A DNA stretch of 42,754 nucleotides from contig JAFSYY010000030.1 of the NCBI GenBank assembly GCA_017455845.1, positions 1 through 42,754 on the forward strand. Reading direction: 5' to 3'. Source of the stretch: Prevotella sp. (lineage in GTDB: Bacteria > Bacteroidota > Bacteroidia > Bacteroidales > Bacteroidaceae). Both the position numbers and the translations under genes were made by a program. Numbering within the stretch: the first letter of the stretch is position 1; each line of letters begins with the position of its first letter. Below the pieces are notes generated by a model. The model had not been told where the DNA came from and made no database searches. It worked only from the letters and a program-made list of their open reading frames with translations. Of the stretch, positions 1-42,754 are shown in pieces.

Positions 1-692
1 CTGCCCACCACAACACTTGCACTTCTGGCGCGGTCTGATTCGTTGGCTACTGTTACCTCTACCTGCACCGTTGCCCTGTCTTCAGAGACGGCTTGTGTCG
101 TCACAAACACCCCGTTCTCAGCAATATGCAATGCCGGCATCGTCTGCAACCAGACATGGCGGTAGATGCCAGATCCTGAGTACCAACGGCAGTTGGGCTG
201 TTCAGAGTTGTCAACCTTCACCACGACCTCGTTCACGCGTTCTCCCCTCGCTGCCGAAGACTTTCCCCCTCGCCCCTTGGAGAGGGGGTTAGGGGGTGAG
301 GCCAAATAAGGTGTCATGTCAATGGTGAAAGGCGTATAGCCGTAGGCATGCTGTCCGGCCTTCTGACCATTGACAAAGACCTCTGCCTTCTGATAGACCC
401 CCTCGAAGTGGAGTTTCACAATCTCCCCATCGGGTTTGGCAAAAGTCTTGCGGTACTCGCCCTTGCCACCCTGAAACCATCCGCCGCCGGTTCCAGTGGC
501 TCCTTTCGGAGCATCGGGAGCCGTGTAGATGTCCCAGTCATGCGGCAGGTTGACGCTGACGGTCTTTCCGTTCTGCTGAAACTGCCAACCGTCATCGAAG
601 AGTTGGTTTGTCTGGGCAAGTGCTGCCTGACTATAAAAGGCAATGACTGCTGTTAGTATCCAAATATTTGTTGATTCTTGTTTTCTGATCAT
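1..692 (-). CDS. Secreted glycoside hydrolase family 2 protein, N-terminal part (cut by window edge)
   Basis: The reading frame is open from an ATG at 692 to the left edge (about 230 residues), so the catalytic barrel lies outside the window. It begins with a hydrophobic signal peptide ending near ALAQ. The GH2 sugar-binding jelly roll follows, with typical motifs: LFDDGWQF, VNLPHDWDIY, YRKTF, FEGVYQKAEVFVNGQ, YGYTPFTID and NCRWYSGSGIYRHVWL. This pattern fits beta-galactosidase or beta-glucuronidase-like secreted enzymes; substrate cannot be told from this part. A repeat-derived stretch (SPPNPLSKGRGG) is inserted in frame at 263-302. A copy of the palindromic P1 element ends four bases upstream of the start codon, so it forms the 5' leader. 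The gene is separated from the large locus at 16-42 kb and may belong to another locus to the left. Confidence 0.85.
   Translation of the reverse strand, partial: MIRKQESTNIWILTAVIAFYSQAALAQTNQLFDDGWQFQQNGKTVSVNLPHDWDIYTAPDAPKGATGTGGGWFQGGKGEYRKTFAKPDGEIVKLHFEGVYQKAEVFVNGQKAGQHAYGYTPFTIDMTPYLASPPNPLSKGRGGKSSAARGERVNEVVVKVDNSEQPNCRWYSGSGIYRHVWLQTMPALHIAENGVFVTTQAVSEDRATVQVEVTVANESDRARSASVVVG
263..302. repeat. In-frame palindromic insert in the edge GH2 gene
   Basis: A C-rich run (CCCCCT at 265-270) faces a G-rich run (AGGGGG at 283-288). They encode the proline/glycine stretch SPPNPLSKGRGG inside an otherwise ordinary GH2 jelly roll. The composition matches the C/G-rich hairpins between genes elsewhere in the window. 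Confidence 0.5.
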
Positions 693-696
693 AATT

Positions 697-757
697 GAGT
701 CTACTTTAAAAAGTCCCTACTACCGTAGCGAACAAGCCGCATGGCACTCTCCTCCCC
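697..757 (-). repeat. P1 element, half copy A
   Basis: This half copy carries the outer end GAGTCTACTTTAAAAAGTCC (697-716) and the inner core CAAGCCGCATGGCACTC. Both are shared with the full palindrome at 1055-1176 and the half copy at 8448-8509. Read on the minus strand it ends just before the start codon of the edge GH2 gene. Confidence 0.75.
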
Positions 758-889
758 TGGCAAAGCGGCTGTAGTCCTTTACCTGCAGCGTGTCGAGCGA
801 TGCGTAGGATTTCCCCTCGCCTCCTTCAGCAGCCCGGCGGTGTTCATGTTCTTGCGCGGGCTCGCATTGATAATGATTACTTTCTTCAT
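720..889 (-). pseudogene. Remnant of a flavodoxin-like NAD(P)H-dependent FMN reductase with an internal deletion
   Basis: From an ATG at 889 the frame encodes KKVIIINASPRKNMNTAGLL, a typical N-terminus of this roughly 200-residue flavoprotein family, with the FMN-phosphate loop SPRKxxNT. After about 27 residues it shifts frame. The next frame reads SLDTLQVKDYSRFA, which resembles the far C-terminus of the same family, and then runs into repeat sequence and a stop at 720. Most of the middle of the protein is therefore missing. The residual short frame stops at 779. The matches to the two ends are from memory of the family, not from an alignment. Confidence 0.6.
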
Positions 890-1054
890 TGCGGTATTTG
901 TTTTAGTTTGAATTTTGCTGCGAAGATACGAAAAATTTTCCATGTTATCAAAAAATAATAGAAAAATGCGCGAACTTTCATGAAAAAGTGGTAACTTGGA
1001 ACCTCGAGGCATGTTTTTTTTACTATCACAATCGTTTATATTCTTTCCATATTT

Positions 1055-1176
1055 GAGTCTACTTTAAAAAGTCCCTGTTACTGCCTGCAAACAAGCCGCA
1101 TGGCACTCCCCTCCCATGTAGGGGAGTGCCATGCGGCTTGCTCTCTCGCGATAGTGGACTTTTTCAAGTGGTCTCC
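1055..1176. repeat. P1 element, full palindrome (copy B)
   Basis: A perfect 21-bp stem (1092-1112 with 1120-1140) has a 7-nt loop. The outer arms, 1055-1074 and about 1157-1176, match at about 16 of 20 positions. The core GGGGAGTGCCATGCGGCTTG recurs, whole or nearly whole, near 730-750, 7300-7321 and 8455-8475. No protein is encoded. It lies just downstream of the flavodoxin/DUF2023 operon, so it could act as a transcript-end hairpin for that operon or be a small non-autonomous repeat. Confidence 0.85.
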
Positions 1177-1209
1177 TCATTATAATTTTCATCATTGTAC
1201 CTGCAATGT

Positions 1210-1581
1210 CTATTGCGCATGCTGGCAATTAGCGCACCGCCCCTTGCGTTCGCAGTATCGCTCGCACTGCGCACAGAGGTCGTAACCCAGCATCGTACCG
1301 AGGATGAAGTCCTCTTCGGGTGACAGTTCGTTGAGCGGACGGGTGACAATGAGGCGGATAGCATTGAGACATTCTTTGCGACCAATATAGAAATTCAGGT
1401 TGTTCTTGCCCGCAGGTTGGAGCACGAAGTCCATGTTCTGACTGCAGAGCCGTCGGGTGGCACAGGCTTCATATTGCTTCGGACAGGTGAACAGCACCAT
1501 CTGGCGTACTCCCTTTTGGAGTTCGTAGATGTGATTCATCAGCACTTTCATCTCCATTGGCATGATCTCGGACTGTCTCAT
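1210..1581 (-). CDS. DUF2023 family protein, flavodoxin partner
   Basis: A 123-residue protein starting at the ATG at 1581. A longer frame exists to 1620 but overlaps the upstream flavodoxin end and would add a non-conserved leader. Visible features are the segment MKVLMNHIYELQKGVRQMVL, cysteines in FTCPKQYEACATRRLC, and a C-terminal cysteine cluster C-x2-C-x3-C-x5-C-x2-C (YDLCAQC...CANC) that could bind a metal. The family is of unknown function and, as I recall, is often encoded next to flavodoxin. Here it starts 13 bp after the flavodoxin stop, so the two form an operon. A role in electron transfer or iron-limited metabolism is inference from that pairing. Confidence 0.75.
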   Translation of the reverse strand: MRQSEIMPMEMKVLMNHIYELQKGVRQMVLFTCPKQYEACATRRLCSQNMDFVLQPAGKNNLNFYIGRKECLNAIRLIVTRPLNELSPEEDFILGTMLGYDLCAQCERYCERKGRCANCQHAQ

Positions 1582-1594
1582 AAGGCTCTCTTTA

Positions 1595-2089
1595 TTATAA
1601 ATTAGGTGATATCTCGGCAATCCACGCTTCGATACGCGTATCGGTCTTGTCGTCCTCGTTCACGTCGTCGAGGGGCAGGCCCACGAACTTACCATCTACG
1701 ACGGCCTCAGAGTCATCGAAGGTATAGCCGTCGGTATCAACGGCTCCCACGAAACGGGCGCCACAGGTCTTAATACCGTTATACAACTCACCAATGCCAC
1801 CCACGAAGGTGTCGCCATACGACTCGCAGTCGCCACAACCGAAGAGGGCGATGGTCTTGCCAGAGAGGTCGGCACCCTGCAGCACCTTCAGACCGTCATA
1901 CCAGTCGTCCTGCAACTCGCCAGCGCCCCATGTCGAGGTACCGAGGATCAGGTTCTGGTTGTTGTTAACCACATCGGCTGTAAGATCCTGCACATTGATG
2001 GCCTCACATCCCAACTTCTGGGCTATCTTCTCTGCGATAGCCTCGCATGTTCCTGTCGAGGAACCGTAAACTACAATTGTTGCGTTCAT
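1595..2089 (-). CDS. fldA: Flavodoxin (FMN-binding electron carrier)
   Basis: A 164-residue cytoplasmic flavodoxin that carries one or two electrons on FMN, replacing ferredoxin when iron is scarce. The N-terminus NATIVVYGSSTGTCEAIA contains the phosphate-binding S-T-G-T loop. STWGAGELQDDW gives the first isoalloxazine loop, and GCGDCESYGDTFVGGIGELY the second, with the insertion typical of long-chain flavodoxins. The start at 2089 is chosen because the family begins there and a consensus promoter lies at 2126-2156. The longer frame to 2212 would run through that promoter. It is followed closely by the DUF2023 gene. Confidence 0.93.
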   Translation of the reverse strand: MNATIVVYGSSTGTCEAIAEKIAQKLGCEAINVQDLTADVVNNNQNLILGTSTWGAGELQDDWYDGLKVLQGADLSGKTIALFGCGDCESYGDTFVGGIGELYNGIKTCGARFVGAVDTDGYTFDDSEAVVDGKFVGLPLDDVNEDDKTDTRIEAWIAEISPNL

Positions 2090-2125
2090 TTCTATTCTAT
2101 CTAAAATGGCTAAAAATGCTGGGTG

Positions 2126-2156
2126 CAAAGGTACGACGAAAATCCCGACAGTGCAA
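2126..2156 (-). promoter_or_regulatory. Bacteroidota-type promoter for the flavodoxin operon
   Basis: On the minus strand a -7 box TACCTTTG (2133-2126) matches TAnnTTTG exactly. A TTG -33 element lies at 2156-2154, with a 20-bp spacer. The predicted transcript start is near 2119, about 30 bases upstream of the flavodoxin ATG. The rest of the 2090-2407 spacer contains this promoter and the divergent efflux-operon promoter and no gene. Confidence 0.75.
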
Positions 2157-2376
2157 TACTCAAAACTGAGTGTTTTGCCGTCGGGATATGCAGAGTCTCT
2201 AATGAGACGCAATTAACAAGAAGTAGGTATTTGCCCACGTTCAGTTTGCCGTCGTAATAACTCAGCATCCCGACTCGGCAAAATCCAAATATGGCAAAAA
2301 TATGAAATATTTGCGAATAAACTAAAAAAATGGAATTGTTTTCTTTGTTGTCCTTACAGTTCTCCGTTTTTTTTAT

Positions 2377-2384
2377 TACTTTTG
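2377..2384 (+). promoter_or_regulatory. -7 box upstream of the efflux operon
   Basis: TACTTTTG is an exact match to TAnnTTTG and sits 24 bases before the TolC-family start codon. No convincing -33 TTTG lies at the usual 19-21 bp distance (the nearest TTG ends at 2350), so the promoter may need an activator. Confidence 0.5.
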
Positions 2385-2407
2385 CATCGATTTAACAACA
2401 AGACGAC

Positions 2408-3766
2408 ATGAATAAATATGTAATAGCATTGATGGCAACGGTGTTGTCGGCAGGTGCTATGGCCCAGAAGCAGTGGACGCTGCAGGAGTGCATAGACTAT
2501 GCCATGCAGAACAATATCACGCTGCAGAAGGCACGGCTGCAACAGCAGTCGGCTGCCGAGGAACTGAAAGGTAGCAAGGGTGCGCTGCTGCCCACGTTGA
2601 GTGCCAGTGCCAATCAGAGCGTGGGCTACAGGCCCTGGCAGGACACGGGCATTACCACCGTGACCAACGGCACGGTGAACACGAAGGTGGAGAAGACCTA
2701 CCTCAACGGCTCGTATAACCTGAATGCGCAGTGGACGGTGTGGAACGGTGGCAAGAACACCAACAACGTGAAGTTGAGTCGCCTGTCGGAACAGCAGGCC
2801 GACCTGAACGTGCAGGAACAGGCCAACAGCATCCAGGAGCGCATAGCCCAACTCTTTGTGCAGATACTCTATCTGGACGAGAGCATCAAGGTGAGCGAGG
2901 CCAGCCTGGAAACCAGCCGCAAGACGGAGGAGCGCGGAAAGGAGATGGTCGAGGTGGGCAAGATGTCGAAGGCCGACATAGCACAACTGACGGCCCAGCG
3001 TGCCACCGACGAGTATAACGTGGTGGATGCGAAGGCCCAACTGGCCAACTATAAGTTGCAACTGAAGCAACTGCTGGAACTGACGGGCGACGAGGCGTTC
3101 GACGTGGCCATACCCGCAACGACCGACGAACAGGCCCTGGCCGATATTCCCGCCCTGCAGACCGTCTATCAGCAGGCACTGATCACGCGCCCCGAGATAG
3201 AGAGTTCGAAACTGTCGGTAGAGAGCAGCGACCTGAGCGTGAAGATAGCCAAGGCCGGCTGGCTGCCTACGCTCAGCGTGACGGGCGGCGTGTCGACCAG
3301 CACCAACTCGCTGTCGGCCAACGGCTGGGGCAACCAGATGAAGACCAACTTCAACTCGCAGGCAGGACTGACGCTGAGCGTACCCCTCTTTGACGGACGG
3401 CAGACCAGGACGTCGGTCAACAAAGCCAAGATACAGCAGCAGCAGGCCCTGCTCGACCTGCAGGACCAGCAGAAGACGCTCTACCAGACCATTGAGGGCT
3501 ACTGGCTTGATGCGAACACCAACCAGCAGCGCTTCCGGGCTGCCCAGGCCACGGTAGACAGCGAGCAGCAGAGTTACGACCTGCTCACGGAGAAGTTCAA
3601 CCTGGGCCTTACCAATATCGTTGAACTGATGAACGGCAAGGACAAACTGCTGTCGGCACAGCAGAACCGCCTGCAGTCGAAGTATCAGACCATCTTGAAC
3701 CAGCAACTGCTACGCTTCTATCAGGGAGCGGAGGAAATGAAACAGTTTGTAGTTAAAGGTAGTTAA
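2408..3766 (+). CDS. TolC-family outer membrane efflux channel
   Basis: A 452-residue protein with a signal peptide ending at SAGAMA before QKQWTLQECIDYAMQNN, the classical start of outer membrane efflux proteins. Two repeats of the OEP fold follow (about 25-215 and 235-445), rich in long Gln/Ala helices that form the periplasmic alpha-barrel. It is the outer membrane duct of a tripartite pump. The next three genes give its adaptor, ATPase and permease, all on the same strand with short spacers. The last residues and the stop codon lie in a GTAGTTAA word repeat (3750-3781) that forms a hairpin. Exported substrate is unknown. Confidence 0.93.
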   Translation: MNKYVIALMATVLSAGAMAQKQWTLQECIDYAMQNNITLQKARLQQQSAAEELKGSKGALLPTLSASANQSVGYRPWQDTGITTVTNGTVNTKVEKTYLNGSYNLNAQWTVWNGGKNTNNVKLSRLSEQQADLNVQEQANSIQERIAQLFVQILYLDESIKVSEASLETSRKTEERGKEMVEVGKMSKADIAQLTAQRATDEYNVVDAKAQLANYKLQLKQLLELTGDEAFDVAIPATTDEQALADIPALQTVYQQALITRPEIESSKLSVESSDLSVKIAKAGWLPTLSVTGGVSTSTNSLSANGWGNQMKTNFNSQAGLTLSVPLFDGRQTRTSVNKAKIQQQQALLDLQDQQKTLYQTIEGYWLDANTNQQRFRAAQATVDSEQQSYDLLTEKFNLGLTNIVELMNGKDKLLSAQQNRLQSKYQTILNQQLLRFYQGAEEMKQFVVKGS

Positions 3767-3781
3767 TCTCCCTTAACTACC
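3758..3781 (+). repeat. Hairpin containing the TolC-family stop codon
   Basis: GGTAGTTAA (3758-3766) pairs perfectly with TTAACTACC (3773-3781) across a 6-nt loop. The TAA stop is the last codon of the left arm. The same GTAGTTAA word builds the large inverted repeat at 11061-11261. There is no T-tract, so it is not a clear terminator. Confidence 0.6.
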
Positions 3782-3815
3782 CACAAAGAATTGTAAATAG
3801 TAAATCGAAAATAAT

Positions 3816-5006
3816 ATGGTGAAGAACAAGAAAGTATGGATTGGCGTGGGGGTGATAGCCCTGATAGCCGTGGTGGCCTTCCTCTTTTCGGGCGGCAAGA
3901 AGGAGAATACAGTGTCGTTTGAGACGTCCAAGGTGGAGCGTAACAGCATCCTGAGTTCCATTACGGCCACTGGCACTATAGAGCCCGTCACCTCAGTGAC
4001 CGTGGGTACGCAGGTCAGCGGCATCGTGTCGAAACTCTATGTAGACTATAACTCCGTGGTGAAGAAAGGGCAGGTCATTGCCGAACTCGACAAGACCAAC
4101 CTGACCAGCGAACTGAAGACGGCGCAGGCCAACCTGTCGTCGGCACAGAGCACGCTGAACTACGAGCAGACCAACTACAACCGCTACCAGACGCTGTATA
4201 ACAAAGGGCTGGTCAGCGCCGACGAGTACGAGACGGCCAAACTCTCGTATCTCAAGGCTAAGGAGCAGGTGAACACCTCCCGCGAAAGCGTCAGGAAGGC
4301 CCAGACCAACCTGGGCTATGCCACCATCACCAGCCCCATCGACGGCGTGGTGCTGTCGAAGGCCGTGGAGGAGGGCCAGACCGTGGCTGCCTCGTTCAAC
4401 ACGCCCGAACTGTTTACCATCGCCAAGGACCTTACCGACATGCGCGTCATTGCCGACATCGACGAGGCCGACATTGGCGGCGTGATGGAAGGCCAGCGCG
4501 TATCGTTCACCGTCGATGCCTTCCCCGACGACCGTTTCGAGGGCAGCGTGACACAGGTGCGCCAGCAGGCCACCACCGAGAGCAATGTGGTGACCTACGA
4601 GGTGGTCATCTCCGCACCCAACAACGACCTGAAACTGAAGCCCGGCCTCACGGCCAACGTCACCATCTTCACCATGGAGAAGAACGACGTGCTGGCCGTG
4701 CCCGCCAAGGCCTTGCGCTTCACACCTAATGAAGCCCTGCTCACCGAGAAGCAGACCGTGGACGACTGCGAGGGCGACTATAAGGTATGGACCAAGGACG
4801 GCGAGACGTTCAAGGCCCACAAGGTGGATATTGGCACCACCAACGGTCTGCTGACGGAGATTGTGAGCGGCATTGGCGAGGGTACCGACGTGCTTGTTGA
4901 CTTCAGCATCAACGAAGGCGACATGCCGGCTCAGGAGCAGCAGGCCAGCAACCCGTTCATGCCACGTCCAAGGAACAACAATAACAAGAACCAGCAGAAG
5001 AAGTAG
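3816..5006 (+). CDS. macA: MacA/HlyD-type periplasmic adaptor (membrane fusion protein)
   Basis: A 396-residue adaptor linking the inner membrane ABC transporter to the TolC channel. One N-terminal membrane anchor (about residues 6-25, VWIGVGVIALIAVVAFLF) is followed by the lipoyl-like half motif GTQVSGIVSKLYVDYNSVVK. Next come an alpha-helical hairpin (about 90-150, rich in Ala/Gln/Asn heptads), the second half motif YATITSPIDGVVLSKAVEEG, then beta-barrel and membrane-proximal domains. The C-terminus ends in an Asn/Lys/Gln tail. The stop is 2 bases before the ATPase start, so translation is probably coupled. The family match is strong; the symbol is by similarity of arrangement. Confidence 0.9.
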   Translation: MVKNKKVWIGVGVIALIAVVAFLFSGGKKENTVSFETSKVERNSILSSITATGTIEPVTSVTVGTQVSGIVSKLYVDYNSVVKKGQVIAELDKTNLTSELKTAQANLSSAQSTLNYEQTNYNRYQTLYNKGLVSADEYETAKLSYLKAKEQVNTSRESVRKAQTNLGYATITSPIDGVVLSKAVEEGQTVAASFNTPELFTIAKDLTDMRVIADIDEADIGGVMEGQRVSFTVDAFPDDRFEGSVTQVRQQATTESNVVTYEVVISAPNNDLKLKPGLTANVTIFTMEKNDVLAVPAKALRFTPNEALLTEKQTVDDCEGDYKVWTKDGETFKAHKVDIGTTNGLLTEIVSGIGEGTDVLVDFSINEGDMPAQEQQASNPFMPRPRNNNNKNQQKK

Positions 5007-5008
5007 CG

Positions 5009-5758
5009 ATGGAAAAGAAAACAGTCATCGAACTACAGAACGTGAAACGATACTTCAAGATGGGCAGCGAGACTGTCAAGGCCCTCCGTGGCGTCTCGTT
5101 CAAGATCTACGAAGGCGAGTTCGTCACCATCCAGGGCACGTCGGGCTCGGGCAAGTCTACGCTGCTAAACCAACTGGGCTGCCTCGACACCCCTACCGCC
5201 GGCGAGTATTTCCTGGACGGCATCTCCGTGCGCGAGATGTCGAAGACACAGCGTGCCCATCTGCGCAACCGCAAGATTGGCTTCGTGTTCCAGAACTATA
5301 ACCTGCTGGCCAAGACCACAGCGGTAGAGAACGTGGAACTGCCGCTGATGTACAACTCCGAGGTGTCGGCTGCCGAGCGCCGCCAGCGTGCCATCAAGGC
5401 ACTGCAGGACGTGGGGCTTGGCGACCGCCTCTATCATAAGTCCAACCAGATGTCGGGCGGACAGATGCAGCGTGTGGCCATCGCCCGCGCCCTGGTCAAC
5501 GACCCTGCCGTCTTGCTGGCCGACGAGGCCACGGGTAACCTCGACACCCGCACGTCGTTCGAGATGCTCGTGCTCTTCCAGGAACTCTACCGCAAGGGCC
5601 ACACCATCATCTTCGTGACCCACAACCCGGAGATAGCCGAATACAGCAGCCGCAACATCAACCTGCGCGACGGCAAGATTCGTGAAGACACCATCAACCA
5701 GAACATCAAGTCGGCTGCCGAGGCCCTGGCCGCGCTGCCGATGCCACAGGACGACTGA
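5009..5758 (+). CDS. ABC transporter ATP-binding protein (MacB/LolD type)
   Basis: A 249-residue nucleotide-binding protein that powers the adjacent FtsX-type permease. Walker [10 protein letters not shown] is at residues 43-51, the Q-loop in FVFQNYNLL near 95, signature [14 protein letters not shown] from 149, Walker [14 protein letters not shown] from 168, and the switch histidine in FVTHNPE. In E. coli MacB the ATPase and permease are one chain; here they are two genes, as is usual in Bacteroidota. The start directly follows the adaptor stop. Confidence 0.95.
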
Positions 5759-5805
5759 TAGTTCACAGTTCATAGTTCATAGTTCATAGTTCATAGTTCG
5801 TAAAG
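5759..5805 (+). repeat. Tandem heptanucleotide AGTTCAT array in the ATPase-permease spacer
   Basis: About six copies of the 7-bp word AGTTCAT, with small variants at both ends, fill almost the entire 55-bp gap between the ATPase stop and the permease start. Slippage here would alter the spacer length and so perhaps the coupling of the two genes. Confidence 0.85.
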
Positions 5806-5813
5806 AGTTAAAA

Positions 5814-7034
5814 ATGAACATACTCAACCTCTTTAAAATCAGCATCAAGGCCGTAGGCAACAACAAGATGCGCTCGTTTCTCTCCATGCTGGGCATCATC
5901 ATCGGCGTGGCGGCTGTCATTATCATGATGTCCATAGGACAGGGCTCCAAGGAAAGCATACGCTCGGAACTCTCGACCATGGGCACCAACCTGCTCACCA
6001 TACGGCCGGGTGCCGATATGCGCGGCGGCGTGCGCCAGGACCCGTCGGCCATGCAGACGCTGAAGATGGCCGACTACCAGCGCATCATGCGCGAGAAGAA
6101 GTTCGTCACGAAGGTTTCCCCTGAGGTCACCGCCTCCGGCCAGGTGGTCTATGGCAACAACAACACGACGACCACCGTCTATGGCGAGAGCGCGGAATAC
6201 CTGGACATCAAACTATGGGATATTGAAGAAGGCGACTGCTTTACCGAAGAGGACATCAACAAGGCCGCCAAGAAGGTGGTGGTGGGAAAGACCATCGTCA
6301 CCGAACTCTTTGGCGAAGGTGCCGACCCCATCGGCAAGACCATCCGCTTCAAGAGCATTCCCATGACCATTGTGGGCGTGCTGAAGTCGAAAGGCTACAA
6401 CTCATGGGGCATGGACCAGGACAATGTCATCATCGCACCCTATACCACGGTGATGAAGCGTATCGCCGCCCAGACATGGTTCTCGAGCATCGTCTGCTCG
6501 GCCATCACCGAAGACCTCTCAGACGCCGCCATCGAGGAACTCACTCAGATGCTGCGCGACAACCACAAACTGAAAGGCGAGGCTGCCGACGACTTCACCA
6601 TCCGCTCGCAGGCCGAGATGATGGAGACCATGTCTACGACGATGGACATGGTGACCCTGATCCTCGTGGTGGCTGCCGCCTTCTCGCTGCTGGTGGCCGG
6701 CATCGGCATCATGAACATCATGCTGGTGAGCGTGGCAGAGCGCACCAAGGAGATAGGCCTGCGCATGGCCGTGGGCGCCACGGGTGCCGTCATCTCCCTG
6801 CAGTTCCTCATCGAGTCGGTGCTCATCAGCGTCACCGGCGGTCTGCTCGGCATCGTCGTGGGATGCTCGGCCAGCGAATGGATAGTGCCGCTGTTCAACA
6901 TGCCCAGCAGCGTGCCCGCATGGAGCATCTACGTCTCCTTCCTCGTCTGTGTCTTCCTGGGGGTGTTCTTCGGCTACTTCCCCGCAGTCAAGGCAGCACG
7001 CATGGATCCCATCGAGGCTATCCGTCACGAGTAG
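5814..7034 (+). CDS. ABC transporter permease, MacB/FtsX type
   Basis: A 406-residue inner membrane protein. The first membrane helix (about 20-42, MRSFLSMLGIIIGVAAVIIM) is followed by a large MacB_PCD periplasmic domain (about 45-275) that contacts the adaptor. Three C-terminal helices of the FtsX domain (about 280-400) contain the conserved segment GIGIMNIMLVSVAERTKEIG and end with AARMDPIEAIRHE. It acts by mechanotransmission rather than as a classical transmembrane pore. It is the last gene of the efflux operon. No clear terminator follows; the next 800 bases are repeat-rich and non-coding. Confidence 0.94.
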   Translation: MNILNLFKISIKAVGNNKMRSFLSMLGIIIGVAAVIIMMSIGQGSKESIRSELSTMGTNLLTIRPGADMRGGVRQDPSAMQTLKMADYQRIMREKKFVTKVSPEVTASGQVVYGNNNTTTTVYGESAEYLDIKLWDIEEGDCFTEEDINKAAKKVVVGKTIVTELFGEGADPIGKTIRFKSIPMTIVGVLKSKGYNSWGMDQDNVIIAPYTTVMKRIAAQTWFSSIVCSAITEDLSDAAIEELTQMLRDNHKLKGEAADDFTIRSQAEMMETMSTTMDMVTLILVVAAAFSLLVAGIGIMNIMLVSVAERTKEIGLRMAVGATGAVISLQFLIESVLISVTGGLLGIVVGCSASEWIVPLFNMPSSVPAWSIYVSFLVCVFLGVFFGYFPAVKAARMDPIEAIRHE

Positions 7035-7099
7035 TTTTTTGTAATAAATCTTAAATAATTAGCGGATTTTTTGGGGCAGTCGATATTTCCGGTGCATAC

Positions 7100-7330
7100 A
7101 GTCTAAATAGTGCGCAGCCGCTCCCCTCCCTTCCGCTCGACCGCTTGCGGGCGCTTGCTACCAGCGGGACGCAAGAAGGGGAGGGGTTGGGGTGGGGTCT
7201 GTATCTTACTGTTACTGAAGAGGTTAGTCACCCCACCCCTGCCGGCTTCGCCCCACCGTCGCTTTGCTCCCCAATTGCTCCCTCCTCGCAATTGCCTACA
7301 AGGGAGGGGAGTGCCATGCGGCGTCATGCA
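7100..7330 (+). repeat. Composite C/G-rich repeat (P2 plus part of P1), upstream copy
   Basis: The left half (about 7115-7190) is a hairpin-like block sharing its 20-nt loop, in inverted orientation, and its right arm with the hairpin upstream of sufC (13324-13403). The right half, 7195-7322, is a direct repeat of 8343-8472 (128 versus 130 bp, roughly ten differences by eye). It ends in the P1 core GAGTGCCATGCGGC. No coding potential is evident. Confidence 0.8.
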
Positions 7331-7353
7331 CCGGAAATATCGACTGCCTCCAA

Positions 7354-7371
7354 AACGGTCGTTAGACCGTT
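7354..7371 (+). repeat. Isolated GGTC-N4-GACC hairpin before the phased array
   Basis: AACGGTC (7354-7360) pairs perfectly with GACCGTT (7365-7371) around a 4-nt loop. It carries the same GGTC/GACC half-sites as the array that follows but a shorter centre, and it is out of phase with that array. Confidence 0.6.
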
Positions 7372-7395
7372 ATTAGTTGTCTATGTTGTACCTGT

Positions 7396-7667
7396 TGTCT
7401 TTAAAAGACCAAAACCGCATCCATATTCTGGTCACGCGATGACCAAAATGGCAACCTTGTTTTGGTCACGCGATGACCAAAATGGCATCCTTGTTTTGGT
7501 CACGCGATGACCAAAATGGCGACCGCATTTTGGTCACGTGATGACCAAGGCTTGGTCGTCGCGTGACCAAGCATCGGTCACAGCATGACCAGGCCTTGGT
7601 CGCAGCGTGACCAGGCCTTGGTCGCTGCATGACCACGCATCGGTCCGGAAACGACCTGATAGCGGTC
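7396..7667 (+). repeat. Phased array of GGTC-N7-GACC palindromes
   Basis: Nine complete 15-bp units GGTC-N7-GACC start at 7430, 7464, 7498, 7532, 7554, 7576, 7598, 7620 and 7642. The start-to-start distance is exactly 34 bp three times and then exactly 22 bp five times. A half-site GACC (7407-7410) lies one 34-bp step before, and a half-site GGTC (7664-7667) one 22-bp step after. Flanking arms change together: TTTTGGTC with GACCAAAA in the second to fourth units, and GCTTGGTC with GACCAAGC in the fifth. Neither 34 nor 22 is a multiple of three, which argues against coding. It may be an operator array or a string of RNA hairpins. Confidence 0.9.
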
Positions 7668-7703
7668 CTGAATAGGCTGCATATCATAAACAATTATAAA
7701 AAT

Positions 7704-7737
7704 GGGGGCAAAGTGACAACTATGTCCCCGTTTTTTT
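7704..7737 (+). terminator. Rho-independent terminator after the palindrome array
   Basis: GGGGGCA (7704-7710) pairs with TGTCCCC (7723-7729), with one G-U pair, across a 12-nt loop. It is followed by G and seven T. It lies between the array and the DUF6078 gene. It would end a transcript that includes the array, or read-through from the efflux operon about 670 bp upstream. Confidence 0.65.
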
Positions 7738-7763
7738 GTAATTTTACCGCCAAATTATTGATT

Positions 7764-7846
7764 ACACAAATAATAGAAAATATAACACAAATAATAGAAA
7801 AAAGATTACACAAATACTAGAAAAAGATAACACAAATAATAGAAAT
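7764..7846 (+). repeat. AT-rich tandem array abutting the DUF6078 start codon
   Basis: Four copies of a unit containing ACACAAATAATAGAAA start at 7764, 7785, 7808 and 7830, a period of 21-23 bp (22 on average). The last copy runs into the start codon at 7845. A partial copy (ACACAAATAAT) occurs at about 8509, upstream of the lipoprotein gene. The array probably contains the leader of the DUF6078 gene. Confidence 0.8.
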
Positions 7847-8297
7847 GACGATGGAAACGAATAATGTGGCTATTGACATGCGGCAGGTGCCTGCGGGCTA
7901 CGTGTTATGCTTCAACGATGCATGCACCCGCCACGACGAGTGTCTGCGCTGGATAGCGGGCAGACAGATAGACAAGAAGATGACGATGGCGCAGACGGTG
8001 CTGCCTACCGTCCTGTCCAAAGCGCGATGCCCTTACTTCAGGAAGGCCGAGTTGATACGCATGGCATGGGGATTCGAAAAACTCTTTGCCGAAGTGAAGA
8101 GCAAGGACGAGAACAGTCTGCGCAACGCGATGAGGACTTATCTGGGGGGCAACGGCACCTATTCGCGCTATAAACTGGGTCGCAGGCTGCTCTCGCCGGA
8201 ACAACAGACGTATATCATCGACCTCTTCCGCGACAGGGGGTATACCGAGGGATTGGAGTTCGACCACTATGTCACTACCTACGACTTCGACCATTAG
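7845..8297 (+). CDS. DUF6078 family protein, function unknown
   Basis: A 150-residue soluble protein without a signal peptide or membrane helix. It has a cysteine-containing N-terminal part (GYVLCFNDACTRHDECLRW, then ARCPYFRKAEL), a basic middle (KDENSLRNAMRTYLGGNG) and an acidic-aromatic C-terminus (LSPEQQTYIIDLF...TTYDFDH). I recognise the general pattern as the Bacteroidota family DUF6078, from memory. ATGs at 7845 and 7851 are both possible starts. The gene stands alone: two phased repeat arrays lie upstream and a long direct repeat lies on either side. Nothing in the sequence shows its activity; the cysteines could bind metal. Confidence 0.7.
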   Translation: MTMETNNVAIDMRQVPAGYVLCFNDACTRHDECLRWIAGRQIDKKMTMAQTVLPTVLSKARCPYFRKAELIRMAWGFEKLFAEVKSKDENSLRNAMRTYLGGNGTYSRYKLGRRLLSPEQQTYIIDLFRDRGYTEGLEFDHYVTTYDFDH

Positions 8298-8334
8298 GCA
8301 GCATGATTTGCAGCAAACTTTTAGTTAAACGAAT

Positions 8335-8511
8335 GCAGAGATGGGTCTGTATCTTCCTGCCACTGAGCAAGTTAGTCACCCCACCCCTACCCCGGCTTCG
8401 TCCCACCGTCGCTTTGCTCCCCAATTGCTCCCCCCTCGCAATTGCCTACATGGGAGGGGAGTGCCATGCGGCTTGCTCGCTGCGGTAGCAGGGGCTTTTT
8501 AAAGTAGACAC
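8335..8511 (+). repeat. Composite P2/P1 repeat, downstream copy
   Basis: 8343-8472 repeats 7195-7322 in direct orientation. It continues into a P1 half element whose inner core and outer end (GGGGCTTTTTAAAGTAGACA) lie at 8448-8509. The P1 end points towards the lipoprotein start at 8540, the same geometry as at the edge GH2 gene. The 8298-8539 spacer holds nothing else except a Shine-Dalgarno-like AAGGAG at 8527-8532. Confidence 0.85.
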
Positions 8512-8539
8512 AAATAATATTATAATAAGGAGAAAGAAG

Positions 8540-9244
8540 ATGAAAAAAAGTATTGTTGTTTTGTTAGGCGTGACAGTGTTACTGAGCAGTTGCGCCACCA
8601 ATGCCGGCAGGGGCGCATACGTGGGCGGACAGTTCGGCCATGTGATAGGATCGGCTGTGGGCGGCATCGCCGGCGGCTGGCGTGGCTCCGACATGGGCTC
8701 GCTGATAGGCACTGTGGGAGGTGCGATGGCCGGAGCGGCCATCGGCTCGGCCATGGACAAGGCCGAGGAGAAGAAGTACGAGGAGTATAAAGCGCAGCGT
8801 GGCATCATGCGTCGCGAGTCGCAATACGACGACAGCGGCTACGACGCCCTGGGGCGCGGCGACGACCGCATAGACTTTTCTCCCGGCCAGCCATCGCTGG
8901 AGATCCGTCATCCCCGCATCCTGGAGACGCAGCGCGACGGCGTGCTGACGCGTGGCGAGGAGTGCTCGGTGATATTCGAGATTTACAACACCTCCGACCA
9001 TCCCGTCTACGACGTGCGTCCGCTGGTGGAGGATGTCACCGGCAACAAGCATGTGAACATCTCGCCCAACCTCCGCATAGAGAGCATCGACCCCCACCAG
9101 GGCATCCGCTACACGGCAACCATCATGGCCGACGGCCGTCTGAAAGACGGTGAAATCATTATCCGTGTCGGCGTGGCCCAGGGTAGCAACGAGATTGCTT
9201 CGCAGACCCGCCAGTTCCGCGTGCCTACACAACGCAAACGGTAG
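8540..9244 (+). CDS. Glycine-zipper lipoprotein
   Basis: A 234-residue lipoprotein with lipobox LLSSC (Cys18). Residues about 20-75 form a glycine-zipper segment (YVGGQFGHVIGSAVGGIAGG, then GSLIGTVGGAMAGAAIGSAM) of the kind that inserts in or spans the outer membrane. A charged linker follows. A C-terminal beta-sandwich-like domain (about 105-225) contains LTRGEECSVIFEIYNTSDHP and YDVRPLVEDVTG, resembling extracellular Ig-like adhesion modules. A Shine-Dalgarno-like AAGGAG seven bases before the ATG is stronger than for most genes here. A structural or envelope-stress role is inference. Confidence 0.8.
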   Translation: MKKSIVVLLGVTVLLSSCATNAGRGAYVGGQFGHVIGSAVGGIAGGWRGSDMGSLIGTVGGAMAGAAIGSAMDKAEEKKYEEYKAQRGIMRRESQYDDSGYDALGRGDDRIDFSPGQPSLEIRHPRILETQRDGVLTRGEECSVIFEIYNTSDHPVYDVRPLVEDVTGNKHVNISPNLRIESIDPHQGIRYTATIMADGRLKDGEIIIRVGVAQGSNEIASQTRQFRVPTQRKR

Positions 9245-9273
9245 GAATAGTGACTAAGTTATTTGCAAGATTA

Positions 9274-9320
9274 GTGCAAAAAGTGTAAAAATTACCAAAA
9301 AAAAGGGCAAATTTTTGCAC
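9274..9320 (+). repeat. Inverted repeat downstream of the lipoprotein gene
   Basis: GTGCAAAAA (9274-9282) pairs perfectly with TTTTTGCAC (9312-9320) over a 29-nt loop. It may be a weak transcript-end structure for the lipoprotein gene, but there is no T-tract after the stem. A second short palindrome lies at 9330-9345. Confidence 0.4.
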
Positions 9321-9367
9321 AATAGTACCCTGTGTGTGCACACAGAAGACAGATTTTTGCCGAAAAG

Positions 9368-9399
9368 TTTGCGTAATTGAATAAAATTGAGTTACTTTG
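9368..9399 (+). promoter_or_regulatory. Promoter upstream of acpP
   Basis: A -33 TTTG (9368-9371), a 20-bp spacer and a -7 TTACTTTG (9392-9399, one mismatch to TAnnTTTG) lie about 64 bp before the acpP start. This probably drives acpP-fabF and may also drive rnc. Confidence 0.6.
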
Positions 9400-9462
9400 C
9401 ACCCGATTTTCACGAAAAACGAAATTGAAACATCAAGTATTAACATTTTAAATTAGAAAATT

Positions 9463-9699
9463 ATGTCAGAAATTGAAAGCAAAGTAAAAGCAATTATTGT
9501 AGATAAACTCGGTGTTGATGAGGCAGAAGTAAAGCCCGAAGCCAGTTTCACCAACGATCTGGGTGCCGATTCACTGGATACCGTAGAACTCATCATGGAG
9601 TTTGAGAAAGAGTTTGGTATTTCCATTCCCGACGACAAGGCAGAGAAGATTGGTTCTGTGGCAGATGCCATTGCTTATATCGAGGAGAACGCAAAATAA
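9463..9699 (+). CDS. acpP: Acyl carrier protein
   Basis: A 78-residue acidic carrier that holds growing fatty acyl chains on a phosphopantetheine arm. The attachment motif is [11 protein letters not shown], with Ser37 modified. Length and the surrounding helices ([32 protein letters not shown]) match the family. It is directly upstream of fabF, the usual fatty-acid synthesis pairing, with a 98-bp spacer containing a long hairpin. Confidence 0.98.
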
Positions 9700-9708
9700 T
9701 ATTTACTG

Positions 9709-9790
9709 AATGAAGAATGAAGAATGAAGAACTCAGTTGGCAAATGGTCAATTGTTAAGATTATTCATTCTTCTTTCTTCATTCTTCATT
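9709..9790 (+). repeat. Inverted word repeat in the acpP-fabF spacer
   Basis: A GAATGAAGA word array (9709-9731) pairs with its reverse complement (9768-9790) at 22 of 23 positions around a 36-nt loop. It fills the spacer up to eight bases before the fabF ATG. In RNA this would be a long, A/U-rich helix that could cap acpP transcripts and lower fabF expression relative to acpP. That effect is inference. Confidence 0.8.
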
Positions 9791-9797
9791 TAATCTT

Positions 9798-11060
9798 ATG
9801 GAATTAAATAGAGTTGTTGTAACAGGTCTCGGTGCCGTCACCCCCGTAGGCAATACGCCGGAGGAAACATGGAAAAACCTTATTGCGGGCGTCAGTGGTG
9901 CTGCTGCTATTACAAGTTTCGATACCACCAACTTCAAGACCAAGTTTGCCTGCGAGGTGAAGAACCTCAATGTGAACGACTACCTGGACCGCAAGGAGGC
10001 TCGTAAGATGGACCGCTACACACAGTTGGCCATGATAGCCGCCCAGCAGGCCGTCAACGACAGCGGCATGGATCTTGAGACCATCGACAAGAACCGTGTT
10101 GGCGTGGTCTATGGTGTGGGTATCGGAGGTATTAAGACATTTGAGGAAGAGGTGAAATACTACGGTGTTCACGAGGCTGAAGGCCCGAAGTTCAATCCTT
10201 TCTTCATCCCCAAGATGATAGCCGACATTGCTGCCGGACAGATTTCCATCCAATACGGCTTCCACGGCCCCAACTATATCACGTCGTCGGCATGTGCCTC
10301 GTCGAGCAACGCCCTGGCCGATGCCTTCAACCTGATTCGTCTGGGCAAGGCCAACATCATTCTGGCCGGCGGTGCCGAGGCAGCCATCTGCGCCTGTGGC
10401 GTGGGCGGTTTCAACGCCATGCACGCCCTGTCGACGCGCAACGATGAGCCTGAGAAGGCCAGCCGTCCCTTCAGTGCCAGCCGCGACGGCTTCATCATGG
10501 CCGAGGGTGCCGGTTGTCTCATCCTGGAGGAACTGGAGCACGCCAAAGCCCGTGGTGCCAAGATCTATGCGGAGTTTGCCGGTGCCGGCATGAGTGCCGA
10601 CGCCCACCATATCACCGCCTCCCACCCCGAGGGACTGGGTGCCAAACTGGTGATGCAGAACGCCTTGGAGGATGCCGGCATGCAGCCCGAGGACATCGAC
10701 TATATCAACGTGCACGGCACGTCGACACACGTCGGCGACATCTCCGAGGCCAAGGCTATCAAGGAAGTGTTTGGCGATGCTGCCTATAAACTGAACATCT
10801 CGTCGACCAAGTCGATGACGGGTCACCTGCTGGGTGCTGCCGGTGCCGTTGAGGCCATGGCCACCGTGCTGGCCGTGCAGAACGACATCATCCCGCCGAC
10901 CATCAACCATGAGGACGGCGACGAGGATCCCGAGATTGACTATCGTCTGAACTTCACGTTCAACAAAGCCCAGCAGCGCACCGTGCGCGCCGGCTTGAGC
11001 AACACGTTCGGTTTTGGCGGTCACAACGCCTGCGTCGTATTCAAGAAATACGTTCAATAA
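9798..11060 (+). CDS. fabF: Beta-ketoacyl-ACP synthase II
   Basis: A 420-residue thiolase-fold condensing enzyme that extends acyl-ACP with malonyl-ACP in fatty acid synthesis. The start VVVTGLGAVTPVGN is typical. The catalytic triad is visible as Cys166 (SSACASSSNALADAF), His306 (NVHGTSTHVGD) and His343 (STKSMTGHLLGAAGA). The C-terminus NTFGFGGHNACVVFKKY is also canonical. It is co-directional with acpP upstream and rnc downstream, an order common in bacteria. Confidence 0.98.
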   Translation: MELNRVVVTGLGAVTPVGNTPEETWKNLIAGVSGAAAITSFDTTNFKTKFACEVKNLNVNDYLDRKEARKMDRYTQLAMIAAQQAVNDSGMDLETIDKNRVGVVYGVGIGGIKTFEEEVKYYGVHEAEGPKFNPFFIPKMIADIAAGQISIQYGFHGPNYITSSACASSSNALADAFNLIRLGKANIILAGGAEAAICACGVGGFNAMHALSTRNDEPEKASRPFSASRDGFIMAEGAGCLILEELEHAKARGAKIYAEFAGAGMSADAHHITASHPEGLGAKLVMQNALEDAGMQPEDIDYINVHGTSTHVGDISEAKAIKEVFGDAAYKLNISSTKSMTGHLLGAAGAVEAMATVLAVQNDIIPPTINHEDGDEDPEIDYRLNFTFNKAQQRTVRAGLSNTFGFGGHNACVVFKKYVQ

Positions 11061-11261
11061 GTAATGAGCAATTCTACTGTTTGGTAGTTAAAGTAGTTAA
11101 GGTAGTTAATGTAGTTAAAGACGTTAAGGTAGTTAAAGACGTTAGATTTGCTGCTTCAGATTCCATGCTCCGAAGGGATGTGTAAGGGATAAGACTATTG
11201 TCTTTAACTACATTAACTACCTTAACTACTTTAACTACCAAAAAGTTGAATTGCTTATTAC
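11061..11261 (+). repeat. Very long inverted repeat filling the fabF-rnc spacer
   Basis: A GTAGTTAAAG word array at 11080-11122 is matched perfectly (43 of 43) by its reverse complement at 11200-11242. Outside it, 11061-11074 matches 11248-11261 at 13 of 14. The first arm begins right after the fabF stop and the second ends 19 bases before the rnc start. The 77-nt loop contains extra single-strand copies of the word. Transcribed RNA would fold into a helix of about 57 bp with an internal loop, long enough to be an RNase III substrate. Confidence 0.95.
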
Positions 11262-11280
11262 TATTTAAAGTTTTTCTCCT

Positions 11281-12318
11281 ATGACATTTCGTGATTTCAT
11301 TGAACGCCTGCGCCTGTCGTTCCGCGAGGACAAACAACTCAGGCAGTCTCTGTGCGATATTATCGGCTTCTATCCTCACGACATCAAGTATTACAAGATA
11401 GCACTGACCCATAAGAGCAGCGGACAGCGCAACGACAAGGGGAGGCCGCTGAACAACGAACGGCTGGAGTTTCTGGGCGACGCCCTGCTCGATGCCGTCG
11501 TGGGGCACATCGTTTTCGAGCGCTTTGAGAACAAACGTGAGGGCTTCCTCACCAATACCCGCTCGAAACTGGTGAGCCGCGAGACACTGGGTAAACTGGC
11601 ACAGGAGATGGGGCTCACCGAACTGATTCAGAGCAACACCTTCAAGCGTTCGCACAACAGTTACATGGCGGGCAACGCCTTCGAGGCACTCGTGGGGGCC
11701 ATCTATCTGGATCAGGGCTACGATGCCGTGATGCGGTTTATGAAGAAACGCATCCTGGCGCAGATGGTGAATATCGACAAGGTGGCCTATAAGGAGGTGA
11801 ACTTCAAGTCGAAACTGCTGGAGTGGACGCAGAAGAACCGCGTGAAGATGGCGTATGAATTCCTTCAGCAGTCTACCGACAAGCAGGGCTCGCCCGTCTT
11901 TGGCTTCGTGGTGAAGATTGAGGGCGTGGAAGGCGGCACGGGCAAAGGCTACTCGAAGAAGGAGGCACAGCAGGTAGCCTCGCAGGAAACGCTGCAGCGC
12001 CTGCGCCGCGAACCGCAGTTTATAGATGCCATCTTCCAAGCCAAGAGCGAACGCACCAAGATGGAGGAAGAGCCCACGGCGGTGGCTCCCGACCTGGAGG
12101 CCGACAAGGAGTTTATCATAAAGACAGAAAAAGCAGAAAGACAGGAGCCCCAAGAGGCTGATAAGGCCCATGAGCCCAATAAGGCCCATGAGTCTCATGA
12201 GCCCCAAGAGCCCACTCCCGACGACGAGTTCGACCTCTCCGACATTACCCACAACCCCGCAGAAACCAGTCGCGAGGACATCATCGCCGCCGCCGAGGCT
12301 GCCGCCTATAGCGAATGA
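11281..12318 (+). CDS. rnc: Ribonuclease III with a C-terminal extension
   Basis: A 345-residue double-strand-specific endoribonuclease, acting in rRNA processing and mRNA turnover. The signature NERLEFLGDALLD is at 59-71 with the catalytic acidic residues E60, E63 and D67; the last acidic residue is E135 in GNAFEALVGAIY. A double-stranded RNA-binding domain spans about 170-245 and ends with KGYSKKEAQQVASQETLQRL. The usual length is about 230-250, so residues 250-345 are an added acidic tail. Part of that tail (KAHEPNKAHESHEPQEP) is encoded by a CCCATGAG word repeat. The stop overlaps the start of the next gene by 4 bp. Confidence 0.96.
   Translation: MTFRDFIERLRLSFREDKQLRQSLCDIIGFYPHDIKYYKIALTHKSSGQRNDKGRPLNNERLEFLGDALLDAVVGHIVFERFENKREGFLTNTRSKLVSRETLGKLAQEMGLTELIQSNTFKRSHNSYMAGNAFEALVGAIYLDQGYDAVMRFMKKRILAQMVNIDKVAYKEVNFKSKLLEWTQKNRVKMAYEFLQQSTDKQGSPVFGFVVKIEGVEGGTGKGYSKKEAQQVASQETLQRLRREPQFIDAIFQAKSERTKMEEEPTAVAPDLEADKEFIIKTEKAERQEPQEADKAHEPNKAHESHEPQEPTPDDEFDLSDITHNPAETSREDIIAAAEAAAYSE
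12140..12215 (+). repeat. Word repeat encoding the RNase III tail
   Basis: Imperfect tandem copies of words such as AAGGCCCATGAGCCC and GCCCCAAGAG encode the AHEPxKAHESHEPQEP segment. The repeat keeps frame and lies in a region beyond the conserved enzyme domains. Confidence 0.6.
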
Positions 12319-13193
12319 AGACGGCTGAGACAAAAAGAGGGTTTATACAACTGCACCTGAGCGTGCTGCTCGCAGGCTTTACCGGCCTCTTCGGTCGTCT
12401 GATCACGCTCAATGAGGTGGACATCGTGTGGTATCGCATGCTGTTCACCAGTCTTATCCTGCTGGTGTTCACCGGCCTGCCCCGCGTAGGCTGGAAGAAG
12501 TTCCTGCAACTCTGCGGCTGCGGGGCCTTGCTCGGCATGCACTGGATGCTGTTCTATGGCAGCATCAAGGCCTCCAACGTATCTATCGGCGTGATCTGTT
12601 TCTCGCTGGTCGGCTTTTTCACTGCCATCCTTGAGCCGCTCGTCTATAAGCGTCGCATCTCGTGGGTGGAGGTGCTGTTCTCAGTCATCACGGTTGCGGG
12701 CGTGATGTGTATCTTCTCGCTCGATGCCCGCTACCGCTACGGCATCATGATCGGTATCGTCTCGTCGGCCGTCTGTGCCCTGTATGTCATCTGCAACAAG
12801 AAAGCCAGCGTGGGTGTGCGCAGCCGCACGGTGCTGATGTATCAGATGTCGGGCGGCCTCGTCATGGTCTCGGCCATCATCCCCTTCTATCTGCTTGTCT
12901 TCCCCAGTCAGCAGCCCGTCGTCGTGTTGCCCGAGGGCAGCAACCTCTGGTTCATGCTCTGCCATGCGCTGTTCTGCACCGTCGGTATGTATCTGCTGCA
13001 GATCCAGGCATTGAAGCGGCTCTCGGCCTTCACCGTCAACCTCACCTACAACCTGGAGCCCTGCTACACCATCGTCCTGGCTTTCTTCATCTTCGGCGAA
13101 GGGCGCGAGATCAATTTCTCCTTCTATATCGGCATCACCCTCATCCTGCTCAGTGTGCTGCTTCAAACCATGAGGGTGAGAGGTGAGAAGTGA
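12315..13193 (+). CDS. DMT superfamily transporter (EamA domains)
   Basis: A 292-residue inner membrane protein with about ten hydrophobic helices in two EamA repeats (about 10-140 and 150-288). Typical segments are FRxxTxxxVD-like VDIVWYRMLFTSLILLVF, ASNVSIGVICFSLVGFFTAI and LSAFTVNLTYNLEPCYTIVL. Members export metabolites or amino acids; the substrate is not visible. The ATGA overlap with rnc implies translational coupling. The last residues (RVRGEK) and the stop codon come from a GTGAGAGGTGAGAAGTGA word repeat, so the original C-terminus may have been altered. Confidence 0.88.
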   Translation: MKTAETKRGFIQLHLSVLLAGFTGLFGRLITLNEVDIVWYRMLFTSLILLVFTGLPRVGWKKFLQLCGCGALLGMHWMLFYGSIKASNVSIGVICFSLVGFFTAILEPLVYKRRISWVEVLFSVITVAGVMCIFSLDARYRYGIMIGIVSSAVCALYVICNKKASVGVRSRTVLMYQMSGGLVMVSAIIPFYLLVFPSQQPVVVLPEGSNLWFMLCHALFCTVGMYLLQIQALKRLSAFTVNLTYNLEPCYTIVLAFFIFGEGREINFSFYIGITLILLSVLLQTMRVRGEK

Positions 13194-13242
13194 ACGTAAC
13201 TTGATGGTTATTCGGCCTCCTGCAAAAGAAAACGGTCTTATG

Positions 13243-13274
13243 TTTGGCTGCCTCGTTTTTTATTTGTAACTTTG
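13243..13274 (+). promoter_or_regulatory. Promoter for sufC-sufD
   Basis: A -33 TTTG (13243-13246), an exact 20-bp spacer and a -7 TAACTTTG (13267-13274, exact consensus). The predicted start near 13281 places the large hairpin at 13324-13403 in a 5' leader of about 195 nt. Confidence 0.75.
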
Positions 13275-13323
13275 CAGCAAATTTATGGGTTAAACCTAAA
13301 GAAGAGATGAAAAATGAAAAGAT

Positions 13324-13403
13324 ACAGACCCCACCCCTGCCCCTCCCCTTCTTGCGTCCCGCTGGTAGCAAGCGCCCGCAAGAAGGGGAGGGGTGGGGTC
13401 TGT
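13324..13403 (+). repeat. Long C/G-rich hairpin in the sufC leader
   Basis: ACAGACCCCACCCC plus CTCCCCTTCTTGCG on the left (13324-13356) pairs with the complementary block at 13377-13403. The stem is about 27 bp with one 5-6-nt bulge and a 20-nt loop. The stem and loop recur at about 7120-7190, but there the loop is in the opposite orientation. The word GGGTCTGTATCTT occurs again at 13427-13439, before the sufC start. Confidence 0.85.
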
Positions 13404-13476
13404 AAATCCCTTCAAGGGGCAGGATAGGGTCTGTATCTTTATTAGTATAATAGCGTACAAAGAAAGGCATAAAGAT

Positions 13477-14232
<756 letters not shown>

Positions 14233-14280
14233 TCTTAACCTGTATTATTCATGCCGTGGACACTACCGCAAGCGGTCTTA

Positions 14281-14412
14281 CAAAAAACAAATAAAAACAA
14301 ATAAAACCAATAAAAACCGCCTTGTTTTTCGGGGGTGTGGAGGTGCGAAGGTACGGAGTGTGATAATAGAAAAATGTTGTTCTTTGTTTTTTCTGTTTTT
14401 ATTTGTTTTTTG
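14281..14412 (+). repeat. Inverted word repeat in the sufC-sufD spacer
   Basis: CAAAAAACAAATAAAAACA (14281-14299) is matched perfectly by its reverse complement at 14394-14412. Further AAATAAAAC words extend the left arm. The 246-bp spacer holds no gene. It could attenuate transcription between sufC and sufD, but the T-rich stem is not followed by a normal terminator. Confidence 0.8.
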
Positions 14413-14478
14413 AAAGACGCGTAGCGTTCCAAGCACTCAGGGTATGAGTAATGCAGGCTAAATGAGAAATGAGATATT

Positions 14479-15855
14479 ATGGTTACACAAAACTCAGAAC
14501 AGCAATATATTGAACTGTATAAGCAGTGTCGCGAGATGATTTGCAAACATTCGTCGGACGTGATGAATGCCGTGCGCGACGAGGCCTACGAACGGTTCGT
14601 GTCGGCTGGTTTCCCCAGCCGAAAGGAGGAGCGCTACAAATACACCGACATCCAGAAACTCTTCGCGCCAGACTACGGCTTGAACCTTAACCGCCTGCAG
14701 ATACCCGTTGACCCCTATCAGGCCTTCCGCTGCGATGTGCCCAACCTCTCTACGAGTCTCGTCTTTGTGGTGAACGATGCTTTTTATTCGAGGTACGAGG
14801 TGCGAGGTGCGAGGTGCGAGGATAGTTCGAGGTACGAGGTGCGAGGTGCAATCATCGGCTCGCTGAAAGAACTATCCTCTCACCCCTCACCTCTCACCTC
14901 TCACCTCTACAACCAACTGGCAGGTAAGGCTGGCGATGCCGTTACCGACCTGAACACCATGCTGGCGCAGGACGGCCTCTACGTCTATGTGCCTAAGAAT
15001 GTGAAGGTTGACCGCGCTATTCAGGTGATCAACATCCTGCGCAGCGATGTCGATCTGATGGTGAACCGTCGTGTGCTCATCGTTCTTGAGGAGGGAGCCG
15101 AATTGAAAATGCTCTTCTGCGACCATGCCGCCGACGACCATAACTTCCTCGCCACGCAAGTCATCGAGGCCTACGTGGGCGAGAATGCCTCGCTCGACCT
15201 CTATTGTCTGGAAGAGACCCACTCCAAGAACGTCCGCATGAGCAATGTGTATATCGACCAGCAGGCCAACAGCCGCGTGAACCACAACGTCATCACTTTG
15301 CACAACGGCATCACCCGCAACCGCCTCGACCTTACTTTCTCCGGCGAGGGTGCAGAGTGCCAGTGCTACGGCTGCGTGATTGCCGACAAGCAGCAGCATG
15401 TGGACAACAATACGCTCATCGTCCATAAGGTGCCACACTGCACCTCTAATGAACTCTATAAATATGTGCTCGACGACCAGGCCACAGGAGCCTTTGCCGG
15501 CCGCGTGCTGGTGGAGCATGGTGCCCAGAAGACCGCTTCGCAGATGACCAACCAGAACCTGTGCGCCACCCGTGAAACCCGTATGTACACCCAGCCGATG
15601 CTCGAGATCTATGCCGACGACGTGAAGTGCGCCCACGGCTCTACCGTAGGCCAACTCAACGATGCCGCCCTCTTCTACATGCGTCAGCGTGGCATCAGCG
15701 AAAAAGAGGCCCGTGTGCTATTGCAACAGGCCTTTATCAACGAGGTGATAGACAAGATGCAACTCGAACCTCTCCGCGACCGCCTTCACTATCTGGTGGA
15801 AAAGCGCTTCCGTGGTGAACTCAACAAATGCTCCGGCTGCAAACTATGCAGGTGA
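14479..15855 (+). CDS. sufD: SufD, Fe-S cluster assembly scaffold protein, with in-frame repeat inserts
   Basis: A 458-residue beta-helix protein that partners SufB and SufC. Family motifs include FPSRKEERYKYTDI near residue 50, DLNTMLAQDGLYVYVPKNV near 160, ARVNHN-like SRVNHNVITLHNGI, and the C-terminal core VKCAHGSTVGQLNDAALFYM, FINEVIDKM and CSGCKLCR. Between about residues 102 and 145 two repeat-derived segments flank the genuine piece IIGSLKEL: RYEVRGARCEDSSRYEVRGA and SSHPSPLTSHLY. They are encoded by GAGGTGCGAGG and CACCTCTCACC words. The frame is intact, so the protein presumably tolerates them in a loop of the N-terminal region. Confidence 0.92.
   Translation: MVTQNSEQQYIELYKQCREMICKHSSDVMNAVRDEAYERFVSAGFPSRKEERYKYTDIQKLFAPDYGLNLNRLQIPVDPYQAFRCDVPNLSTSLVFVVNDAFYSRYEVRGARCEDSSRYEVRGAIIGSLKELSSHPSPLTSHLYNQLAGKAGDAVTDLNTMLAQDGLYVYVPKNVKVDRAIQVINILRSDVDLMVNRRVLIVLEEGAELKMLFCDHAADDHNFLATQVIEAYVGENASLDLYCLEETHSKNVRMSNVYIDQQANSRVNHNVITLHNGITRNRLDLTFSGEGAECQCYGCVIADKQQHVDNNTLIVHKVPHCTSNELYKYVLDDQATGAFAGRVLVEHGAQKTASQMTNQNLCATRETRMYTQPMLEIYADDVKCAHGSTVGQLNDAALFYMRQRGISEKEARVLLQQAFINEVIDKMQLEPLRDRLHYLVEKRFRGELNKCSGCKLCR
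14788..14909 (+). repeat. Coding word repeat inside sufD
   Basis: GAGGTGCGAGG-type words occupy 14788-14850 and CTCACCTCTCACC-type words 14875-14909. The two are roughly complementary in the GAGGTG/CACCTC core, giving an imperfect inverted repeat around the sequence that encodes IIGSLKEL. The same words occur near 23550-23592, 33310-33390 and 34577-34612. Confidence 0.8.
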
Positions 15856-15895
15856 GACTGGTTAGACATCAGTCTTACGGTAAACTGACATATTC

Positions 15896-15968
15896 ACGTC
15901 GCGAACTTGGTAGGTTTTCTAACCGCGTAGCGTTCCAAAAGACATTAATCCGAATGAGTTCGCGGCGT
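15896..15968. repeat. Inverted repeat between convergent sufD and GH2
   Basis: ACGTCGCGAACT (15896-15907) pairs with AGTTCGCGGCGT (15957-15968) at 11 of 12 positions, with smaller complementary words inside. The region 15856-16009 separates two convergent genes, so this may serve both transcripts as an end structure. No T-tract is obvious. Confidence 0.5.
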
Positions 15969-16009
15969 ATTTAGTTTCGTTTTAGAGCAGTTACATTGAA
16001 CACCCTACT

Positions 16010-23070
<7,061 letters not shown>

Positions 23071-23073
<3 letters not shown>

Positions 23074-23105
23074 TATGAATTATGCATTATGAATTATGCA
23101 TTATC
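23071..23105. repeat. TGCATTATGAATTA word array between two hydrolase genes
   Basis: The 27-bp spacer between the GH141-like gene stop and the GH43/GH2 gene start consists wholly of ATTATGCATTATGAATTATG words. They also supply the stop codon and the first start codon. A related TGCATAATGCAT block lies at about 23008-23034 inside the signal-peptide code. Confidence 0.85.
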
Positions 23106-26100
23106 TTTGGAACAGCCAGTCGACCTCACTCGATGGCCCGTTGAGGCCGCAGTTGCGAGGCTTGATGTCGCTTTGGGTAAAACCGGCTACCATGAGGATG
23201 CCCTTGGGCAGGCGGATGGTGTTACGTCCTGCAGGAAGAGTGTATTGGTGGATATTCACTTTTGGCAACTGTACAATGCTGATGGCATTGGTGAGGAGGG
23301 GCTCTGCCTGACCGTACTCATTGCCTGTGGCATCGATTTCCAGTTTGGGGGCTTTGGCAAATTTGCTGTCATCGTCTTTGAAGAGGCCGACAAGCATTTT
23401 TACGGGCTTGTCGCTCTCATATTCAATGGTGGTGCCTATAATTCTCGTGGAATCGCGATTCAGTACGAGGGCTTGCAGGCCTGCTAATTCAGGAGCGACA
23501 GAGTCGACAGGTGTGTCGGGCCTGTTCTCGAAGAGGATGGCACCTTTTTGGAGGGGTGAGAGGGGAGGGGTGAGGGGTGAGAGGTGAGGCGAGAGGATGG
23601 TGACGTTGGCGGGTATGGCTGCCGGAATCTTTGTGTCGGTATGTGCCACTGGATGTTTCAGTTTCTCGACATTCTCCTTGAAGGTGTCCAACTCCTCCTG
23701 ATAGACGGGCGTCATCTCGCTCCATGTCTTAAAGTTGCCGTTGTCGCCCCCTATGGGTATGCGGCGCTGCGCCGTCTGCATGGAGTTGGCGTAGAGGTAG
23801 GTCTCATCAGTCATTCGTGAGAGCACCTTCCACAGGTTCATGCTGTTTTGCAGCAAGGGTATGGCTGCGTCAAGATATTTGATGTCTTTTGTCCATTTGT
23901 AGTGAAGCACCTGCTCGGCAGCCAACACCTTCTGCTGGAAGGAGAGGGCAAAAAGTGCATAGCATGCAACGTCGTTGGCGACACGGCGCAGTTCGTCCTG
24001 ATGACGTGTGGGCTTCGCAAGGGCATACATCTTATCGATCATCTCGGATGCTTTCCTTCCGTGGGCCACGCACTGCTCGACAACGTCCAATGGCAACTCG
24101 CCGTTGTGGGGAATGTCGAAATGCTCAAACTCGACATAGTCAATGAGTTTCTCGCCCTCGGGACCGCAACTCTCATAGAACCCCGGGTAGATATTGAACT
24201 TGAACGGATTGACCAACTGTGCCATCGTCATGCCTAAGAGCAGCGTCTGGCGGTTGCCCTCGGTGATACCGAAGCGGCGCAACAACTTTGGGGCAATCTC
24301 GCCGGCCTCGTCGTAGGCCTCCAGCAGATGGCCGGCGGCAATGGTGTCGATGCCGTAGTATTCGGCCAACTGGTGCCGCCAGTAGGCGCTGTCGTCGCCG
24401 CGTTCGCTATTCCATGCATAGCGGCCCCAGGCCTGATACCACATCCAGTCGCGGTCGAGTTGCTTCAGTCGATGGCCGTCAGGTAGTTTGTCGGCAGTGT
24501 AGGGCCAGTCCCAGTAGGATGCCTGCGGGTAGAGATGGAGCCCTTTGGAGTGGTGGATGCGATGCATGGCCTGTACGGTCTTCTGTATAAAGGCAGGGCT
24601 GCTCCAGCGCCAAGGCTCCAGGTTGGCCAGGATATGTACATTGTCGATATGTACGGGTGCAGCGGCGGCCAGTTGGCGGTGCGTCTCTCCCCACGGGCCG
24701 CCCGGCTCGTAGGTCGTCAGGCTCTCGCCGGTGTACTTCGACATGGTGTAGATATTTGGGTAGAGGGGCAGGCTCTCGCGAAGCACCAAAGGGCCGTCGG
24801 TATCGTGAGAGCGGAGAACGATTGGGGGGAGGCCCGACGGAGAACCACCGGGAATGGTGGCTCGTCCGCTGGCAGCGAGGCCGTCCTTGATGCCGGGGAT
24901 GATGGTTTCCTTCATCCATGTCACATCGTCCTCGATGGTTGCCATGGCCTCACCGAGGCAGACGAGAAGGCCTACGTTGGGATATTTCTCGATGAAGGCG
25001 GCGATGCTCTTGCGGGTGTAGTCGCTAATGAGCGGTGTTATGGGGCGGTGACGATCCTGTGTCTTCAGGCCGTAGTGGTCGGCAAAGGGCTTGCTCAGGA
25101 TGATGTTATAGAACATCTGGATGACCCAGATGCCGCGGCGGTCGGCCTCGTGTGTCAAGAAGGAGTAGATTTCCTCGTTCTTGCGTAAGGTCTCGTCGTC
25201 AACCTCCACGGCGAAGGGGTAGTCCTTCAGACGGACAAGCGAGGCAAAGGGATGGCCGTTCCAGAGGTAGAGCGCATTGAACTTGTTTTCCACCATCATG
25301 TCGAGGTAGCGTATCCATTGCTCCTTGTCGTAGAACCAAGGGAAGTTCTCTGGCGTGTAGGGATATTCATAGACAGCATGCCCGGGCAGGTAGGTGGTCT
25401 TCTGCAGACCTATGCATGTGCCGCGCATAGCCATCTGTGGCGATTCCTCTATCTGTCCGATGGTGAGGCGGCCGGTGAGAAGTCGCTCGGCCAGTTCCAC
25501 GGCACCGTAGATGACTCCCGACGGGTCGCCACCCTCAATGGTGATGTGGCCGCCTTCCGACAGTGTGATACGATAGCCTTCGGCAGAGGTGAGAGGCGAC
25601 AGTTTGAGGCTGATGGTGTAGCCGTCGTAGGCATGACCTGCAAGTTTCTTTCGCAGATAGTCTGCGGCATAGCATTCGCGTTCGGTAGCATCGCCTCGCG
25701 TCTCAATGGTGAGGCTGGTAATGCCCGCCTGCCGCTTGATGCTGTCGCTCACTTGCGGCCCGTTGTTCTCCCACACGTTTCCAGGACCGCAGGCGTTCTG
25801 GAGAAACTTGTCCGACGGTGTCCAGTTGTCACGGAGTGTAATGTTCGACGAGCCTTCGTCGGTGTACAGATAGAACCAGTGGTTGGGGTCGTGGACATAC
25901 GACGGCTTGGCGATGTCGCGTACCACATTCTCGCTGATGACGGTGCCGGGCTGGTTGCCCAGGGTATAGATGCCGGCGCAGTCGTACGTATGCTGGGCGT
26001 AGTTATATATAAGGTTCGCGTGAACCTTATTGTTTTTCATGCAGACAGAGTCGCGGTTCCATCCCCAGCCCAGGGATATGCCCGTATAAGAGACATCGTG

Positions 26101-27471
26101 GATGGTGTTGTGCTCAATGGTAATGTCTGAGACATAGCCTGCTGCGATGGCAACACAGCCCCAGTCCTCGTTGCTGACATGGCTAAACTCCGACTGCTCG
26201 ATGCACTGCCCGCTGCATACTTCTCTGCTGTCAGCAGGCCGGTAGGGCAGGTGTGTCTCGAGTCCTTCGGGCGAGAAACTGCCTACTACCACGCCGTTCA
26301 TCGCTATGTCGCGGAATATGCAGCCGCTGACCTTCCCGCCCTTGCAGCCAACCACATAGTCGAGGCCGGAGCCTCCGAGATGCTCAAAGCGGCAGTCCTC
26401 GAAACTGATGTTCTCGCCATAGCGCACTTCAACAGCGGCATCGGCACGTCCCAGCCATCCCTGATTATCGAGTTTATGGTTATTAGGGCGGTCAATCTGC
26501 GGCCGTAGTTTATAGGCCTCTGTCAGATACATGCCTGCCTGTAGGGGCACATGTCCTTTTTCTGAGGGTCGCATCCACGTGGTGTGGCTGAAGGTGACTC
26601 CCCTGATGGTGATGTCGTGTACGGGGCAGTCTGCTGTGCCGGCCACCTCGATGAGTGTCTCCAAAGCAGGGTAAGTGGCAAGCAATACTTTTACTGTGCG
26701 TTCATGTTCACGCGGATAATAGTAGAGTTTGTGTGCCCGGATGTCGTGATACCATTCCCCGGCGGTGTCGACCAACGCCTTGGCATTGGTGAGGTAGAAG
26801 GGTGAGGGATGGCCGGTGTCCGGTGTCATCGGCGAGGGCCAGGGACGGTCGAACTGCAGTTTCGCCTCCGGATTGTGGAAGCGCACGGCCACGGAGTCAC
26901 CCTGGGGTGTGAGCGACAGGATGCGCAGATTCGACGTGCACCACATCTCGTGCAGCACCATCTCGACATACTCACAGCCTTCCTTGACCTTGCCATTGTC
27001 GAGTAAGGACGCGACGGCAGCCTTCGGAATCCACAACACCTGATTTCTCTTGTCGTAGGTCAGAATACGGTGCATCTGTTCGAAGTCGATGACATTGCGG
27101 GCACGGACGGCTTTCTCTTTCTCCCTCCACAACTGACGGAAGTCAACGGGCCGTCCGTTGAAGTCGGGAACATCGGCAGAATAGAGTTTATCCGTTGTCT
27201 TCCAGATGTTGATATCCTGACCGCCGCTGATGATGGCTCCGTTGCCCTCAATGGTCAGCCCGCTGTCCTCTGGCCGCAGGCGCAGCGGTTCATAGAGGTG
27301 ATAGGTGCCCGGCGACAGACGGATGGTCACTGCCTTTGCCTTGCCCGTGCGTCGCAGTTCGCGGGCCTGTCTTACGGCCTCCGTCAGCGATGAGTCCGGC
27401 GTTATGCTGATGTCGGCTCCAAACGCGCTGATGCACCAGCAGCAAACGATGGCTAACAATCCTTTTCTCAT
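23101..27471 (-). CDS. Secreted two-part enzyme: GH141-like beta-helix fused to a GH67/GH115-like barrel
   Basis: A 1456-residue protein with signal peptide MRKGLLAIVCCWCISAFGA. The first part (to about residue 605) is a right-handed beta-helix with LSPGTYHLYEPLRL, GGSGLDYVVGCKGG, NTIHDVSYTGISLGWGW and CAGIYTLG, resembling GH141 enzymes of pectin loci. The second part begins with a GH20/GH67-type N-terminal fold (IEGGDPSGVIYGAVELAERL) and a barrel (FNALYLWNGHPFASLV, VGLLVCLGEAMA), recalling alpha-glucuronidase-like families without a firm assignment. Both parts are normally separate proteins. The start at 27471 overlaps the GH127 stop by 4 bp (ATGA). Repeat inserts occur at about 23550-23592 and 24828-24860. 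Confidence 0.78.
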   Translation of the reverse strand: MRKGLLAIVCCWCISAFGADISITPDSSLTEAVRQARELRRTGKAKAVTIRLSPGTYHLYEPLRLRPEDSGLTIEGNGAIISGGQDINIWKTTDKLYSADVPDFNGRPVDFRQLWREKEKAVRARNVIDFEQMHRILTYDKRNQVLWIPKAAVASLLDNGKVKEGCEYVEMVLHEMWCTSNLRILSLTPQGDSVAVRFHNPEAKLQFDRPWPSPMTPDTGHPSPFYLTNAKALVDTAGEWYHDIRAHKLYYYPREHERTVKVLLATYPALETLIEVAGTADCPVHDITIRGVTFSHTTWMRPSEKGHVPLQAGMYLTEAYKLRPQIDRPNNHKLDNQGWLGRADAAVEVRYGENISFEDCRFEHLGGSGLDYVVGCKGGKVSGCIFRDIAMNGVVVGSFSPEGLETHLPYRPADSREVCSGQCIEQSEFSHVSNEDWGCVAIAAGYVSDITIEHNTIHDVSYTGISLGWGWNRDSVCMKNNKVHANLIYNYAQHTYDCAGIYTLGNQPGTVISENVVRDIAKPSYVHDPNHWFYLYTDEGSSNITLRDNWTPSDKFLQNACGPGNVWENNGPQVSDSIKRQAGITSLTIETRGDATERECYAADYLRKKLAGHAYDGYTISLKLSPLTSAEGYRITLSEGGHITIEGGDPSGVIYGAVELAERLLTGRLTIGQIEESPQMAMRGTCIGLQKTTYLPGHAVYEYPYTPENFPWFYDKEQWIRYLDMMVENKFNALYLWNGHPFASLVRLKDYPFAVEVDDETLRKNEEIYSFLTHEADRRGIWVIQMFYNIILSKPFADHYGLKTQDRHRPITPLISDYTRKSIAAFIEKYPNVGLLVCLGEAMATIEDDVTWMKETIIPGIKDGLAASGRATIPGGSPSGLPPIVLRSHDTDGPLVLRESLPLYPNIYTMSKYTGESLTTYEPGGPWGETHRQLAAAAPVHIDNVHILANLEPWRWSSPAFIQKTVQAMHRIHHSKGLHLYPQASYWDWPYTADKLPDGHRLKQLDRDWMWYQAWGRYAWNSERGDDSAYWRHQLAEYYGIDTIAAGHLLEAYDEAGEIAPKLLRRFGITEGNRQTLLLGMTMAQLVNPFKFNIYPGFYESCGPEGEKLIDYVEFEHFDIPHNGELPLDVVEQCVAHGRKASEMIDKMYALAKPTRHQDELRRVANDVACYALFALSFQQKVLAAEQVLHYKWTKDIKYLDAAIPLLQNSMNLWKVLSRMTDETYLYANSMQTAQRRIPIGGDNGNFKTWSEMTPVYQEELDTFKENVEKLKHPVAHTDTKIPAAIPANVTILSPHLSPLTPPLSPLQKGAILFENRPDTPVDSVAPELAGLQALVLNRDSTRIIGTTIEYESDKPVKMLVGLFKDDDSKFAKAPKLEIDATGNEYGQAEPLLTNAISIVQLPKVNIHQYTLPAGRNTIRLPKGILMVAGFTQSDIKPRNCGLNGPSSEVDWLFQR
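23550..23592. repeat. GTGAGAGG word array in the GH141-like fusion
   Basis: Tandem GGGGTGAGAGG-type words encode LSPHLSPLTPPLSPLQKG on the minus strand, near the C-terminus. The same words occur in sufD and in the DUF6298 gene. Confidence 0.75.
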
Positions 27472-29543
27472 AATCCTCTGTTTAGCCACACGCTCATGTC
27501 CTGAATACCACGGTTGTCCCATGCATAGTAGGGAATCAGCCGTATGCGGACTTTCTGTTGCTTCTTAGCACGCAGGTCGCGATAGAGGCTGTTGTTGTCC
27601 CAGAAATCCTGGTTCACCAGCACGGCATCACCCTCAAGGGCAATCATCTCATGGCCACTGATGGTGACCTTCTTTTCTGTAAACTGTATGTCGGTGGGGA
27701 TGGCGATATCGTTAATACGATAGTCACCGTGAATATCCTCGCCTTCAAGACAGTAGACAAGAGGGCCGCGCATGACGGCAACCTGGTTTTTCGCCTCTTC
27801 TACCAGCGGGTTGGCTTCCACGAGGCGGGCCTGCATGGGGAGGTATAGTTCGATGATGTCGCCTGCCTTCCACTTGCGGGGCTGCCGCAAGTCTTCTGCC
27901 AGTATGGGTGCTCCGTTGAGTTTCAGCGTCATGTCTGTGCTCCAGCCCGGGATATGCATGCGGATGCTTTTCAGTGTCTTGGCCTTCTTGACGGTCAGGG
28001 TGACATGGCCGTCCCAAGGATAATTGCTCTGCATGTCCACTTCCAGGTCCTTGGTCTTCAGCGTGTTTTGTCCGTAGAGGTTCACCCACAGCGTGTCCTT
28101 GCAGATGGAATAGGCATACTCCTGAGCCTCGCAAAGGGTACGCACCGTGTTTGGCGGACAGCAGAAACACGAGATGTAGTGCTGTCGGTGCTTGGGCCAG
28201 CGCATCACGTAGGGAAACTCCTTAGTGCGCCGCAGGGCCTCGGTGTAGAAGTAGTCCTTGCCATCGAGGGAGATGCCGCTAAGTATGCCGTTGTAGAGTT
28301 CGTTCTCGATATTGTCAACATATTGAGGCTCAACAGTGGCCTGGAACATGCGCCATGAGAACAGCAGCATGCCAATCTGTGCACATATTTCGTTATGGGC
28401 GGCCTCCTGGGGTAACTGGAACTGTCGGCCGTAGGCCTGATGGATCTGTTGGATGGAGGGCTGGTCGTAGGTGGTGCCGTCGGGCGAGACGCCGTCGTAC
28501 AGTGCACCGCATCCGCCAGTGATATAGATCTTATGCTGGATGATGTCGTTCCAGATGGCCGTGAGGTTCTTCAGCAGTTGTGCCTCACCCGTCTCTGCAT
28601 AGAGGTCGGCCACCCCGGCGTAGAGATAGTTGGCACGCACGGCATGGCCCATGGCCTCGTATTGGTCGCGCAACGGATGGCGGTCTTGGTTGTGGTCTTC
28701 GCCATTGGTCACCGAGTCGCGGATGGCTATCAGGCCTTTGGCCAGCGTGAGATATTTCTCGTCGCCTGTTTCGCGGTACATCTCTGCGGCACCCATATAG
28801 TGGCTGGGGCAGATGGCGTTTCGCGACAGTTCTGCGGCATCATTGGTCAGGAAGTTGTAAAGGAAGTCGGCGGCCTTCTTGCCGCAGTCGAAGAGTGTGG
28901 TCTTGCCAGTGGCACGCTTATGCACAATGCCGGCCGTCATCAGGTGGCCGAGGTTGTAGGTCTCGAAGTTCAGGCGCGAGGCGAACGCCTTCTTGTGGTC
29001 GTTGCCTATCTCGATGCCAATGTTGGTGTTGTCGCCGGCATGGGAGTCAATGCCCGCATTGCGCTCAGAAATGACCACTGGTGTGTGGATATAGCCGTCG
29101 TTGCGCTGGGCCAGGGCCACCTGCTCAATGAACTTGTCCATCAATGCATCGACCTTGGGGTCTCTGGTCACGGCATAGACAGCAGCACAGGCTTCGAGCC
29201 ATTTATACATGTCGCCGTCGTGGAAGGGAGGTCCGTGGTGCTTGCCCTTCACCGTACCGGCTGCCACCTCAAAGTTGCGGAAGCCGTTGCTGCCGTGAGC
29301 ACCTTTCCCGTCGAGGGTTTCCCATGGCGTATTCCATGTGTTCCACATATCCCAGATGGTGGTGTTGCTGAGAACGCCGAAACGGTCGCCCCAGAAACCG
29401 CCCGTCCACCTGACACTGCCTAATGGCATATTCTTCATCTTGGCTTGCCGGCTGCTGCTCATGTCGGTCAGTCCTTTTTCCTGGCCTTGTGCGGTCATCC
29501 CCAAAGCCAGTGCCAAGCCTATAAACAAAAATATCTTTTTCAT
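27468..29543 (-). CDS. Secreted GH127-family glycosidase (beta-L-arabinofuranosidase type)
   Basis: A 691-residue protein with signal peptide MKKIFLFIGLALALGMTAQG. The (alpha/alpha)6 barrel carries the DUF1680/GH127 hallmarks: HNEICAQIG (the Glu and Cys of the zinc/catalytic site) and ISCFCCPPN (the paired Cys). Other conserved pieces are GGFWGDR, DGDMYKWLEACA, NFETYNLGHLMTAG and YITGGCGA. Known members release beta-L-arabinofuranose or related sugars, retaining, with a zinc-bound cysteine nucleophile. The start at 29543 is chosen over 29564 because the extra leader MRNESGE is just spacer word repeat. It overlaps the next gene by 4 bp. Confidence 0.9.
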   Translation of the reverse strand: MKKIFLFIGLALALGMTAQGQEKGLTDMSSSRQAKMKNMPLGSVRWTGGFWGDRFGVLSNTTIWDMWNTWNTPWETLDGKGAHGSNGFRNFEVAAGTVKGKHHGPPFHDGDMYKWLEACAAVYAVTRDPKVDALMDKFIEQVALAQRNDGYIHTPVVISERNAGIDSHAGDNTNIGIEIGNDHKKAFASRLNFETYNLGHLMTAGIVHKRATGKTTLFDCGKKAADFLYNFLTNDAAELSRNAICPSHYMGAAEMYRETGDEKYLTLAKGLIAIRDSVTNGEDHNQDRHPLRDQYEAMGHAVRANYLYAGVADLYAETGEAQLLKNLTAIWNDIIQHKIYITGGCGALYDGVSPDGTTYDQPSIQQIHQAYGRQFQLPQEAAHNEICAQIGMLLFSWRMFQATVEPQYVDNIENELYNGILSGISLDGKDYFYTEALRRTKEFPYVMRWPKHRQHYISCFCCPPNTVRTLCEAQEYAYSICKDTLWVNLYGQNTLKTKDLEVDMQSNYPWDGHVTLTVKKAKTLKSIRMHIPGWSTDMTLKLNGAPILAEDLRQPRKWKAGDIIELYLPMQARLVEANPLVEEAKNQVAVMRGPLVYCLEGEDIHGDYRINDIAIPTDIQFTEKKVTISGHEMIALEGDAVLVNQDFWDNNSLYRDLRAKKQQKVRIRLIPYYAWDNRGIQDMSVWLNRGL
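29481..29510 (-). repeat. Hairpin in the signal-peptide code of the GH127 gene
   Basis: CTGGCCTTG (29481-29489) faces CAAAGCCAG (29502-29510) with eight of nine matches and a G-U pair at the ninth. It lies 33-63 nt after the start codon. Confidence 0.4.
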
Positions 29544-29578
29544 TTCTCCACTCTCATTCCTCATTTCTCATTTCCCCC

Positions 29579-31033
29579 CTACAGTTTCCCTCCTCGTGCT
29601 TTTACCCGCTCATACCATTTCTCGCGTTCCTTTGTCAGGTCGTAGCCCCGGCGGGCGAGGTAGTTGTTGATACGGCCTTTGTATTTGCCAAAGACCTCGT
29701 GTTTCTTCTTCGAACTCTCGGCATCGATAGCCAGTTCGCGGGCTTCTATGAGCCATGCCATGATCTGTTGCTTCTCATCATCCTTGAGCGATGGAATCAT
29801 GTCGCACTGGGCTTCGTATGTCACCCTGACCACGTCAAAGGTCATCACGTCCTTCACCTTGTCAATCTCCTGTGGCGTGAGATACATCGACAGGTCGGCG
29901 AGGAAGCCATAGTGTGAGCGGTAGAGCCGCGAGTCGCATTGAGCCTCGGCCAGTTTCTTGTCAGCCTTCTTCAGAGAGTCACGCTCGCTGTAGATGTCGT
30001 TGAGTTTGAAATAGCGGTTGCAGATGATGTTCAGCACGTTCTGGCCTTGGGGTGTCCAGGTGATGCCCAGTTCGTCTGTGGCTTTCCGGCTTCGGCCAAC
30101 GATGGTCTTCACATACTGCGGGTCGCGTCCTGCGCTGTCAAGCATAACAGCGGGTGCCGGGTTGCTGTTGAATATTTCCTTCAGAAAGAACACGTTGGCA
30201 CTGTAGTTCATCTTCACGTTGCGCACCATCGTTGTGTCCCTGCTGCGTTCCACGAACAGCCAGCCGCTCCACCCCATCTCGTCGAGTGTTTTCTTGATTT
30301 TTGGCACATCCAGTGTGGCATCGTCACGCAGCCACACACCGTCCGTGTTTGAGGCATGGATGGCACAGATGTTCTTGGCACCTAACGTCTTGATGTCTTT
30401 CACTACATCCAGGCCATTTTCCACGATGGTCTGCCATTTGTAGAAGATGGCGATGCCGCTGCTCTTTATCTCTTTCAGCAGTCTCAGGTTGCCCTTGGCA
30501 TCGAGGGGCGTGTCGATGCCCACACGTTTGCCTCGGGCCATGGCAGCCTCGCCGATATGGTGCAGGCGTTTTACAATCTCGGCACGTTTCACCTTGTCGG
30601 CAGACCAGTCGTTGCCACAGCCGCCAAGGGGCAGGAAAGCCACCTTCGTGCCTCCCATCCTGTCCATTGTGTCGAAGCAGTCTTCCGCCAGTGCCATGTA
30701 GTTGTCGCGCTTTGTCAGGTCCTGGGCGTAGAAGCCGCTCATGGCCACGGCACCGATCTCAATGTCCAGGCTGTCGGCAACATGCTTGAAGTGTGCAGCC
30801 TCTTGGGGGTTGCGCATCTTGTTGTCGAACATCTCCCGCTGCCCCAGGCCGCCCATGTCCATTTCGATGCCGTCGCATCCCATCTGCCTGGCCAGGGTGA
30901 ACTCGCCTAGTTTCTGCCGCTTGAGGATCATCCAGTCGCATACACCGACCTTATACTGTTGTGCCATCAAAGCCTCTGTTCCACAGATACTGAGAACAGA
31001 GGCTATGACCATCATGATGTATTCCTTTCTCAT
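29579..31033 (-). CDS. Secreted xylose-isomerase-like TIM barrel fused to DUF3826
   Basis: A 484-residue protein with signal peptide ending in SICGTEALMAQ. Residues about 25-275 form a sugar phosphate isomerase/epimerase-like barrel: LARQMGCDGIEMDMGGLG, MALAEDCFDTMDRMGGTKVA, RVGIDTPLDAKGNL, ICAIHASNTDGVW and GWSGWLFVERSRD. Residues about 290-480 match DUF3826 (SRKATDELGITWTPQGQNVL, MTFDVVRVTYEAQCDMI), a family I associate with pectin loci. The two are usually separate genes. The start at 31033 follows the small ORF by 4 bp. Secreted barrels of this type often lack proven isomerase activity, so function is open. Confidence 0.8.
   Translation of the reverse strand: MRKEYIMMVIASVLSICGTEALMAQQYKVGVCDWMILKRQKLGEFTLARQMGCDGIEMDMGGLGQREMFDNKMRNPQEAAHFKHVADSLDIEIGAVAMSGFYAQDLTKRDNYMALAEDCFDTMDRMGGTKVAFLPLGGCGNDWSADKVKRAEIVKRLHHIGEAAMARGKRVGIDTPLDAKGNLRLLKEIKSSGIAIFYKWQTIVENGLDVVKDIKTLGAKNICAIHASNTDGVWLRDDATLDVPKIKKTLDEMGWSGWLFVERSRDTTMVRNVKMNYSANVFFLKEIFNSNPAPAVMLDSAGRDPQYVKTIVGRSRKATDELGITWTPQGQNVLNIICNRYFKLNDIYSERDSLKKADKKLAEAQCDSRLYRSHYGFLADLSMYLTPQEIDKVKDVMTFDVVRVTYEAQCDMIPSLKDDEKQQIMAWLIEARELAIDAESSKKKHEVFGKYKGRINNYLARRGYDLTKEREKWYERVKARGGKL
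30971..31004 (-). repeat. Perfect 11-bp hairpin in the signal-peptide code of the TIM/DUF3826 gene
   Basis: AGCCTCTGTTC (30971-30981) pairs perfectly with GAACAGAGGCT (30994-31004), loop 12 nt, about 30-63 nt after the start codon. It encodes the hydrophobic part ASVLSICGTEAL. Confidence 0.8.
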
Positions 31034-31037
31034 ATCA

Positions 31038-31160
31038 TCAACTTTGTGATAAACGCAAATGATTAAACATACCAATGGCTGCCATGATACGTTGCTTCAA
31101 CTCTTCCCGCTCTTCGCGGGTGAGAGGATAGAACTCTGTTGTTGTTTTCTTGTTGGCCAT
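31038..31160 (-). CDS. Small 40-residue ORF between the sigma factor and the TIM/DUF3826 gene
   Basis: The product would be soluble and charged: MANKKTTTEFYPLTREEREE followed by LKQRIMAAIGMFNHLRLSQS. It has no recognisable domain. Its ATG is in the right arm of a hairpin (31160-31188), and its stop is 4 bp before the next start, so it could be a leader peptide that couples translation. It could also be a degenerate anti-sigma partner, since an ECF sigma gene lies 50 bp upstream. Coding status rests on position and a helix-like charged pattern only. Confidence 0.5.
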   Translation of the reverse strand: MANKKTTTEFYPLTREEREELKQRIMAAIGMFNHLRLSQS

Positions 31161-31209
31161 TGTTCGTCTTTTATTATAGGACGAACAATAAGTTGGTCTG
31201 TAACCAACT
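31160..31209 (-). promoter_or_regulatory. Two inverted repeats between the sigma factor gene and the small ORF
   Basis: TTGTTCGTC (31160-31168) pairs perfectly with GACGAACAA (31180-31188), and the small ORF's ATG uses the arm's last base. Next to it AGTTGGT (31191-31197) pairs perfectly with ACCAACT (31203-31209). The sigma factor stop is at 31211. The structures fill the gap and could block ribosome entry, end the sigma transcript, or be operator sites. Confidence 0.65.
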
Positions 31210-31210
31210 A

Positions 31211-31723
31211 TCACGCGGAGATTTGCACCTGGCTGGCATATTCTCTCAGCCTGCAGATGCTGCGGTGCATCAGGTTGCGCACGCTCTGGTAGTTGATACC
31301 CATGATGCGGCAGATGTCATCATACTTGCGGTGTTCTATATAATAAAGGTTGATGATCTGGCGCTGGCGGGGAGACAACTTCACAAAGAACTGCTGGGCG
31401 ATTTCCGAGAGCGACTGCCTATGTTCCATCTGCTCACGGTTGTATTCATCGTTTTCTGCCATCACCTGCATGCTGGCGTCGGTAATCTCGCTGTCGCAGA
31501 GTTTCGTGTTGAAGCGGAACTCATCGTTGATGCGGTTGCGAAGGGATATATAGAGGTAACTCTCGATGTTGCTGATGGTGCCGAGCCCCTCTTTGCGTGT
31601 AAATAATTTCACGAAAACGTCTTGGATACAGTCTTTCAGAGCCTCGCGGTCTGTAATAAAACGTGAACCGAAGGCAAAGAGCCCGTCAATATGCTTGTCA
31701 TATAGTTTAGAGAAGTCTTCCAT
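31211..31723 (-). CDS. ECF-type RNA polymerase sigma factor
   Basis: A 170-residue sigma-70 family regulator with region 2 (about 5-75: LYDKHIDGLFAFGSRFITDR, CIQDVFVKLFTRK) that melts the -10 region. Region 4 (about 115-165: LSPRQRQIINLYYIEHRKYD, YQSVRNLMHRSICRLRE) gives helix-turn-helix contact with the -35. It lacks extra domains. Such factors in Bacteroidota are usually followed by a FecR-like anti-sigma gene and control glycan import loci. Here no anti-sigma is visible; a 40-codon ORF and then hydrolase genes follow. Its position inside the locus suggests it controls these genes. Confidence 0.9.
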   Translation of the reverse strand: MEDFSKLYDKHIDGLFAFGSRFITDREALKDCIQDVFVKLFTRKEGLGTISNIESYLYISLRNRINDEFRFNTKLCDSEITDASMQVMAENDEYNREQMEHRQSLSEIAQQFFVKLSPRQRQIINLYYIEHRKYDDICRIMGINYQSVRNLMHRSICRLREYASQVQISA

Positions 31724-31763
31724 CTCTTCTTGTTTTAGTTTCGCAGTAATGTCTACATCGCTG

Positions 31764-31771
31764 CAAAATTA
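31764..31771 (-). promoter_or_regulatory. -7 box for the sigma factor gene
   Basis: Minus strand TAATTTTG matches TAnnTTTG exactly, about 40 bases before the sigma factor ATG. A -33 TTTG at the standard distance is not evident. The rest of the 31724-31877 spacer shows nothing else certain. Confidence 0.5.
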
Positions 31772-31877
31772 CCAACAATTTTTGAGAAAGACCCCTAAAT
31801 AATGCTTTTTTTCCTATAAAATTTATCAAAATTAACAAGTTCCGCAAGTGCTCAACGTGCGGTAGTAGGGTCAGGCA

Positions 31878-34800
31878 CTATGGTATGCGCAGCCAGAGGA
31901 GTTGTCCCGAAGGCATGTCCTGAGGCGTGAAGGAGCCTTGCAGACGTAAGGATTTCTGGTACGGTTTGATGTCGCCCCGCTTCATGTCGATGGTGAATAC
32001 CTGATAGTTGCCGGCAGGCACGTCGATGCTGGGCGAGGCTCCCAGAGGAAAGATAATAAAGCCTTTGTCCTTATGTCCTATGGCAACGCAGTCATGGCCT
32101 TCTACGGGTGTCATCATACAGACCTCTTTCAGGAAGACGGTCTGCCATTTGTCGGCATCGTTTCCGCCAATAGGGATGTTGGGCAGTGAACCGCCGGCCA
32201 AGAGTATGGCCCATCCGTAGTCGGGGTATTGCTGGGCGAAGAAGGTGACGGCCTTGTCCGGGTGGCGGTCGCGCATCTCCCTGACGGCCCGGTAAGCCTC
32301 GTTAAAGCCGGTCTTGCCCACCTTCATCTTGCGCATCCACTGCCGTGGGGCCATGCTCTTGCCGCCTTCTGGTGCCCAGAGGCCTTGTGTGTTATAGTGC
32401 CAGTAGCGGATGTCGATGATGTCTACCACCTTGCTGAGCACAGGGTCGGCGAGTATGCTGTCCTGCACGTCGCGGGTGCAACTCAGGGCTATCAGCGGGT
32501 GGCGGCCGGTCTCGGCCTCCCATTGGGCGATGGTCTCCAACCAGAACTTTGTGAAGTGATAGGGGCCGGTATATTCCGCACTGATAAGGTGCACGACGTT
32601 CGACTGGTCTTTCAGTTGGTCAAGACACATACGGATATACTGGCGGTGCAGGGGTTGTAGCACAGGATTCTGTTCGTTGTAGAACTGCTCTGCGAGGAAG
32701 ATACGCTTGTCGCCGGCGAATGGCACTGGCTCTGGGAATGGGTACTCTCCCTGCTCTCCTGTTGCAGTGGCAGAGTAGTTGATATTGTTTGCCGGGCGCC
32801 AGGGGCAGTCCACCCAGTGTGCACCAGCCTCAAGGATGTTATGCTGGAAATAGTGTTGGTTGAAAAGGAGTATCTGCTTGTCGGCGGCTTTAGAGGCAAA
32901 TTCGCTAAGCCGGCTCCAATACCATTGGTTGGGCTTCGTGAGGTCGTAGCGTGAGAGCCCGTCCCATGCTGTTCCCTGTCCTGAACGGCTGAACGGCTGT
33001 TCGTAGAATGGTGCCCATACGTCGCCGTCGGCTCTGCGCACCCGCTCATGGTCGGTGCGGCGCAGGTCGTACCACAGGCCGTAGTTATGGTCGAGCGAGG
33101 CATAGTGATGGTCGGCAAGAAACGTCACCACAGAGTCGATACGGTCTGTCCACCCCTTTCCTTCCCTGCCAGGCACAAAACGTGTGATGGCAGGCTTGGC
33201 CTCTTTCTCCGCAAAGTTGTCTTTCACCCTGCCGCTCCACCAGGGGATGCTGTATTGGTTGCCAGTGACGAGGCTGCCGTCGGCAGTCAGATGGCCCTCG
33301 GTGACAACGTAAGAGGTGAGAGGTGAGGGGTGAGGGGTGAGAGGTGAGGGGTAATCTCTCACCTCTTGCCCCTCACCTCTCACCCCTTCTCGTAAGTCTA
33401 TCCACTTCTCCATTGTCAGGCGGGGTGTGGTGAGCGATTCCTGCGCCATCTGCATGGCCTGTTCCGCCGTTGGCGAACTGGTGGCATTGGTGTTGCGGGG
33501 CAGGATGCAGGGGTCGAAAGGCAGTTTACCCAGGCGTTTCTCCAGTTGGTCGTAGAACAGGCTTCGCGGGCTTACGTGGTCGTTGCTGCTTGTCCATTCG
33601 CCATTGCCGGTGAGGGTGCCCCAGCATCCGTGTGCGCTGCTGCGGTTGTCGCTGTCGGGTGAATAGCACTCAATGGTTGAGGCCGTACATTGCCAGAACA
33701 TGGAGTTGGCTGTGTTCCATCCGGTGCCAAATTGAAACTGTTCGAGATTGGCGAAGCGCAGGTCATGGCCGTCGATATTCACGATGTCGAAGAGCAGCCC
33801 TGCCGCCCACGAGCCAATGCTGCCGCTGAATCCCAGCGACTCCTCGCCTTCGCATTGCACGAAGGCATTGGGGCCTGCGGCGCAGAAGCCTGCTGCAAAA
33901 TCATGGATGCCTTTACGCGAGATACACCGCTGGAAGAGCGTCTGCTGACCGCGTGTCAGAAACACCTGTCTGCGCCAGCCGCCTGTTTCAGAAACGGGCT
34001 CCTGGGCTATACAGTCCTCTACGGTGATGCGGCTGCAGTGCTTCTGCAGGTTTACTGCCGAGCCTGCCAGGTGGAAGAAACGGATGCCGCGCACCCAGCA
34101 GTCGCGTGCGTTTTCAACGTAGATGCCGTCCCAACAGTGGTCCTCGTCCTTGGGATTGGTTGAGAGGATGGCCGCCTTTAGGGTCATGTTCTCGATGCCG
34201 CACTCCGTGATTTCTCCTTCCTCCTTTCTCCTTTTCTCCTTACTCCTTTCTTCTTTCTCCTTTCTCCTTTCTTCTTTTAAGATGTAAGCGCCGCCAAAGG
34301 CACGGCTGATTGTCGTTGTGACGGGCGCATCCAGGGTGATGGTATCACCCATGACGGCCGTGACCGTCCTGTCCCAGGTGATGTCGATGTCGGTAGGCTT
34401 CCAGCCGGTATAGTCGAGGCCGCCTCCGAAGTCGTTCATTTTCAGACTTTCTATCCACTCTTTGGTGCAAGGGCGCACTATGAGTATGCGTTCGCCTGCT
34501 GTCAACTTTCCGCCTTTTGTGGTCAGCACCGTGCTTCCGGCTGCTATTGTATTGTCAGCCACTTGGATGGTGTCCCCGCACCTCGCACCTCGTACCTCGC
34601 ACCTCGGTTCCAGATATATCATCGCACCTCGGTCTACTCCCTGCTTCAAGAGCGTGGTCTTGCCATGGCCTAAGCCCCGCAGCACGATGCCTGAGGCCGT
34701 GATGCGCAATGGCTTGTTGATGGTGAAGATGCCTTCGCCCAGAGCGATAGCCCCCCTATGCCCCTTGGCATCAGCCTTTAGTGTGGCCACATGGTCGATG

Positions 34801-35012
34801 GCCTGCTGGATGAGGTCAGAGCAGTCGCCAGCCTGCCAGTCTATGCGCACCGTTGTCTTGACATCGGGTATGGCCTGTTCCGAGGCATGATAGCCGCAGG
34901 TGGAATAGTCCATAGGGATGTATAGTTGCTTCTTAGGCTTAGGAGCAGCCTGCAGCATGGTACCCATGCACCATGCTGCAGTCAATAGTGTCAGTGTGAT
35001 GACATTTCTCAT
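31878..35012 (-). CDS. Secreted beta-helix protein with DUF6298-type C-terminal domain
   Basis: A 1044-residue protein with signal peptide (LTLLTAAWCMGTMLQA). Residues about 50-480 form a pectate-lyase-like right-handed beta-helix (GAIALGEGIFTINKPLRITA, GIYVENARDCWVRGIRFFHL, NLQKHCSRITVEDC). Residues about 560-960 look like a TIM barrel (YGLWYDLRRTDHERVRRADG, LLFNQHYFQHNILEAGAHWV, HLISAEYTGPYHFTKFW), which I assign to DUF6298 from memory. A role in pectin breakdown is likely but no catalytic residues can be named. Three repeat-derived inserts keep frame: a GAGGTGCGAGG-coded one, a Lys/Glu/Arg-rich one (34203-34281) and a long SPLTPHPSPLTS one. It follows SusD by 24 bp of word repeat. Confidence 0.75.
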   Translation of the reverse strand: MRNVITLTLLTAAWCMGTMLQAAPKPKKQLYIPMDYSTCGYHASEQAIPDVKTTVRIDWQAGDCSDLIQQAIDHVATLKADAKGHRGAIALGEGIFTINKPLRITASGIVLRGLGHGKTTLLKQGVDRGAMIYLEPRCEVRGARCGDTIQVADNTIAAGSTVLTTKGGKLTAGERILIVRPCTKEWIESLKMNDFGGGLDYTGWKPTDIDITWDRTVTAVMGDTITLDAPVTTTISRAFGGAYILKEERRKEKEERSKEKRRKEEGEITECGIENMTLKAAILSTNPKDEDHCWDGIYVENARDCWVRGIRFFHLAGSAVNLQKHCSRITVEDCIAQEPVSETGGWRRQVFLTRGQQTLFQRCISRKGIHDFAAGFCAAGPNAFVQCEGEESLGFSGSIGSWAAGLLFDIVNIDGHDLRFANLEQFQFGTGWNTANSMFWQCTASTIECYSPDSDNRSSAHGCWGTLTGNGEWTSSNDHVSPRSLFYDQLEKRLGKLPFDPCILPRNTNATSSPTAEQAMQMAQESLTTPRLTMEKWIDLREGVRGEGQEVRDYPSPLTPHPSPLTSYVVTEGHLTADGSLVTGNQYSIPWWSGRVKDNFAEKEAKPAITRFVPGREGKGWTDRIDSVVTFLADHHYASLDHNYGLWYDLRRTDHERVRRADGDVWAPFYEQPFSRSGQGTAWDGLSRYDLTKPNQWYWSRLSEFASKAADKQILLFNQHYFQHNILEAGAHWVDCPWRPANNINYSATATGEQGEYPFPEPVPFAGDKRIFLAEQFYNEQNPVLQPLHRQYIRMCLDQLKDQSNVVHLISAEYTGPYHFTKFWLETIAQWEAETGRHPLIALSCTRDVQDSILADPVLSKVVDIIDIRYWHYNTQGLWAPEGGKSMAPRQWMRKMKVGKTGFNEAYRAVREMRDRHPDKAVTFFAQQYPDYGWAILLAGGSLPNIPIGGNDADKWQTVFLKEVCMMTPVEGHDCVAIGHKDKGFIIFPLGASPSIDVPAGNYQVFTIDMKRGDIKPYQKSLRLQGSFTPQDMPSGQLLWLRIP
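33310..33390. repeat. Inverted GTGAGAGG/CCTCTCAC word repeat in the DUF6298 gene
   Basis: GAGGTGAGAGGTGAGGGG words (about 33312-33355) are followed by their reverse complements (about 33358-33390), an inverted repeat inside coding DNA. The protein stretch is GVRGEGQEVRDYPSPLTPHP and onward, which breaks the domain boundary between beta-helix and barrel. Confidence 0.8.
34203..34281 (-). repeat. TTTCTCC word array encoding a Lys/Glu/Arg tract
   Basis: Around ten TTTCTCC/TTTCTTC words in a row encode about 24 charged residues (LKEERRKEKEERSKEKRRKE and following) inside the beta-helix. The strong charge bias follows from the purine-only word on the coding strand. Confidence 0.85.
34577..34612 (-). 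repeat. CACCTCGCACCTCG word array in the DUF6298 gene
   Basis: Four CACCTCG-type words encode PRCEVRGARCGD. The same words in sufD encode RYEVRGARCEDS, so one DNA word gives the same peptide in two unrelated proteins. Confidence 0.8.
34950..34981 (-). repeat. Perfect 12-bp hairpin in the signal-peptide code of the DUF6298 gene
   Basis: CTGCAGCATGGT (34950-34961) pairs perfectly with ACCATGCTGCAG (34970-34981), loop 8 nt. It lies about 32-63 nt after the start codon and encodes AAWCMGTMLQA of the signal peptide. Confidence 0.85.
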
Positions 35013-35036
35013 TGCTCACTTCTCATTTCTCATTTC
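35013..35036 (-). repeat. GAAATGA word spacer between susD and the DUF6298 gene
   Basis: The whole 24-bp spacer is GAAATGA/GAAGTGA words. They are contiguous with the SusD stop (TGA) and run into the next ATG. The same word fills 29544-29578. Confidence 0.85.
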
Positions 35037-37322
35037 TCACTCTGCCAGTGGGTCGAAAGTGCCGGCGGTGCCGTGGCTGTAGTCATGCCATCCCACGTTT
35101 TGCAGGAGCGTCGGGTTGGTCTGCATGGCACTCTGTTTGAGTCCGATGAAATAATACTGTGGACGGAAGAGTATGCCAGAGGTCTCGTCGTTGGTGTCGG
35201 CGTTCACGTCCTTGCGCTTCAGGTAGGCAGTGTAGAAGTCGGCCAGGTTCATGGCCTCGTTGCTGCCATACTCCTCAGCATCATCGTCGTAGGTGAGGCT
35301 CTCGGTAAGTGCCAGTGCACTCGGGCGCTTATCCATCACGGGGTCGGCCTCGTTATTCTGGACGGCATTGGTGCGCGTATAGATGACAATCTCATGGCGG
35401 CGCTGCCCGTTGAGCGGTGTGATGCCCAGATAGGTGCATGTGTTGCCGCCGAAGCCTGTGAGATGCCATGACGTGGGCTCGCCCTCGAAGGTCTGTGTGC
35501 CGCCGTCGAAGAGCATCCACCGTCGCATATCGTCGAAGGCCTTGCCCTCGTAGGCCAGTTCCACCTGCCGCTCATAGAGTATGGCTGCAATCATCTTTTC
35601 GCGAGAGGCGGCAATGTCGGTAGGCAGGCCATAGTTCTTCTCGGCCGTATAGCCCACGCGGGCACGTATCTGCTGCAGGGCTTGCAGGGCCTCGTCCAGA
35701 TGGCCTGCACCGGCGGCAGCCTCTGCAAAGTCGAGGAGCACCTCGGCGTAGCGCATCCATACCAGTGGTGCTGCGCTCTGCTGGAAGCCTTTCGGCGTGG
35801 AGGCGCTGATGCTGAAGCGGTAGAGCGGCGAGGTGCTGAGAGCGCCGTCGTCGCTGCGCTTGCGTATATAGACGGCACTGTTCTTCTGGGCTATCAGGTC
35901 GGCGGTGTAGCCGTTGGAGGTGCTGCTCATGCGGTCGGCATCGTCTTGCGAGTCATACCAAGTGTAACTCCACAACTGGTAGTTAGTGCCCGAGCCGCTA
36001 TACTGGTGGGGATAGTAGGCATAGACATACTTCTTGCCCACGTCGTCGTAACTGTTGAGGTCGTTGCCGTTGGTGTCGAAACGCCACTCCACGCCGGGGA
36101 AGGCGAAGGTGCGGTAAAAGCGCGGGTCGCGGTTGAGCCAGAAGCAGAGGGGGTCGTAGGTGATTTGAGATTTGAGATTTGAGAATTGAGAGTTCTGCGG
36201 TGGCAGTCCGTCGGCCATGGGGAAGAGGTCTACCATCTCTGCCGTGGGGTGCAGGCCGCCGTTGCCGTTGGCATTGACGGGTCGTAGCGTGTGCTCCCAG
36301 CCGTTCCATTTGTCGTAGTTGGCAGTCTCCACCTTGTCGCGGTTGTTGTAGAGCGTGGCCAGCACTGTCTCACCCATGGAGCCGTCGCTGCCGTTGTTGG
36401 CCAGGAAGATCTTTGCCCAGTTGAGGGCGTTCTGTGTGCCGCCGTCGGCAGCGTAGGCCAGCCCCACACCACCCTCGTTGAGCAGTTGCAGGGCTTTTTT
36501 GTTGGTCTCGTAGGCCGTCTCCCAGCGTGCGGTCTCGTCGGCACGGTTGAAGAGTGGCGAGGCATAGAACAACTCCACACGTCCCTTCAGGGCAGCGGCA
36601 GCACCGGCGGTGATGCGCCCGTAGTCGCTGGAGCCCCATGCCTTGGGCAGCATGTCGGCAGCCTTCTGCAGGTCACTGCATATAAAGGCTATGCAGTCCT
36701 TGGCACCAGAGCGCGGCACTATCTTGTCGCTGCCGTCGCCATCGCCTATGATGGGGTCTTGCGGATGGTCGATGATGGGCACGCCGCCATAGAGTTTCAC
36801 GAGCGTCCAGTAGCGGAAGGCACGGAAGAAATAGGCCTGACCCAGCAGTTTGTTGCGCTCCTCCTCGGTCATGTTCTCGTTGCCCTCAAGGTGCTGGATG
36901 ATGTCGTTGGCGTTGCGGATGTTACCCCAGGGGCTGTCGCTCTTGTTGATGACATAGAAGTAGTCGGTCACGTTGGTATAGTCCAGTTCCTGGTCGGGGT
37001 TGGTGAAGTCGGTGAAGCCGCCATACTCCAAGGAAGACTTCGACCACACCTCGGGCGAGCCGGTCGAGGTGTAGTTGTTTTGTCCGGCGGAGCCGTTGCC
37101 GCCGCCCTGGCATGCCTGCGGCAGCATCTCGCGGTAGAGGGTGTTCACGCGGTCGAGTGCGCCGGCATAACTGCTATAGACCTTGTCCTCTGAGAAACTG
37201 CCGTAGACGGTCATGTCGTCGAGGAAGGAGTCTGAGCAGGAGGTGAGCAAAATTAAAAAATTCAAAAATGAAAAAATTAAAAATGCTCCGCAGCGTTCCT
37301 TTCTTATAATAAACTGTCTCAT
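35037..37322 (-). CDS. susD: SusD/RagB family outer membrane glycan-binding lipoprotein
   Basis: A 761-residue surface lipoprotein that caps the SusC channel and binds glycan. Lipobox LLTSC is followed by SDSFLDDM. SusD features include FFRAFRYWTLVKLYGGVPII (TPR-like N-terminal lobe), GRITAGAAAALKGRVELFYA, VWMRYAEVLLDFAEAAAGAG and the C-terminal AILYERQVELAYEGKAFDDM. It is longer than the usual 500-600 residues. A repeat-derived stretch QNSQFSNLKSQITYD (36161-36196) is inserted before the WLNRDPRFY motif. The signal-peptide core is encoded by an AAATTAAAAA word repeat. It is 42 bp after SusC. Confidence 0.93.
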   Translation of the reverse strand: MRQFIIRKERCGAFLIFSFLNFLILLTSCSDSFLDDMTVYGSFSEDKVYSSYAGALDRVNTLYREMLPQACQGGGNGSAGQNNYTSTGSPEVWSKSSLEYGGFTDFTNPDQELDYTNVTDYFYVINKSDSPWGNIRNANDIIQHLEGNENMTEEERNKLLGQAYFFRAFRYWTLVKLYGGVPIIDHPQDPIIGDGDGSDKIVPRSGAKDCIAFICSDLQKAADMLPKAWGSSDYGRITAGAAAALKGRVELFYASPLFNRADETARWETAYETNKKALQLLNEGGVGLAYAADGGTQNALNWAKIFLANNGSDGSMGETVLATLYNNRDKVETANYDKWNGWEHTLRPVNANGNGGLHPTAEMVDLFPMADGLPPQNSQFSNLKSQITYDPLCFWLNRDPRFYRTFAFPGVEWRFDTNGNDLNSYDDVGKKYVYAYYPHQYSGSGTNYQLWSYTWYDSQDDADRMSSTSNGYTADLIAQKNSAVYIRKRSDDGALSTSPLYRFSISASTPKGFQQSAAPLVWMRYAEVLLDFAEAAAGAGHLDEALQALQQIRARVGYTAEKNYGLPTDIAASREKMIAAILYERQVELAYEGKAFDDMRRWMLFDGGTQTFEGEPTSWHLTGFGGNTCTYLGITPLNGQRRHEIVIYTRTNAVQNNEADPVMDKRPSALALTESLTYDDDAEEYGSNEAMNLADFYTAYLKRKDVNADTNDETSGILFRPQYYFIGLKQSAMQTNPTLLQNVGWHDYSHGTAGTFDPLAE
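36161..36196 (-). repeat. TTGAGATT word insert in susD
   Basis: Tandem TTTGAGA words encode NSQFSNLKSQI, inserted just before the conserved DPLCFWLNRDPRF segment. Confidence 0.7.
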
Positions 37323-37366
37323 GTCTTCGATTTTTTAATTTTATAATTTTTCAATTTTTTAATTTT
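37249..37366 (-). repeat. Inverted AAATTAAAAA repeat with the susD start codon in its loop
   Basis: One arm (37331-37366) fills the susC-susD spacer and includes the edge of the SusC stop codon. The other arm (37249-37284) encodes FLIFSFLNFLIL of the SusD signal peptide. The ATG and first 12 codons lie in the loop. The arms are largely complementary A/T words, not an exact match along their length. Confidence 0.85.
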
Positions 37367-40300
37367 AGAACGACACATTCACACCGAAGGTGATCTTCCG
37401 CAGGTTAGGATAGCGCCCGTAGGTGCCGCCATAACTGGCCCACGACTTTCCCGGATAGGGGTTGTAGAGGTAGAGTGCGTTCTGCACGGTGAGGTTCAGG
37501 CGCACATTGCTTATGCCTACGGGCTTGAGCCACTGCTTTGGCAGGCTGTAGGCCAGCGACACATTCCTCAGGGTTACTTCGGCCGCATTGACGAGCCAGA
37601 AACTTGATGCCTGCTCGTTGATGCTGCTGTACTTCATGTTCGGGTAGGCCGCGTCGATGTTGCGTGGCACGGTGACGTTGCCACTGGCATCGTAGATGTC
37701 CTCGTAGACAAACATGTCGCTCCAGAAGGAAGGCACGTTCTGGTACTCTATATCGTCGGCCGACTTACGGAAATCGGTCTGCACAATGTTGTAGGCACCC
37801 CATGAGGCGGCCAACTGTGCCGTCAGCGAGAGGTCGCGCCACGAGCCGCCGAAGTTCATGGTGAAGCCGTAGGGGTTGTTGGAGAACTTCGACAACTGTA
37901 TATAGTCGTTCTGATTGATCTTCCCGTCGGGGCCACCGTAGTTGCCCGTGCCGTCGTTGTCGCCATGCACGTCGGCATAGATGAGGGTGCCGGGATGGAT
38001 GTCGTCGATGGTCTTGCCGAAGTAGGTGGTGATATTGTTCTCGGCAAAGTATTCCTGTATCTCCTGGTAACTGCGGAACATGCCGAGGCACTTCAGGCCC
38101 CACACGCCGCGGTCCATGCGCTCGCCCTTGACCATGCTGTCGAACTCAGGCGTGGCGGGGAACGGACCCTCCAGAATCTTGTTGTCGTTCCAGCCGGTGG
38201 AGAACTTCACCCAGTAGGTCCAGTCCTTGCCTATCTTGTCGCGCCAGCCCAGGTTTAGTTCCCATCCCCAGTTGTCCACGGCACCGTAGTTCTCGGGCGA
38301 GGCCTGCGTGCCCACGGTGGTGGGGAAGAGCGAGGTGCCGGTATAGGTCATGAACATATCGCGGCCACGGTCGTAGTAGTAGTTGAAGTCTACGGAGAGG
38401 CGTCCGTCGAGGAAGCGCATGTCGAGACCCACGTTGGTCTTGTAGTTCTTGTCCCAGTGCACGCCGGGGTTGACGCCGCGCGCGGGCATCACCGAGCCTG
38501 CTGCTACGGGTGTGTTGGAGGTCGTCTCTCCGAAGACGGCACCCTTGTCGAGGTCGCGGTTGTACTGCTGCCTCCAGAGGAAGGCCACGATGTTGTCACG
38601 GCCCAGGTAGCCCCAACTGGCACGTACTTTCAGGAAGTTGACCCAGGGCAGTGCCTGCTGGAACCATTTCTCCTCGCTCAACACCCATCCGGCACTGACA
38701 CTGGGGAAGTAGCCCCATCGGTTCTCGGGTGCAAACTTCGAGCCGTTGCCGTCGGCACGGAAGAGGAACTCCAGCAGGTACTTGTCGGCGTAGGCGTAGT
38801 TCAGGCGGGCCACATGCGAGAGCATGCCGCCCACGCCACGGTTGAACGAGGTGGCCTGGTCGCCTGTTGCCGACTTCGACTGTCCGTCGGTATAACTCAC
38901 GGGGTCGGTAATCTCGCCCGTCAGGTCTTCCCACTCGTTCTCCGAGCGCTCCAGGGTGTAGAGTGCGCTGACGTCGTGCTTACCCCACTTGCGGGCATAC
39001 TGCAGGGTGAGGTTCAGTTGGTAGGAGTCGTTGCGCTGCATGGTGCGGCTGAGCAGGCTGCCGTTGTTGAGCGTCAGCGTGGTGAGCGTCGTGGCGTTAT
39101 ACCAGTCGGCAGTGTTCTGTCCGGCCCAGGTGTAGAGGTGCGGATAGTCGGCGTTGCGCTCCTTCAGCATATAGACATCCATAAAGGTCTTCATGGTGTT
39201 GCTCTCGGAGTTGTTGATGGTCTTCGAGTAGGAGATGCGGGCGGTGAGTCCCTGCAGCGGCTTGATGAAGCCGAGGTCCAGCGACAGTGCGCCGTTGATG
39301 GTCATGTTGTTGGTCCTGTTGCGCACATAGTCGTCGCAGTTTTGCACAGCCTCGAAGTTATAGAGGCGGGCATCGCTCGTAGGTATGGTGTTCTGCATGC
39401 CTGAGTAGACCAGCGGATAGCCGTCTACGCTGCTGGGCACGAAGGGCAGGTGGGTCATCAGGTACTTATAGTCGCCGTCGGTGCCGCCGCCCTTGGCAAT
39501 GATGGCATTGTTCTTCTTGCCGTAGTCGCCGCTCACCTCGAGGGTGGCCTTGACATACTTGCCCACGTTGGTGGTCATGCCGGCGCGGTAGTTCCAGCGG
39601 TCGTAGTCCAGTTTGCCGATGTTGCCGTCCTGGTTGTAGTATGCCACATTGGCAAAGTAGGTGGCGTTGTCAGAGCCGCCGCTCACGTTGATGCTGTGGC
39701 GGTGGGTCAGCGCGGCACGCCACTCGTCGTCGAGCAGGTCGTAGTTCAGGTTCTTCATCTGCTCCAGTTCGTTCTGCTGGAACAGCACGCGGGCGTTGTC
39801 TACATAGTCTTTCGTGGCGGTGCCGGCAGCGGTGACGGCGTTCCAGATGCGACCGTAGTCGTAGGCACTGAGCATCTTCGGGGTGAAGGTGGCGTCGGTC
39901 CAACCCAACTGGCCGTTGTAGGAGATGCGCGGTGCACCGGCCTTGCCCTTCTTCGTCTTCACGAGGATGACACCGTAGGCCGAGCGTGCGCCGTAGACGG
40001 CGGCGGCAGCGTCCTTCAGCACGGTGATGCTCTCCACCTCGCTGATGTCGAGGTTGTTGAAAGCCGTCTCAGTGGAGATGAAGTCGTCGATGACGTAGAG
40101 CGGCGAGGCGTCGGGGTCGCCGCCGTTGGTGGCACCGGGCGTGTTCGCAGTGTTGGCCCCGGCGTTACGTATCTGCAGCGAGGGGCTCTGACCCGGGCGG
40201 TAGGCACCGGCACCGCGGCTGACGCTCACGCCGTTGAACTGTCCGGTGAGGGCATCGCCTAACGAACCGACGGAGAGGTCTTTCAGATCCTCTGCCGAGA

Positions 40301-40655
40301 TGGCTTCCACGGCACCCGTCACGTTTTTCATCTTCTGCGTGCCGTAGCCCACGACGACAACCTCGTCGAGGCTCTGGCGGTCTTCCTGCAGTTTCACGGT
40401 GCCGCCAGTGGTCTCTACGGCCACATAGCCAACATAACTGACGGTAATCTTCGACTTCTCGGGCACCTCGAGGCGGTAGTTGCCGTCGAAGTTGGTCACG
40501 GTGCCTATCTTGGTGCCCTTAACTTGCACGGTGGCGCCGATAACGGGCTCGCCCGTCTCGTCGTAGACCGTGCCGGTGACAACCTTGTTCTGTGCCAGCG
40601 CGGACATACTGAACATCGCGCCGAGACAGAGAGTGATGATATGCTTCCTACTCAT
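37365..40655 (-). CDS. susC: SusC/RagA-type TonB-dependent outer membrane receptor
   Basis: A 1096-residue glycan importer. A signal peptide ends at MSALAQ and a carboxypeptidase-like beta-sandwich (about 24-100, VTGTVYDETGEPVIGATVQV, SYVGYVAVE) follows. The TonB/plug motif region is LDEVVVVGYGTQKMKNVTGA and the plug reads LYVIDDFISTETAFNNLDIS and VLKDAAAAVYGARSAYGVIL. A 22-strand barrel occupies most of the remainder, ending YPNLRKITFGVNVSF. All hallmark motifs are intact, although PDASPLYVIDD in the plug is slightly extended. It pairs with SusD immediately downstream; a 153-bp spacer with a long inverted repeat separates it from the lipoprotein gene upstream. Confidence 0.97.
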   Translation of the reverse strand: MSRKHIITLCLGAMFSMSALAQNKVVTGTVYDETGEPVIGATVQVKGTKIGTVTNFDGNYRLEVPEKSKITVSYVGYVAVETTGGTVKLQEDRQSLDEVVVVGYGTQKMKNVTGAVEAISAEDLKDLSVGSLGDALTGQFNGVSVSRGAGAYRPGQSPSLQIRNAGANTANTPGATNGGDPDASPLYVIDDFISTETAFNNLDISEVESITVLKDAAAAVYGARSAYGVILVKTKKGKAGAPRISYNGQLGWTDATFTPKMLSAYDYGRIWNAVTAAGTATKDYVDNARVLFQQNELEQMKNLNYDLLDDEWRAALTHRHSINVSGGSDNATYFANVAYYNQDGNIGKLDYDRWNYRAGMTTNVGKYVKATLEVSGDYGKKNNAIIAKGGGTDGDYKYLMTHLPFVPSSVDGYPLVYSGMQNTIPTSDARLYNFEAVQNCDDYVRNRTNNMTINGALSLDLGFIKPLQGLTARISYSKTINNSESNTMKTFMDVYMLKERNADYPHLYTWAGQNTADWYNATTLTTLTLNNGSLLSRTMQRNDSYQLNLTLQYARKWGKHDVSALYTLERSENEWEDLTGEITDPVSYTDGQSKSATGDQATSFNRGVGGMLSHVARLNYAYADKYLLEFLFRADGNGSKFAPENRWGYFPSVSAGWVLSEEKWFQQALPWVNFLKVRASWGYLGRDNIVAFLWRQQYNRDLDKGAVFGETTSNTPVAAGSVMPARGVNPGVHWDKNYKTNVGLDMRFLDGRLSVDFNYYYDRGRDMFMTYTGTSLFPTTVGTQASPENYGAVDNWGWELNLGWRDKIGKDWTYWVKFSTGWNDNKILEGPFPATPEFDSMVKGERMDRGVWGLKCLGMFRSYQEIQEYFAENNITTYFGKTIDDIHPGTLIYADVHGDNDGTGNYGGPDGKINQNDYIQLSKFSNNPYGFTMNFGGSWRDLSLTAQLAASWGAYNIVQTDFRKSADDIEYQNVPSFWSDMFVYEDIYDASGNVTVPRNIDAAYPNMKYSSINEQASSFWLVNAAEVTLRNVSLAYSLPKQWLKPVGISNVRLNLTVQNALYLYNPYPGKSWASYGGTYGRYPNLRKITFGVNVSF

Positions 40656-40696
40656 AATATATGTTATACTTATATGTTTCTAAACACTTAATCTTT

Positions 40697-40805
40697 TTCT
40701 TTTACCACGAATTTATCAAATTACACGAATTGGACGAATTATTACTAATTCCACAAATTACAACTTCGTGATAATTCGTGTAATTCGTTCAATTCGTGGT
40801 TAAAA
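40697..40805. repeat. Inverted ACGAATT word repeat upstream of susC
   Basis: Words such as CCACGAATT, TTACACGAATT and GACGAATT on the left are mirrored by AATTCGTGTAATTCG and AATTCGTGGT on the right. Together they form an imperfect hairpin of about 40-bp arms filling most of the 153-bp spacer. No clear -7 box is visible, so susC is probably cotranscribed with the gene upstream and this structure could tune the ratio. Confidence 0.8.
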
Positions 40806-40808
40806 GAA

Positions 40809-42299
40809 TCATTCGTTGTACCAGCGTGGATCTCCCTGTCCGGCCTCCTGCTGTTCGGCGGCAGGAGTGAAATCACTGTTGGCAGGATTGATTTGCGGGT
40901 CGTTGGTGAGCCACAGCCCGGGGTTCTTGATGCCCGTCTGCTTGTCGCTGGCATCGGCACCGTCGCGCCAGCAGGTGTTGTTGTTCACGTCCCATTCGGG
41001 GTAGTCGCTGTTCTGGCCTTTGTTCAGGCCGGTGAGGAAGTTGGGCTTGCCACAGTCCACGACGATGGTGTTCTTCAGCGTGTAGTGGTGCTGCGTCTGA
41101 CCGTTGTGGTAGTCGCAGAAGTTCTTGCCATAGGCAATGTTGCAGAGCGTGCAGTTGGTGATGCTGACATAGCGCTGCTCGTCGTCGCCCAGGTCCTTGG
41201 GTCGCCCGCCGTGCTGTATGAAGAACACGTCGGTGTGCTCACGCGAATAGACGGTAGAGTTCTTGATGGCGAAGTCGGTGATGAAGCCCGACTTCATATA
41301 GACGAAGGCAGCGGTGTTGGCTGTCTCGGCGGTCTTGTCGAGTTCAACGATGCTGTTCGACACGTTGACCACGCGCACGTCGTACTTCGCCGTGTTCGTG
41401 GCCACGATGCTGGTGCCCAGTCGGGATATGTTGCAGCCCTGCACCACGACGGGGTCTACGATGAAGTAGTAGTTGGCCGTCTTCGTCGTGGGGTAGCAGT
41501 TGAGCAGCGAGTCGGCAGGCTCGTCGCTCAGCGAGATCAGCGGCTTGCTGGTGGCTGCGGCATCGATGTTCAGGTATTTCAGGGTGAAGCCGGCGAAGGT
41601 CTCGAAGTAAGAGCCGGCCTCCATGACGATGTTGGCGTAGTTGGCCTTCGACGAGGAGCGCAGCGTCACCTGGTGGCCGCCGAAGTCAATCTTTCCCGAC
41701 ACGGTGTAGGTGCCGCCGGGGGTCAGGTCGTAGCACAGGTGGCTGGTGCTGTCGGCAGGGATGGGGTTGGCCTCGAACCATGCCTTCAGGTCGCCCTCGG
41801 GAATCTCGGCGAAGGTGGGCAGGAAGGTGTTGAACTTCAGTTCCGTGGTCTCCTGTGCCTCGCGGTTGTTGTATTTCGCGTTGCCCAGGGTGCGGATGCT
41901 GAGGCTGTAGTTGGTGTCCTCCTCGCGGCTGGCGGTCATGCTGCAGCCGTCGATGCTGTCGCTCTTGACAAGTTGCGGGCTGTCGGGGTCGTTAACGTTG
42001 TAGAGGGCCACAGAGTAGCCGCCGGCACCATAGACGACGGGCCACGTGATGGTCATCGAACTGCCGTCGGCACTCGACACTACCTTGATGTCGCTAGAGG
42101 CGGGCGACTGCAGCGTGGCGTTCTGCACCTTGGGGCTCCATGTCTCGTCGCCATCGTAGTGGTCGGCGCAACTCTGAGTGAGAAGGGGCATGGCACAAAG
42201 CAGCATGCCGCTCCCCAGCAGCCAGGCGAGCGAACGGCTGCGGGCAGACGAGCAAAACTCGGGAATGAGGCTCCTCCTTGATTTTTGATTCTTGTTCAT
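40809..42299 (-). CDS. Surface lipoprotein with Fn3-like and DUF4957/DUF5123-type beta-helix domains
   Basis: A 496-residue probable glycan-binding lipoprotein. The lipobox is LLTQSC (Cys44) after an unusually long basic leader. A fibronectin-III-like domain (about 60-150: SMTITWPVVYGAGGYSVALY) is followed by a short beta-helix (about 190-460: YTVSGKIDFGGHQVTLRSSS, YLNIDAAATSKPLISL, FITDFAIKNSTVYSREHTDV, DVNNNTCWRDGADAS). These I assign to DUF4957 and DUF5123, which accompany SusC/D in pectin loci. In most loci such proteins follow SusD; here it precedes SusC and is probably the first gene of the operon. Confidence 0.8.
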   Translation of the reverse strand: MNKNQKSRRSLIPEFCSSARSRSLAWLLGSGMLLCAMPLLTQSCADHYDGDETWSPKVQNATLQSPASSDIKVVSSADGSSMTITWPVVYGAGGYSVALYNVNDPDSPQLVKSDSIDGCSMTASREEDTNYSLSIRTLGNAKYNNREAQETTELKFNTFLPTFAEIPEGDLKAWFEANPIPADSTSHLCYDLTPGGTYTVSGKIDFGGHQVTLRSSSKANYANIVMEAGSYFETFAGFTLKYLNIDAAATSKPLISLSDEPADSLLNCYPTTKTANYYFIVDPVVVQGCNISRLGTSIVATNTAKYDVRVVNVSNSIVELDKTAETANTAAFVYMKSGFITDFAIKNSTVYSREHTDVFFIQHGGRPKDLGDDEQRYVSITNCTLCNIAYGKNFCDYHNGQTQHHYTLKNTIVVDCGKPNFLTGLNKGQNSDYPEWDVNNNTCWRDGADASDKQTGIKNPGLWLTNDPQINPANSDFTPAAEQQEAGQGDPRWYNE

Positions 42300-42383
42300 A
42301 AAGAAAATTAGTTATTAAGTTTATACATGTATAGTCTTATGTCTTTAGGACGCATCACATCGCCATTTGTAACCATCTCTTAG

Positions 42384-42421
42384 AAAAAAACGGCCGCCGA
42401 TGCTCACGCACCAGCGGCCGT
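42384..42421 (-). terminator. Rho-independent terminator of the small-protein gene
   Basis: On the minus strand ACGGCCGC (42421-42414) pairs with GCGGCCGT (42398-42391) around a 15-nt loop and is followed by a run of T (42390-42384). It isolates the 57-residue gene from the carbohydrate locus. Confidence 0.85.
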
Positions 42422-42453
42422 ACTAAAACATTATATAAAAACTTTACTACACG

Positions 42454-42478
42454 CCCTGCCGCTTTTCCCTCGGCAGGG
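42454..42478. repeat. Hairpin after the small-protein gene
   Basis: CCCTGCCG (42454-42461) pairs perfectly with CGGCAGGG (42471-42478). A GC-rich block with a GCTGCGGCCGCGGCAGC palindrome follows up to about 42530. Confidence 0.5.
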
Positions 42479-42537
42479 GTGCTCGGCTGCGGCCGCGGCA
42501 GCGCCGGCAAGACGGCGTGCGGCGGCCGTAAAGGGGG

Positions 42538-42711
42538 TTAGTCCTCGTCGTCCCAGAGGCTGCTGCTGCGGCCGTAAGAAACGTCGGTGCTTGTGTATTC
42601 GTCGCCAGGTGCTCCTCCTGTGGCAACACCGCCTTGCGATGCTTCAAGCAGATGCTGTGTGTTGACGACCTTTACAAGAATTGTTTCCGGTGATTGATAT
42701 ATCTTTTTCAT
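42538..42711 (-). CDS. Small 57-residue protein of the MKKxYxxP type
   Basis: The product is MKKIYQSPETILVKVVNTQH, then LLEASQGGVATGGAPGDEYT, then STDVSYGRSSSLWDDED. I recall short Prevotella/Bacteroides proteins with the same start (MKKxYxxPxxxxV), an LLxAS-like middle and an acidic Trp-containing end, often in several genomic copies and of unknown role. The gene has an AAAGGAA ribosome-binding-like stretch about 12 bases upstream and its own terminator downstream, so it is a monocistronic gene. The N-terminal part could be a leader with a cleavable tail, but no maturation gene is visible in the window. Confidence 0.7.
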   Translation of the reverse strand: MKKIYQSPETILVKVVNTQHLLEASQGGVATGGAPGDEYTSTDVSYGRSSSLWDDED

Positions 42712-42754
42712 AATCTTTGTTCCTTTCTGATTTGTTAATACTTTGCTTTTTCAA

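What the first reader, a model, noticed from the sequence alone, without database searches (positions are those of the whole stretch)
7396..7667. Strictly phased palindrome array (GGTC-N7-GACC) with a switch from 34-bp to 22-bp period
Nine complete palindromes start at intervals of exactly 34, 34, 34, 22, 22, 22, 22 and 22 bp, and degenerate half-sites continue the phase at both ends. Flanking bases change in a compensating way (TTTT/AAAA, GCTT/AAGC), which suggests that base pairing or dyad recognition is selected. The periods are not codon multiples. I know of no described element with this form. It could be a multimeric repressor or nucleoprotein array (22 bp is about two helix turns) or an RNA of serial hairpins.
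Basis: seen in the sequence. Interest (0 to 1): 0.78.

Follow-up and report, generated by a model that had tools for sequence, protein, structure and literature searches.

The report
Phased DNA arrays paired with DUF6078
Gut and rumen bacteria carry an unstudied small protein gene that often sits beside a strictly spaced array of mirror-image DNA words, and copies of that array are scattered over many of the same genomes, which suggests an unrecognised DNA-binding protein with its own matching DNA code.

Summary
The array is real and as described: nine GGTC-N7-GACC units at steps 34,34,34,22,22,22,22,22. It is one of at least seven in this Prevotellaceae genome; similar 22-bp arrays are dispersed in related genomes. 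The period switch is explained: the array is a chain of 5-nt half-sites (GGTCA/TGACC) about 11 bp apart, and the 34-bp units hold one extra, mostly degenerate half-site, so phase is kept. Half-sites are not conserved by base-pair compensation, so RNA hairpins are disfavoured. DUF6078, next door in the window, is the only gene family found beside three or more of 56 arrays. Conversely, 75 of 114 DUF6078 loci have a 22-bp-period array on a flank, against 0 of 129 control pieces. Their half-sites differ, correlate modestly with protein similarity, and genomes with a TTACC or TTCCC array beside DUF6078 (7 of 7, 9 of 9) have more of that kind elsewhere. Best reading: DUF6078 is an undescribed sequence-specific protein that binds its own phased array cooperatively, at its gene and at dispersed sites. 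Against it: 9 of 13 Prevotellaceae genomes picked for GGTCA arrays showed no DUF6078 with such an array beside it.

The parts
7396..7668 (.). whole array: 10 palindrome units (9 exact, 1 with one mismatch) plus a terminal half-site at 7664-7668
7396..7546 (.). 34-bp-period part: inverted half-site pairs with one extra half-site position between them
7520..7524 (.). extra half-site CGACC of the last 34-bp unit; the same position in the other units (7418, 7452, 7486) is degenerate (CATCC, CAACC, CATCC)
   Evidence: read, one-mismatch site; the sister array on contig C122 has exact TGACC at this position
7532..7656 (.). 22-bp-period part: half-sites alternate GGTCA and TGACC (some with one mismatch) at 10 and 12 bp steps
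7845..8297 (+). DUF6078 gene, 150 aa; the protein family linked to such arrays
   Evidence: Pfam PF19555 E 1.2e-40; linkage
7760..7845 (+). A-rich direct repeat of period 22 (ACACAAATAATAGAAA), ending at the DUF6078 start codon; low self-complementarity, role unknown

Best explanation
The array is the cognate DNA element of the DUF6078 protein encoded next to it. Shown here: 5-nt half-sites alternate in orientation at 10 and 12 bp steps; DUF6078 genes are often paired with arrays of the same 22-bp period but different half-sites; half-site similarity correlates with protein similarity; and genomes with a TTACC or TTCCC array beside DUF6078 carry further arrays of that type elsewhere. Inferred: the half-sites fall on one face of the helix; DUF6078, a roughly 145-aa protein with four invariant cysteines (possibly a metal site), binds one half-site per subunit as dimers and spreads cooperatively along the array; by binding beside its own gene it regulates itself, and by binding the dispersed arrays it affects the genes there (or is kept for that reason); gene plus array can change genomic position as a compact unit.
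For: Linkage. All-against-all blastp of ORFs within 1.5 kb of 56 Prevotellaceae arrays found DUF6078 (and its own antisense frame) as the only family at three or more arrays (4 arrays, 4 genomes). 5 of 15 DUF6078 matches in genomes chosen for arrays have a GGTCA array beside them. Reverse test: a flank with 22-bp periodicity in 75 of 114 DUF6078 loci (56 of 88 among loci taken without regard to arrays) against 0 of 129 control pieces and 0 of 1125 shuffles. Of 83 flanks (of 225) passing at any lag, 68 have 22 and 6 have 11 as best lag. Dyad symmetry p<=0.05 in 61 of 75. Co-variation: Spearman -0.228 between protein identity and motif distance over 66 non-redundant gene-array pairs, 0 of 999 permutations as extreme. 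Same-kind dispersal: TTACC 7 of 7 genomes with an adjacent copy against 12 of 143 others; TTCCC 9 of 9 against 29 of 141. Breadth: 22 is the best lag of the whole locus in 8 of 8 loci read outside the window's genus (four plasmid records of Bacteroides, Parabacteroides and Treponema; four loci of two family and one class relative). Half-site spacing in 61 GGTCA arrays: 221 at 12 and 206 at 10 bp.
Against: Of the 13 Prevotellaceae genomes picked for GGTCA arrays, 9 showed no DUF6078 with a GGTCA array beside it; the one with most arrays (RUG11225, G153, 75 paired-unit matches) has a single detected DUF6078 whose array has another half-site (L261). Most of these are MAGs, probably incomplete, but H. 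mizrahii and P. lacticifex are named strains. 39 of 114 DUF6078 loci do not pass the 22-bp threshold (two of these pass at lag 11). G012 (99% complete) has 13 TTACC matches and no DUF6078 match; 12 and 29 genomes have TTACC or TTCCC matches without a read adjacent copy (not every DUF6078 locus was read). The co-variation is modest and could come from shared descent alone. Neighbours of the own-genome arrays show no obvious common function (10 proteins).
Confidence: 0.6

Rival explanations
1. REP-like selfish element: the arrays are non-autonomous repeats copied around the genome by a mobility factor (DUF6078 itself or an unseen enzyme), and DUF6078 plus array is the parent element, like a REPtron.
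For: Dispersed arrays with a linked gene and several paralogues in some genomes. Patchy presence (88 of 150). Absent behind the permease gene in 27 of 27 relatives with enough downstream sequence. Nucleotide homology between some related loci ends near the gene and array edges, e.g. L328/L332. Arrays without a matching DUF6078 in some genomes would fit orphan copies.
Against: No known catalytic motif stands out among the invariant columns (C22, C27, C33, C62, G76, Y106, G112, G132). Y1 transposase was not found in 6 of 12 array genomes (it was in the other 6, weakly in the own genome). No terminal repeats or target duplications were demonstrated. A fixed period with changing half-sites is more expected of a binding array.
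Confidence: 0.24
2. Another host protein binds the arrays, and DUF6078 is just one of the genes it controls.
For: Arrays exist in genomes where no DUF6078, or only DUF6078 with other half-sites, was detected (G012, G153).
Against: DUF6078 is the only family found at three or more of 56 arrays, and half-site type co-varies with DUF6078 sequence.
Confidence: 0.1
3. Serial RNA hairpins or terminators.
For: Each unit can form a short stem; 59 of the 75 DUF6078-linked arrays lie 3' of the gene.
Against: No compensated changes in 115 interior units and inner pairs less complementary than chance. Arrays also lie between divergent genes (16 of 61 called contexts, imperfect gene calls). No Rfam match at gathering threshold in the window.
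Confidence: 0.04
4. Neutral tandem repeats made by slippage.
For: Neighbouring units are often near copies of each other.
Against: The same period recurs over many different unit sequences; half-sites are nearly invariant while spacers vary.
Confidence: 0.02

Closest known systems
REP/BIME/REPIN palindromes with RAYT transposases (REPtrons; PMC3733652: passages; PMC3116915: search listing only)
   Same: dispersed extragenic palindromic repeats, some in arrays, with a linked gene that is often flanked by them
   Different: DUF6078 is a different protein family, no match to the Y1 transposase model in 8 proteins scanned; Y1_Tnp not found in 6 of 12 array genomes; no tag common to the arrays; strict 22-bp phase; half-site changes from locus to locus
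BrickBuilt MITE of Porphyromonas gingivalis (PMC4596501: abstract and passages)
   Same: dispersed intergenic elements of Bacteroidota holding a short tandem repeat (23 nt)
   Different: BrickBuilt has leader and tail with small inverted-repeat ends, and its abstract names no paired protein; here the unit is a phased palindrome linked to DUF6078
Arrays for oligomeric ribbon-helix-helix proteins (ParR on 11-bp repeats, omega on heptads, MetJ on met boxes; all recalled; ParR papers seen only in a search listing)
   Same: short half-sites in phased tandem arrays bound cooperatively; specificity differs between relatives
   Different: DUF6078 matches no such family in Pfam; arrays are dispersed over chromosomes and are not a plasmid centromere or a single operator

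Membership tests
REP / RAYT (REPtron) | linked gene is a Y1 (HUH) tyrosine transposase | tested here: not met
   the linked gene matches DUF6078 and no transposase model in 8 proteins scanned; Y1_Tnp not found in 6 of 12 array genomes
REP / RAYT (REPtron) | common GTAG or CGTC tag at the palindrome foot | tested here: not met
   by eye only, in the listing of array consensus units (76 rows, one void); half-sites include GGTCA, TTACC, TTCCC, GTTTC, with no tag common to them
REP / RAYT (REPtron) | dispersed copies linked to the gene | tested here: met
CRISPR array | repeats separated by unique spacers of similar length to the repeats | tested here: not met
   spacers are 5 and 7 nt in the 22-bp arrays; cas genes were not searched for as such
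DUF6078 (PF19555) | profile score over the gathering cut-off | tested here: met
   139.6 bits against 27
Ribbon-helix-helix operator arrays | RHH fold of the binding protein | not testable with these tools
   no Pfam match over cut-off besides DUF6078 (best other MinC_N_1, E 0.026, below cut-off), no PDB sequence match; structure prediction off
BrickBuilt MITE | leader and tail with terminal inverted repeats around the tandem repeat | not tested
   no systematic search for array termini was made; some own-genome arrays look alike at their ends by eye

The most novel reading that the evidence does not exclude
DUF6078 founds a new class of DNA-binding protein that assembles along one face of the helix on arrays of half-sites about 11 bp apart, has a fast-changing recognition code, and forms with its array a mobile, self-addressing pair that rewires or marks many intergenic sites of its host genome.
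Probability: 0.33. Interest if true: 0.93.

Novelty: categorically new. Interest (0 to 1): 0.85.

Why it matters
DUF6078 is present in 88 of 150 genomes of the window's genus searched, in some in several copies, and no paper of the held library contains the names DUF6078 or PF19555 (preprints and most subscription papers are not held). If it binds its array, each gene comes with its own target sequence written beside it, so a protein-DNA recognition code could be read from many natural pairs at once, and a layer of genome organisation or regulation in gut and rumen bacteria becomes testable. If instead the pair is selfish, it is a REP-like system without the known transposase.

Tried and rejected
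RNA hairpin reading: rejected on the compensation counts.

RAYT as mobiliser: Y1_Tnp not found in 6 of 12 array genomes, found in the other 6. Known RNA families: none at gathering threshold in the window. Phage origin: no PHROG match for four DUF6078 proteins; three profile-based scans of viral contigs found no relative, though tblastn found DUF6078 in 5 phage-labelled gut contigs without annotation and 4 plasmid records. Common function of neighbours of own-genome arrays: none evident in 10 proteins scanned. Known fold: no PDB sequence relative.

GGTCA-type 22-bp arrays in Nocardioides aequoreus, a Thiotrichaceae and a Phycisphaerae genome come with no DUF6078 match; I treat them as separate. 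In one search the reversed-pattern control also hit 7 of 150 genomes once each, so single hits there (G023, G045, G129) may be chance. An early 22-bp count of 76 fell to 75 when N was excluded. At the laxer threshold of 36 one control piece had 22 as best lag, against 71 flanks. One search ended in an error after printing; only its listing is used. The Mantel test dropped 9 of 75 arrays with proteins at least 80% identical to another. In one search only the read DUF6078 loci count as adjacent, so some genomes in the 'without' group may have an unread adjacent copy; its genome totals were copied by me from the tables. The 60 loci are the next best-scoring rows, passing over rows already in hand and one row (G074:C109); they are not a random sample. 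In one search two of 29 relatives had too little downstream sequence (168 and 697 nt) and are left out of the 27; only the 30 best of 260 matching genomes gave loci. One search printed only its first 45 rows.

Full report
Observation. The window holds nine exact GGTC-N7-GACC units at 7430, 7464, 7498, 7532, 7554, 7576, 7598, 7620 and 7642, steps 34,34,34,22,22,22,22,22, with a one-mismatch unit at 7396 and a further half-site at 7664. Single palindromes are not in excess, but the chain is: 200 order-2 Markov copies of the window gave a longest chain of 1 against 9.

Anatomy. Read as 5-nt half-sites, the array is GGTCA (5) TGACC (7) GGTCA (5) TGACC and so on. Consecutive exact half-sites in 61 Prevotellaceae arrays lie 12 bp apart across the 7-nt linker (221 cases) and 10 bp apart across the 5-nt spacer (206); most of the rest are 22 or 24 bp, as expected when the site between is degenerate. 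The average step of 11 bp would place them on one face of the helix (inference). The 34-bp unit is 22+12: an extra half-site position in direct orientation at +22. In the window it is degenerate (CATCC, CAACC, CATCC, CGACC at 7418, 7452, 7486, 7520); in the sister array on contig C122 of the same genome it is exact TGACC. So the period switch adds a half-site without breaking phase.

Base pairing is not what is selected. In 115 interior units with exact neighbours 22 bp away on both sides and no filter on the unit itself, there were 21 one-sided changes at the five half-site pairs (18 at pair 5, 3 at pair 4), 0 Watson-Crick-restoring double changes and 1 non-pairing double change. The next inner pair is Watson-Crick in 17 units against 43.6 in shuffles. 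This fits independent half-sites read by a protein.

A dispersed family. The own genome (68% complete, 124 contigs) has arrays on seven contigs: 34 paired-unit matches, 0 with the reversed pattern. In the genus 8 of 150 genomes matched, three of them by a single hit, while the reversed-pattern control hit 7 of 150 once each. Among named genomes, arrays occur in Prevotella and Prevotellaceae MAGs, Hallella multisaccharivorax DSM 17128, H. mizrahii and Prevotella lacticifex. H. multisaccharivorax has at least 14 sites with two or more units over one 3.3-Mb scaffold; MAG RUG11225 has 75 paired-unit matches with up to one mismatch.

Linked gene. All-against-all blastp of ORFs within 1.5 kb of 56 arrays gave one family at three or more arrays: DUF6078 (with its own antisense frame), at 4 arrays of 4 genomes; other families reached two. 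Of 15 DUF6078 matches found in 10 of 16 genomes picked for arrays, 5 (one a fragment of 38 profile positions) have a GGTCA array beside them, on either side of the gene. These 5 lie in 4 of the 13 Prevotellaceae genomes; the other 9 showed none, among them RUG11225, whose one detected DUF6078 has an array with another half-site (L261). So most GGTCA arrays are not beside DUF6078.

The reverse test. I read 114 DUF6078 loci: 28 given, 60 next best-scoring rows, 9 plasmid or phage-labelled records, and 17 from array genomes or earlier calls. On 400-nt flanks, a self-match at lag 22 of at least 38 of 66 occurred in 75 of 114 loci, in 0 of 129 pieces about 800 nt or more away and in 0 of 1125 shuffles. 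Restricted to the 88 loci taken without regard to arrays it is 56 of 88; of 83 flanks (of 225) passing at any lag from 10 to 40, 68 have 22 and 6 have 11 as best lag. 59 arrays lie 3' and 16 lie 5' of the gene, median gap 45 nt; 61 of 75 have dyad symmetry at p<=0.05 against column permutations. Five loci of one clade (L273, L274, L275, L277, L278) show short 11-bp direct repeats of 1.9 to 4.6 copies instead. In the plasmid records of Bacteroides finegoldii, Parabacteroides distasonis (two) and Treponema saccharophilum (pTS1) and in four loci of three more distant Bacteroidota genomes, 22 is the best lag of the whole locus in 8 of 8, beside the gene; two of the plasmid loci fall below the 38 threshold on the 400-nt flanks.

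Matching code. The half-sites differ between loci (TTACC, TTCCC, GTTTC, GTCCC, TTGTAC and others). Over 66 non-redundant gene-array pairs, protein identity and motif distance correlate at Spearman -0.228, a modest value, with 0 of 999 permutations as extreme. TTACC arrays occur in 19 of 150 genus genomes and TTCCC arrays in 38 of 150 (up to one mismatch), with no reversed-pattern hit. The genomes with a read DUF6078-adjacent copy have further copies of that kind: 7 of 7 and 9 of 9, against 12 of 143 and 29 of 141 genomes without a read adjacent copy (Fisher 1.7e-7 and 2.0e-6).

Mobility. DUF6078 is patchy in the genus (88 of 150) and rare across the phylum (4 of 296 including the own genome). 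The window's DUF6078 and array are missing behind the permease gene in the 27 relatives read that have enough downstream sequence, among them G110, which has a 73% identical DUF6078 elsewhere. In some pairs of related loci nucleotide homology ends close to the gene or array (L274/L278 from -19 to +3; L328/L332 from -5 to +56; L284/L328 from -18 to +111), while others share more than 1 kb of flank (L330/L331, L373/L380). This shows turnover, not a mechanism.

The protein. About 145 aa, with C22, C27, C33, C62, G76, Y106, G112 and G132 invariant in 33 sequences. No other Pfam family reaches its cut-off in 8 proteins scanned (best other MinC_N_1, E 0.026), no PHROG matches 4, and no PDB sequence relative is credible (best E 0.13). 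The names DUF6078 and PF19555 occur in 0 of 5.39 million held papers; most subscription papers and preprints are not covered.

Mechanism. Shown: spacing, half-site conservation, linkage, co-variation, same-kind dispersal for two half-site types. The contexts of GGTCA and TTACC arrays are mixed: of 61 called contexts 36 tandem, 16 divergent and 9 convergent, with a simple gene caller that missed some genes and a low array threshold. Ten neighbours in the own genome share no evident function. A REP-like selfish pair therefore remains a serious rival and is not exclusive with binding.

Comparison with known kinds. It works like a phased operator or iteron array (recalled), and its distribution recalls REP elements and their transposases (PMC3733652, passages read). 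It fails the defining REP/RAYT features tested (Y1 transposase, common tag). BrickBuilt (PMC4596501, abstract and passages) is a Bacteroidota element with a 23-nt tandem repeat but with leader and tail; its termini test was not done here.

Noticed in passing
window 7068-7355 and 8343-8472: A 288-bp stretch with 30-nt inverted ends (93% complementary) lies just before the array; its inner part recurs at 8343-8472 behind DUF6078 (96% over 81 nt and 86% over 49 nt).
   Followed up: partly
window 7760-7845: A-rich direct repeat of period 22 (ACACAAATAATAGAAA) ending at the DUF6078 start codon; a related single copy lies at 8500-8523.
   Followed up: partly
window 14789, 14876, 19369, 23008, 23551, 33312, 34211, 34577, 36162: 9 of 12 tandem repeats of 7 nt lie inside long open frames (for example TTTCTCC x 9.4 at 34211-34277), where a change of one unit would shift the frame.
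   Followed up: partly
L033, L056, L077 (Nocardioides aequoreus), L035 (Thiotrichaceae), L081, L134, L142 (Phycisphaerae): 22-bp palindrome arrays with GTCA half-sites also occur in unrelated phyla, at many sites in Nocardioides aequoreus, with no DUF6078 match there.
   Followed up: partly
L273, L274, L275, L277, L278: Loci of one DUF6078 clade have short 11-bp direct repeats (1.9 to 4.6 copies) near the gene instead of 22-bp palindromes.
   Followed up: partly
G012 (L405): A 99% complete genome with 13 TTACC paired-unit matches but no DUF6078 match.
   Followed up: no
L165, L167, L169, L170, L178, L182, L183, L185: IMG/VR contigs hold 22- to 23-bp GGTCA palindrome arrays, several with C-rich linkers, that look unrelated to the Prevotella ones.
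   Followed up: no
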